This document shows positions 1 through 37,447 of a stretch of 37,447 nt of DNA, in pieces. Under the pieces are notes generated by a model. That model made no database searches. It worked only from the letters and a program-made list of their open reading frames with translations, and was not told the origin of the DNA. Source of the stretch: an uncultured Candidatus Saccharibacteria bacterium (GTDB lineage Bacteria; Patescibacteriota; Saccharimonadia; Saccharimonadales; Saccharimonadaceae). The position numbers were made by a program, and so were the translations under genes. The stretch is taken from NCBI GenBank assembly GCA_947305705.1, contig CAMZEB010000008.1, positions 1 through 37,447 of the forward strand. Direction: 5' to 3'. Within the stretch, counting starts at the first letter, position 1; each line of letters starts with the position of its first letter.

Positions 1-102
1 TTCCCTATGACCTCCCAGAAAGATGATCTGGTTGATAGGCGCAAGGTGGAAGTATAGCAATATATGGAGCCGAAGCGTACTAATAGAGGCATTGCCTTTT
101 TA
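1..102 (+). rRNA. 23S ribosomal RNA, 3' end (partial)
   Basis: The first hundred bases match the conserved 3' end of bacterial 23S rRNA, including GTTGATAGGC near base 32 and GTACTAAT near base 77. In E. coli the mature end lies about 20 nt after the latter motif, so the end is placed near 97-105. The rest of the gene lies to the left of the window. A 5S gene follows in the same direction, which supports the call. Confidence 0.9.
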
Positions 103-108
103 TGTCTC

Positions 109-144
109 TTCTATTAATCTTGTGCTTGCACAAAATTAATAGAA
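109..144 (+). other. Hairpin in the 23S-5S spacer (processing-type stem)
   Basis: TTCTATTAAT (109-118) pairs perfectly with ATTAATAGAA (135-144). After one mismatch the stem continues as TTGTG/CACAA and is closed by a CTTG tetraloop. It sits directly behind the 23S 3' end, so it may be an RNase III-type processing site or a 3' boundary signal. It has no U-tract, so it is not called a terminator. The rest of the spacer (145-296) shows nothing recognisable. Confidence 0.6.
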
Positions 145-296
145 GGAGTAGACTTAACTAGTAACTGATGTTCAATTCTGTCAAAAATACTATTGACGGA
201 ACCATCAGAGTCAATTAAAATAGCTATTGTGCATCTTACATCGAGGTAAGATTCTAATACAGAACCGCTGAGTATTGGTTCGCCCTTAGAGTCTTT

Positions 297-405
297 CCTC
301 GGTGTCCATAGCGCCAGGGAAATACCTGTTCCCATTCCGAACACAGAAGTCAAGCCTGGTCGCGGCGATTATACTGCTTTGCGGGAAACTAGCAAGATGC
401 CGAAT
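297..405 (+). rRNA. 5S ribosomal RNA
   Basis: The core CCCATTCCGAACACAGAAGT is the highly conserved loop B/C region of bacterial 5S rRNA. The ends pair as helix I: TCGGTGTC at 299-306 with GATGCCGA at 396-403 (one G-U). The length of about 109 nt is a little short for 5S (about 115-120). It lies downstream of the 23S end in the usual order and is followed at once by an intrinsic terminator. Confidence 0.93.
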
Positions 406-412
406 TATACGA

Positions 413-440
413 AGAAGCCACCCCAACGGGTGGCTTTTCG
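413..440 (+). terminator. Intrinsic terminator of the rRNA operon
   Basis: AAGCCACCC (415-423), loop CAAC, GGGTGGCTT (428-436), then TT. It is a perfect 9-bp stem right behind 5S, with a short U-run. Confidence 0.85.
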
Positions 441-441
441 T

Positions 442-560
442 CTTTCCTGAGCTTGCTCAGGGAAAGCGAACAGTCACGCGAAGGGGTGGGCGAGGCGTTC
501 GCCTCGCTGATTGCGCAGCAATCGCTTTCTCGTATAACGAACGGGCGCGTTAGCCCCGTG
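442..560. repeat. Run of four short palindromic hairpins downstream of 5S
   Basis: Four hairpins follow one another. Stem CTTTCC/GGAAAG plus TGAG/CTCA with a CTTG loop (442-466). GCGAGGC/GCCTCGC with loop GTTC (490-507). GATTGC/GCAATC with loop GCA (509-523). ACGGG/CCCGT (541-559). An open frame crosses the segment but is explained by the palindromes and has no family resemblance. Role unknown: possibly structured RNA read through from the rRNA operon, or extragenic palindromes. Confidence 0.6.
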
Positions 561-746
561 AGCATTATATATAATCTATCGTTTCCTGTCGTTTCTGCCA
601 CTGACAATTATCCTATGCTGGCATTATCAAAAACATCACAATCCGGTCCCAATCATGGTTGGTCATGCACTAATCGAAGTCGCGAGCGTCGTAATGATTT
701 TAATAACATCGCTCTCGCCAGAGCTTTACAATATTATAACTTCTCT
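561..746. other. Non-coding gap, nothing clear
   Basis: This gap separates the rRNA region from the stop of the leftward gene at 747. The only structure noted is a short palindrome, GCTCTCGCCAGAGC at 711-724, which lacks a U-tract in the leftward direction. No gene or promoter could be supported. Confidence 0.4.
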
Positions 747-3335
747 CTAGTTAGTGCCAATTCTGAATGCTGGCGAAACAGAACAATCTGCAACTGCCGT
801 AATTGTGCCAGCTGTTCCGGATTCGGTGACCAAGCGGAACATATTTGCGTAGCCATTATCGGCCGTACGTAACCACCAATCTACCGTATAGCCGCTTATG
901 GTCCTTTTTACTCTCGCTGCATTGGTGTTGTTTATTTCATAGTAATCCAATGGTCTCGTATCGGTATTGACATCATTCTTGTTGTCTCTTGTCCATTGAT
1001 CGACCGGCAAGTTTACCTCCCTACTGGAAAGAAGATATAACTTGTTGATACTTGTATCTGCTGCGGTAACATCGGGCGAGTTACCGCTCGGGCCCGATCC
1101 TGACACGATTGGATATGTAGGAATAATTACGGCCCTTAAATCTTCTGGCAGAGTATTATAGAAGCTACTATTTAACCAAGTCGCCATTTGAGACCTAGCC
1201 CATCCGCCATTATTTGTTGCGGAATTATTCATTGTGCGTGTGTCTCTCTGGCTTCCTACAGGGCCTGCAAATTCTATTACGGTGCCACAAGCGGTTTGGG
1301 AATAACCTTCATTACTGCATACTTCAGGTGTCGATGTGTTAGATAATCTAACGGTATGCGGGTAGCTATAGTTACTTAGATAAATATCCTTTTCACAACC
1401 AACCGGGTAATAGTCAGGGTTACTAGCTATGTTTTGTACGATAGTATCCCAAGAATCCGTAGAGAATCCATTGCAGGAATCGAAATAATCGGCATAGATA
1501 GTGGTGTCGTGAGTGATAGGCGTATTAGCAAAATCAAAAACGGTATTGTGTGGTTCGTCAGCATACCAATCAAGGAATGTGAAGCTCTTTGTTTTTGTTG
1601 GCCCGTTTTCTGGTCTAGTTGCCGTTTCGCCATAAGAAACGGTCTGTGTTGATATTGTGGTCCCGCCGTATGTCTCGAACGAGACTGCAAATGTTGGCAT
1701 CACGCCAATCCTGAATGCTGGAGCAACGCCGACATAATTCGAGCTGGAAGGCATCGATGAGAGCGATACGCCGTCGTTAGGAGCCGTCATGAACTCATTG
1801 TAACCACTCTTTGCCGTGCGTAGCCACCAATATGCATTTGAATTATTCTTCGGATTCGTTTTTATCCTCAATTCGCAACGATTACTGCCCGAACATGATT
1901 CGTAGATGTCAAGTATTCTTGTGTCGGTCAACAAATCTTTTTTGTCGTCATTCATCCACTTAACGTTAACTTCCATGGCGGAGAAGAGATAGACCTTATT
2001 CTTGTTCGTATCTTCGTTTGTTATATTTGGCGAAGTTCCATCATTGCCTGTGCTGGATACTATCGGATATGTTGGGATAATCACAGCCTTCAAATCATTT
2101 GGCAACTTACTATAGAAGTCGCTATTAAGATAAGTAATTAATTCTGTTGCCGCCCAACCGCCGTTGTTTGTATTGGTTGGATTCATTCTTCTCGAACCGA
2201 CGGTATCGATAAACTCAATAACTATTCCACAAGCGGTTTGTGAATACCCTTCGGTGCCGCATACTTCTGGCGAGCTAGTATTTGCAAGCCTGACAGTATA
2301 TGATTCATCCTCGCCATTGTCATCCATGTCGAGCGCGACTTCCTTTTCGCAACCAATAGGGTAATAGCTCGGATCGTTTACTAAGTTGTTGCGAATTGTA
2401 TCCCATGAGCTAGTCGCAAATAACTCGCACAGGCTGATATACGAGGCGTAGATAGTCGTATTGTCGGTAATAGGCGTATCGTCAAAATCGAAAATTGAAG
2501 TATGCCCTGGGTCTGCGTACCAATCTATGAAAGATGACCCTTCTTTGGTCGGATTAGTAGCTGGTCTCGCGACTTTCTGACCGTAAGTGATAGTCTCCGA
2601 GGCAATTTCGGTACCGCCGTCAGTATTGAATGTGACAGTATAGCTCTCGAACTTGCCCTTTATGACGATATTATTTAGTAGCACGGTTGCATTATATTGT
2701 TCTTCGGCATAAATCGAAAGCGGAATAAGGCTCGCACCGATTATCAGAGTAGTAACTCCTAGTACTTTGTATTTTCTTTTGCCGCTAGTAATGCAGGCAA
2801 TTAGACCGATTATTGATAATCCGCCAATAATTATTAATACGAGTAAATTATCGTTTGTTGCAGGATTAATGATGATTATTGCTTCTGATCCGTCTTCGCC
2901 TAGAAGAGAAAGCGTAATCGTGATTTCGTCTAACGACAATTCGTTCTGGTTGATTAATTGCGTCTTATAGATGATTTTCGCCTTAAAACTACCGGTACTA
3001 CCGGATTCAATAAAGTCATCACTATACCGATATTCGATATCGATATAATTACCATCGTAATTATCGCTTATGGAACTAATTCTGTATTTTCTGGAGTCAT
3101 TATTTTTGAGAGAAACATTGAATTCAATATAATCATCAGTGCTATTGAGTGTGATATTGCTTGTTATAGTGTTGTCCGCAAAAGTCGGGTCAGTCATAGC
3201 AATGCTTTCGCTTTTGTCGGATACGGTAACATCCGCTATTGTTAGGCTGGCGCCTGCGGCAAAAACAACCTGTGTCATAAATAGGCATATGGCAGCTGAT
3301 GCCAAAAATATACATTTTCTCGCAGTTTTTCTCAT
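747..3335 (-). CDS. Secreted protein with two (Listeria-Bacteroides-type repeat + DUF6273-like) modules
   Basis: An 862-residue exported protein. Residues 1-27 form a signal peptide (KTARK, hydrophobic core, AFAAG-like cleavage region). Two hydrophobic segments follow at about 162-181 and 191-209. Then comes a duplicated module. Residues about 231-300 and 549-617 are InlB-B/Listeria-Bacteroides-type repeats (VTFNTDGG...YG...RP...F.DWYAD...TTIYA.Y). Residues about 301-545 and 621-862 are DUF6273-like domains (SWDTI...YYP.GCEK...TVRL.NTS.PEVC...WWLRTA...APAFRIG). These families occur on surface proteins that are often adhesive; binding to a host cell is an inference. The start is fixed by GGAGG just upstream. 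The order is unusual because the two TM segments precede the repeats, so the modules may be displayed from the membrane. Confidence 0.75.
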   Translation of the reverse strand: MRKTARKCIFLASAAICLFMTQVVFAAGASLTIADVTVSDKSESIAMTDPTFADNTITSNITLNSTDDYIEFNVSLKNNDSRKYRISSISDNYDGNYIDIEYRYSDDFIESGSTGSFKAKIIYKTQLINQNELSLDEITITLSLLGEDGSEAIIIINPATNDNLLVLIIIGGLSIIGLIACITSGKRKYKVLGVTTLIIGASLIPLSIYAEEQYNATVLLNNIVIKGKFESYTVTFNTDGGTEIASETITYGQKVARPATNPTKEGSSFIDWYADPGHTSIFDFDDTPITDNTTIYASYISLCELFATSSWDTIRNNLVNDPSYYPIGCEKEVALDMDDNGEDESYTVRLANTSSPEVCGTEGYSQTACGIVIEFIDTVGSRRMNPTNTNNGGWAATELITYLNSDFYSKLPNDLKAVIIPTYPIVSSTGNDGTSPNITNEDTNKNKVYLFSAMEVNVKWMNDDKKDLLTDTRILDIYESCSGSNRCELRIKTNPKNNSNAYWWLRTAKSGYNEFMTAPNDGVSLSSMPSSSNYVGVAPAFRIGVMPTFAVSFETYGGTTISTQTVSYGETATRPENGPTKTKSFTFLDWYADEPHNTVFDFANTPITHDTTIYADYFDSCNGFSTDSWDTIVQNIASNPDYYPVGCEKDIYLSNYSYPHTVRLSNTSTPEVCSNEGYSQTACGTVIEFAGPVGSQRDTRTMNNSATNNGGWARSQMATWLNSSFYNTLPEDLRAVIIPTYPIVSGSGPSGNSPDVTAADTSINKLYLLSSREVNLPVDQWTRDNKNDVNTDTRPLDYYEINNTNAARVKRTISGYTVDWWLRTADNGYANMFRLVTESGTAGTITAVADCSVSPAFRIGTN

Positions 3336-3359
3336 GACTCCTCCAAAGTCCTTATGTTA

Positions 3360-3389
3360 AGTATAAAGGTTTGGGGGAATGGCCGTCAA
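3360..3389 (-). promoter_or_regulatory. Sigma70-type promoter of the repeat-protein gene
   Basis: On the minus strand TTGACG (3384-3389), 18-nt spacer, TATACT (3360-3365). The -35 box overlaps the stop of the next gene upstream. The short leader carries GGAGG before the ATG at 3335. Confidence 0.65.
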
Positions 3390-3580
3390 TGAATATTTTC
3401 GATAATTTTTGAAATACCGAAAATTCCGCCGGCAATTATGGCCGCTATTAAAGCGATAACTAAAATCGCGCCCAGAATGATCATGATAACGGAGGTAGGT
3501 TTCGTCTTCGGCTCGAAGTCTTTATTTTTCGGTTGATATTCTTGTGGCACCTTATATGGCGAATTCGTATCTATGCTCAT
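3386..3580 (-). CDS. Small single-pass membrane protein
   Basis: A 64-residue protein with a Pro/Lys-rich N-terminal tail (about 1-29) and one strong membrane helix (about 30-54), ending in a short polar tail. No family was recognised. It has no Shine-Dalgarno sequence. A TATAAT box ends 6 nt before its ATG, so its mRNA should be leaderless. Its gene ends inside the promoter of the secreted repeat protein, so the two may be separately transcribed. The reading is supported by clean membrane topology and a well-placed promoter, but its function is unknown. Confidence 0.6.
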   Translation of the reverse strand: MSIDTNSPYKVPQEYQPKNKDFEPKTKPTSVIMIILGAILVIALIAAIIAGGIFGISKIIENIH

Positions 3581-3586
3581 GCCTAT

Positions 3587-3594
3587 ATTATAAT
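3587..3594. promoter_or_regulatory. Overlapping divergent -10 boxes, both leaderless
   Basis: TATAAT on the plus strand is 3589-3594, 7 nt before the ATG at 3602. TATAAT on the minus strand is 3592-3587, 6 nt before the ATG at 3580. The boxes share four base pairs, so RNA polymerase can probably serve only one direction at a time. Confidence 0.65.
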
Positions 3595-3601
3595 AATAAT
3601 T

Positions 3602-4231
3602 ATGAAAACTAAGAAACCTCTAATTAATTATCTTGTTCTATTTAGTGGCATATTGAGCGTAGCTTTTTATCTGCTCCACGACATTATTGGTGCCGCAAAT
3701 TACCCTGGATATAATTGGGCTAGTCAGGCTGTCAGTGACTTGACGGCGACGGATGCGCCATCTTTTGCTATCGCAGGAGGATTAAGCCATGTCTATGGAA
3801 TTTTTAGCTGCCTTTGTTGCGCATTGCTCTGTATTTTGATTCAAAAGACAAAAAAGAAAACGCTTCGTCTTGGTATTTATCTATTCGCAATAATGAATGC
3901 TATTTCCGCAATCGGCTATTCGCTCTTCCCATTGTCTAGTGCGGGCTACGATGGCTCGGCGCAGACATTCATTCATGTCTACATTGTCACTACTGCAGTC
4001 GTTCTTCTATCTATTATTTCTCTAATCTTAATGTCTGTCGGAGCCTTCAAAACGGAGCATAAAGCACTCTGTATTTTAGCTGTAGCTGCATTAGTATTAA
4101 TGTTCGTCGGTGCAGTTGGTAGTGGCAATGTACCAAAAGAAATCTTCGGTATTTTTGAGCGCTTTAGTACTTATAGCGCAGTTACCTTTACTGCAATTCT
4201 TGGCATTTATGGTTTCAAGGAGCTGCAATAA
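3602..4231 (+). CDS. DUF998 family membrane protein
   Basis: A 209-residue polytopic membrane protein with about six hydrophobic segments. The motif NWASQAVSDLTATDAP after the first helix, and the Gly/Ser-rich loop near the third, are typical of DUF998, a family of unknown function. A longer frame opens at 3533, but ATG 3602 is chosen because a TATAAT box lies 7 nt before it and the extra residues are not membrane-like in family style. It is the first gene of an operon with the ASCH and CYTH genes: its TAA shares an A with the next ATG. Confidence 0.75.
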   Translation: MKTKKPLINYLVLFSGILSVAFYLLHDIIGAANYPGYNWASQAVSDLTATDAPSFAIAGGLSHVYGIFSCLCCALLCILIQKTKKKTLRLGIYLFAIMNAISAIGYSLFPLSSAGYDGSAQTFIHVYIVTTAVVLLSIISLILMSVGAFKTEHKALCILAVAALVLMFVGAVGSGNVPKEIFGIFERFSTYSAVTFTAILGIYGFKELQ

Positions 4232-4572
4232 TGCAAATCCATCTCGATCCGGAAATTTTTGAACAAGTCAAAAACGGCACCAAAAATGTTGAGGCGCGCG
4301 TAAATGATGAAAAGCGTCGTCAAATTAAGATCGGTGATATTATTGAAGTGCTCAAGCGACCAGATGAAAAAGAAACACTTGAAGTCCGCGTAGTAGGGCT
4401 AAAAACATTTGTGGATTTTACAGAGCTAGCGAATAATTATCCAATCGAGCACCTATATTCGCCAAGCTTTACGAAGGAAGAATATTTAGCACTCTTTCCA
4501 AAGTTCTATTCTGAGGAAGAAACCGCGAAATATGGCACTGTAGCAATAGAATTTGAGGTAGTAAATGAATAA
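4231..4572 (+). CDS. ASCH domain protein
   Basis: A 113-residue single-domain protein. The pattern LDPEIFEQVKNGTKNVEAR followed by ND.KR..IK.GD.IE and a later VVGL is the ASC-1 homology (ASCH) fold, related to PUA and EVE domains. Such proteins bind RNA or modified nucleotides, and some are amidohydrolases of acetylated cytidine (YqfB). The exact substrate here is unknown. Its ATG overlaps the stop of the DUF998 gene by one base, and its end overlaps the CYTH gene by 8 nt, so all three are translationally coupled. Confidence 0.75.
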   Translation: MQIHLDPEIFEQVKNGTKNVEARVNDEKRRQIKIGDIIEVLKRPDEKETLEVRVVGLKTFVDFTELANNYPIEHLYSPSFTKEEYLALFPKFYSEEETAKYGTVAIEFEVVNE

Positions 4573-5143
4573 CGAAATAGAAGCAAGTTTTCTAGATATA
4601 GATAAAGATGAACTACGCGAAAAGCTCAAAAACATTGGTGCCGAATGCGTGATGCCTGAAATTTTAATGCGCCGCACGGTATTTGATAGTGGCCCGCATT
4701 CTTATGCGCGCGTCCGTGACGAAGGCGATAAAATAGTCATGACTTATAAGAACTTCGAAGACGAAGATTCTATAATGGGCGTCAAAGAGGTAAATCTAAT
4801 CGTTAATAATTATGATGATGCTGTGAAGTTTATTGCCGGCTGTGGTCTAGAACAAAAAGCCGTCCAGGAAACCTATCGCGAGACCTGGATGCTAGATGGC
4901 GTTGAAATAACGATCAATACTTGGCCGTGGATCCCGACCTACATTGAAATTGAAGGACCGAGCGAAGAATCGGTCTGGTCTACTGCGAAACGACTTGGCT
5001 TCAAAAAAGAAGATGCCATGTTTGGCGCTGTCGATAAAATCTACAACCATTATTACGGCGTTGATACGGATATTGTCGACTTTGAAACGCCAATAATTAA
5101 TTTCGAAATAGACCCGCCTGAATGGGCTATAAAAACTAACTAG
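4565..5143 (+). CDS. CYTH domain protein (CyaB/thiamine-triphosphatase-like)
   Basis: A 192-residue CYTH (triphosphate tunnel) protein: N-terminal NEIEASF, RRTVF near 36-41, YARVRDEG near 52-59, an internal KEVNLIV strand, WMLDGVEITINTWPWIPTYIEIEG near 108-130. Relatives hydrolyse inorganic tri- or polyphosphate or thiamine triphosphate, or make cAMP. The family signature ExExK reads E-I-E-A-S here, so the lysine is missing; this also occurs in many uncharacterised members and leaves the reaction open. The 3' end overlaps the convergent gene at 5136 by 8 nt. Confidence 0.75.
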   Translation: MNNEIEASFLDIDKDELREKLKNIGAECVMPEILMRRTVFDSGPHSYARVRDEGDKIVMTYKNFEDEDSIMGVKEVNLIVNNYDDAVKFIAGCGLEQKAVQETYRETWMLDGVEITINTWPWIPTYIEIEGPSEESVWSTAKRLGFKKEDAMFGAVDKIYNHYYGVDTDIVDFETPIINFEIDPPEWAIKTN

Positions 5144-5762
5144 TGTGCTTTTTGGCGCGCTTTCGCCAGAGTAATAATCTAGCAATAGCATACGCGCCAC
5201 CTAAGATTGTGATAATCCAGACAATTGACGCCCAAACTGGCTGATCGTATACCTGTAGGAATGGATATGGTCCAACCCAAATATGCGCAAAGTTCATGCT
5301 AATCCCGACTATTGCATAGGCGATAGTTGGGATCATTGCATAAAAAGCAGCCTTTTTCGATAATTTTTCTGGTGCCAGAAATCTAAACATTAAGATAGCG
5401 ATTGTTGGACAAAGCGAATGAGTATATAACATTGCGCCACTTGTTAAAATCCACCACAAGTCGCCGACCATCCATGACAAGACGAATAGAACAACAACTA
5501 ATGTAACCGTTGTCGTACAAATTGAACAATAAGATAATAGATTGATAAAATGCGGAATCTTCTTAATTTTGCCCGTCATCACACCTATAATCGCAAAGAC
5601 ATTCAGTGCGCTCGTAATCATTAGAAATAGGTTACTAAGCTGAGTATAAAAACGAAGCGCGCTCGTGCCGCGATTAGCAAATGCAAGGCTAATGCCAATG
5701 CACTCCAATATAAAGATTGTGATATTGTAGATTAGATACCATAACAATCGTTTATTCTTCAT
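5136..5762 (-). CDS. Polytopic membrane protein, Pr6Pr-like
   Basis: A 208-residue protein with about six membrane helices. The early YTQLSNLFLMITSALNVFAI segment, the LYTHSLCPTIAIL segment with a His-Pro region, and the late WVGPYPFLQV loop resemble the Pr6Pr family of six-helix proteins with unknown function. It starts one base after the stop of the P-type ATPase gene, so the two form an operon and are probably co-translated. A link to cation transport is inferred only from this position. Confidence 0.6.
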   Translation of the reverse strand: MKNKRLLWYLIYNITIFILECIGISLAFANRGTSALRFYTQLSNLFLMITSALNVFAIIGVMTGKIKKIPHFINLLSYCSICTTTVTLVVVLFVLSWMVGDLWWILTSGAMLYTHSLCPTIAILMFRFLAPEKLSKKAAFYAMIPTIAYAIVGISMNFAHIWVGPYPFLQVYDQPVWASIVWIITILGGAYAIARLLLWRKRAKKHTS

Positions 5763-5763
5763 G

Positions 5764-8154
5764 TTATCTATTTGAGTGTGCCTTTTTATGAGTGAATAAT
5801 TTGTCTACGAAACGGTCCCAGAACCAGTAAACGAATTTTCCGATGTAGTGCAATAATGGCATCGAAAGTATCGCGAGAAGAATAGTTATTGTGGCCGTTT
5901 GAAGCGATAGCGGGTAGAGGCTGAAAATAAATGGAAGGAATATATAACAAATGATCATACATACCATACAGAGGGCGATGACTCCGCGTTTGTACCAACC
6001 GAGCGGTTTTCTTGCGACTCGGTAAATCATTTGCAGACCAACAAAGCCAATCAAAATCGTCGAGCAAGTTTGCACTTCTTCAACTGGCATATTAAAGACA
6101 AGGCGAACAATCACCATAATCCAAACCAGTAATACATCCGTTAAACCGCCCGGGACTGCGCGCTTCAGAATATTACTGACGAAGCGTCCACGAATCAAGT
6201 CATGGTTTGGCGCCTGAGACAGTAGGAATCCTGGTAGACCAATCGTGAACATACTAATGAGTGAAATCTGCTCCGGCATCAATGGATAAGTGAAGCTAAA
6301 GAGGATTGAGAAGGTTGCCATCAAGAAAGAAAACACATTCTTGACGAGGAATAAGCTACCGCTTCTTTCGAGGTTATTAACGACGCGGCGACCTTCAGTT
6401 ACAACATCTGGCATGCGTGCAAAATCTGATTCGAGTAAAACTAATTGGGCGGCTTGCGCAGCCGCATCGCTGCCGCTCGCCATTGCGACAGAACAATCCG
6501 CGTCGCGTAGTGCCAAAACGTCGTTTACGCCATCGCCAGTCATTGCAACAGTATGTCCATCAGCTTGTAAGGCTTTAACGAATTTACGTTTTTGCTCAGG
6601 CGTGACACGACCGAAAACGGTGTATTTGCGCATTGCGTCGGCTATATCATCGTCTGTAATAAGTCTCGATGCGTCTACGAATTTACCGGCATTTTTTATA
6701 CCAGCTTGCTTAGCGACCTCGGAGACGGTAAGGGCATTATCGCCAGAAATAACTTTAATTTCTACGCCTTGATCGGCGAAATATTGGAATGTTTCTGGCG
6801 CGTTTTTGCGCACTGGGTTCATGAGCGTAATCAGTGCAATTGGTGTTATTTTTTGATCGAGTTTTTTGCCGTTAATTTTGCCGGCATATTCCGCAAGTAA
6901 TAATACACGGTAGCCTTTGCGACTATGTTTTTCACACTCATCGGCATATTTTCTATAATTATCGCCAAGCAAGAATTCCGGTGCACCGAGCACGTAGCTT
7001 TTTTCTGTGAAGCCTACGCCGCTATATTTGAACTCTGATGAAAAGCCGGAAACATTTTTCGCCTTCGCGTCGGAAGGGGTTGTAAAGAATGCTTTTAACG
7101 CCTCCATCGTAACATTGTCGGCACTTTGCGCTTTTGCAAAATCGCTCATAACACTATAGATATTTTCGCGGGTATTTTTGCCGAGCGGGAAATAATCGGA
7201 AACATGCATCGTGCTATCCGTAATTGTTCCGGTCTTATCTACGCAAAGCACATCGACGCGCGCCAAAGTTTCGATACTTTTCATATCATGTAACAAGACT
7301 TTTTTCTGAACGAGCTTAATCGAAGAAATCGCCAGTGCAATACTAGACAACAAGAATAATCCCTCTGGAATCATGCCAATCACGGCAGCCACCGCTAATT
7401 GAACTGATAATTGTGCGCCGGCTTGCGCGAAGAAGAATTGTTGGATAAAAATGAATGCACCAATCGGAATAATGGCGACACCAGCGATTGTCACGATGCG
7501 ATTAAGCGAGCGAATAATTTCAGATTGCTCTTTGTTTTTGATTTTCTTCGCCTGCATAGTGAGCTGGGAGATATACGAATCGGCGCCAACGGCAGTAAGT
7601 TTTGCGCGACATTCGCCCGAAACAATGAAGCTTCCGGACATCAAATTGTCGCCAGCTTTTTTGTGAATTTCGTCCGCCTCGCCAGTCAGCAGGGCTTCGT
7701 TTACGGCGACTTCACCGGAGACGATTTCTGCATCTGCTGGAATCTGATTGCCGGCTCGAAAAATCACGATATCATTCAAAACTAATGATTCGGCATCAAT
7801 CTTCTGCTCTTTATTATCACGAATAACATTCGCCGTCGGGGCATTGAGCATAATCAAACGGTCGAGCGTCATTTTAGCGCGGATTTCTTGGAAAATACCG
7901 ATCAAGGTATTAAAGATGATGACCGGCAGGAATGTAATACTACGCCATGCTCCAACAATACATAAAATCACAGCAATCGAAGCGAATACGAAGTTAAAAT
8001 AGGTGAATACATTCGTTGCGATAATTTTGCCGACCGATTTTGAAGGCGGTTTTACTGCCGTATTGACCTTGTCGGCCGAACGCATCTGCTTTACTTGCTC
8101 GTTCGTCAGCCCACGCTCTGGGTCCACATCAAAAACAATATTGTCTTTTCGCAT
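5764..8154 (-). CDS. P-type cation-transporting ATPase, CtpE-like
   Basis: A 796-residue P-type ATPase. Visible motifs: LTGEAD at 156-161 (the TGES loop with A for S), IPEGL at 262-266 in the ion-binding helix, the phosphorylated Asp306 in DKTGT, and TGDGVND in the P domain. Ten hydrophobic segments fit the usual 2+2+6 arrangement. The PEGL helix and the stretch leading into DKTGT resemble mycobacterial CtpE, a calcium-uptake ATPase, more than heavy-metal pumps, because there is no CPC motif or metal-binding tail. The substrate is an inference. A TAAAAT box lies 6 nt before the ATG. Confidence 0.85.
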   Translation of the reverse strand: MRKDNIVFDVDPERGLTNEQVKQMRSADKVNTAVKPPSKSVGKIIATNVFTYFNFVFASIAVILCIVGAWRSITFLPVIIFNTLIGIFQEIRAKMTLDRLIMLNAPTANVIRDNKEQKIDAESLVLNDIVIFRAGNQIPADAEIVSGEVAVNEALLTGEADEIHKKAGDNLMSGSFIVSGECRAKLTAVGADSYISQLTMQAKKIKNKEQSEIIRSLNRIVTIAGVAIIPIGAFIFIQQFFFAQAGAQLSVQLAVAAVIGMIPEGLFLLSSIALAISSIKLVQKKVLLHDMKSIETLARVDVLCVDKTGTITDSTMHVSDYFPLGKNTRENIYSVMSDFAKAQSADNVTMEALKAFFTTPSDAKAKNVSGFSSEFKYSGVGFTEKSYVLGAPEFLLGDNYRKYADECEKHSRKGYRVLLLAEYAGKINGKKLDQKITPIALITLMNPVRKNAPETFQYFADQGVEIKVISGDNALTVSEVAKQAGIKNAGKFVDASRLITDDDIADAMRKYTVFGRVTPEQKRKFVKALQADGHTVAMTGDGVNDVLALRDADCSVAMASGSDAAAQAAQLVLLESDFARMPDVVTEGRRVVNNLERSGSLFLVKNVFSFLMATFSILFSFTYPLMPEQISLISMFTIGLPGFLLSQAPNHDLIRGRFVSNILKRAVPGGLTDVLLVWIMVIVRLVFNMPVEEVQTCSTILIGFVGLQMIYRVARKPLGWYKRGVIALCMVCMIICYIFLPFIFSLYPLSLQTATITILLAILSMPLLHYIGKFVYWFWDRFVDKLFTHKKAHSNR

Positions 8155-8160
8155 ACCTTT

Positions 8161-8166
8161 ATTTTA
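8161..8166 (-). promoter_or_regulatory. -10 box (TGA TAAAAT), leaderless
   Basis: On the minus strand TGATAAAAT is followed by exactly 6 nt and the ATG of the P-type ATPase (8154). No convincing -35 box was seen, so the TGn extension probably substitutes. Confidence 0.55.
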
Positions 8167-8202
8167 TCACGCAATCTCGCTAATATATGCCGTAGTTTTT
8201 GC

Positions 8203-8208
8203 TATAAT
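8203..8208 (+). promoter_or_regulatory. -10 box (TGC TATAAT), leaderless
   Basis: TGCTATAAT ends at 8208, 6 nt before the ATG at 8215. It is divergent from the ATPase promoter about 40 bp away. Confidence 0.65.
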
Positions 8209-8214
8209 ACTCTT

Positions 8215-9462
8215 ATGGCAAAACAAACTGCGAAGAGAACTAATACATCGGAAAACAGAAAAAAATCCACAAGAGAACTCTATTACCAAAGCCCTGCGAC
8301 TGAGCGAACGGTGCCGCTAACCACGACTATTATCGTTGGTGCTATTACGCTGGCTATTGGACTTCTAGTCGGCCTAAACTGGGAGCAATTCGCTCCATAT
8401 CTTGGCGGCAAAAAAGCAATTGCAGACATTGATTTTTCCTCTTTAAATGATGTCTATAAAGAACTAGCGAGTAACTATGACGGCGAGCTTGATCGCACAA
8501 AAATAATCGAAGAAGCCAAACGTGGTCTCGTCAAAGCAGCCGGTGATACTTATACCTACTATATGACCGCAACAGAAGCGGAAGAATTCAAAAAAGACCT
8601 TAATGGCGACGTCGGCGCTGGCATTGGCGTGGAAATTGGACAACGCGACGGCTGGGTGAAGGTTCTTCGTACAACCCCAGACAATCCAGCAAGAAAAGCA
8701 GGCGTTTTGGCTGGAGATATTATTTATAAAGCCGACGATGAAGATATTTCTACGCTGACAGTCGATGAAGTTGCAAAGAAACTTCGCGGTGTCGCTGGAA
8801 CGACGGTAAAGTTGACAGTTGTTCGCGATGGCGAAGAGAAGTCGTTTGAACTGAAGCGTGAACTAATCAATAACGTTTCTGTCTATAGTGAATATAAGAA
8901 TAAGACTGCCATTATTACGATTACGCGTTTCGATCAAGACACGGGTAGACTTGCTCGCAATGCGGCTCAAGAAGCGATTAACAAAGGTTGCGATAAGTTT
9001 ATTATTGACCTCCGCGGTAACGGCGGCGGCTATGTTAGTGCCGCAAAAGAAGTGGCCTCGCTCTGGATTGACGGCAAACTTGTGGTTGAGCAGAAATCTA
9101 GCAATGGTATCTATAACGAGAAAACTTATGCCGAAAGCGGCAAAGCGATTCTATCCGGCCGAAAGACGATTGTTCTGACTAACGGTTCAACAGCGAGTGC
9201 GAGCGAAATTCTTGCTGGCGCACTCAAAGATTACGGCTTCGCGACCTTGATTGGCGAAAAGACCTACGGCAAGGGAAGCGTTCAATCGCTCGAGGATCTC
9301 AAGGGTGGTGAGTTGCTTCGCGTTACAATTGCGAAATGGTATACGCCAAACGGCACGAATATTGATCACGAAGGTATCGAGCCAGATAAAACCGTTGAAC
9401 GCAGCTTCGAACAGATTAACAAAAATATTGACCCGCAACTTGACGCAGCACTCAAGTACTAG
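8215..9462 (+). CDS. C-terminal processing peptidase (S41 family, CtpA-like)
   Basis: A 415-residue membrane-anchored serine protease: short basic N-terminus, one membrane helix (about 35-53), a helical region, a PDZ domain (about 132-215), then the S41 catalytic domain. Ser328 in GSTASASEI and Lys353 in GEKTYGKGS are spaced 25 residues apart, as in Tsp and CtpA, and Gln357 follows; the catalytic set is complete. These proteases trim or degrade exported proteins from their C-termini. A longer frame opens upstream, but ATG 8215 is preferred because a TATAAT box sits 6 nt before it. It leads the operon running to 11829. Confidence 0.92.
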   Translation: MAKQTAKRTNTSENRKKSTRELYYQSPATERTVPLTTTIIVGAITLAIGLLVGLNWEQFAPYLGGKKAIADIDFSSLNDVYKELASNYDGELDRTKIIEEAKRGLVKAAGDTYTYYMTATEAEEFKKDLNGDVGAGIGVEIGQRDGWVKVLRTTPDNPARKAGVLAGDIIYKADDEDISTLTVDEVAKKLRGVAGTTVKLTVVRDGEEKSFELKRELINNVSVYSEYKNKTAIITITRFDQDTGRLARNAAQEAINKGCDKFIIDLRGNGGGYVSAAKEVASLWIDGKLVVEQKSSNGIYNEKTYAESGKAILSGRKTIVLTNGSTASASEILAGALKDYGFATLIGEKTYGKGSVQSLEDLKGGELLRVTIAKWYTPNGTNIDHEGIEPDKTVERSFEQINKNIDPQLDAALKY

Positions 9463-9490
9463 ATAAACTAAGAGAATAAAGGAGGATTTC

Positions 9491-10492
9491 ATGGAAACTA
9501 ACGCCGCAACCGCAAAAACCGGCCAGCCAGAGTTTGATGTATTTCAGTGGGCAAATAACGTCGACGAGATTAAAAATAACGTATCAGTAGAGTTGTTTCT
9601 ATTCAACAAGAACTACACCCCATACAAAGTTCGCTACTCAGATGCCTTGATGCAGGCAATTCGTGCTATGTTTATGCTCGAAGCAGTCGAATATATCATC
9701 AAAGAAGCCGACAAAGGCCTCGAATGTCGCGAATACGAGTTATCTGATGGCGAAGATAAGGTTGTTTATCGAATCGAACTTAGCAAAGTTGGGCGTGCCG
9801 AAACGCTTATTCATCTTATCGAGAACGAGTACAAAGATATTGCCTATTTTACCGATGATGAGTATGAATTTAAGCGCATCAAAGGTATTATTGCGAAATT
9901 TAGTTATCCTGGCGAGGATGGCCAAAAGTCATTCTATATTGCCAAGAATCTCGCTGCTTCTGCGGCGCTCAAGGGCAAATTAAGCTGGGAGCTCAATGGT
10001 GAAAGCTTTGAACCTCTTACTGCCGATCTCGCAATCAAGGTCCCAGAAGGTAACGAAACTGCTATCGTAGATGGCCAAATCGTTATCTTTAACCAGAGCA
10101 AATTTGAAAAACTCTTCCAATTTGACTTCAAGCAGCAGCTAATTTCTGAGCAAAAGGCCAAAGAGCTCGAAGAGGCTTATAAACTTAGCTTCCCAGAAGG
10201 TCTTACGCTTAATGCACTTCTCGAGGATAAAAAGCCTCTAGTAAAGAAGCTTCAGAGCGTCGAAATTGGCGAAATGACTCAAGAGCAGCTCTTAGATTAC
10301 GCCGATGAAATGCAACTTGAACTTATGACTGATGATCAGGGCAAGATTATTATTATGGACGACAAGGACCTCAGTATGTTCGTCAATCTACTCGGTGAAG
10401 ATTACTTCGTTTCGCCGGTAAACGGTCGTCGCTACGAGATTAAGAGTAAAAAACTCCTCGATGAGCCAGAGGGCGAGCCGCCACGCGGTTAA
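9491..10492 (+). CDS. DUF4868 (KwaB-like) protein, probable
   Basis: A 333-residue soluble protein with AAGGAGG before its ATG. There is an N-terminal alpha/beta region, then FNQSKFEKLFQFD (about 200-212), a helical segment, and a C-terminal LLGEDYFVSPVNGRRYEIKSK region. This order, with a phenylalanine-rich strand-helix entry and a late LL.D.Y.SP..G..Y element, resembles DUF4868, the family of KwaB in the Kiwa anti-phage system. No membrane partner like KwaA is next to it; the neighbours are a protease and TatD. A housekeeping role is therefore as likely as defence. The family call was made by eye and is moderate. Confidence 0.5.
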   Translation: METNAATAKTGQPEFDVFQWANNVDEIKNNVSVELFLFNKNYTPYKVRYSDALMQAIRAMFMLEAVEYIIKEADKGLECREYELSDGEDKVVYRIELSKVGRAETLIHLIENEYKDIAYFTDDEYEFKRIKGIIAKFSYPGEDGQKSFYIAKNLAASAALKGKLSWELNGESFEPLTADLAIKVPEGNETAIVDGQIVIFNQSKFEKLFQFDFKQQLISEQKAKELEEAYKLSFPEGLTLNALLEDKKPLVKKLQSVEIGEMTQEQLLDYADEMQLELMTDDQGKIIIMDDKDLSMFVNLLGEDYFVSPVNGRRYEIKSKKLLDEPEGEPPRG

Positions 10493-10494
10493 TT

Positions 10495-11259
10495 ATGCTA
10501 GTCGATACTCATACTCATATTCACGCCGAAAGCGACCGCTCAGAGAGCGCCGAAGACATTTTTACGCACGCTCATTCTCAAGGGGTAGATAAGATAATTA
10601 CTATCGGTACGCGGCCCGAAGATTCGATAGTAGCTCAGAATTTTGCCGAAAAATGGGCGGAGAAGGGCGAAAAAATCTTCTGGACTTTTGGCTTTCATCC
10701 TAATGAATATGTCGAAAAAGACCGCCAAACCTTGACAAATGCCGTAAATATGGCGTCAGAGGCCATTAAGAGCCCCCAGAACGTCGGTATTGGCGAAATA
10801 GGCCTAGATTACCATTTTTACGGCTACGACGCTCAGAGGCAGCGAGAATTGCTTCTAGCGATGCTTCAGCTTGCCCAAGATAGCAAAAAGCCGGTTTCTT
10901 TCCATATTCGTGACGCTTTTGATGATTTTTGGCCGATTTTTGATAATTTTCACCTCGCTGCATCTGTTTTGCATTCCTATTCCGACAATGAGAAGAATCT
11001 CGCCGAAGCATTGAAGCGCGACCTCTATATTGGCATCAATGGGCTCTCGACTTTTGCCTCCATCCCGCATCCTCCTCTCGAGAGAGTAGTCTTCGAAACA
11101 GATGCTCCCTACTTGACACCGAGGCCATTTCGTGGTAAAATGAACAAGCCTGGTTATGTGAGGAACATAGCCGAATGGGCAACCGATTATTACAAGGTTG
11201 ATTTCGACGAAGTCGCAGTGATAACGACTGCGAACGCTGAAAAAATCTTTAAGATATAA
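10495..11259 (+). CDS. tatD: TatD family metal-dependent hydrolase (DNase)
   Basis: A 254-residue TIM-barrel hydrolase. The metal ligands are visible: DTHTHIH at 4-10, Glu in GIGEIGLDYHFYG, FHIRDA, VLHSYS, and ETDAPYLTPRPFRG near the end. TatD enzymes are 3'-5' exonucleases on DNA or RNA. It is normal length for the family. The region between the HSYS strand and ETDAPYL is a little short (FASIPHPP), and the usual H-S-R becomes H-I-R. The start is 2 nt after the preceding stop, so it belongs to the CtpA operon. Confidence 0.9.
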   Translation: MLVDTHTHIHAESDRSESAEDIFTHAHSQGVDKIITIGTRPEDSIVAQNFAEKWAEKGEKIFWTFGFHPNEYVEKDRQTLTNAVNMASEAIKSPQNVGIGEIGLDYHFYGYDAQRQRELLLAMLQLAQDSKKPVSFHIRDAFDDFWPIFDNFHLAASVLHSYSDNEKNLAEALKRDLYIGINGLSTFASIPHPPLERVVFETDAPYLTPRPFRGKMNKPGYVRNIAEWATDYYKVDFDEVAVITTANAEKIFKI

Positions 11260-11275
11260 AAGGGAGGAGCTAGTT

Positions 11276-11509
11276 ATGTACGAGGAAGAAGAATCTACCT
11301 TTCATTTGCCGACCGAAACAGAGTCGGTATCCAGTTTTGCCACCGTTTCCGATGTGACCGAAGTGGCTACGACTAAGCAGCCAGCACAGCTGACGCACTC
11401 TTTTTCGAGCCAAGAAAAACTAAGCGACCAAGCCCTCTTTGATGAATTAAATGCAGTTTCCGAGGAAGTACTAGAATGTCGCAATCGCATCTTAAGCAAA
11501 ATCTCTTAA
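11276..11509 (+). CDS. Small acidic protein of unknown function
   Basis: A 77-residue protein rich in Glu, Ser and Thr. The first 45 residues look disordered; the last 30 could form one amphipathic helix. GGGAGGAG lies properly before the ATG. It overlaps the next gene by 34 nt in another frame and sits 16 nt after tatD, so it is part of the same operon. No family recognised. Confidence 0.6.
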   Translation: MYEEEESTFHLPTETESVSSFATVSDVTEVATTKQPAQLTHSFSSQEKLSDQALFDELNAVSEEVLECRNRILSKIS

Positions 11510-11829
11510 GCTTCCTTCGCAAACAACCGAATGCCGAGGAGCGCCGTGAGGCCGCCGAGCGCGATTTAGTAAATGCTGAATCTGCCCTTGGTCGCACTCT
11601 TTTTGGCGATGTCGTCCCTGGACATCAGCGTGAATTTTTTATGTACAAGAAAAATGTCTGGATTTGGCACGAAGATGGTCAAACTATCAGATATGAAGTC
11701 CGCCAAAACGGTGTTTACAAAAAAGTTGACGCTAATGGCTACCACAAAGTTACTGGCATCGAACTAGAGCATTTTCGTGCCGCGGCTAGCGCATATCTCA
11801 AACTTATCAAAGCGCGTATTTACCAATAA
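11476..11829 (+). CDS. Hypothetical protein, last gene of the CtpA operon
   Basis: A 117-residue protein. A charged helix (about 10-40) is followed by a compact beta-rich part with aromatic strands (FFMYKKNVWIWHED, IRYEVRQNGVYKKV) and a C-terminal helix. No family recognised. It starts inside the preceding gene, with AGGA upstream of its ATG. The pair of overlapping small genes may make partner proteins, by inference from the coupling. Confidence 0.65.
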   Translation: MSQSHLKQNLLSFLRKQPNAEERREAAERDLVNAESALGRTLFGDVVPGHQREFFMYKKNVWIWHEDGQTIRYEVRQNGVYKKVDANGYHKVTGIELEHFRAAASAYLKLIKARIYQ

Positions 11830-11831
11830 GT

Positions 11832-11837
11832 TATAAT
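11832..11837 (+). promoter_or_regulatory. -10 box (TATAAT), leaderless
   Basis: TATAAT ends 7 nt before the ATG of the cysteine desulfurase at 11845. It overlaps the first bases after the preceding stop, so the desulfurase has its own promoter although it follows closely. Confidence 0.6.
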
Positions 11838-11844
11838 AGAATAG

Positions 11845-12999
11845 ATGATCTACTTAGATTACGCAGCAGCGACACCGCTATCGAAAAAAGCTCAGCAGGC
11901 AATGCTGCCTTATTTTGACGAAAAGTTTTTCAATCCCTCCGCCGCTTATCTTCCGGCAACCGAGGTTCGCCGCGAGTATGAAAAAGCCAAAGGCGACATC
12001 GCTCACGTTATTGGCGCTAAAGCGGCTGATCTTGTTATGACCTCTGGTGCAACCGAAGCGAATAGTCTAGTTTTTGCCTCGATTCCTGATGATGCCGAGA
12101 TTCTTATTTCTGCCGCTGAGCATCCATCAGTCTACGAGAATGCTAAGCAAAAGAAATTCCAAACCATTGATATCGATGCGAATGGTCGCGTTATTTTGGA
12201 TGACTTACGCAAAAAAATCACACCTGCCACGCAGCTTGTATCTGTCTGTTTAGTGAGTAGCGAACTCGGGACAATCCAACCCCTCAGTGATATTGCTAGT
12301 ATTATTGCCGAGGAACGAAAGCGCCGTGCTTTTGCCAGTGAACAGACTCCACTATATTTTCATTCCGACGCCTCTCAAGGTCTCGGTTTGATGGAGGTAA
12401 AAGTTGCTCGTCTTGGCGTAGATTTACTCACGATTAACGCCGCGAAAGTTTATGGCCCAAAGGGAATTGGTGCCCTTTATGTCGGTCACAATGTTCGCCT
12501 CAAGCCGCAAACTCACGGTGGCGGCCAGGAACTCGGTCTTCGTAGTGGCACGGAAAATGTGCCTGCGACCATTGCATTTGCGGCGGCAATTACAGAGGCG
12601 GAAAAGCATCTTGCCGGCGAGCGCAAGCGTCTAAATAATCTTCGCGCATATTTCAAAAAACTTCTTGCCGAGAAAATTGATGGTATAGAATTTTTGGGCA
12701 AAGAAAAAACTCAGCTAGTAAATTTTATGCCACTTACGATTCCGAGTTTAGATGCTGAACGCTTGATTTTCGCCCTCGAAGATCGCGATGTTTATCTTTC
12801 AACTGGTGCCGCTTGTGCAGCTAGTAAAGGCGAGAAGTCACCGACTTTACGCGCGATCGGTCTAAATGATAAACAAATTGCCGGTTCGCTCCGCATTACT
12901 CTCGGCCAGCCTACAACAAAAGAAGATGTTGAACAGGCTGCTCAAGCTATCGCAGACGTTGTTGCTAATGAGCGCAAACGTCTTACCAATGCGGGTTAA
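11845..12999 (+). CDS. Cysteine desulfurase (NifS/IscS family)
   Basis: A 384-residue PLP enzyme that takes sulfur from cysteine. Visible are LDYAAATP at 4-11, SGATEAN at 67-73, His93 in AEHPS, HSDASQ with Asp175 and Gln178, the PLP lysine Lys201 in AAKVYGPKG, GGGQE.G.RSGT, and the sulfur-accepting Cys324 in STGAACAAS. The residue before the lysine, usually His, is Ala here. The obvious acceptor in the window is MnmA, which needs sulfur for tRNA thiolation. No Fe-S scaffold gene is nearby. Its end overlaps the convergent gene by 17 bp. Confidence 0.92.
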   Translation: MIYLDYAAATPLSKKAQQAMLPYFDEKFFNPSAAYLPATEVRREYEKAKGDIAHVIGAKAADLVMTSGATEANSLVFASIPDDAEILISAAEHPSVYENAKQKKFQTIDIDANGRVILDDLRKKITPATQLVSVCLVSSELGTIQPLSDIASIIAEERKRRAFASEQTPLYFHSDASQGLGLMEVKVARLGVDLLTINAAKVYGPKGIGALYVGHNVRLKPQTHGGGQELGLRSGTENVPATIAFAAAITEAEKHLAGERKRLNNLRAYFKKLLAEKIDGIEFLGKEKTQLVNFMPLTIPSLDAERLIFALEDRDVYLSTGAACAASKGEKSPTLRAIGLNDKQIAGSLRITLGQPTTKEDVEQAAQAIADVVANERKRLTNAG

Positions 13000-13732
13000 G
13001 ATTAATTAAACCGCCGCCACTGCCGCGGCCTAGAGTACTATTCCGAATTGAATCTCTAGCTTCGGCGCTATTCACGGTGTTATTGCGCATCTCTTCGATT
13101 TGCTCCTCGCTGACTTGCGTGTCAGAAGTGCTATTGTTGTCCGAATCGCCGTCATTACCGCCGTTCATTTCCGACACGATATCGCCACGTTTCTGAATGA
13201 TTCTTTCTCTTGCTTCCTGCGCTTTTTCGTCGCGCGGTTTTTGGTCGTTCTGTTTGCTTGCGCAATTGTTTTCTAGTAATACTCCTTCGGCGGTGCTATA
13301 TAAAATCAAAGCACTATCGTATAGATTTTTGTTCGCCGCTTCGTCGGCCTGCATCTCGATACTATAGGCTAGATTGACGCGTACTTGGCAATTTTTCTCT
13401 TCTGGCGGATTGTTCTTTAGGCTATTTCTTAGCGCCTCCTCGGCTTTTTTGCCGTTATTGTCACGAATATATGCCGTGCCAAGATCATAGTATGCAATGT
13501 AAGGCTCAAATGCATTAGCAACGGTTTGCATATTGCCGAGCACTACGATTGCGGTGGCGTCCGGGTTATTGTAATTTACGAAATATAAAACATCGAAAAT
13601 ACCTTGCCTCACCAAGAATAAACCAGTCGCGAACAGTAGTATGATCGGAGCGGCAGTATAGGCAAATAATTTTTTGCGACGTTTCTTGCGAATTTTATCT
13701 TGGTCAATAATGCTCGGATCTAGATTTATCAT
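12983..13732 (-). CDS. Membrane-anchored TPR-like protein of the VWA operon
   Basis: A 249-residue protein with a basic N-terminus, one membrane helix (about 22-41) and a helical domain with TPR-like pairs (YYDLGTAYIRDNNGKKAEEALRNS-type repeat near 85-115, VNLAYSIEMQADEA after it). The tail (about 190-249) is Ser/Asn/Gly-rich and low complexity. In Bat operons a TPR protein (BatC/BatE) sits with the VWA proteins, and position supports that equivalence. The start at 13732 is chosen because GGAAGG lies before it and the ATGA overlap with the previous stop is typical; the longer frame to 13822 would overlap the VWA gene heavily. Confidence 0.7.
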   Translation of the reverse strand: MINLDPSIIDQDKIRKKRRKKLFAYTAAPIILLFATGLFLVRQGIFDVLYFVNYNNPDATAIVVLGNMQTVANAFEPYIAYYDLGTAYIRDNNGKKAEEALRNSLKNNPPEEKNCQVRVNLAYSIEMQADEAANKNLYDSALILYSTAEGVLLENNCASKQNDQKPRDEKAQEARERIIQKRGDIVSEMNGGNDGDSDNNSTSDTQVSEEQIEEMRNNTVNSAEARDSIRNSTLGRGSGGGLINLNPHW

Positions 13733-14718
13733 TTTGCAGCCTTCCTTTCTAATAGGAGCATATCTATTATCGACATAAACTCGAAAAGTAATAGGATTAT
13801 AATTCCGATTGCAATAATCCAATACAATTCTAACGAAGCGTCGGCAATATCGCTTCCGCGCGTAATAATCGCATCGGAATTAATGAATTTCGCAGTATCG
13901 TCAAATAAATCTCCCCAGCCCGAACGGCGGTAGTATTTTAGCCCGAGTCTGTCTGCGATTGCCGACATATTCTTCTCATTTAGACTCGAAATATGTTCAG
14001 TTGAAGCGAACCGTTCTCGCGCGTAAGAATTTTCACTGATGGTGCCGTCGTATTCAATTTTGTTAATGCGACTGCCTTCAAGTGAGCCGTAGCCAATAAT
14101 TGCTCCGCCAGATACTAGACCTTTTAGCTCGCTAGGAATCGTGGTCGCATTGCTCGTGTCTTCTCCGTCAGAGAAGAAGAACACGAGACTCTTTCGTTCA
14201 GGATAGCGCTCGGAGTATTTTTTGATTCTTTCAGTCGAGTATGAAAGCAATTCGCTTAGATTCGAATCGCTACTCAGCGTGCTATTTTTTGGCTTGATGG
14301 TTTTTGCATACGAATAAGCCGTATCGGCGTCATTGACGAGTGGCAGCGGCTGGAAAATATTGTAATCAAGCGAAATGGCGGCGTATTTCGAGCCAGGGAA
14401 AAGCTTAATTATTGATTGAATGTCGGCAGTGACCTTTTCGTAACGGAATTTTGTACCGTTATCCATATCTCTTGCCGCCATACTCCCGGTATTATCTACG
14501 ATGAAATAGATATTTAGGTTACTCAAGTCGCGCTCTGCGTGGCCGCCTCCAAATGCTGGGCGTAGCAGCAAAGCGATAAATAACAGAGCGATAATAATGC
14601 GGCGAAGAGTTCGCATTTTTCGCGTTCTTTTGTTAATCAAGCAAAACAGCGACAAGCCGGCGACGATAACGAGCAGTATTATGATTACGAATATTGGGAT
14701 GACTGGCGCGATAATCAT
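13729..14718 (-). CDS. VWA domain membrane protein (BatA/BatB-like), second copy
   Basis: A 329-residue protein with two N-terminal membrane helices (about 4-27 and 39-54), a von Willebrand A domain and a C-terminal helix (about 299-320). The MIDAS begins with Asp75 in DNTGSM, where Thr replaces the first Ser. FFFSDGEDTS provides the later part of the metal site. The start is ATG 14718, with GGAGG 8 nt upstream; a TTG codon opens the frame slightly earlier. It overlaps the preceding stop as ATGA. VWA pairs in MoxR operons are thought to act in assembly or stress functions at the membrane. Confidence 0.85.
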   Translation of the reverse strand: MIIAPVIPIFVIIILLVIVAGLSLFCLINKRTRKMRTLRRIIIALLFIALLLRPAFGGGHAERDLSNLNIYFIVDNTGSMAARDMDNGTKFRYEKVTADIQSIIKLFPGSKYAAISLDYNIFQPLPLVNDADTAYSYAKTIKPKNSTLSSDSNLSELLSYSTERIKKYSERYPERKSLVFFFSDGEDTSNATTIPSELKGLVSGGAIIGYGSLEGSRINKIEYDGTISENSYARERFASTEHISSLNEKNMSAIADRLGLKYYRRSGWGDLFDDTAKFINSDAIITRGSDIADASLELYWIIAIGIIILLLFEFMSIIDMLLLERKAAK

Positions 14719-15695
14719 AGGTGCAGCCTCCAAATTAAACCAAGGAAAATTGCAAAACTAATAGCTGCAACAATTATTCCAGCAGCTGGAGAATCGAGAT
14801 ATAGAATCTCTGGCGCGCCTGTACTTTTTTCGGTTTCCTGTTTGATTATTTTTCCGATGATACTCTCAGAAATATCATCTGTTTCCTGATTTTCTCTCGC
14901 CATATAGAGAGTACCGCCGGTTATCGTGATAGCGTTTTCGAATTCAAGATAATTTTTGTTACTGCTCGAGTAGCCATTATAAATCCCATAGAATGTTATC
15001 CCGTAGCGATTTGCATAGCGCGCCGCCTGATTTATATCTACTGTTTGGTCACCGTATTCATTGTCGGTTGCAATCACGACGCTCTGCGCACGCTTACTAT
15101 TCTTGTAAGAACCAAGATTATTGATGCAGCCCATCACGCCATCACCAATCGCTGAATTTGACTCGCCAAAAACAATATTTGTATAGCTGAAATTGCTAGT
15201 AATATTTTTGGCTAAATCGTCAATTTGCTCCATCACTGCATCATAATCGTCGCTTAGTGGAATAATATTTGCTGGTTTGCCGTCGAATATCGTGATGCCG
15301 ATTCTTTGGCCGTGCATACCATCGACAATTTTCGAGAAAGTCTCAAGCAATTGTTTTTGGTAATTGGTCATCGAACCGCTTACGTCCAAGCAAAGAATTA
15401 GGTCGCGTTTTTCGTTTTCCGTGTTTCGTTCTTGACGTTCAATTGGGCGCGCGGCGACAGCTGTTAGCGAGAAAAATGTTACGAGGAAACAGACCAGGGC
15501 CAGGCAAAGCATAATGCAATAATTCCTCTTTGCGCGTCGGTAGGCTGGCAATCTTTTTATAGCACTTGTATGCGCGATAACTGCGACATTTTTTATCGTT
15601 CGTTCTTGTTGACGCTTCAAATGGCGCCCCCAAACGACAAGTAGGCAGGCAGCAATTGTGGCAAATGAGACAAAGAATAACCAACCGTAATGCAT
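14715..15695 (-). CDS. VWA domain membrane protein (BatA/BatB-like), first copy
   Basis: A 326-residue protein: membrane helices at about 4-22 and 59-81, VWA domain from about 98, C-terminal helix at about 302-322. The MIDAS is complete as Asp104-Ser106-Ser108 (DVSGSM), and a later ATDNEYGDQT supplies the distal acidic residues. It shares its start with the TAA of the upstream gene (TAATG). It is similar in plan but not obviously close in sequence to the next VWA protein, so this is an old pair, not a recent duplication. Confidence 0.88.
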   Translation of the reverse strand: MHYGWLFFVSFATIAACLLVVWGRHLKRQQERTIKNVAVIAHTSAIKRLPAYRRAKRNYCIMLCLALVCFLVTFFSLTAVAARPIERQERNTENEKRDLILCLDVSGSMTNYQKQLLETFSKIVDGMHGQRIGITIFDGKPANIIPLSDDYDAVMEQIDDLAKNITSNFSYTNIVFGESNSAIGDGVMGCINNLGSYKNSKRAQSVVIATDNEYGDQTVDINQAARYANRYGITFYGIYNGYSSSNKNYLEFENAITITGGTLYMARENQETDDISESIIGKIIKQETEKSTGAPEILYLDSPAAGIIVAAISFAIFLGLIWRLHL

Positions 15696-16171
15696 TACTG
15701 CTCCCTCACTATTTTACGTGCTCGTTCGGCGGCATCTGCGACGGAGCCTTTTTCTAGCGTATCAAATTCGTCCGGGTAAAAACTTTCAATTAATTCTGCG
15801 AGCTTTTTTTGGTTCGATTTTTTCAAATCACTTAGCGTCATAATGTCGGCCCGGAACCCTGCTGCTTCGTAGAAAAACAGGCGCACTATTAGACTGATTT
15901 GCTGATGGCATTGCGAAGCCTTCATTTGATTTCGTTTGTAGCGATTTTCGGATTCATTTATCATTTTGAGATATTTATCGCGCAAGACATTCATATTAAT
16001 AATTCTTGGCTCGTTCGCTTTGAGCGTACTGATGGTTTTTATCTCTTTTTTGCGCGTGACGAAAATAATAATTCCAATAATGCCAGCCGCGACTGCAATC
16101 GCTAATAAACCAAAAATTAGCCAAATCGGAGAGTAGAATATTTGCCCGTAGTAATTACTATCGCCTGACAT
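15695..16171 (-). CDS. Membrane protein of the MoxR/VWA operon, DUF4381-like position
   Basis: A 158-residue protein with a short outside N-terminus, one membrane helix (about 16-38) and a cytoplasmic helical domain with a conserved-looking SLIVRLFFYEAAGF...MTLSDLKK.N segment. In related operons a DUF4381-type protein with one membrane helix occupies this slot between DUF58 and VWA genes; the match is by position and plan only. ATG 16171 is preferred to the upstream start because GGAGGAG lies before it. It overlaps the DUF58 gene by 14 nt. Confidence 0.65.
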   Translation of the reverse strand: MSGDSNYYGQIFYSPIWLIFGLLAIAVAAGIIGIIIFVTRKKEIKTISTLKANEPRIINMNVLRDKYLKMINESENRYKRNQMKASQCHQQISLIVRLFFYEAAGFRADIMTLSDLKKSNQKKLAELIESFYPDEFDTLEKGSVADAAERARKIVREQ

Positions 16172-17045
16172 GTTTTTGCTCCTCCAACATCCCAACTATG
16201 CGCGGAATTGCGTGATTAGTGCTATCGACAAAACAGCAGACGATGCCCATTCTTCGCAAACTTCTCCGAATGCCAACTCGTTGCGCCTCGCGGTATTGGC
16301 TTTCTGCCGTCGAGACTTTTTTGTTCTGGCGGAAGAATCGCGACAGACGTAGCTTACCATCAATATCAATCGTGTCGTAATTTACTAGAAGCCCATTAGT
16401 TAGCGGCGAATCCTCAACGACAATAAACATTATTTCGTGACGAGCGTGCAGCTTGCGCACTAGCTCGGTGTCGATTTGTCCGACATTCTCTGGATCGCTA
16501 ATGATAATAATGAAACTGCGTTCACGGTACGTTTTTATGACGTAATGTAGCAGGGAATTTAGGTCGCTTGTTGGCGAAGATAAACGAATCGACTCGTTGT
16601 ATTTTCCGAGGAAATTTTCGATATACGCCGAGTCTTCTTTTAGCGCGTAACGTTTATTGCTCGCCTTATTCCCATAAATTGCACCAACCAAATCGCCGTG
16701 ATGCTTTGCAATATAGGCCATTACGCCAGCGCAGAAAGTTGCAACTTCTTTTTTACTTTCGCCACTTGGCGCAAGCGTTGCCATCGTGTTTCCATTATCG
16801 GCCACAAGCAGAATATTGTGTTTTCTGACGGAGATATATCTGCGAATCATTACTGAACGCGAACGCGCCGTAGCCTTCCAGTCGATATCTTTTACGTCGT
16901 CGCCATAGTTGTATTCGCGCAAATCGTCAAAATCCAAGCTTCGCCCTTTGAAGACGGAACCATAATTTCCGGTCAGAACATTCCGCACGCGTCGCTGTGC
17001 GTAGATGTCCATCTTCTTCCTAACTTTTACGAGATAGCTTGGCAT
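16158..17045 (-). CDS. DUF58 domain protein
   Basis: A 295-residue soluble protein. The DUF58 core is clear: FKGRSLDFDDLREYNYGDD followed by VKDIDWKATARS and MIRRY. A VWA-like half follows (ILLVADNGNTM, near 78-88), with IIISDPE later. The N-terminus starts directly at the core with no membrane helices, unlike many longer DUF58 proteins. A second possible start at 17012 has AGGA closer to it, but the family usually includes the residues before that. It follows moxR by 13 nt. DUF58 proteins nearly always pair with MoxR. Confidence 0.88.
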   Translation of the reverse strand: MPSYLVKVRKKMDIYAQRRVRNVLTGNYGSVFKGRSLDFDDLREYNYGDDVKDIDWKATARSRSVMIRRYISVRKHNILLVADNGNTMATLAPSGESKKEVATFCAGVMAYIAKHHGDLVGAIYGNKASNKRYALKEDSAYIENFLGKYNESIRLSSPTSDLNSLLHYVIKTYRERSFIIIISDPENVGQIDTELVRKLHARHEIMFIVVEDSPLTNGLLVNYDTIDIDGKLRLSRFFRQNKKVSTAESQYREAQRVGIRRSLRRMGIVCCFVDSTNHAIPRIVGMLEEQKHVRR

Positions 17046-17058
17046 TTATTTATCCGGT

Positions 17059-18057
17059 TTATGGTGTTTGAATTTTTGCAAAAATTGCGTCAATAATCGC
17101 TTCTGGATGGACATCGTCGGCGGCTGCTTCGAAGTTCAGAATTATGCGGTGGCGAAGTGCGGCGTGGCGCAGCTGCTTAACATCGTCTGGCGTTGCATAG
17201 CCGCGCCCGTTGAGGAGTGCGAGCGCCTGCGCAACTTGAAGCAGTGCAATTCCGCCACGTGGGCTAACGCCATATTCGACATAACGCGCTAGACCTGCGT
17301 CGATGACGGCGCGTGGCGAGCGTGTAGCGGTGACGATATTAACAATATAGTTTTTAATCGACTCATCAACAGCTATGCGCTTTGCAAATTTCTGTAGCTT
17401 CTGAATGTCTTCGATTGAGACGCAATCGCTTTGGCTCAAAGAATCTGTAGTTCGGCCGCTAAGCGTATAATTTAAAATCTGCATTTCTTCGTCGCGCGTT
17501 GGATAATCGATAATTTCTTTGAGGAGAAAACGATCGAGCTGAGCTTCCGGCAATTCATAAGTGCCTTCCTGTTCGATTGGGTTTTGAGTCGCTAATACGA
17601 CAAACGGCTCTGGCATTTTATAAATGACGCCGCCGACTGACACTTGGCGTTCTTGCATCGCTTCGAGCATTGCTGATTGAGTCTTTGCGCTTGAACGGTT
17701 AATTTCGTCAAGCAGCACGAAATTTGCGTGGACTGGCCCAATCTTCGTTTCGAAAGTGCCATTGTTGTAGTTATAAATTTGCGTGCCGATAATATCGCTT
17801 GGCAATAAATCTGGAGTACATTGAATGCGGCTGAATGACCCGTTTACAGCTTCGGCGATTGTCTTTGCGGCAAGAGTTTTTGCGAGACCTGGAACAGACT
17901 CGAGCAATACGTGCCCGCCGGATATCAAAGCGACGAGCATAGCGGTTTGCAGTTCTTGCTGACCGACAACTTTTTTGCTGTATGCGGCGCTTATTTTATT
18001 GATTATTACTGATGCTTCTGCGAGTTCTTGCTCGCTCAGGCCGTTGTTTTGGTTCAT
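17059..18057 (-). CDS. MoxR family AAA+ ATPase
   Basis: A 332-residue AAA+ ATPase. Walker A is ESVPGLAKT (about 53-61), Walker B is FVLLDEINR, and the ATQNPIEQEGTYELPEAQLDRF stretch with its arginine finger is characteristic of MoxR. These ATPases act as chaperones, often activating metalloproteins or membrane complexes with VWA partners, and the four partners lie immediately downstream. ATG 18057 is chosen because AGGAG precedes it; the frame could open at an earlier TTG. It starts 11 nt after the stop of the phosphoribosyltransferase-like gene. Confidence 0.92.
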   Translation of the reverse strand: MNQNNGLSEQELAEASVIINKISAAYSKKVVGQQELQTAMLVALISGGHVLLESVPGLAKTLAAKTIAEAVNGSFSRIQCTPDLLPSDIIGTQIYNYNNGTFETKIGPVHANFVLLDEINRSSAKTQSAMLEAMQERQVSVGGVIYKMPEPFVVLATQNPIEQEGTYELPEAQLDRFLLKEIIDYPTRDEEMQILNYTLSGRTTDSLSQSDCVSIEDIQKLQKFAKRIAVDESIKNYIVNIVTATRSPRAVIDAGLARYVEYGVSPRGGIALLQVAQALALLNGRGYATPDDVKQLRHAALRHRIILNFEAAADDVHPEAIIDAIFAKIQTP

Positions 18058-18068
18058 TTTTCTCCTCT

Positions 18069-18728
18069 CTATGCCCAATACAAACTTATATTATTTGCCA
18101 TATTAATTTTATCGTCCTCAGAATATAAATCCGGCTGGTCGAAATAGTGGTCATCGTCAAAGAAATTATTTTGCAGAACGTCCATATATGTGCAGCCTTC
18201 GGTATCCATCAGAAACTTGTCTGAAACAGGTGAAGAAATATTGCCGACCGCTCCTGCGACTACTTTTGGTGTGTATGATTTCAGGATATTAAGTGCTACC
18301 TGTATTTGGAATGAAGTCCTAAGAATGTCAGCAAAAAGTAAGATATTGCGGTTGTTGAATGCTGCGAGGTCAAAAGAAGGATTTGGGTCTCGTTCGCCGT
18401 TAATCTCCGAGAACGCCTCGCGTTTCTTCTCCTCGATGGTGCTCATAAAATCACTCGAAATAAATTCGTATTCACTCTGCGAAATGTCAGGATTCAAAAC
18501 GAAGTCGCCTTTTTGCGTGATGGCACCGAGGTCGCGCGTAATATCGAATAGGTCAGGAACCTCAGCGTAATTCAAAATATAGATATAGGCGTGCAGATGC
18601 GCGGCGAGTTCAATACAAGAGAGCAGAGAGCTCTTTTTTAAGCAAAAAATTATCGTCTCATTATTCCGATATTGAGACAGCTTTGCCGCTAATTGGTCTC
18701 CCAGAGCCTGACGGCTTGGATAAAACAC
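18069..18728 (-). CDS. Degenerate phosphoribosyltransferase-like protein heading the MoxR operon
   Basis: A 219-residue protein with a GTG start and GGAGG 6 nt upstream. The beginning FYPSRQALGDQLAAKLSQYR, then a strand like the LALPRGG strand (IIFCLKKSSLLSCIELA), and VLNPDIS followed by ILLFADILRTSFQIQVALNIL mimic the type I PRTase layout seen in the F.DR.EAG family. The PRPP loop, normally VVDDG.ATGAT, reads LFADILRTS, so the acidic pair and the glycine are largely lost. Catalysis on PRPP is therefore doubtful. It may be a ligand sensor or structural partner of the downstream MoxR complex. The fold call is by eye. Confidence 0.6.
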   Translation of the reverse strand: MFYPSRQALGDQLAAKLSQYRNNETIIFCLKKSSLLSCIELAAHLHAYIYILNYAEVPDLFDITRDLGAITQKGDFVLNPDISQSEYEFISSDFMSTIEEKKREAFSEINGERDPNPSFDLAAFNNRNILLFADILRTSFQIQVALNILKSYTPKVVAGAVGNISSPVSDKFLMDTEGCTYMDVLQNNFFDDDHYFDQPDLYSEDDKINMANNISLYWA

Positions 18729-18758
18729 GCACCACCTCCACTAAAATTGCTTATAGTT

Positions 18759-18764
18759 ATTTTA
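18759..18764 (-). promoter_or_regulatory. Probable promoter of the MoxR operon
   Basis: On the minus strand TGC TAAAAT lies in the short gap after mnmA, giving a leader of about 23 nt with GGAGG before the GTG start. It is weaker than the TATAAT boxes elsewhere, and read-through from mnmA is also possible as no terminator was seen. Confidence 0.45.
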
Positions 18765-18771
18765 GCATATT

Positions 18772-19797
18772 TTAGGCAATTATGCCGCCACCAATACAGA
18801 TTTCGCCGCGATAAAATACGACCGACTGGCCTGGAGTGAGGGATTTTTGCTCCTCGGCGAATTTTAGTTCATTTGTATCTGCGTTATAATCGGCTTTTAC
18901 GAGCGGCGCACGATGACGAATGCGTGCCTCTATATCGTGGCCATCATCGTTTCCGCGTAAAATTACATCTTTTAGTTTGATATTATTCTTCCAAAGCGAC
19001 AGAGCATTAAGATTACGCGAAACGTAAACGATGTTTTTGTTCATATCTTTTCGTACGACGTAGTAAGGCAGGCCATTTTTGAGGTTTAAGCCGTGACGTT
19101 GGCCTAGCGTGTAATAGATTGCGCCGTCGTGCGTTCCTAGGATTTCATCACTCTCGAGCTCGCGAATTTCGCCTGGTTTTGTCTTGATAAATTCGCCCAA
19201 AAAATCGCGCATATTTGCTTCGCCGACAAAACATACGCCCATCGACTCCGGCTTATGCGCTACGGCGAGACCAATCTTTTCGGCAAGCGCCTTGACCTCG
19301 GTCTTGAGCATATCGCCAACCGGGAAAATTGTGCGCTCGATTGCATCTTCGGTTATGCGGTAGAGGAAATAAGTCTGATCCTTGTTCTCGTCGCGCGCTT
19401 TTAGAAGTTGGCGACCATTTGTTCTTGCGTAATGGCCAGTCGCAATCGCCTCCGCGCCTTGCTCAAATGCGGTCTCGGCAAAAAGTTTAAACTTTATCTC
19501 TTGGTTGCACATAATATCTGGATTTGGCGTGTTGCCTTTTTGGTATTCGGCAAGCATATAATCGACAACTTTTTGCTTGTATTCCGACTCAAAATCAAAC
19601 ACACGAAAATCGATACCAAGTTTTACGGCGACGCGTTTTGCATCGGCCAAATCTTCTGCCCAAGGGCACTTCATACCAGGGAGATTTTTGCTCCAGTTCT
19701 TCATATAGACGCCAATGACTTCGTGACCTTGCTGCTGCAAAAGATAGGCCGACACAGCCGAATCAACACCACCAGACATCCCTAGAAAAACTTTCAT
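18772..19797 (-). CDS. mnmA: tRNA-specific 2-thiouridylase MnmA
   Basis: A 341-residue enzyme that puts sulfur on U34 of tRNA-Lys, -Glu and -Gln. The PP-loop SGGVDS is at residues 8-13. The two catalytic cysteines are Cys97 (PDIMCNQEIKF) and Cys189 (GVCFVGE). The C-terminal beta domains are present. ATG 19797 is the start because TATAAT lies 6 nt before it and the protein then begins at MKVFLGMSGG, as in the family. Five more residues would be added by the ATG-like start at 19812. The sulfur donor is probably the cysteine desulfurase at 11845. Confidence 0.95.
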   Translation of the reverse strand: MKVFLGMSGGVDSAVSAYLLQQQGHEVIGVYMKNWSKNLPGMKCPWAEDLADAKRVAVKLGIDFRVFDFESEYKQKVVDYMLAEYQKGNTPNPDIMCNQEIKFKLFAETAFEQGAEAIATGHYARTNGRQLLKARDENKDQTYFLYRITEDAIERTIFPVGDMLKTEVKALAEKIGLAVAHKPESMGVCFVGEANMRDFLGEFIKTKPGEIRELESDEILGTHDGAIYYTLGQRHGLNLKNGLPYYVVRKDMNKNIVYVSRNLNALSLWKNNIKLKDVILRGNDDGHDIEARIRHRAPLVKADYNADTNELKFAEEQKSLTPGQSVVFYRGEICIGGGIIA

Positions 19798-19803
19798 AAA
19801 AAT

Positions 19804-19832
19804 ATTATACAATCTAATTGTTATCTGCGCAA
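19804..19832 (-). promoter_or_regulatory. Promoter of mnmA, leaderless
   Basis: On the minus strand TTGCGC (19827-19832), 17-nt spacer, TATAAT (19804-19809), 6 nt, ATG. The -35 lies inside the 3' end of the pilin-like gene. Confidence 0.7.
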
Positions 19833-20422
19833 GCGTAAGTGCCGTCGCCTAACCGATAGAGAAGTGCAAAATTGCGCACGGTAGTACTCGTCGTGAGGCT
19901 GCCGTTATTTTTCCCGCATTTAGCATTCGTATAAACGCGGATGCCATGGTCGGCTTCGAACGTTGCCGTCTCTGGGTCGGCTAAAACCTTTTCGAATACG
20001 AAATGATATGGCACGCCGTCTTCTGGGTCGCGGAATTCGCTACCGCACGACGTGTCGGCCTCGTCTGGAGTTCTGGCGCGACAATTTTGGTCGACATAGA
20101 GAGCGACAAATTTTGAATCTGTAGCTCCGTTATACCAAGGAGTTTTTCCGTTATTATTCGTTTGATAATCAGTAGCATTACTGACGAAGCGTGCTAAATC
20201 TGCCTTGCGTATTTTATCGTATTTATCGTCATATTTGGCGGCAGTATCTTTCTGTGTTATCTCTTCGGAAGAGTCATCGCCTGAACCTTTCGGAATAAGC
20301 AAAATGATAATCGTTATCAAAAGCGCAATGACTATTAAGCTAATCACGACAATTGTAATGATTAAACCTGTTTTTTTCTTTGTTTGCAGTAAAATTGGTT
20401 GGCTATTTTTTACTTCTTTCAT
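19814..20422 (-). CDS. Pilin-like or pseudopilin-like secreted protein
   Basis: A 202-residue protein with a basic N-terminus, one long membrane helix (about 19-45), then an extracellular domain. The start of that domain, LARFVSNATDYQTNNNGKTP, looks like a pilin alpha helix followed by a loop. Four cysteines later (CRARTPDEADTSC, C in YTNAKCGK, C in GTYAC) could form disulfides. No prepilin-peptidase cleavage motif with Gly-Phe-Glu is visible, so it is pilin-like in plan only. TATAAT precedes its ATG by 6 nt. mnmA lies directly downstream. Confidence 0.55.
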   Translation of the reverse strand: MKEVKNSQPILLQTKKKTGLIITIVVISLIVIALLITIIILLIPKGSGDDSSEEITQKDTAAKYDDKYDKIRKADLARFVSNATDYQTNNNGKTPWYNGATDSKFVALYVDQNCRARTPDEADTSCGSEFRDPEDGVPYHFVFEKVLADPETATFEADHGIRVYTNAKCGKNNGSLTTSTTVRNFALLYRLGDGTYACADNN

Positions 20423-20428
20423 ATATAC

Positions 20429-20434
20429 ATTATA
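20429..20434 (-). promoter_or_regulatory. -10 box (TGA TATAAT) of the pilin-like gene, leaderless
   Basis: TGATATAAT on the minus strand is followed by 6 nt and ATG 20422. Confidence 0.6.
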
Positions 20435-20484
20435 TCATTAGCACTATATGTGATTCCGCCCTAGCGACACGCGCAAAAATATGT

Positions 20485-20490
20485 TAAAAT
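20485..20490 (+). promoter_or_regulatory. -10 box (TGT TAAAAT) of obgE, leaderless
   Basis: TGTTAAAAT ends 6 nt before ATG 20497. It is divergent from the pilin-like promoter 50 bp away. Confidence 0.6.
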
Positions 20491-20496
20491 ATATTT

Positions 20497-21657
20497 ATGT
20501 TTGTTGATACGGCGAAAGTTTATATTCGAGCCGGCAAGGGTGGCAACGGAGCTATCTCTTTCCGGCATGAAATCTATATCCCTAAGGGCGGCCCAGATGG
20601 TGGCGACGGCGGCAAAGGTGGTGATGTGGTTTTTGTTGCTAGCAAAGATTGCGATACTTTGATTGATTTTCGTTTCCAGCCGAAACTTATCGCCGAGGAT
20701 GGTAAGGCCGGTTCTGGCCAGAAATCCAGTGGTAAATCCGGCAAAGATCTCGAGGTTGAGGTTCCGATTGGCACCGTCGTCAAGCGTGACGGCGAAATTG
20801 TCGCCGACCTGACCTTTGATGGCGATCGCCAAATTGTCGCTCATGGCGGCGACGGTGGTTATGGCAACTGGCATTTCCGTAGCTCTACTCGTCAGACACC
20901 AAAGATCGCCGAGCTTGGTAATCCAGGCGAGACATTTGATGCTGAGCTTGAGTTGAAGCTTCTCGCTGATGTTGGTCTCGTTGGCTTTCCGAACGCTGGT
21001 AAATCAACTTTTCTCTCTGTCGTTTCGAACGCTACCCCAGAAATCGCCGACTATCCATTTACGACTATTACACCAAATCTCGGTGTCGCAAAAGTTGACG
21101 ACCATAGCATTTTGATTGCTGATATTCCTGGCCTCATTGAAGGCGCTTCGGACGGCAAAGGTCTTGGCGATCGTTTCCTTCGCCACGTCGAGCGCACGAA
21201 GGCATTATTGCATTTGGTAGATGTCTATAGTGAGGATGCTGGCAAAGCCTATCGCGATATTCGTAACGAGCTTGCGAAGTATTCTGACGAATTGGCGGCG
21301 CGCCCAGAAATTGTCGCATTGACGAAGTGCGAAGGCCTAGACGAAGAGATTATTAAGATGCAAATGCAGGCGATTTTGGCGCAAAATCCAGATGCAAAAG
21401 TAATGGCGATTTCTAGCTCCGCTCATCAGGGCCTAACTGAAGTTTTGCGTGAGCTATGGCAAGTTATTGAAGCTAGCCGCGAAAAGAGCGAGCCGAAAAC
21501 TATCGAAACTGAAGCCGAAGAAGACATTCCGGTCATTACGCTCGAAACAAAAGAACAAAAGCATCGCGCGCATCACCAAAAATATCAGCTTGGTGATCGC
21601 GGCTCTATCCATGAGCTTGAAGCTAATGAATATATTGACGAAGACTCCGAAGAATAA
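20497..21657 (+). CDS. obgE: GTPase ObgE/CgtA
   Basis: A 386-residue essential GTPase of ribosome assembly. Residues 1-158 form the glycine-rich Obg domain (KGGNGAISF, GGPDGGDGGKGGD). The G domain follows: G1 GFPNAGKST (163-171), PFTTITPNLG, G3 DIPG (209-212), and SSSAHQG as G5. The G4 position reads ALTKCEG, where most relatives have NKID/TKID. The C-terminal part after about 325 is short, acidic and His/Glu-rich, not an OCT domain. The mRNA should be leaderless. Confidence 0.94.
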   Translation: MFVDTAKVYIRAGKGGNGAISFRHEIYIPKGGPDGGDGGKGGDVVFVASKDCDTLIDFRFQPKLIAEDGKAGSGQKSSGKSGKDLEVEVPIGTVVKRDGEIVADLTFDGDRQIVAHGGDGGYGNWHFRSSTRQTPKIAELGNPGETFDAELELKLLADVGLVGFPNAGKSTFLSVVSNATPEIADYPFTTITPNLGVAKVDDHSILIADIPGLIEGASDGKGLGDRFLRHVERTKALLHLVDVYSEDAGKAYRDIRNELAKYSDELAARPEIVALTKCEGLDEEIIKMQMQAILAQNPDAKVMAISSSAHQGLTEVLRELWQVIEASREKSEPKTIETEAEEDIPVITLETKEQKHRAHHQKYQLGDRGSIHELEANEYIDEDSEE

Positions 21658-21665
21658 TCATGTTC

Positions 21666-21694
21666 TTGACGAGTAAGCATAAACGTGATATCTT
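21666..21694 (+). promoter_or_regulatory. Strong sigma70-type promoter behind obgE
   Basis: TTGACG (21666-21671), 17-nt spacer, TATCTT (21689-21694). The predicted start at about 21701 is exactly where the closing stem of the RNA below begins. Confidence 0.7.
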
Positions 21695-21700
21695 TATCTC

Positions 21701-21856
21701 AAGCTGGTACGCTCTGCGGGGTTCCACTGAGAAAATGTGGACAGTGTGGAGACTAGATACAAAAATAAAAACAGCGGATTAAAACAAACATATGCTTTGT
21801 GCCCCTGGGTGGGCGCGTAGCAGCTTTTAAAAATCTCCTCGAAAGAGGAGATTTTT
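21701..21856 (+). ncRNA. Candidate structured small RNA, unidentified
   Basis: No credible ORF covers this gap. The predicted transcript starts with AAGCTGGTACGC (21701-21712), which pairs with GCGTAGCAGCTT near 21815-21826 over 12 positions with one G-G mismatch. Further in, CGGGG (about 21717-21721) can pair with CCCC of GTGCCCCTGG. Inside lie a small hairpin (TCCAC/GTGGA) and a long A-rich single-stranded stretch. A 12-bp terminator hairpin follows. It lacks the conserved GGAA-tip of SRP RNA, the CCA end of tmRNA and the RNase P core. 6S-like function is possible but not shown. Confidence 0.6.
21829..21856. terminator. Bidirectional intrinsic terminator
   Basis: AAAAATCTCCTC (21829-21840), loop GAAA, GAGGAGATTTTT (21845-21856): a perfect 12-bp stem with A and T tracts on both sides. 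It serves the RNA on the plus strand and the large leftward gene that ends at 21859. Confidence 0.9.
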
Positions 21857-21858
21857 AT

Positions 21859-24800
21859 TTATCTTTGTCCGTATTCGATATTATCGACCCTGCGGATTAA
21901 CTGAGCTAACTGTGGGTTTTCTATTTCTTCGCCACGAATGAAACGATTATAGCTGGAAGTGAATAATGCGCGCATCGTAACTTTTTTTCTTGTCTCTGGC
22001 GATATGATTTTCTTCCCAGTTAAGCGGAATGTAGTAGCCATGGACATATTCAGATTATCACCGAAAATCTTGCGCATTATCGGCTCTAAATTCTTTTCAT
22101 TCCTTATATATATACTACTGCTAATACTGTCGATCAACATAGCATCGGCCATGTCTGCCCCTAGATTATCGGCGATTGCGGAGTAGTATTTTATCGATAT
22201 AATCCCATTATGGTCTTTAGAGTCACTAAGAAGACCGGCGCATACTTTTGGACCGCCCGCAAAAAACTCTTTCACGGACGCTATCAAAATGTCTTTTGAG
22301 ATATTTGAGGTTGAGAGAGGACTTATATTAATATCCTTAATATAGCGACCTAGACGCTCAATGCAATGTCTTGCACTATCGCAATCGCGAGCAGTTAGCT
22401 GCTCAGTTATTGTGCCGGTTATTTGGCTGAGAGTTGGTGGCGGTGCAATCTGGTGTTCTTGGCAGAAAATTGCAACATTTCGTTCATCATCAGAGACATA
22501 ATCAAGATTATTGTTAAATTCTTCCTCAATTAAGGAGTTAATAGCTGATATTACTCTTTTTTTACAACGCGAACCGCTCATTTCGTCGCTACGAAGATAG
22601 GCTTGCCATAAATCTTGTTTATCTCTATCAATATGACTAGCGATGTCGCTAGATGATGTGTCGACCGATAATGCTTGATAGCTACCGTTGTTATCGATAA
22701 TAATAAACCCGGTTGGAAATACGAATGTTTCGTCAATATTCTCGCCAAAGAGGGAATGAGAGAAGTCGCGCATTATTCTTTTTTCTTCCGCCAAAACACG
22801 CTCTTCGGGCAGGGAATTAAGTATTGTATTTTTCTGGATTTCTAGCTGGCTAATATCACTTTGCAATGCTTCGCGATCATCTTGGCAAAGGCTAGTACCA
22901 AAACGCGCCAAGGTGTCGTAATATTTTACCCTAGCGTTGATATACTTACGCATACCGGATATTATATGTTCTAATTGTTGAGCATAATCATCTGACTGTT
23001 CGTTATTTTTTGGCGCTAAGATGTCGAGCACTTGTTCTTTTGCTTGCTCGGTACTTAAGTTGTTTTTTAGTGTAAAGAATATACCTTCGGTTTGTTTTAT
23101 TATTTGTAGGTTTTCTAGAAATTGTCTATTAGATCCGTGCATTTTATCAAAAACACGTGTTTGAATTTCCTTTGGCGCATGTAAGCTACCTTCCTTAGCT
23201 AGCTCCGAACTAATATCGCCGAGTATTGTATCATGTAACACACGTATCGCATAATCGAAACTATCATAAAGACTGCCGGGTAGATTAAATCTAAGGCTTT
23301 TGGTTACGTTTTTGAAACTAAAATGGTTTTGATTGCGCTTAACGTATTCGTATTCATTATCGCTAAGGTTACTATGTTCTATGACATATTCTTTTTTTAA
23401 CTTTTCATATTCTGAAACGAAATCGCGTTCAAAAAAAGTATTCGAATCTTTTTCGCTTAGATTGTAAAATAGTTGATTCCGACGAGCGAATGCTTTCTTG
23501 GTTTTTTGATAGAGAAGGCTTTCCAGAACGCCTTCATCATCGATAATATCTTGCATATAGTTATGGCTTTTAATCCTGCTGGCGCTAGCACGGTAGCTCA
23601 TCGCTATTTCATAGAGTTCGTCTTTTTTATCTATTTTATTATTCTTAATATCGTACATTATCTGTTCGATTTTGGGGCTATTGGCGGGTTGCTGCTTTAT
23701 GGCTGAAAGTTTTTCTAATGTATCGTATTCTAAAATAGATAAATCAGCAAACATAAAAGGAGCATTTATGCCTTTGACGATATTTCTTGACACAGTAGTT
23801 ATATTGTCTATTTCTTCTGCTACGTTTTTGAGACCACGCTCTTGATAGTCGACTATATCATTATTTTTATTTACCTTCTTCTTGCACTCATCGGCCTTAT
23901 TCTTTCGTTGCTCTACCTTTCTTTTTGCATTTCTTATATCATCTTTACTGCCATTATTGGCTTTGAGTGTATCGTACTCTTTTTGCGCCTCTTCTAGCTC
24001 TTTTTGCGCCTCTTCTAGCTCTTTTTGTGCCTCTTCTAGCTCTTCTTGTGCTTTTTCTAGCCCATCTTCACATTTTTCTCGAACCGCCAATTTTTTGATG
24101 TAACCTTTATATTTACTGAGCCTATTTTCATTATGGTCATTGCTTTTAGCGGAGAGCCTATCATATTCTTCTTCATTATTTACTAAGGCCATCAAATTAT
24201 CAGTCCGTCTTCTGTATTTATTGAGCCGATTTTCTGCACTATCTATATCATCTTTACTACCATTATTGGCTTTGAGTGTATCGTACTCTTTTTGCGCCTC
24301 TTCGAGCTTTTCTTTATATTTTTCTAGGGTAGCCAAATTGCTGATTCGCTTTTTAGCTTTTTTGAGCTTTTCCTGATCGCTACAATTTTTCAAGAGCTCG
24401 TCGTACTCTTTTTGCGCCTCCGTTAACTCTTTGCCGCACTGTTCTAGGGTTATTTGATAGTCGTCTTCTTTGACAATCGGTAAAGATTCATCTTTGTATA
24501 GTTTATAGTAATAAAAGAGGCTGGAACGCCTGCTTGTATATTTCGATTGTGTTTTTACAAAATCAGACGAGATAGCTTTTAGGGAGTCTTCATCTAAATC
24601 AGGTTTAAGTTGGGCGATAAAATTTACTCGTAATGTATCGGGGGAAATATTTTGGTTATGGCTACGATATTCAGCCTGCAGCTCGCCGCATTTAGCTAAA
24701 AACTCTTTTTGTATATCAGAGCGGACTGCTAGCTCTGCGCGCCCTCGTAGAAGGCTGCGGAATTCGGAGTTTGCTTCTATGAGCCGCGAGTAAAAATCTT

Positions 24801-25344
24801 CGTCACTTTCGGCACCCTCTATGATCTCGCTAACAAATTCGTGATGCAATTTATTTTGAAAATCTGAGTCGAAATTAAAAGTCTTTCCTCTGACTTCCAA
24901 GCCATGCGCGTCGATTGAGCCGAATCGATAGGCTAATGATCCAGGCTGCGGTCGCTGAACAGAAAAAAGGGTAACCGGATCATGAGCGATATGCGAAAGC
25001 AAAATTTTTTGCTTTGTGTGTAAATTATCGTAATATGACGTTGCCTCGCTTTTTTCTAGAGATGATAAAATACTAACTCGTTCTTTACATTCGCTAAGTT
25101 GCTTCTCGGCATTCCGAACCTCTTTCATACTACCATTAGCATCCCGAAGACTATCGTACTCCTTTTGCGCCTTCGCTAATTCCTCTTGCGCCCTTGTTGC
25201 GGAGACCTCGGCTCTAATCGCATCTAAGCTGTCTTTGCCGCGCAACAATTGCGCATCAAAAAGGTATCGTTTTTCGGATACATCATCCGCTAGAGTCTCG
25301 AATGATCGGATTGAATCATCGCTATCCTTCGGCGTTTGTTCCAT
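21859..25344 (-). CDS. Large coiled-coil protein with internal repeats, unknown function
   Basis: An 1161-residue soluble protein with no signal peptide or membrane helix. It has four copies of a charged coiled-coil module built around AQKEYD, usually followed by NGS: near residues 53-95, 305-345, 345-390 and 440-490. Between copies 3 and 4 lie tandem heptads (EEAQKEL). The parts between and after (about 100-300 and 500-1161) are mixed alpha-helical with no recognised domain; there is no Walker motif as in SMC proteins. It begins 2 nt after the stop of the 524-residue gene, so the two are co-expressed and may be partners. Confidence 0.75.
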   Translation of the reverse strand: MEQTPKDSDDSIRSFETLADDVSEKRYLFDAQLLRGKDSLDAIRAEVSATRAQEELAKAQKEYDSLRDANGSMKEVRNAEKQLSECKERVSILSSLEKSEATSYYDNLHTKQKILLSHIAHDPVTLFSVQRPQPGSLAYRFGSIDAHGLEVRGKTFNFDSDFQNKLHHEFVSEIIEGAESDEDFYSRLIEANSEFRSLLRGRAELAVRSDIQKEFLAKCGELQAEYRSHNQNISPDTLRVNFIAQLKPDLDEDSLKAISSDFVKTQSKYTSRRSSLFYYYKLYKDESLPIVKEDDYQITLEQCGKELTEAQKEYDELLKNCSDQEKLKKAKKRISNLATLEKYKEKLEEAQKEYDTLKANNGSKDDIDSAENRLNKYRRRTDNLMALVNNEEEYDRLSAKSNDHNENRLSKYKGYIKKLAVREKCEDGLEKAQEELEEAQKELEEAQKELEEAQKEYDTLKANNGSKDDIRNAKRKVEQRKNKADECKKKVNKNNDIVDYQERGLKNVAEEIDNITTVSRNIVKGINAPFMFADLSILEYDTLEKLSAIKQQPANSPKIEQIMYDIKNNKIDKKDELYEIAMSYRASASRIKSHNYMQDIIDDEGVLESLLYQKTKKAFARRNQLFYNLSEKDSNTFFERDFVSEYEKLKKEYVIEHSNLSDNEYEYVKRNQNHFSFKNVTKSLRFNLPGSLYDSFDYAIRVLHDTILGDISSELAKEGSLHAPKEIQTRVFDKMHGSNRQFLENLQIIKQTEGIFFTLKNNLSTEQAKEQVLDILAPKNNEQSDDYAQQLEHIISGMRKYINARVKYYDTLARFGTSLCQDDREALQSDISQLEIQKNTILNSLPEERVLAEEKRIMRDFSHSLFGENIDETFVFPTGFIIIDNNGSYQALSVDTSSSDIASHIDRDKQDLWQAYLRSDEMSGSRCKKRVISAINSLIEEEFNNNLDYVSDDERNVAIFCQEHQIAPPPTLSQITGTITEQLTARDCDSARHCIERLGRYIKDINISPLSTSNISKDILIASVKEFFAGGPKVCAGLLSDSKDHNGIISIKYYSAIADNLGADMADAMLIDSISSSIYIRNEKNLEPIMRKIFGDNLNMSMATTFRLTGKKIISPETRKKVTMRALFTSSYNRFIRGEEIENPQLAQLIRRVDNIEYGQR
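23976..24060 (-). repeat. 21-bp tandem repeats inside the coiled-coil gene
   Basis: About four head-to-tail copies of a 21-bp unit encoding EEAQKEL (minus strand), two of them identical in sequence. Next to it, a stretch near 23940-23995 recurs almost exactly near 24248-24303 (the TLKANNGSKDD region). The near-identity at DNA level points to recent slippage or duplication. Confidence 0.8.
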
Positions 25345-25346
25345 TA

Positions 25347-26921
25347 TTATCCTAGGATATTATTAATGCGTCCAGCACGCTTAGCTATTTCTATCAAGAA
25401 GGAGCGATCGGGACTGTCGGCACTAATTTCCTGCCCAATGTTCAAACTCATTATTTCGGCCTCACATCGCAATAACCAATCTTGTAACTTAATCATTGTA
25501 TCGTTTTTCTCGATATCATAATAATGACTTTGCGAATCTGTCCAGGCTTCGCTTCTATTGCGGGCCTCTTCATAAAAATCTTCACTAACCGGACGCTTCT
25601 TACCATAAAGCTCCTTCGCTTCAGAGCTGCTCATATTAACTGCTTCGCAAATATATTTCGACATATAAGATTGGGCGATTCTAAGATGGCTGAGCGTTGC
25701 TTTCTGAGCTTCGTCTACATCACTAGCATCTATACAAGAAATTGTTTCGCCAATAGAAGTCGCCAAAGCAACCAAATTACGCGCATTAGGGCGACGATTT
25801 TTGAGAACTTCTTTGGATATATAATTTGTCGTAAGTGATTCAGTCAATGTGCCACGTTCAACGTCAGTATATCCTAACGGGGTGCCTACGCGAAATTCAT
25901 TTGTAGCACCAGCGATATGCCTGTATCCAACTTTCTTTCCGTTTTTCTTGATTGGCGCAAAACGGTCGAGTAGACGACTACTGATTGGTTGAACCCAAGC
26001 CACCGACTGTCTCCTTTCTTTTGCCTCTTCGGCATCAATGGCGTCGAATTTAGCGTAATAGAAGCACAGATAATTGATTTCTTCTATGTCGCCATAAGTG
26101 TATGGGCCATATGCAAAAGTATATCTTTCGTCGCCAAATGATTCTAAAAATTCATCTACTGTAATATCTTCAACTGGAATGCCTAACATACGGCCTAACT
26201 CCTCTTCAGAATATGGAATATCGTCGTAAGAGAGACGGTTGGGCTCGGTGACCATATCTTTGTATGAGGCTATATGCACATCTTTATGTTCATCTAGATA
26301 GATTGCTTTAATATCGCATGGTAAATCTGTTCTGACTCTGCCTTTTTCGTATGCGTTATATTTGGTCGTGATGTAATCAAGGAATCTTTCTTGACTTGGC
26401 GACCAGGAACGTTCTAGTCTGACGCCACGGCGTATTTTGCTGACAAGATTAGCAATGTCTTCTATTTTCTGATTAATGATGGACTCATCTGAGTCGTGCA
26501 CGTAATTATAAACTGATTCGGCTTCGGTCGGCGTCATTACGTCGCTTACTAGGCCATAACGGTCGAGTGCATCTGATAATTTTTCCTGTCTCTCGGATAA
26601 TTCTCCTCTTTCGCGTAGCGCTCCAATTATTTCGTATTGTTCTAAGTGCTCAATTTCGCGAAGCGAAGTGCTAATTTCCTCGATTCGTGATTGTGGAAGA
26701 AAGCTTTTAGCGCAAGTCAGAGAAGCTTCTAGCGTATCGGAAGTCTGTCTTTGATACTGATCATAACTAAGCTCTGTACTCTCGCTGGGTGCTATTTCGG
26801 CGTTGGCTTCTTCAGAAACGCCGAAGTCGCTCATGAGCTGACTCCAATCGTCGTTAGTATTGTTCAAAGAAGTGTCGTTGTCGCCGGGGTTAATTGGCGA
26901 GTTGATCTTATGGTCGTCCAT
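25347..26921 (-). CDS. Unrecognised 524-residue protein, partner of the coiled-coil protein
   Basis: A soluble protein with an acidic, Asn/Ser-rich and probably disordered N-terminus (about 1-55), then mostly helical sequence. Noticeable segments are EISTSLREIEHLEQYEIIGALRERGELSERQEKLSDAL in a helix-turn-helix-like pair near 80-120, an aromatic stretch FAYGPYTYGDIEEINYLCFYYAKF near 270-290, and a C-terminal helical domain. No catalytic motif or family was recognised. It leads the two-gene operon with weak AAGGA 12 nt before the ATG. Confidence 0.7.
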   Translation of the reverse strand: MDDHKINSPINPGDNDTSLNNTNDDWSQLMSDFGVSEEANAEIAPSESTELSYDQYQRQTSDTLEASLTCAKSFLPQSRIEEISTSLREIEHLEQYEIIGALRERGELSERQEKLSDALDRYGLVSDVMTPTEAESVYNYVHDSDESIINQKIEDIANLVSKIRRGVRLERSWSPSQERFLDYITTKYNAYEKGRVRTDLPCDIKAIYLDEHKDVHIASYKDMVTEPNRLSYDDIPYSEEELGRMLGIPVEDITVDEFLESFGDERYTFAYGPYTYGDIEEINYLCFYYAKFDAIDAEEAKERRQSVAWVQPISSRLLDRFAPIKKNGKKVGYRHIAGATNEFRVGTPLGYTDVERGTLTESLTTNYISKEVLKNRRPNARNLVALATSIGETISCIDASDVDEAQKATLSHLRIAQSYMSKYICEAVNMSSSEAKELYGKKRPVSEDFYEEARNRSEAWTDSQSHYYDIEKNDTMIKLQDWLLRCEAEIMSLNIGQEISADSPDRSFLIEIAKRAGRINNILG

Positions 26922-26945
26922 TTTCTATTTAAAATCCTTACGTAT

Positions 26946-26951
26946 ATAATA
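26946..26951 (-). promoter_or_regulatory. Probable -10 box (TGC TATTAT) of the 524/1161 operon
   Basis: The minus strand reads TGCTATTAT about 24 nt before ATG 26921, which would give a short leader containing AAGGA. Unlike the leaderless genes nearby, the start is not at the -10 spacing. Confidence 0.45.
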
Positions 26952-26990
26952 GCATAATTGGTATTACTTTTTCGCCTACGTTAAGACATA

Positions 26991-27017
26991 AAAAAGAATC
27001 GCTTAGTCGCGATCCTT
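26991..27017 (-). terminator. Intrinsic terminator of the TsaC/Sua5-like gene
   Basis: On the minus strand GGATCGC pairs with GCGATTC (one G-U), followed by TTTTTT. It begins right at the stop codon of the gene at 27018. Confidence 0.8.
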
Positions 27018-27605
27018 TTAGAAGTGCACAATTAGTAATCCACCGGCACGGATTTGGCGCGGCTCATCGGCCGACCAATCGATAATTGTACTCGGCAAAC
27101 TGCCGCCAGCTTTGCCACGCACAATCCCGTCAATACTCTTGATACGCGTTTCGACTTCACTAGAATGCATGCAAGGCTGTTCGCCGCGTGGATTCGCACT
27201 TGTTACGAGGAGCGGACCAGTTTCTTCCATTAACTTCAGCATATAATCATTTGCCGGAATCCTAATCCCAACCGTGTCAAAGTTATTGAAATAAACATGC
27301 TGGAAATCCGCATTTTTACGAAGAATCAAAGTTAATTCGCCAGGGAAATAATGGCGCGCTAAACGCATTTGGCGATGATTGATTTCGGCGTAATCCTTAA
27401 TACTTTTAACGCTCGGAACCATAATTGTTAATACTTTTCCGCTATCGACTGCGCGGTCTTTAAGAGTGAGTAACTTCAAGATTGCAGCCTCGTTATTTAG
27501 GCTAACTGCCAGACCGTAGACTGTCTCTGTTGGGACGGCCAAAATGCCACCTTTTTTAAGGATTTTTGCCGCACCAGATTTATTAGTCTGAGAAATTAAC
27601 TCCAT
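27018..27605 (-). CDS. L-threonylcarbamoyladenylate synthase (TsaC/Sua5 family)
   Basis: A 195-residue enzyme that makes threonylcarbamoyl-AMP for t6A in tRNA. Signature segments: KGGILAVPTETVYGLA at about 17-33, KVLTIMVPSV, WFPGELTLIL-type stretch (HYFPGELTLILRK), GIRIPAN, LVTSANPRGE, and STIIDW. It has only the catalytic domain, like TsaC, without the Sua5 extension. A TATAAT box lies 8 nt before the ATG; the 8 nt include GGAAGGA, so it may be leaderless or have a 1-2 nt leader. Divergent from gpmI. Confidence 0.9.
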   Translation of the reverse strand: MELISQTNKSGAAKILKKGGILAVPTETVYGLAVSLNNEAAILKLLTLKDRAVDSGKVLTIMVPSVKSIKDYAEINHRQMRLARHYFPGELTLILRKNADFQHVYFNNFDTVGIRIPANDYMLKLMEETGPLLVTSANPRGEQPCMHSSEVETRIKSIDGIVRGKAGGSLPSTIIDWSADEPRQIRAGGLLIVHF

Positions 27606-27613
27606 ATCCTTCC

Positions 27614-27619
27614 ATTATA
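27614..27619 (-). promoter_or_regulatory. -10 box (TGC TATAAT) of the TsaC/Sua5-like gene
   Basis: TGCTATAAT on the minus strand, 8 nt before ATG 27605. Confidence 0.6.
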
Positions 27620-27668
27620 GCACATTTTGCATAAAAAGTCAAGAGCATAAGCACTTTGCGCTAAGTGG

Positions 27669-27674
27669 TATAAT
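27669..27674 (+). promoter_or_regulatory. -10 box (TGG TATAAT) of gpmI, leaderless
   Basis: TGGTATAAT ends 6 nt before ATG 27681. An ATG at 27675 also opens the frame but would lie within the 6-nt gap, before the predicted transcript start. Confidence 0.65.
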
Positions 27675-27680
27675 ATGCTT

Positions 27681-29267
27681 ATGGATAAAAAGAATCTTCA
27701 CTATGATGGACCAGTTGTATTAGTTGTTTTAGATGGAGTTGGCATTCGCGAAGATTCTAGTTTTAATGCCGTCAAAAAGGCTCATCTCGAGACCTATAAT
27801 CATCTTATTGAGGATTATCCTTGCGCCGCTATTAATGCGAGTGGAAAATGGGTCGGCATCCCTGATGGCGACATGGGCAATAGCGAGGTGGGGCACAATG
27901 CTATTGGCGCCGGCGAGATTGTCCTCCAGCGTAGTGCCGCCGTCGAGGAGGCGATTATGGGCGGCAAAGCCTTTTCCGAGCCGGTTTGGCAGGACACGAT
28001 AAGGCAGGTCATCGACAATGATTCGACCCTGCATTTTATGGGTATTTTTAGTGATGGCAACGTCCATTCTAATATCGCTCACCTCGAGAAAATGCTCGAG
28101 CAGGCACACAATGACGGCGTTAAACGTATCCGTATTCATACATTGATTGATGGTCGTGATGTTCCGCCTCAGAGCGAGCCACGATATATCCAGCGCATCG
28201 AAAAATTCATCGAAAACCTCGGCAGTCCGGATTATAGGATTGCGAGCGGCGGCGGTCGCATGACGATTACTTGTGATCGCTACGAAAATGATTGGGGCAT
28301 GGTCGAGCAGGGCTGGCGCACGCACGTCCTAGGCGAGGGGCGCCAATTCGCAAACGCCACCGAGGCAGTAGAGACCTATCGCAAAGAGCAGCCTGGCCTC
28401 CAGGATCAATATATGCCTGCCTTCGTTATCGCCGAAGATGGCAGGGCAATCGGTACGATTAATGACGGCGACGCTTTGATCTATCTTGATTTTCGTGCTG
28501 ACCGCGCGATTGAGATAACCCAGGCCTTTACTTACAATGATTTTCCGCATTTTGATCGTATCCGCCGCCCAGATGTTCGCTTTGTTGGTATGACGGAATA
28601 TAACGAGGATCTTCACGTCCCACAATATACGCTTGTTTCGACGCCTGTTTTTGAGCATACTTTGACGAAACATTTGTCAAATAATGGCATCCGCCAGTAC
28701 GCCATCTCCGAAACTGTAAAATATGGCCATATTACCTATTATTTCAATGGCAATTCCTACGACGTGCCATCTGGCGAAGTCGAGGAGGAAGTCCCTTCGT
28801 ACAAGGAGCCGTTCAATACTCGACCATGGATGAAGTCGGCCGAAATTACCGATAAACTCATCGCGGCTATCGAGAGTGGCAACTACGATTTCCTGCGCAT
28901 CAATTATCCTGGCGGCGATATGGTCGGGCATTTTGGTGAGCTCGAGCCAACGATTATTGCGATGGAGGCAATCGATATTTGTCTGAAGCGTATCGTAGAG
29001 GCTGTTAATAAAGCTGGCGGCATAACAATCGTTACTGCTGACCACGGCAATGCAGAGGAGCTGATTGACGAGCAGGGCAACCCGAAGACTTCGCATACCA
29101 CGAACAAAGTTCCATTCGCTCTTGTCGATGAAACGGAGAACCGCAATAAATATAAGTTGGCTGACGGTGAATTTGGGCTCGCAAATATCGCCTCGACCAT
29201 CGCCGAATTGCTAGGCGTTGAGCCGAACGCAGCTTGGCTACCGCCAATTATTGTAAAAACTGCCTAG
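27681..29267 (+). CDS. gpmI: 2,3-bisphosphoglycerate-independent phosphoglycerate mutase
   Basis: A 528-residue glycolytic enzyme that interconverts 3- and 2-phosphoglycerate. VVLVVLDGVG holds the first metal Asp18; the phospho-acceptor is Ser68 in GNSEVGH; HTLIDGRDVPP, ITCDRYENDWG, YLDFRADRA and TADHGNAEEL complete the active site. Length matches the family. The start follows the promoter position. galU begins 21 nt downstream, and carries a -10-like TAAAAT of its own. Confidence 0.96.
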   Translation: MDKKNLHYDGPVVLVVLDGVGIREDSSFNAVKKAHLETYNHLIEDYPCAAINASGKWVGIPDGDMGNSEVGHNAIGAGEIVLQRSAAVEEAIMGGKAFSEPVWQDTIRQVIDNDSTLHFMGIFSDGNVHSNIAHLEKMLEQAHNDGVKRIRIHTLIDGRDVPPQSEPRYIQRIEKFIENLGSPDYRIASGGGRMTITCDRYENDWGMVEQGWRTHVLGEGRQFANATEAVETYRKEQPGLQDQYMPAFVIAEDGRAIGTINDGDALIYLDFRADRAIEITQAFTYNDFPHFDRIRRPDVRFVGMTEYNEDLHVPQYTLVSTPVFEHTLTKHLSNNGIRQYAISETVKYGHITYYFNGNSYDVPSGEVEEEVPSYKEPFNTRPWMKSAEITDKLIAAIESGNYDFLRINYPGGDMVGHFGELEPTIIAMEAIDICLKRIVEAVNKAGGITIVTADHGNAEELIDEQGNPKTSHTTNKVPFALVDETENRNKYKLADGEFGLANIASTIAELLGVEPNAAWLPPIIVKTA

Positions 29268-29288
29268 AAACGTTAAAATAACGGTATT

Positions 29289-30128
29289 ATGCAGATCAAA
29301 AAAGCTATCATTCCAGTTGCGGGTTGGGGCACTCGCCGCTTACCAATTACAAAAGTTATTGAGAAGGCTATGCTTCCAATCGGCAACCGTCCGCTTGCGG
29401 ATTATGTCGTTGAAGATTGCGCCAAGGCTGGTATCGAGGATGTCTATATCGTCATTGATGAAAAGCCATTTTCTCAGATCAAGGCTTATTATGAAGAAAA
29501 CGAAAAGTTAAACAAGTATCTCGTCGCACGTGGCAAGGCTGATAAGGTTTCACTCGCAAACACTCAACGCCCAGGTATGACGATTCATTTTTATTGTCAG
29601 AAAGATGTTGATGCTCGCTACGGTTCAGCTTGCCCAGTGGCACAGGTCGTGGAAGAGTTCGGCATCGACGAGCCGACAGTAGTCCTAATGGGTGATGATT
29701 TTATCTATAATGCCGATGGTTCCTCAGATCTAGTTCGTCTTATGGAATGCGTCAAAGATTTAACCGACTCTGCGATGCTCGCAACCGAGATCGATCCGAA
29801 CGATGTTGAAAAATACGGCGTATTAAAGGTTGACGATGGTATTTTGACGGGCATTTATGAGAAGCCAAAGAAAGAAGAAGCGCCAAGCAATCTCATCAAT
29901 ATCAGCAAATACATTATGTCGCCTGCGCTTTTGAAGCGTGTTGTCGATTATTGTCACGAAAACGATTTTGGCCCTGGCGATCAGGAGTATCTCATTACTG
30001 ACCCAATTATCGACCATATCAAAGCTGGCGAGAAGATTTATGTGAAGCCAATTCAGGGCGAATACCTTGATGGCGGTTCTGCCGAAGGCTGGCTTCACGC
30101 GAATAATGTAGTTTGCGGAAATAAATAA
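29289..30128 (+). CDS. galU: UTP-glucose-1-phosphate uridylyltransferase (GalU-like)
   Basis: A 279-residue nucleotidyltransferase that makes UDP-glucose for surface polysaccharide. The N-terminal signature is PVAGWGTRRLPITKVIEKAM, where GalU usually has GLGTR.LPATKA.PKEM, so the Pro-Lys-Glu is Glu-Lys-Ala here. VLMGDDFIYN, KYGVLKVDDG and YLDGGSAEGWLHANN fit the family. A TAAAAT box lies 9 nt before the ATG, so the leader would be 2-3 nt at most. DUF167 overlaps its stop by one base. Confidence 0.9.
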   Translation: MQIKKAIIPVAGWGTRRLPITKVIEKAMLPIGNRPLADYVVEDCAKAGIEDVYIVIDEKPFSQIKAYYEENEKLNKYLVARGKADKVSLANTQRPGMTIHFYCQKDVDARYGSACPVAQVVEEFGIDEPTVVLMGDDFIYNADGSSDLVRLMECVKDLTDSAMLATEIDPNDVEKYGVLKVDDGILTGIYEKPKKEEAPSNLINISKYIMSPALLKRVVDYCHENDFGPGDQEYLITDPIIDHIKAGEKIYVKPIQGEYLDGGSAEGWLHANNVVCGNK

Positions 30129-30346
30129 TGCGAATCTCTGTGCGCGTCAAACCTGGCACCAAGGGCGCGACGCGCCTTGAAAAACAACCGGACGGTAGCT
30201 ACGTCGCCTTTTTGCATGCGCGCGCTCACGACGGGGAAGCAAACAAGGCTCTGCTCGAGCTGATTTCTGACGAGTTTAAAGCACCGAAGACTCAGATCGA
30301 AATTGTTGCCGGCGCCAAGTCACGCGACAAAGTAATTGAGTTATAA
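30128..30346 (+). CDS. DUF167 (YggU family) protein
   Basis: A 72-residue protein. VRVKPGTKGA, then LHARAHDGEANKALLELISD and a final IEIVAGAKSRDKVIEL are the full DUF167 pattern (V.V.P......G.AN..L...L.......I..G..SR.K.). The family function is unknown. TAATG overlap with galU indicates co-translation. Confidence 0.88.
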   Translation: MRISVRVKPGTKGATRLEKQPDGSYVAFLHARAHDGEANKALLELISDEFKAPKTQIEIVAGAKSRDKVIEL

Positions 30347-30449
30347 TAAACCGCTGATAGCCTATTTATTTTGCCACATTTTCTAAAATGTGCCAAATAT
30401 AACATACTTACGCTTGGTGGATGACATGAGTTAGATTTTAATTATTCTC

Positions 30450-30890
30450 ATGAATAATCATTCGCATCTTAGAAAAATCGCAGATGAAATGCGGAATCAT
30501 AACACTGAGGAAGCTTGCCTTTATAGTGAGCTATTTTCTGGTCGTTCGCGTATAATTAGACTCCCTATAAATGACAATTTGGTTGGTGGCTATGGGTGAC
30601 TAATGATTCAGTGGAGTTATATTGCGCATATGGATAATTCTGGGCATTTCGATGGAAAATCTCACGGAGCTAGAGGCCATAGAGATGAGTCGCCACTTTC
30701 TGTGAGAGATATCTTGAAAATACCTACATTTTTTCGTGGCGCAAGCCAGCGTGTTTGTATTTGTCGAGGACAAAAATATGGACTCTGAAGGTATTCCATT
30801 GACTGTGAAAATATACGGGTTGTCGTAGAGATTATGAAAGACGGAAAATCTTTGAACCTGGTCACGGCTTTCAGAATAAACAAAAAATAG
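30450..30890 (+). pseudogene. Broken BECR-type nuclease gene (phage/toxin-like), two in-frame UGA
   Basis: One frame reads from ATG 30450 to TAG 30888-30890 as 146 codons, interrupted by TGA at 30597-30599 and 30786-30788. The pieces make sense together: a helical start, then SYIAHM, SHGARGHRDESPLSVRDI followed by LKIPTFFRG, and finally YSIDCENIRVVVEIMKDGK then LNLVTAFRINKK. The order resembles barnase-EndoU-ColicinE5/D-RelE (BECR) nuclease domains of phage and polymorphic toxins. The last 34 residues could also be reached by a frameshift. UGA is a true stop elsewhere in this window, so decay is the simplest view. The 30347-30449 gap before it holds only a CACATTT/AAATGTG hairpin. Confidence 0.55.
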
Positions 30891-30903
30891 CCTTTCGGCT
30901 ATC
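30882..30903 (-). terminator. Intrinsic terminator between rarA and the nuclease remnant
   Basis: On the minus strand ATAGCC, loop GAAA, GGCTAT, then TTTTTT. It fits the small RNA and also rarA read-through. The TAG stop of the plus-strand remnant lies inside the stem. Confidence 0.85.
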
Positions 30904-30963
30904 TTGTTCAATCGACGAATGTTGGACGAACCCACAATCGCCACGCCCGAAGCGATCGACTGC
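30882..30963 (-). ncRNA. Candidate small structured RNA beside rarA
   Basis: Predicted transcript of about 82 nt on the minus strand. CAGTCGA (30962-30956) pairs with TCGATTG (30915-30909) to close the fold. Inside are a C(UUCG)G hairpin (GCTTCGGGC) and a second UUCG hairpin (GGGTTCGTCC). It ends in the terminator hairpin at 30903-30882. An overlapping minus-strand frame exists but runs through the terminator and antisense to the nuclease remnant, so it is not treated as a gene. No RNA family recognised. Confidence 0.55.
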
Positions 30964-30969
30964 ATCTTT

Positions 30970-30998
30970 ATTATACGCAATAATAATACTAGTTGCAA
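30970..30998 (-). promoter_or_regulatory. Sigma70-type promoter of the small RNA
   Basis: On the minus strand TTGCAA (30993-30998), 17-nt spacer, TATAAT (30970-30975). It lies just after the rarA stop at 31012. Confidence 0.65.
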
Positions 30999-31011
30999 TA
31001 TTAGCGGTTTA

Positions 31012-32187
31012 TTACAGAATTTTTTCGTCTTTTATCTCGTCCGGCAGATAGTTCTTGTCGAGCTTGAAGCCAGCTTCCCATTTTTGACCTTCGCCAAAAC
31101 CGAGGTCTTTCATAAGTTTGGTTGGGGCATTGCGGAGCCAAATCGGCACGGGGAGCCCCATCGTGCGGCGCGCCAAATCCTGCGCCTTGAACCACGCGTC
31201 GGTCGTTTCGCGCGACTTCTTTGCCTTAGCTAAGGCCGTCACGACGTGCGCAAGGATTAGCCCGCTCTCTGGCATACCAATCCGCTCGACTGCCATAAAG
31301 GCATTGAGCGCGAGGTCGAGTGCGCCATTGCCAGCAAGTCCAATATCTTCAGAGGCAAAAATTACCATACGGCGCGCGACAAACTTCGGATCTTCGCCGG
31401 CATTCAGCATACGCGCAAGATAATAAAGTGCTGCATCGGCATCGCCGCCACGCATCGACTTGATAAATGCGGAAATATTGTCGTAATGGTTGTCGCCTTT
31501 CTTGTCATAACCCGGCACCTTACGGCCAGCCGCCTCGAGCACTTCTTGTACGCCGACTTTTTGCGAAAGACTAAGCGCAAGTTCAAGGTCGCCGAGAGCA
31601 GAGCGTGCATCGCCGCCCGAAAGTTCGGCAAGATAATCGATTGCGGCGGCCGACACGCGCTTCGTGGCCTTCTCGGCCTTAATCGCGCGCTTCAAAACCG
31701 TAATAATATTGTCTTTACTAAGGTGTTTTACGACCACGACACGGCTGCGCGATAACAGCGGGGAAATTACTTCAAAGCTCGGATTCTCAGTTGTAGCGCC
31801 AATCAGAGTAATCAGACCAGATTCAACGTGCGGCAAAAACGCATCCTGCTGCGCCTTATTAAAACGGTGAATTTCATCAACAAATAGCACCGTGCGCTGC
31901 TTGAGATTCCAGTTGCGCTTCGCCGCTTCGACGACTTTTTCGACGTCCTTTTTGCCGGCCGTAACTGCCGAAATCTCGACAAAATCCGCCTTGAACTCAT
32001 TCGCAATAATGCGCGCAAGCGTCGTCTTGCCAGTCCCTGGCGGGCCCCAGAAAATAATATTCACCGGCTCTTGCTTGCGGACAATCTCTGTCAAAATCTT
32101 GCCGTCGCCAATAATATCTTCTTGTCCCACTACCTCATCGAGCGACTTCGGTCGCATCCGTTCGGCGAGCGGGACTCTATTGTCCAT
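31012..32187 (-). CDS. rarA: Replication-associated recombination protein RarA (MgsA)
   Basis: A 391-residue clamp-loader-like AAA+ ATPase that works at stalled replication forks. N-terminal [20 protein letters not shown], Walker A GPPGTGKT (48-55), Walker [11 protein letters not shown], sensor [10 protein letters not shown], arginine-finger LLSRSRV, and the C-terminal tetramer domain with YLARML..GEDP.FVARR and FASEDIGLA. It starts 11 nt inside the end of the NUDIX gene with AAGGAG before it. The end is followed by the small-RNA promoter. Confidence 0.95.
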
Positions 32188-33175
32188 ACTGCTCCTTTAG
32201 TACTTTTCGTGCGGCCCGCAAAATCGCAAGCTCGCGCGCAGTAAAGAATTTTGCCTGATAAATCATATCGGTCGTGTCGATTTTCTCAACGGCCGCAATC
32301 GCATCGTCAATCGTGTCAAACCATTCGAGCTCGAAACCATCCTCAATCTCATCCTCCATCAGCTGTGTGCCGACGAATTCGGTCGCGCGAGCGAGAAACG
32401 CATACGATACATTGAACTGCTCGAATTTGTGGCGAGTTTCGTGCGTATAGCCAAGCGGGCAGAGCGTCTCAATTTTCCAGCCAGCTTCCTCTAGTACTTC
32501 GCGATTTAACGCCTCGGAAATCAATTCACCCTCATCGATGCCGCCGCCAGGCAACTTATAATAGCCACGCTTACGCGCATTTATCAGTGCAATGCGGTAA
32601 TCTTTGTCGATCAGCACTGCGCGCGCGGCAGTCCGTGTTACGAAACTCCCCTCATCGCCGCTCTCTGGCATACCAAAGTCGCTATCGCGAAAATGCTCAA
32701 TACATTCTGCCGGCACAACATCGACGCGAAAATCGGTGAATGTATTGTTCTCGTTAAAATGAAAATATGCATCGATTTTATTACCGCGCAAGACCTCTGG
32801 CATCCAGTGCTCGTCGTCGCCCCACATCTTGTTGTATGGCAAATTCGTAATCGGATACCATTCGGGTTTAATTTCATCAGTCTCAATTGGCTCCCCCTCA
32901 AAATCCTCGCTCAAATAAACGTGCATCACGTCGGTTTCTGGCTCGCCCTTGAAATAGAGATCGCGAAAAACGACTTGGCCGACTTTCTCGCAAGATTTTA
33001 CGCGGATGCCGACTTCTTCAAAGGTTTCACGAATGGCGGCTTCACGCGTGGTTTCGCCCGGCTCAACTTTTCCTCCGGCGCCATTGATCTTACCCATACC
33101 GAAACCACGTTTTTTAACACCCAAAAGCAGCTTGCCGTCGCGTTTCAGAATCATCAAAGTTAGGTGTCGAATCAT
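32177..33175 (-). CDS. Fusion of two NUDIX hydrolase domains
   Basis: A 332-residue protein. The first NUDIX domain (about 1-150) has GGKVEPGE then REAAIRETFEEVGI; the KKRGFGMGKINGAGGK stretch resembles MTH1-type 8-oxo-dGTP hydrolases. The second domain (about 175-330) has GGGIDEGE then EALNREVLEEAGW. Both NUDIX boxes keep their essential Glu residues, so both may be active, probably on different nucleotides. Single-domain MutT proteins are the norm; this head-to-tail pair is less common. It lies in an operon with rarA and the PEP-synthase-like gene, 4 nt after the latter's stop. Confidence 0.9.
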   Translation of the reverse strand: MIRHLTLMILKRDGKLLLGVKKRGFGMGKINGAGGKVEPGETTREAAIRETFEEVGIRVKSCEKVGQVVFRDLYFKGEPETDVMHVYLSEDFEGEPIETDEIKPEWYPITNLPYNKMWGDDEHWMPEVLRGNKIDAYFHFNENNTFTDFRVDVVPAECIEHFRDSDFGMPESGDEGSFVTRTAARAVLIDKDYRIALINARKRGYYKLPGGGIDEGELISEALNREVLEEAGWKIETLCPLGYTHETRHKFEQFNVSYAFLARATEFVGTQLMEDEIEDGFELEWFDTIDDAIAAVEKIDTTDMIYQAKFFTARELAILRAARKVLKEQYGQ

Positions 33176-33179
33176 AGTT

Positions 33180-33827
33180 TTAAATCTCTCTTGCTCCTAA
33201 GATATATAATACCCCATTTGCGAAAAACCAGTCTAGGCTTACCGCTGTGCCAATTGCCTTTTCTGCTTTGCGTACAGCCCGATAAAGCTTCTGAATTTGC
33301 TCTGGCTCAATATATAGGCTATCGCCGCTCTCTAGCGAAACGGCGCCATCGCGCTTATTAATCAGTATCATTTCTGGCTCATCTTCGCCTAGCACGCCCT
33401 TATTTGACCAAAGTTTAATCTCGGCAAGAATCTCGTTTTCGTCGCCAGTGTAAGGATTCTGAGAATATATTTTTCCAACCAACTCGGCATCGTGGTATTC
33501 CTGAACAATAATCGCGCCAGCCAGCCCTTTTTCGGCCTGCATCTGTATAATTGAACGAATAATTTCATCTTTTTTGACAGGCAAAATACTAGTAATCCGC
33601 CCGTCGTCAAGAATTGGCGCAAAACGTATAACTGCACGCTCAATGCTGAGCTTATCTATTTCTCGAGAAATCTCATTACTAATCCCGTAACCGACTCTTC
33701 TTCCTGCGGGCAGCACAAAGCCTCGCGCGACACGAATTTTTGCCCGCGCAATTTTCGCCAAATTCGCCGCCAAACGTCCGACAACTTTTTCGTCATTGCA
33801 TGCGTCGATTAACAGAGTAAAACCCAT
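33180..33827 (-). CDS. Truncated PEP synthase / PPDK N-terminal-like domain
   Basis: A 215-residue protein that resembles only the end of the ATP-binding (PPDK_N) domain of PEP synthase and pyruvate phosphate dikinase: AIIVQEYHDAELVGKIYSQNPYTGDENEI, an INKRDG strand, and a last segment VSLDWFFANGVLYILGAREI that mimics the family's D-I-E-W...LYILQAR.I. The phosphohistidine and PEP domains are absent. The N-terminal half lacks a clear ATP-grasp start. A regulator or partial enzyme is possible. TGCTATAAT precedes its ATG by 6 nt. Confidence 0.6.
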   Translation of the reverse strand: MGFTLLIDACNDEKVVGRLAANLAKIARAKIRVARGFVLPAGRRVGYGISNEISREIDKLSIERAVIRFAPILDDGRITSILPVKKDEIIRSIIQMQAEKGLAGAIIVQEYHDAELVGKIYSQNPYTGDENEILAEIKLWSNKGVLGEDEPEMILINKRDGAVSLESGDSLYIEPEQIQKLYRAVRKAEKAIGTAVSLDWFFANGVLYILGAREI

Positions 33828-33833
33828 CCGCTC

Positions 33834-33839
33834 ATTATA
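33834..33839 (-). promoter_or_regulatory. -10 box (TGC TATAAT), leaderless, of the PPDK_N-like/NUDIX/rarA operon
   Basis: TGCTATAAT on the minus strand with exactly 6 nt to ATG 33827. Confidence 0.65.
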
Positions 33840-33847
33840 GCAAAATA

Positions 33848-33876
33848 TTGACTTTTTTACTAATCTGTGGTATAAT
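33848..33876 (+). promoter_or_regulatory. Strong sigma70-type promoter with leader
   Basis: TTGACT (33848-33853), 17-nt spacer, TGG-extended TATAAT (33871-33876). The transcript would have a leader of about 45 nt with a GTGC/GCAC hairpin and AAAGGAGGG before ATG 33929. It is one of the few protein genes here with a long leader. Confidence 0.75.
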
Positions 33877-33928
33877 GAAAATATATTTTGGTGTGCTTAG
33901 CACAAGATCTTTAAAAGGAGGGAACGCT

Positions 33929-34408
33929 ATGGCGACAGGTAGAACAAAAGAGAGTCTCTATGAAGAAATCGAGCAGCTCAAGCTCTCGAACAATATCATT
34001 AGAGGCGAAAATGAAAAACTCCGCAAGGAGAACGAAGAGCTCAAAGAAAAGCTAGCAGCCGTAAAACAACCCCAGGCAAAAACTGGGCCGAAATTTGTGG
34101 TTCTTGGTGATGCTACCCGGGCTTATAAGAGCCGTCTCAGCCAGCTGATTGACGCTCTGCCTGACAAGGAGTTCGTTAGTATCGAAAGAACAGCGAAGCC
34201 GACCGAGGATGAACTCATCGACATCTTCAGAGAAGAAGAGAAAAGTAACAGTGATAAAGAAGACACTGGTCTCGATCTTGACGCAGTTCTGGAGTATATC
34301 GACGACAACAACGATGAGGATAACGACTCAATGGAGCCCCTCAAGCGGCAGTACTCGCGCATCAAGCGGGAAATCAGAGAATATCCCGACCCCGATGACG
34401 ACGAATGA
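33929..34408 (+). CDS. Coiled-coil protein with acidic tail, unknown function
   Basis: A 159-residue protein. Residues 8-46 form a leucine-zipper-like coiled coil (LYEEIEQLKLSNNI, then EKLRKENEELKEKL). Residues 53-90 look like a short folded part (KFVVLGDATRAYKSRLSQL). The rest is very acidic with D/E runs. ATG 33929 is fixed by AAAGGAGGG; an upstream ATG in frame at 33848 would start inside the -35 box. The dedicated strong promoter and terminator suggest high expression. A DNA- or ribosome-associated role is only a guess. Confidence 0.7.
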   Translation: MATGRTKESLYEEIEQLKLSNNIIRGENEKLRKENEELKEKLAAVKQPQAKTGPKFVVLGDATRAYKSRLSQLIDALPDKEFVSIERTAKPTEDELIDIFREEEKSNSDKEDTGLDLDAVLEYIDDNNDEDNDSMEPLKRQYSRIKREIREYPDPDDDE

Positions 34409-34430
34409 CATATTATTGTCTCCTTTCTTC

Positions 34431-34468
34431 AAAAAGCCACCACTTGTTATTTAAGTGGTGGTCTTTTT
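34431..34468. terminator. Bidirectional intrinsic terminator
   Basis: GCCACCACTT, loop GTTATTT, AAGTGGTGGT, with AAAAA before and CTTTTTT after. It separates the convergent coiled-coil and slipin genes. Confidence 0.88.
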
Positions 34469-34482
34469 TATCTCTTGCAATC

Positions 34483-35223
34483 TTACGCTTTAAAAATGCT
34501 TTTTACGTCATTCGGAAGCATAATGACGGTCTTCTGAGAAGGATCAGAAGAAATCTTTTCTAGCGTCTGGAGAGTACGAATCTGAATACCGCCAGGTGTT
34601 TTTGCGAGGAGCTGAGCCGCTTCTGCGACGGATTTCGCGGCAGACTTTTCGCCCTCTGCGACAATAATTGCGGCGCGGCGTTCGCGTTCAGCTTCTGCCT
34701 GCTTTGCCATTGCACGCTTCATATCGCCAGGAAGTTCGATATTTTGAAGCTTAACATTTTCGATGTCGATACCCCATTTATCGGTCTCTTTATCGACAAT
34801 CTCCTTGATTTGCGCGGAAATCTCGTCACGTTTACTGAGTAATTCGTCGAGCTCGAAGTTACCAGTAATATCGCGCAATGCGGCTTGCGCAAAGTTCGTT
34901 GTTGCATAGATATAATTCGTTGTTTCAAGCAATGCCTTCGCTGGATCAAGTACGCGGAAATAGACAATCGCATCTACGCCGACAGTAACGTTATCTTTAG
35001 TAATTACTTCCTGTTTTGGCACATCAATTGGTGTTGAACGCACATCGACGCGCTGAATTGTCTGAAAATATGGGAAAATCAAGCGCAACCCAGGCTGCTT
35101 AATTCCGCTATATTTACCAAGCGTAAAGACTACGCCGCGCTCAAATTGTCTAATAACGCGACAACCTGGCAAAATTACCAAAATAAACACAAAGAATATG
35201 ATCATAAAAATCACCATTGGCAT
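34483..35223 (-). CDS. Slipin (SPFH/stomatin-like) membrane protein
   Basis: A 246-residue protein with a single N-terminal membrane helix (about 3-20), then the SPFH domain: VIRQFERGVVFTLGKYSG, PGLRLIFPYFQ, RVDVRSTPIDVP, ITKDNVTVGVDAIVYFRV, and the helical AEAERERRAAIIVAEGE stretch. This is the stomatin/slipin pattern, which forms membrane microdomain scaffolds. No NfeD partner gene is adjacent. A leader of about 19 nt with AAGGAGA follows TGCTATAAT. Confidence 0.92.
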   Translation of the reverse strand: MPMVIFMIIFFVFILVILPGCRVIRQFERGVVFTLGKYSGIKQPGLRLIFPYFQTIQRVDVRSTPIDVPKQEVITKDNVTVGVDAIVYFRVLDPAKALLETTNYIYATTNFAQAALRDITGNFELDELLSKRDEISAQIKEIVDKETDKWGIDIENVKLQNIELPGDMKRAMAKQAEAERERRAAIIVAEGEKSAAKSVAEAAQLLAKTPGGIQIRTLQTLEKISSDPSQKTVIMLPNDVKSIFKA

Positions 35224-35248
35224 ATTTTTCTCCTTAATTACCGAAGAT

Positions 35249-35254
35249 ATTATA
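35249..35254 (-). promoter_or_regulatory. -10 box (TGC TATAAT) of the slipin gene
   Basis: TGCTATAAT on the minus strand, with about 25 nt to ATG 35223. The leader contains AAGGAGA. Confidence 0.6.
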
Positions 35255-35266
35255 GCATAAAAGCCA

Positions 35267-35989
35267 TTAAGATTTTGAGGCTAAGCCCGCATCCATCAAG
35301 AGTTTGACTTGCTCGTAATCGTTTTTGGTGTTCCAGTTGCCAGCAAAGCCGTTCGCGGTGTATTTATCAAACACGAAATATGGCACACCGTTGATTGCTT
35401 TTTTCTGCGCCTTTGCGGTGTTGTCGTCTAGCTCCTTGACGGTTTCGTCATTCTCCATACAACTGACAAGCTTGTCACGGTCAATCGTATCTAGCGAATC
35501 GGCAATTTCATAGAAATACTCATCGGACAAGGTAGGAATTTTTGGGCTAGTGCGATCCACGCCAATTCCGCGCGAATGGTAATCTTTGTAAACTTTTGCT
35601 AGCAGCGCATAATAATAGCTCCAGAAGTCACCTTGCTTTGCCGCGCAATACACCGCCTCGCCCGCCGGCCGACTGTTCTCGGAGTGGCCATTTTCATAAT
35701 TCATATCTGTTACGCGTATCTCAAAGAGGATGTTTTTGTCTTCGATGTAGTTTTTCTCGAATTCTTCTTGGTTTGCCGCTACGGCATCGGAAAACTTATC
35801 GCAATATGGACAAAAAATATCTGTGTACATTATAAAATGATGCTTCGCCGTCTCTGGATCGCCTTTCGCCATCATATTATTCCAGGTTTCCATATCTGGT
35901 GGCGTCGGGTTAAGTATATTAAAAACCACGAGTGTTCCAAGAAAACCGGCAACTAGCACGAGCAGCCCGATTCTAATGGCTTTTTGCAT
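35267..35989 (-). CDS. DsbA-like thiol-disulfide oxidoreductase, membrane-anchored
   Basis: A 240-residue protein with an N-terminal membrane helix (about 5-25) and an outside-facing thioredoxin-fold domain. The active site is CPYC (60-63) after HFIMYTDIFC; the cis-Pro loop is INGVPYFVFD. A helical insertion lies between. It should make disulfides in exported proteins, such as the cysteine-bearing pilin-like and repeat proteins. AAGGAGG precedes the ATG. It overlaps the CPSC membrane gene by 17 nt. Confidence 0.88.
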   Translation of the reverse strand: MQKAIRIGLLVLVAGFLGTLVVFNILNPTPPDMETWNNMMAKGDPETAKHHFIMYTDIFCPYCDKFSDAVAANQEEFEKNYIEDKNILFEIRVTDMNYENGHSENSRPAGEAVYCAAKQGDFWSYYYALLAKVYKDYHSRGIGVDRTSPKIPTLSDEYFYEIADSLDTIDRDKLVSCMENDETVKELDDNTAKAQKKAINGVPYFVFDKYTANGFAGNWNTKNDYEQVKLLMDAGLASKS

Positions 35990-36584
35990 GTTCCTCCTTA
36001 TAATTCTTACTACCGATTATAACGTAATTGATATAACCTAATCTAATAATCGAAAAGAGCAATAGCGCGAAAGCGAGAATAGTAAAAATATGCCCGATTG
36101 TTTCGGCGAGCGCAACTGCACTTGCCCCTGCAATCGCCGAGAGTAGGGGCGTAAGCAGACCGACGCCGCAACTTGGACAGCCTAGTGCTATAAAACCGAG
36201 GATTGCGCCGATGCCACCTGTGCTGGCGCTATCAAGCGCGCCATTTTTCTCGCGATTACGCCAAGCGAAGATAATCTGCATAATGACAATTGCCTGGAAA
36301 AATGACAAAAAGATAATCGTGACGCCATAAAGAGAAATGAAGTTTTCTAGCATCGCTGGGAAAATCTTTCCAATTACCTCCAACTTGCGGTCGAGAGGCA
36401 AGCCTGACCAGATTAGCTGCCAATTACTGCTACCGTCGCGGAAAAAGGTTAAGAAGAATAAAAAAACGAAAAAACTAATCAAGAAAGATAGTAGATATTT
36501 CCGTTTTTTCAGTAAATAGACCGTGCTAACAAGCGCAAACTTACTGCGGTCTGAAACCGTCTCGATTATAGTTCGGACTGCCAT
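35973..36584 (-). CDS. Membrane protein with CPSC motif
   Basis: A 203-residue protein with about five membrane helices. The segment GAILGFIALGCPSCGVGLLTPLL places Cys136 and Cys139 inside or next to a helix. This motif recurs in uncharacterised membrane proteins and is well suited to passing electrons or binding a metal. The position between superoxide reductase and a DsbA-like protein suggests a redox partner, perhaps re-oxidising the DsbA-like protein in place of DsbB or VKOR; this is inference. It overlaps the superoxide reductase gene by 19 nt and has no Shine-Dalgarno sequence. Confidence 0.7.
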   Translation of the reverse strand: MAVRTIIETVSDRSKFALVSTVYLLKKRKYLLSFLISFFVFLFFLTFFRDGSSNWQLIWSGLPLDRKLEVIGKIFPAMLENFISLYGVTIIFLSFFQAIVIMQIIFAWRNREKNGALDSASTGGIGAILGFIALGCPSCGVGLLTPLLSAIAGASAVALAETIGHIFTILAFALLLFSIIRLGYINYVIIGSKNYKEEHAKSH

Positions 36585-36958
36585 AGGCCGTGAATATTAC
36601 AAAATGCGTAAGCGCGGAGCCCGCCTTTTCCTGACATTTTTGAGAATTTTACTACAGGCGGGGTAGAAAGAGTAAGGCGTTGAATCTCAACCCTGTCTCC
36701 ATCTGTTAGAGCAATCCACTCAATACGGTGTTCTGGTGTCATTGAGTGAAGTTGCAGGCCGACCTGGACTTCAGTATTATTAGCCTTAACTTCGATGATT
36801 GGTAGGTGCTTTTCGCTGCCTTCGACGCCGTGAGTGCAATCTAGAATCTCCATATCGTTGCCGCAGCACGTTGGGCGCACATCTGGATCGACCATTACAA
36901 AAAACAAATTGCCGCAGGTATTGCAGCGGTAAAATTTCAAACCTTCTTCTTCTGTCAT
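36566..36958 (-). CDS. Desulfoferrodoxin (2Fe-superoxide reductase)
   Basis: A 130-residue protein that reduces superoxide to peroxide without making oxygen. The N-terminal desulforedoxin centre has Cys12, Cys15, Cys31 and Cys32. The catalytic centre has EKH (His51), His71, His77, Cys120 and His123 (FCNIHGLW). All ligands of both iron sites are present. It suits an anaerobic or microaerobic life. GGAGG precedes the ATG, and a TTGGCA/TAAAAT promoter lies upstream. It leads the operon with the CPSC and DsbA-like genes. Confidence 0.94.
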   Translation of the reverse strand: MTEEEGLKFYRCNTCGNLFFVMVDPDVRPTCCGNDMEILDCTHGVEGSEKHLPIIEVKANNTEVQVGLQLHSMTPEHRIEWIALTDGDRVEIQRLTLSTPPVVKFSKMSGKGGLRAYAFCNIHGLWQSEL

Positions 36959-36978
36959 GAACCTCCTTGATTAAAACT

Positions 36979-37008
36979 ATTTTAGCTTATTTTTGCGTCA
37001 TTTGCCAA
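36979..37008 (-). promoter_or_regulatory. Promoter of the superoxide reductase operon
   Basis: On the minus strand TTGGCA (37003-37008), 18-nt spacer, TAAAAT (36979-36984), then a short leader with AAGGAGG. Confidence 0.65.
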
Positions 37009-37109
37009 TGTATTATTTCACACTAAAATTGCAGAATGTCAATAGATTTTGCTAATCCACCCCTGTTATTTCTAAAATAATAAGAACATAAAACAAGAAA
37101 AAGTCAATG

Positions 37110-37138
37110 TTGACCAACAAAAAGCTAATGAATATAAT
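37110..37138 (+). promoter_or_regulatory. Near-consensus sigma70-type promoter
   Basis: TTGACC (37110-37115), 17-nt spacer, TATAAT (37133-37138). It is one of the best promoters in the window, yet no gene of normal size follows before the terminator at 37192. Confidence 0.75.
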
Positions 37139-37144
37139 AATAGC

Positions 37145-37228
37145 CAGAAGGTGTTTCATCGGACGAATGGTGAGAGATTCGCCGGATGGTTAAAAAAAGG
37201 AGCCGCTTCTGCGAATGGCTTCTTTTTT
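37145..37228 (+). ncRNA. Candidate small RNA upstream of the tRNA genes
   Basis: The predicted transcript of about 84 nt runs from the promoter above to a terminator. Its centre folds as CGAAT/ATTCG with flanking pairs (CATC.../...GATG) around a GGTGAGAG loop. A 21-codon frame starts at ATG 37129, but that lies before the -10 box, so it would not be on this transcript. No family recognised. A leader of the tRNA unit that ends by attenuation is an alternative. Confidence 0.5.
37192..37228. terminator. Intrinsic terminator before the tRNA genes
   Basis: AAAAAAAGGAGCC (37192-37204) pairs with GGCTTCTTTTTT (37217-37228) over 9 or more bp with one G-U. It has a U-tract in the plus direction and an A-tract that would serve the minus direction too. 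Confidence 0.85.
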
Positions 37229-37248
37229 AATTGATCGCCGTTTTGTGT

Positions 37249-37254
37249 TAAAAT
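37249..37254 (+). promoter_or_regulatory. -10 box (TGT TAAAAT) of the tRNA pair
   Basis: TGTTAAAAT lies 8 nt before the first base of tRNA-Cys. The -35 position falls on the terminator T-run, so it is weak and the extended -10 may suffice. Confidence 0.5.
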
Positions 37255-37262
37255 AGCTTCAT

Positions 37263-37336
37263 GGTGCGTTGGCGGAGCAGTTACGCAGCGGTCTGCAAAA
37301 CCGCGTAGACCAGTGCAACTCTGGTACGCACCTCCA
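37263..37336 (+). tRNA. tRNA-Cys (GCA)
   Basis: Acceptor GGTGCGT (37263-37269) pairs with ACGCACC (37326-37332), discriminator T, then an encoded CCA. The anticodon GCA is at 37295-37297 in a 7-base loop. U73 is the normal cysteine identity base. Confidence 0.95.
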
Positions 37337-37350
37337 TTAACAAGTGCCTT

Positions 37351-37437
37351 GCCCGAGTGGCGGAATTGGTATACGCGGCGGACTTAAAATCCGCTTCCTT
37401 TACCGGATTATGAGTTCGAGTCTCATCTCGGGCACCA
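37351..37437 (+). tRNA. tRNA-Leu (TAA)
   Basis: Acceptor GCCCGAG (37351-37357) pairs with CTCGGGC (37427-37433), discriminator A, encoded CCA. The anticodon TAA is at 37385-37387 in loop CTTAAAA. A long variable arm (class II) is present. Only 14 nt separate it from tRNA-Cys, so they are co-transcribed. Confidence 0.95.
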
Positions 37438-37447
37438 AGACATTAAA

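Follow-up and report, generated by a model that had tools for sequence, protein, structure and literature searches.

The window analysed here, a stretch of 37,447 nucleotides from an uncultured Candidatus Saccharibacteria bacterium, carries behind obgE the gene for an RNA that belongs to no described family and apparently represents a new RNA class, though its mode of action may be of a known type. Comparison with divergent relatives leaves us highly confident that this is a real, stand-alone structured RNA with the predicted fold set out below. For its identity and a trans-acting, protein-binding role, taken jointly, we estimate a probability of about 0.5; the role on its own is put forward tentatively, at somewhat less than even odds. 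The locus comprises the following features:

21666 to 21694, plus strand: sigma-70-type promoter, with a -35 box TTGACG at 21666-21671, a 17-nt spacer and a -10 box TATCTT at 21689-21694.
21701 to 21712, plus strand: 5' strand of the closing stem P1, AAGCUGGUACGC, starting at the predicted transcription start; 11 of its 12 positions pair with 21815-21826.
21712 to 21751, plus strand: helix S1, in the window's form CUCUGC (21712-21717) with GUGGAG (21746-21751), paired by inspection.
21718 to 21722, plus strand: 5' strand of the inner helix S2, GGGGU, pairing with 21801-21805.
21723 to 21741, plus strand: additional hairpin UCCAC/GUGGA, which marks the long form found in the window's genus and the sister genus g27.
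21754 to 21798, plus strand: A-rich, mostly unpaired segment AAAAAUAAAAACAGCGGAUUAAAACAAAC, with invariant or nearly invariant A/C columns in alignments A1, A2, A4 and A5.
21801 to 21805, plus strand: 3' strand of S2, GCCCC, pairing with 21718-21722.
21808 to 21814, plus strand: GGUGGGC, the 3' side of the internal loop that separates S2 from P1, identical in all sequences of alignments A4 and A5.
21815 to 21826, plus strand: 3' strand of P1, GCGUAGCAGCUU, with pairing and covariation with 21701-21712.
21829 to 21862, plus strand: intrinsic terminator, with a 12-bp stem, a GAAA loop and a T-rich tail; a terminator recurs after most of the relatives' RNAs.

The promoter begins nine bases past the obgE stop. 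It matches 9 of 12 consensus positions, with TG before the -10 box, and the transcription start predicted from it, about seven bases past the -10 box at approximately 21701-21702, is the first base of P1. An earlier note, made from the sequence of the window, had proposed this arrangement of TTGACG, 17 nt and TATCTT with a start at the first base of the stem, which was confirmed to the base, as was the perfect 12-bp terminator that it placed after the closing stem (hairpin AAAAATCTCCTC-GAAA-GAGGAGATTTTT at 21829-21856; 12/12 pairs). Promoters matching at least 9 of 12 consensus positions were found in 77 of 109 members, compared with 13 after shuffling. The end of the -10 box of the best promoter-like site lay 6-9 nt ahead of the start of the RNA core in 90 of the 109, and a terminator followed the RNA in 92, compared with 6 of 109 when shuffled. 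Indeed, promoter position, stem and terminator recur jointly in the members examined. The window's genus has TTGACG as its -35 box, other families have TTGACA, and most short forms of the window's own family have TTGTG or TTGCG, a family-specific promoter shift in which the 17-nt spacing is kept.

No conserved downstream gene was found, the genes 3' of the RNA differing between genera, and cis-regulation is therefore unlikely. Taken at the level of sequence, the evidence strongly supports a stand-alone transcription unit with its own promoter and terminator. The presence of obgE beside the RNA is incidental and mostly confined to the window's genus and one sister genus. On the other side, tRNA genes often lie directly 3' of the RNA gene in relatives (L052, L057, L093, L100, L103 and L112). 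In the window itself the RNA is followed by two long genes on the minus strand, at 21859-25344 (1161 aa) and 25347-26921 (524 aa); the 1161-aa product is rich in coiled-coil-like KxxLEEAQKE repeats, and neither product has a Pfam match.

The closing stem had been described as 12 positions spanning about 126 nt, and P1 was indeed found to have 12 positions, with 11 pairs and one G-G mismatch, over a span of 126 nt. Such a stem by itself is not rare: the two strands of the window contain 86 stems with at least 11/12 pairs, at least five G-C pairs and a span of 100-140. The coincidence of the predicted start with the start of the stem had been taken as strong evidence of a real RNA; comparison bears out the RNA, but the stem alone is not unusual, and the decisive evidence is comparative. 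Folded as a single sequence, the RNA was better than all 200 shuffles (z = -3.5), with the terminator giving much of the signal, and the core of one relative folded alone gave z = -2.2.

Since sequences within the genus are too uniform, testing the structure needs divergent members. In an alignment of 51 such members (A4), two-sided changes occurred in 8 of the 10 core pairs of P1, so that the compensatory changes whose absence the earlier note regarded as fatal to the idea are present. Two-sided cells numbered 55, compared with 15 in shuffles, none of 500 shuffles reached the observed value, and the number fell to at most 5 when the partners were slid. In a 70-member set, 568 of 630 P1 positions were paired, compared with 481 ± 7 for shuffled partners. 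A P2-type pairing of the short forms (ACGC/GCGU), which competes with P1, was rejected, since P1 wins on covariation.

In the window, the inner helix S2 joins the GGGG after P1 to the CCCC before the invariant strand; elsewhere it takes the form of GCGGCG/CGCCGC, GGCUCU/AGAGCC, GGGUUCA/UGAACCC, GGCGCG/CGCGCC or GGGUUU/AAACCC. In an independent test its pairing score was 848, compared with 706 ± 19 when partners were shuffled among sequences. A second set, of 70 members with 54 distinct helices, scored 1202, compared with 736 ± 27 for shuffled partners; since its helices were picked as best pairings, the former test is the fairer. The substitution patterns in these alignments thus show both P1 and S2 to be maintained by compensatory change. 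Within the genus a hairpin P3 (GUGCCC/GGGCGC) seemed plausible, but it was contradicted by divergent members, in which CCCC pairs with a changing 5' partner and GGUGGGC stays fixed.

The S1-type pairing scored 474, compared with 379 ± 28 for shuffled partners (70 members). It occurs mainly in the window's own family and is absent from basal members, in which S2 runs straight into the A-rich loop; S1 therefore appears to be lineage-specific and, if both helices form, can cross S2 as a pseudoknot. The extra hairpin UCCAC/GUGGA is likewise missing in the forms of 75-96 nt, and the basal members, of approximately 75-90 nt, consist of two helices and the A-rich loop. In the basic form shown by these comparisons, P1 leads into an internal loop whose 3' side carries GGUGGGC, S2 follows, and the apical loop is rich in A.

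The helices vary freely in sequence, whereas the two unpaired elements, GGUGGGC and the A-rich loop, are kept. Every sequence of A4 (51) and A5 (20) has GGUGGGC unchanged, although this invariance is somewhat overstated, since some of the relatives were found with search motifs that include it. It is the only invariant unpaired stretch that is not A-rich, and the A-rich loop (AAAACAAACA..AAAACAAA) is conserved alongside it.

The RNA core (21702-21824) is present in 33 of the 37 genomes of the window's genus, the four without it being incomplete assemblies, and is 85% invariant within the genus. A covariance model built from the genus (R1) reached other genera of the family. Model R2, built from the genus and these other genera, returned a single copy each from almost all genomes of the family, together with the first members in other families, and R3 added further families. 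Besides the window's own family, the carriers are families f2, f6, f7, f8, f9, f12, f14, f16, f17, f18, f19, f23, f25, f26, f31, f37 and, weakly, f20; the RNA thus occurs in at least 17 families of the order (its own and at least 16 others), with one copy per genome. Eight families of the order gave no match even with laxer filters, which may reflect loss or divergence, and no member from other orders came up, whether in five further genomes of the class or in the remainder of the phylum sample. Carriers that have a name are 'Candidatus Saccharibacteria'; TM7i and oral taxa 348 and 352 are among them. The suggestion that the RNA might be lineage-specific therefore holds at the level of the order. 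Records from Geodermatophilus, Paeniglutamicibacter and Variovorax failed the fold filter as members, and a motif match in viral_contigs was rejected as a chance match in a GC-rich contig.

None of the 4227 families of Rfam 15 gave a match over the gathering cut-off in the window or in 14 relatives, and permissive Rfam scans returned chance-level matches only (the lowest sub-threshold E value at the window was 0.13, and no match was credible). That the RNA is not SRP RNA, tmRNA or RNase P RNA, as had been supposed, agrees with these scans. ARAGORN, which looks for tRNA-like ends and a tag reading frame, found no tmRNA in the window, and the RNase P RNA (RF00010), present in 10/10 genomes, is encoded separately in the window's genome at C17:20-231, where it is cut by the contig end. 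The likeness to bacterial SRP RNA (RF00169) lies in the size range, the rod-like P1/S2 layout and the asymmetric internal loop. However, SRP RNA has a GNRA loop and the domain IV motif, and neither the domain IV motif, with its bulge, nor the GNRA tetraloop is visible in alignments of the Saccharibacteria RNA. RF00169, the small bacterial model and the only SRP model run genome-wide, had no match in the window's genome, in 10 genomes or in 116 genomes of the phylum Patescibacteria. The Ffh M domain (PF02978) was found in 0/8 Saccharibacteria genomes, compared with 14/14 controls, and the complete genome of the relative G188 showed no SRP-type GTPase G1 motif. As neither the M domain nor the GTPase motif turned up in these genomes, the RNA is no SRP RNA in disguise, and a replacement of SRP RNA by partner logic is rejected. 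On these three counts, Saccharibacteria appear to be SRP-free.

LOOT (RF03000) is comparable in being conserved, structured and of unknown or little known function, but stand-alone RNAs of this type have no sequence or structure match with the Saccharibacteria RNA in Rfam 15. In one relative a LOOT RNA (75.5 bits) lies at L074 597-714 on the minus strand, approximately 1.1 kb from the RNA. SAM-II, preQ1 and others contain H-type pseudoknots whose third loop is A-rich. S1 and S2 of the window's own family would form a pseudoknot with such an A-rich connecting strand; the Saccharibacteria RNA differs, however, in that basal members lack S1, P1 surrounds the entire structure and no gene is regulated in cis. 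The searchable literature, which does not extend to subscription papers, contains no earlier report of a small, structured or pseudoknot RNA in Saccharibacteria, and a prior description is possible.

Several other explanations of the locus have to be weighed. An inverted repeat arisen by chance in the gap between obgE and the gene that follows can practically be dismissed: stems as large as this one abound in the window, but covariation refutes the idea, and order-wide conservation and fixed promoter spacing also speak against it. The proposal that the RNA could be a divergent 6S RNA found no support. Both are stand-alone, stem-closed, terminator-ended bacterial RNAs with one copy per genome, and an analogue that binds RNA polymerase might be suspected from the long closing stem of the window's long form, from a putatively abundant RNA with a strong predicted promoter, and from the fact that RF00013 has no match in the window's genome, the window RNA included, with positive controls. 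However, 6S RNA is about 180 nt long (range 160-200) and forms a long rod with a central promoter-like bubble, features that are lacking in a class of 75-125 nt whose basal members, of approximately 75-90 nt with an A-rich apical loop, are too short for a promoter-mimicking rod. Nor do the A-rich loop and the invariant GGUGGGC have any 6S counterpart, and we consider a divergent 6S RNA or a functional 6S analogue very improbable. The nested P1 and S2, the A-rich loop and the own-family pseudoknot form a layout like that of compact aptamers, with a strictly conserved internal-loop strand. A ligand-sensing aptamer acting in trans, or a former riboswitch, is nevertheless improbable, given a terminator that does not overlap P1 and the variable genes downstream.

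An antisense-type sRNA would use GGUGGGC (or GGGUGGGC) as its seed: pairing with GCCCACC sites of mRNAs or rRNA would alter their translation or stability, and the helices would only stabilise and present the seed. A sole invariant non-A-rich stretch would fit this, as would a stand-alone, terminator-ended gene like those of many bacterial sRNAs. However, G188 contains the complement of GGUGGGC approximately 100 times, close to what chance predicts for a 7-mer; GCCCACCC is absent from the part of the rRNA that was inspected, and no obvious shared target emerged from this one complete genome. A crude pattern, which is weak evidence, also found no Hfq-like motif there, and we regard such an sRNA as doubtful. 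Equally, the RNA might be the partner of an adjacent protein. A small protein with a confirmed RRM domain and a Gly/Arg-rich tail is encoded beside the RNA in 17 of 37 genus representatives, among which family f17 is represented. The gene is divergent and approximately 200 bp upstream in 15 (on the opposite strand in L077, L109, L052 and others) and nearby downstream in 2, and it stays close in L090 and L098, where the gene order changed. The protein may bind the RNA where it is present. However, the window's genome and two others of its genus lack the gene, as do genera g1, g27, g38, g29 and g33, which keep the RNA with the same A-rich loop; an obligate partnership is thereby ruled out. Since ligA, the RRM gene, the RNA and a Mur ligase gene form a syntenic block, the linkage may be inherited gene order only, and a partnership with the RRM protein in many genera is unlikely.

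A trans-acting, protein-binding role remains our best guess because the unpaired GGUGGGC and A-rich loop are fixed while the helices around them change. A transcript of about 125 nt plus terminator would act in trans, its P1/S2 rod presenting GGUGGGC, together with the A-rich loop, as a putative protein-binding surface. The bound protein would be a regulator or a component of the machinery for translation or transcription, and the RNA would serve as a scaffold or sponge and not as a riboswitch or message. Against the protein-binding reading, the RRM protein, the only candidate partner found, is missing from the window's genome and several genera that keep the RNA, and another RNA or a small molecule could bind the invariant unpaired bases just as well.

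Since the RNA is present as a single copy in at least 17 families, with covarying helices and a strictly kept GGUGGGC and A-rich loop, it is likely to serve a basic function. It is rather unlikely that it is a core ribonucleoprotein RNA, that is, an essential housekeeping RNA unique to the order that does the work of other RNA-protein machines; if true, such an RNA would serve bacteria that appear to be without SRP and 6S RNA. Saccharibacteria are the best-cultured Patescibacteria, and genetics is now possible in them. No conserved RNA regulator has been described for Saccharibacteria in searchable papers.
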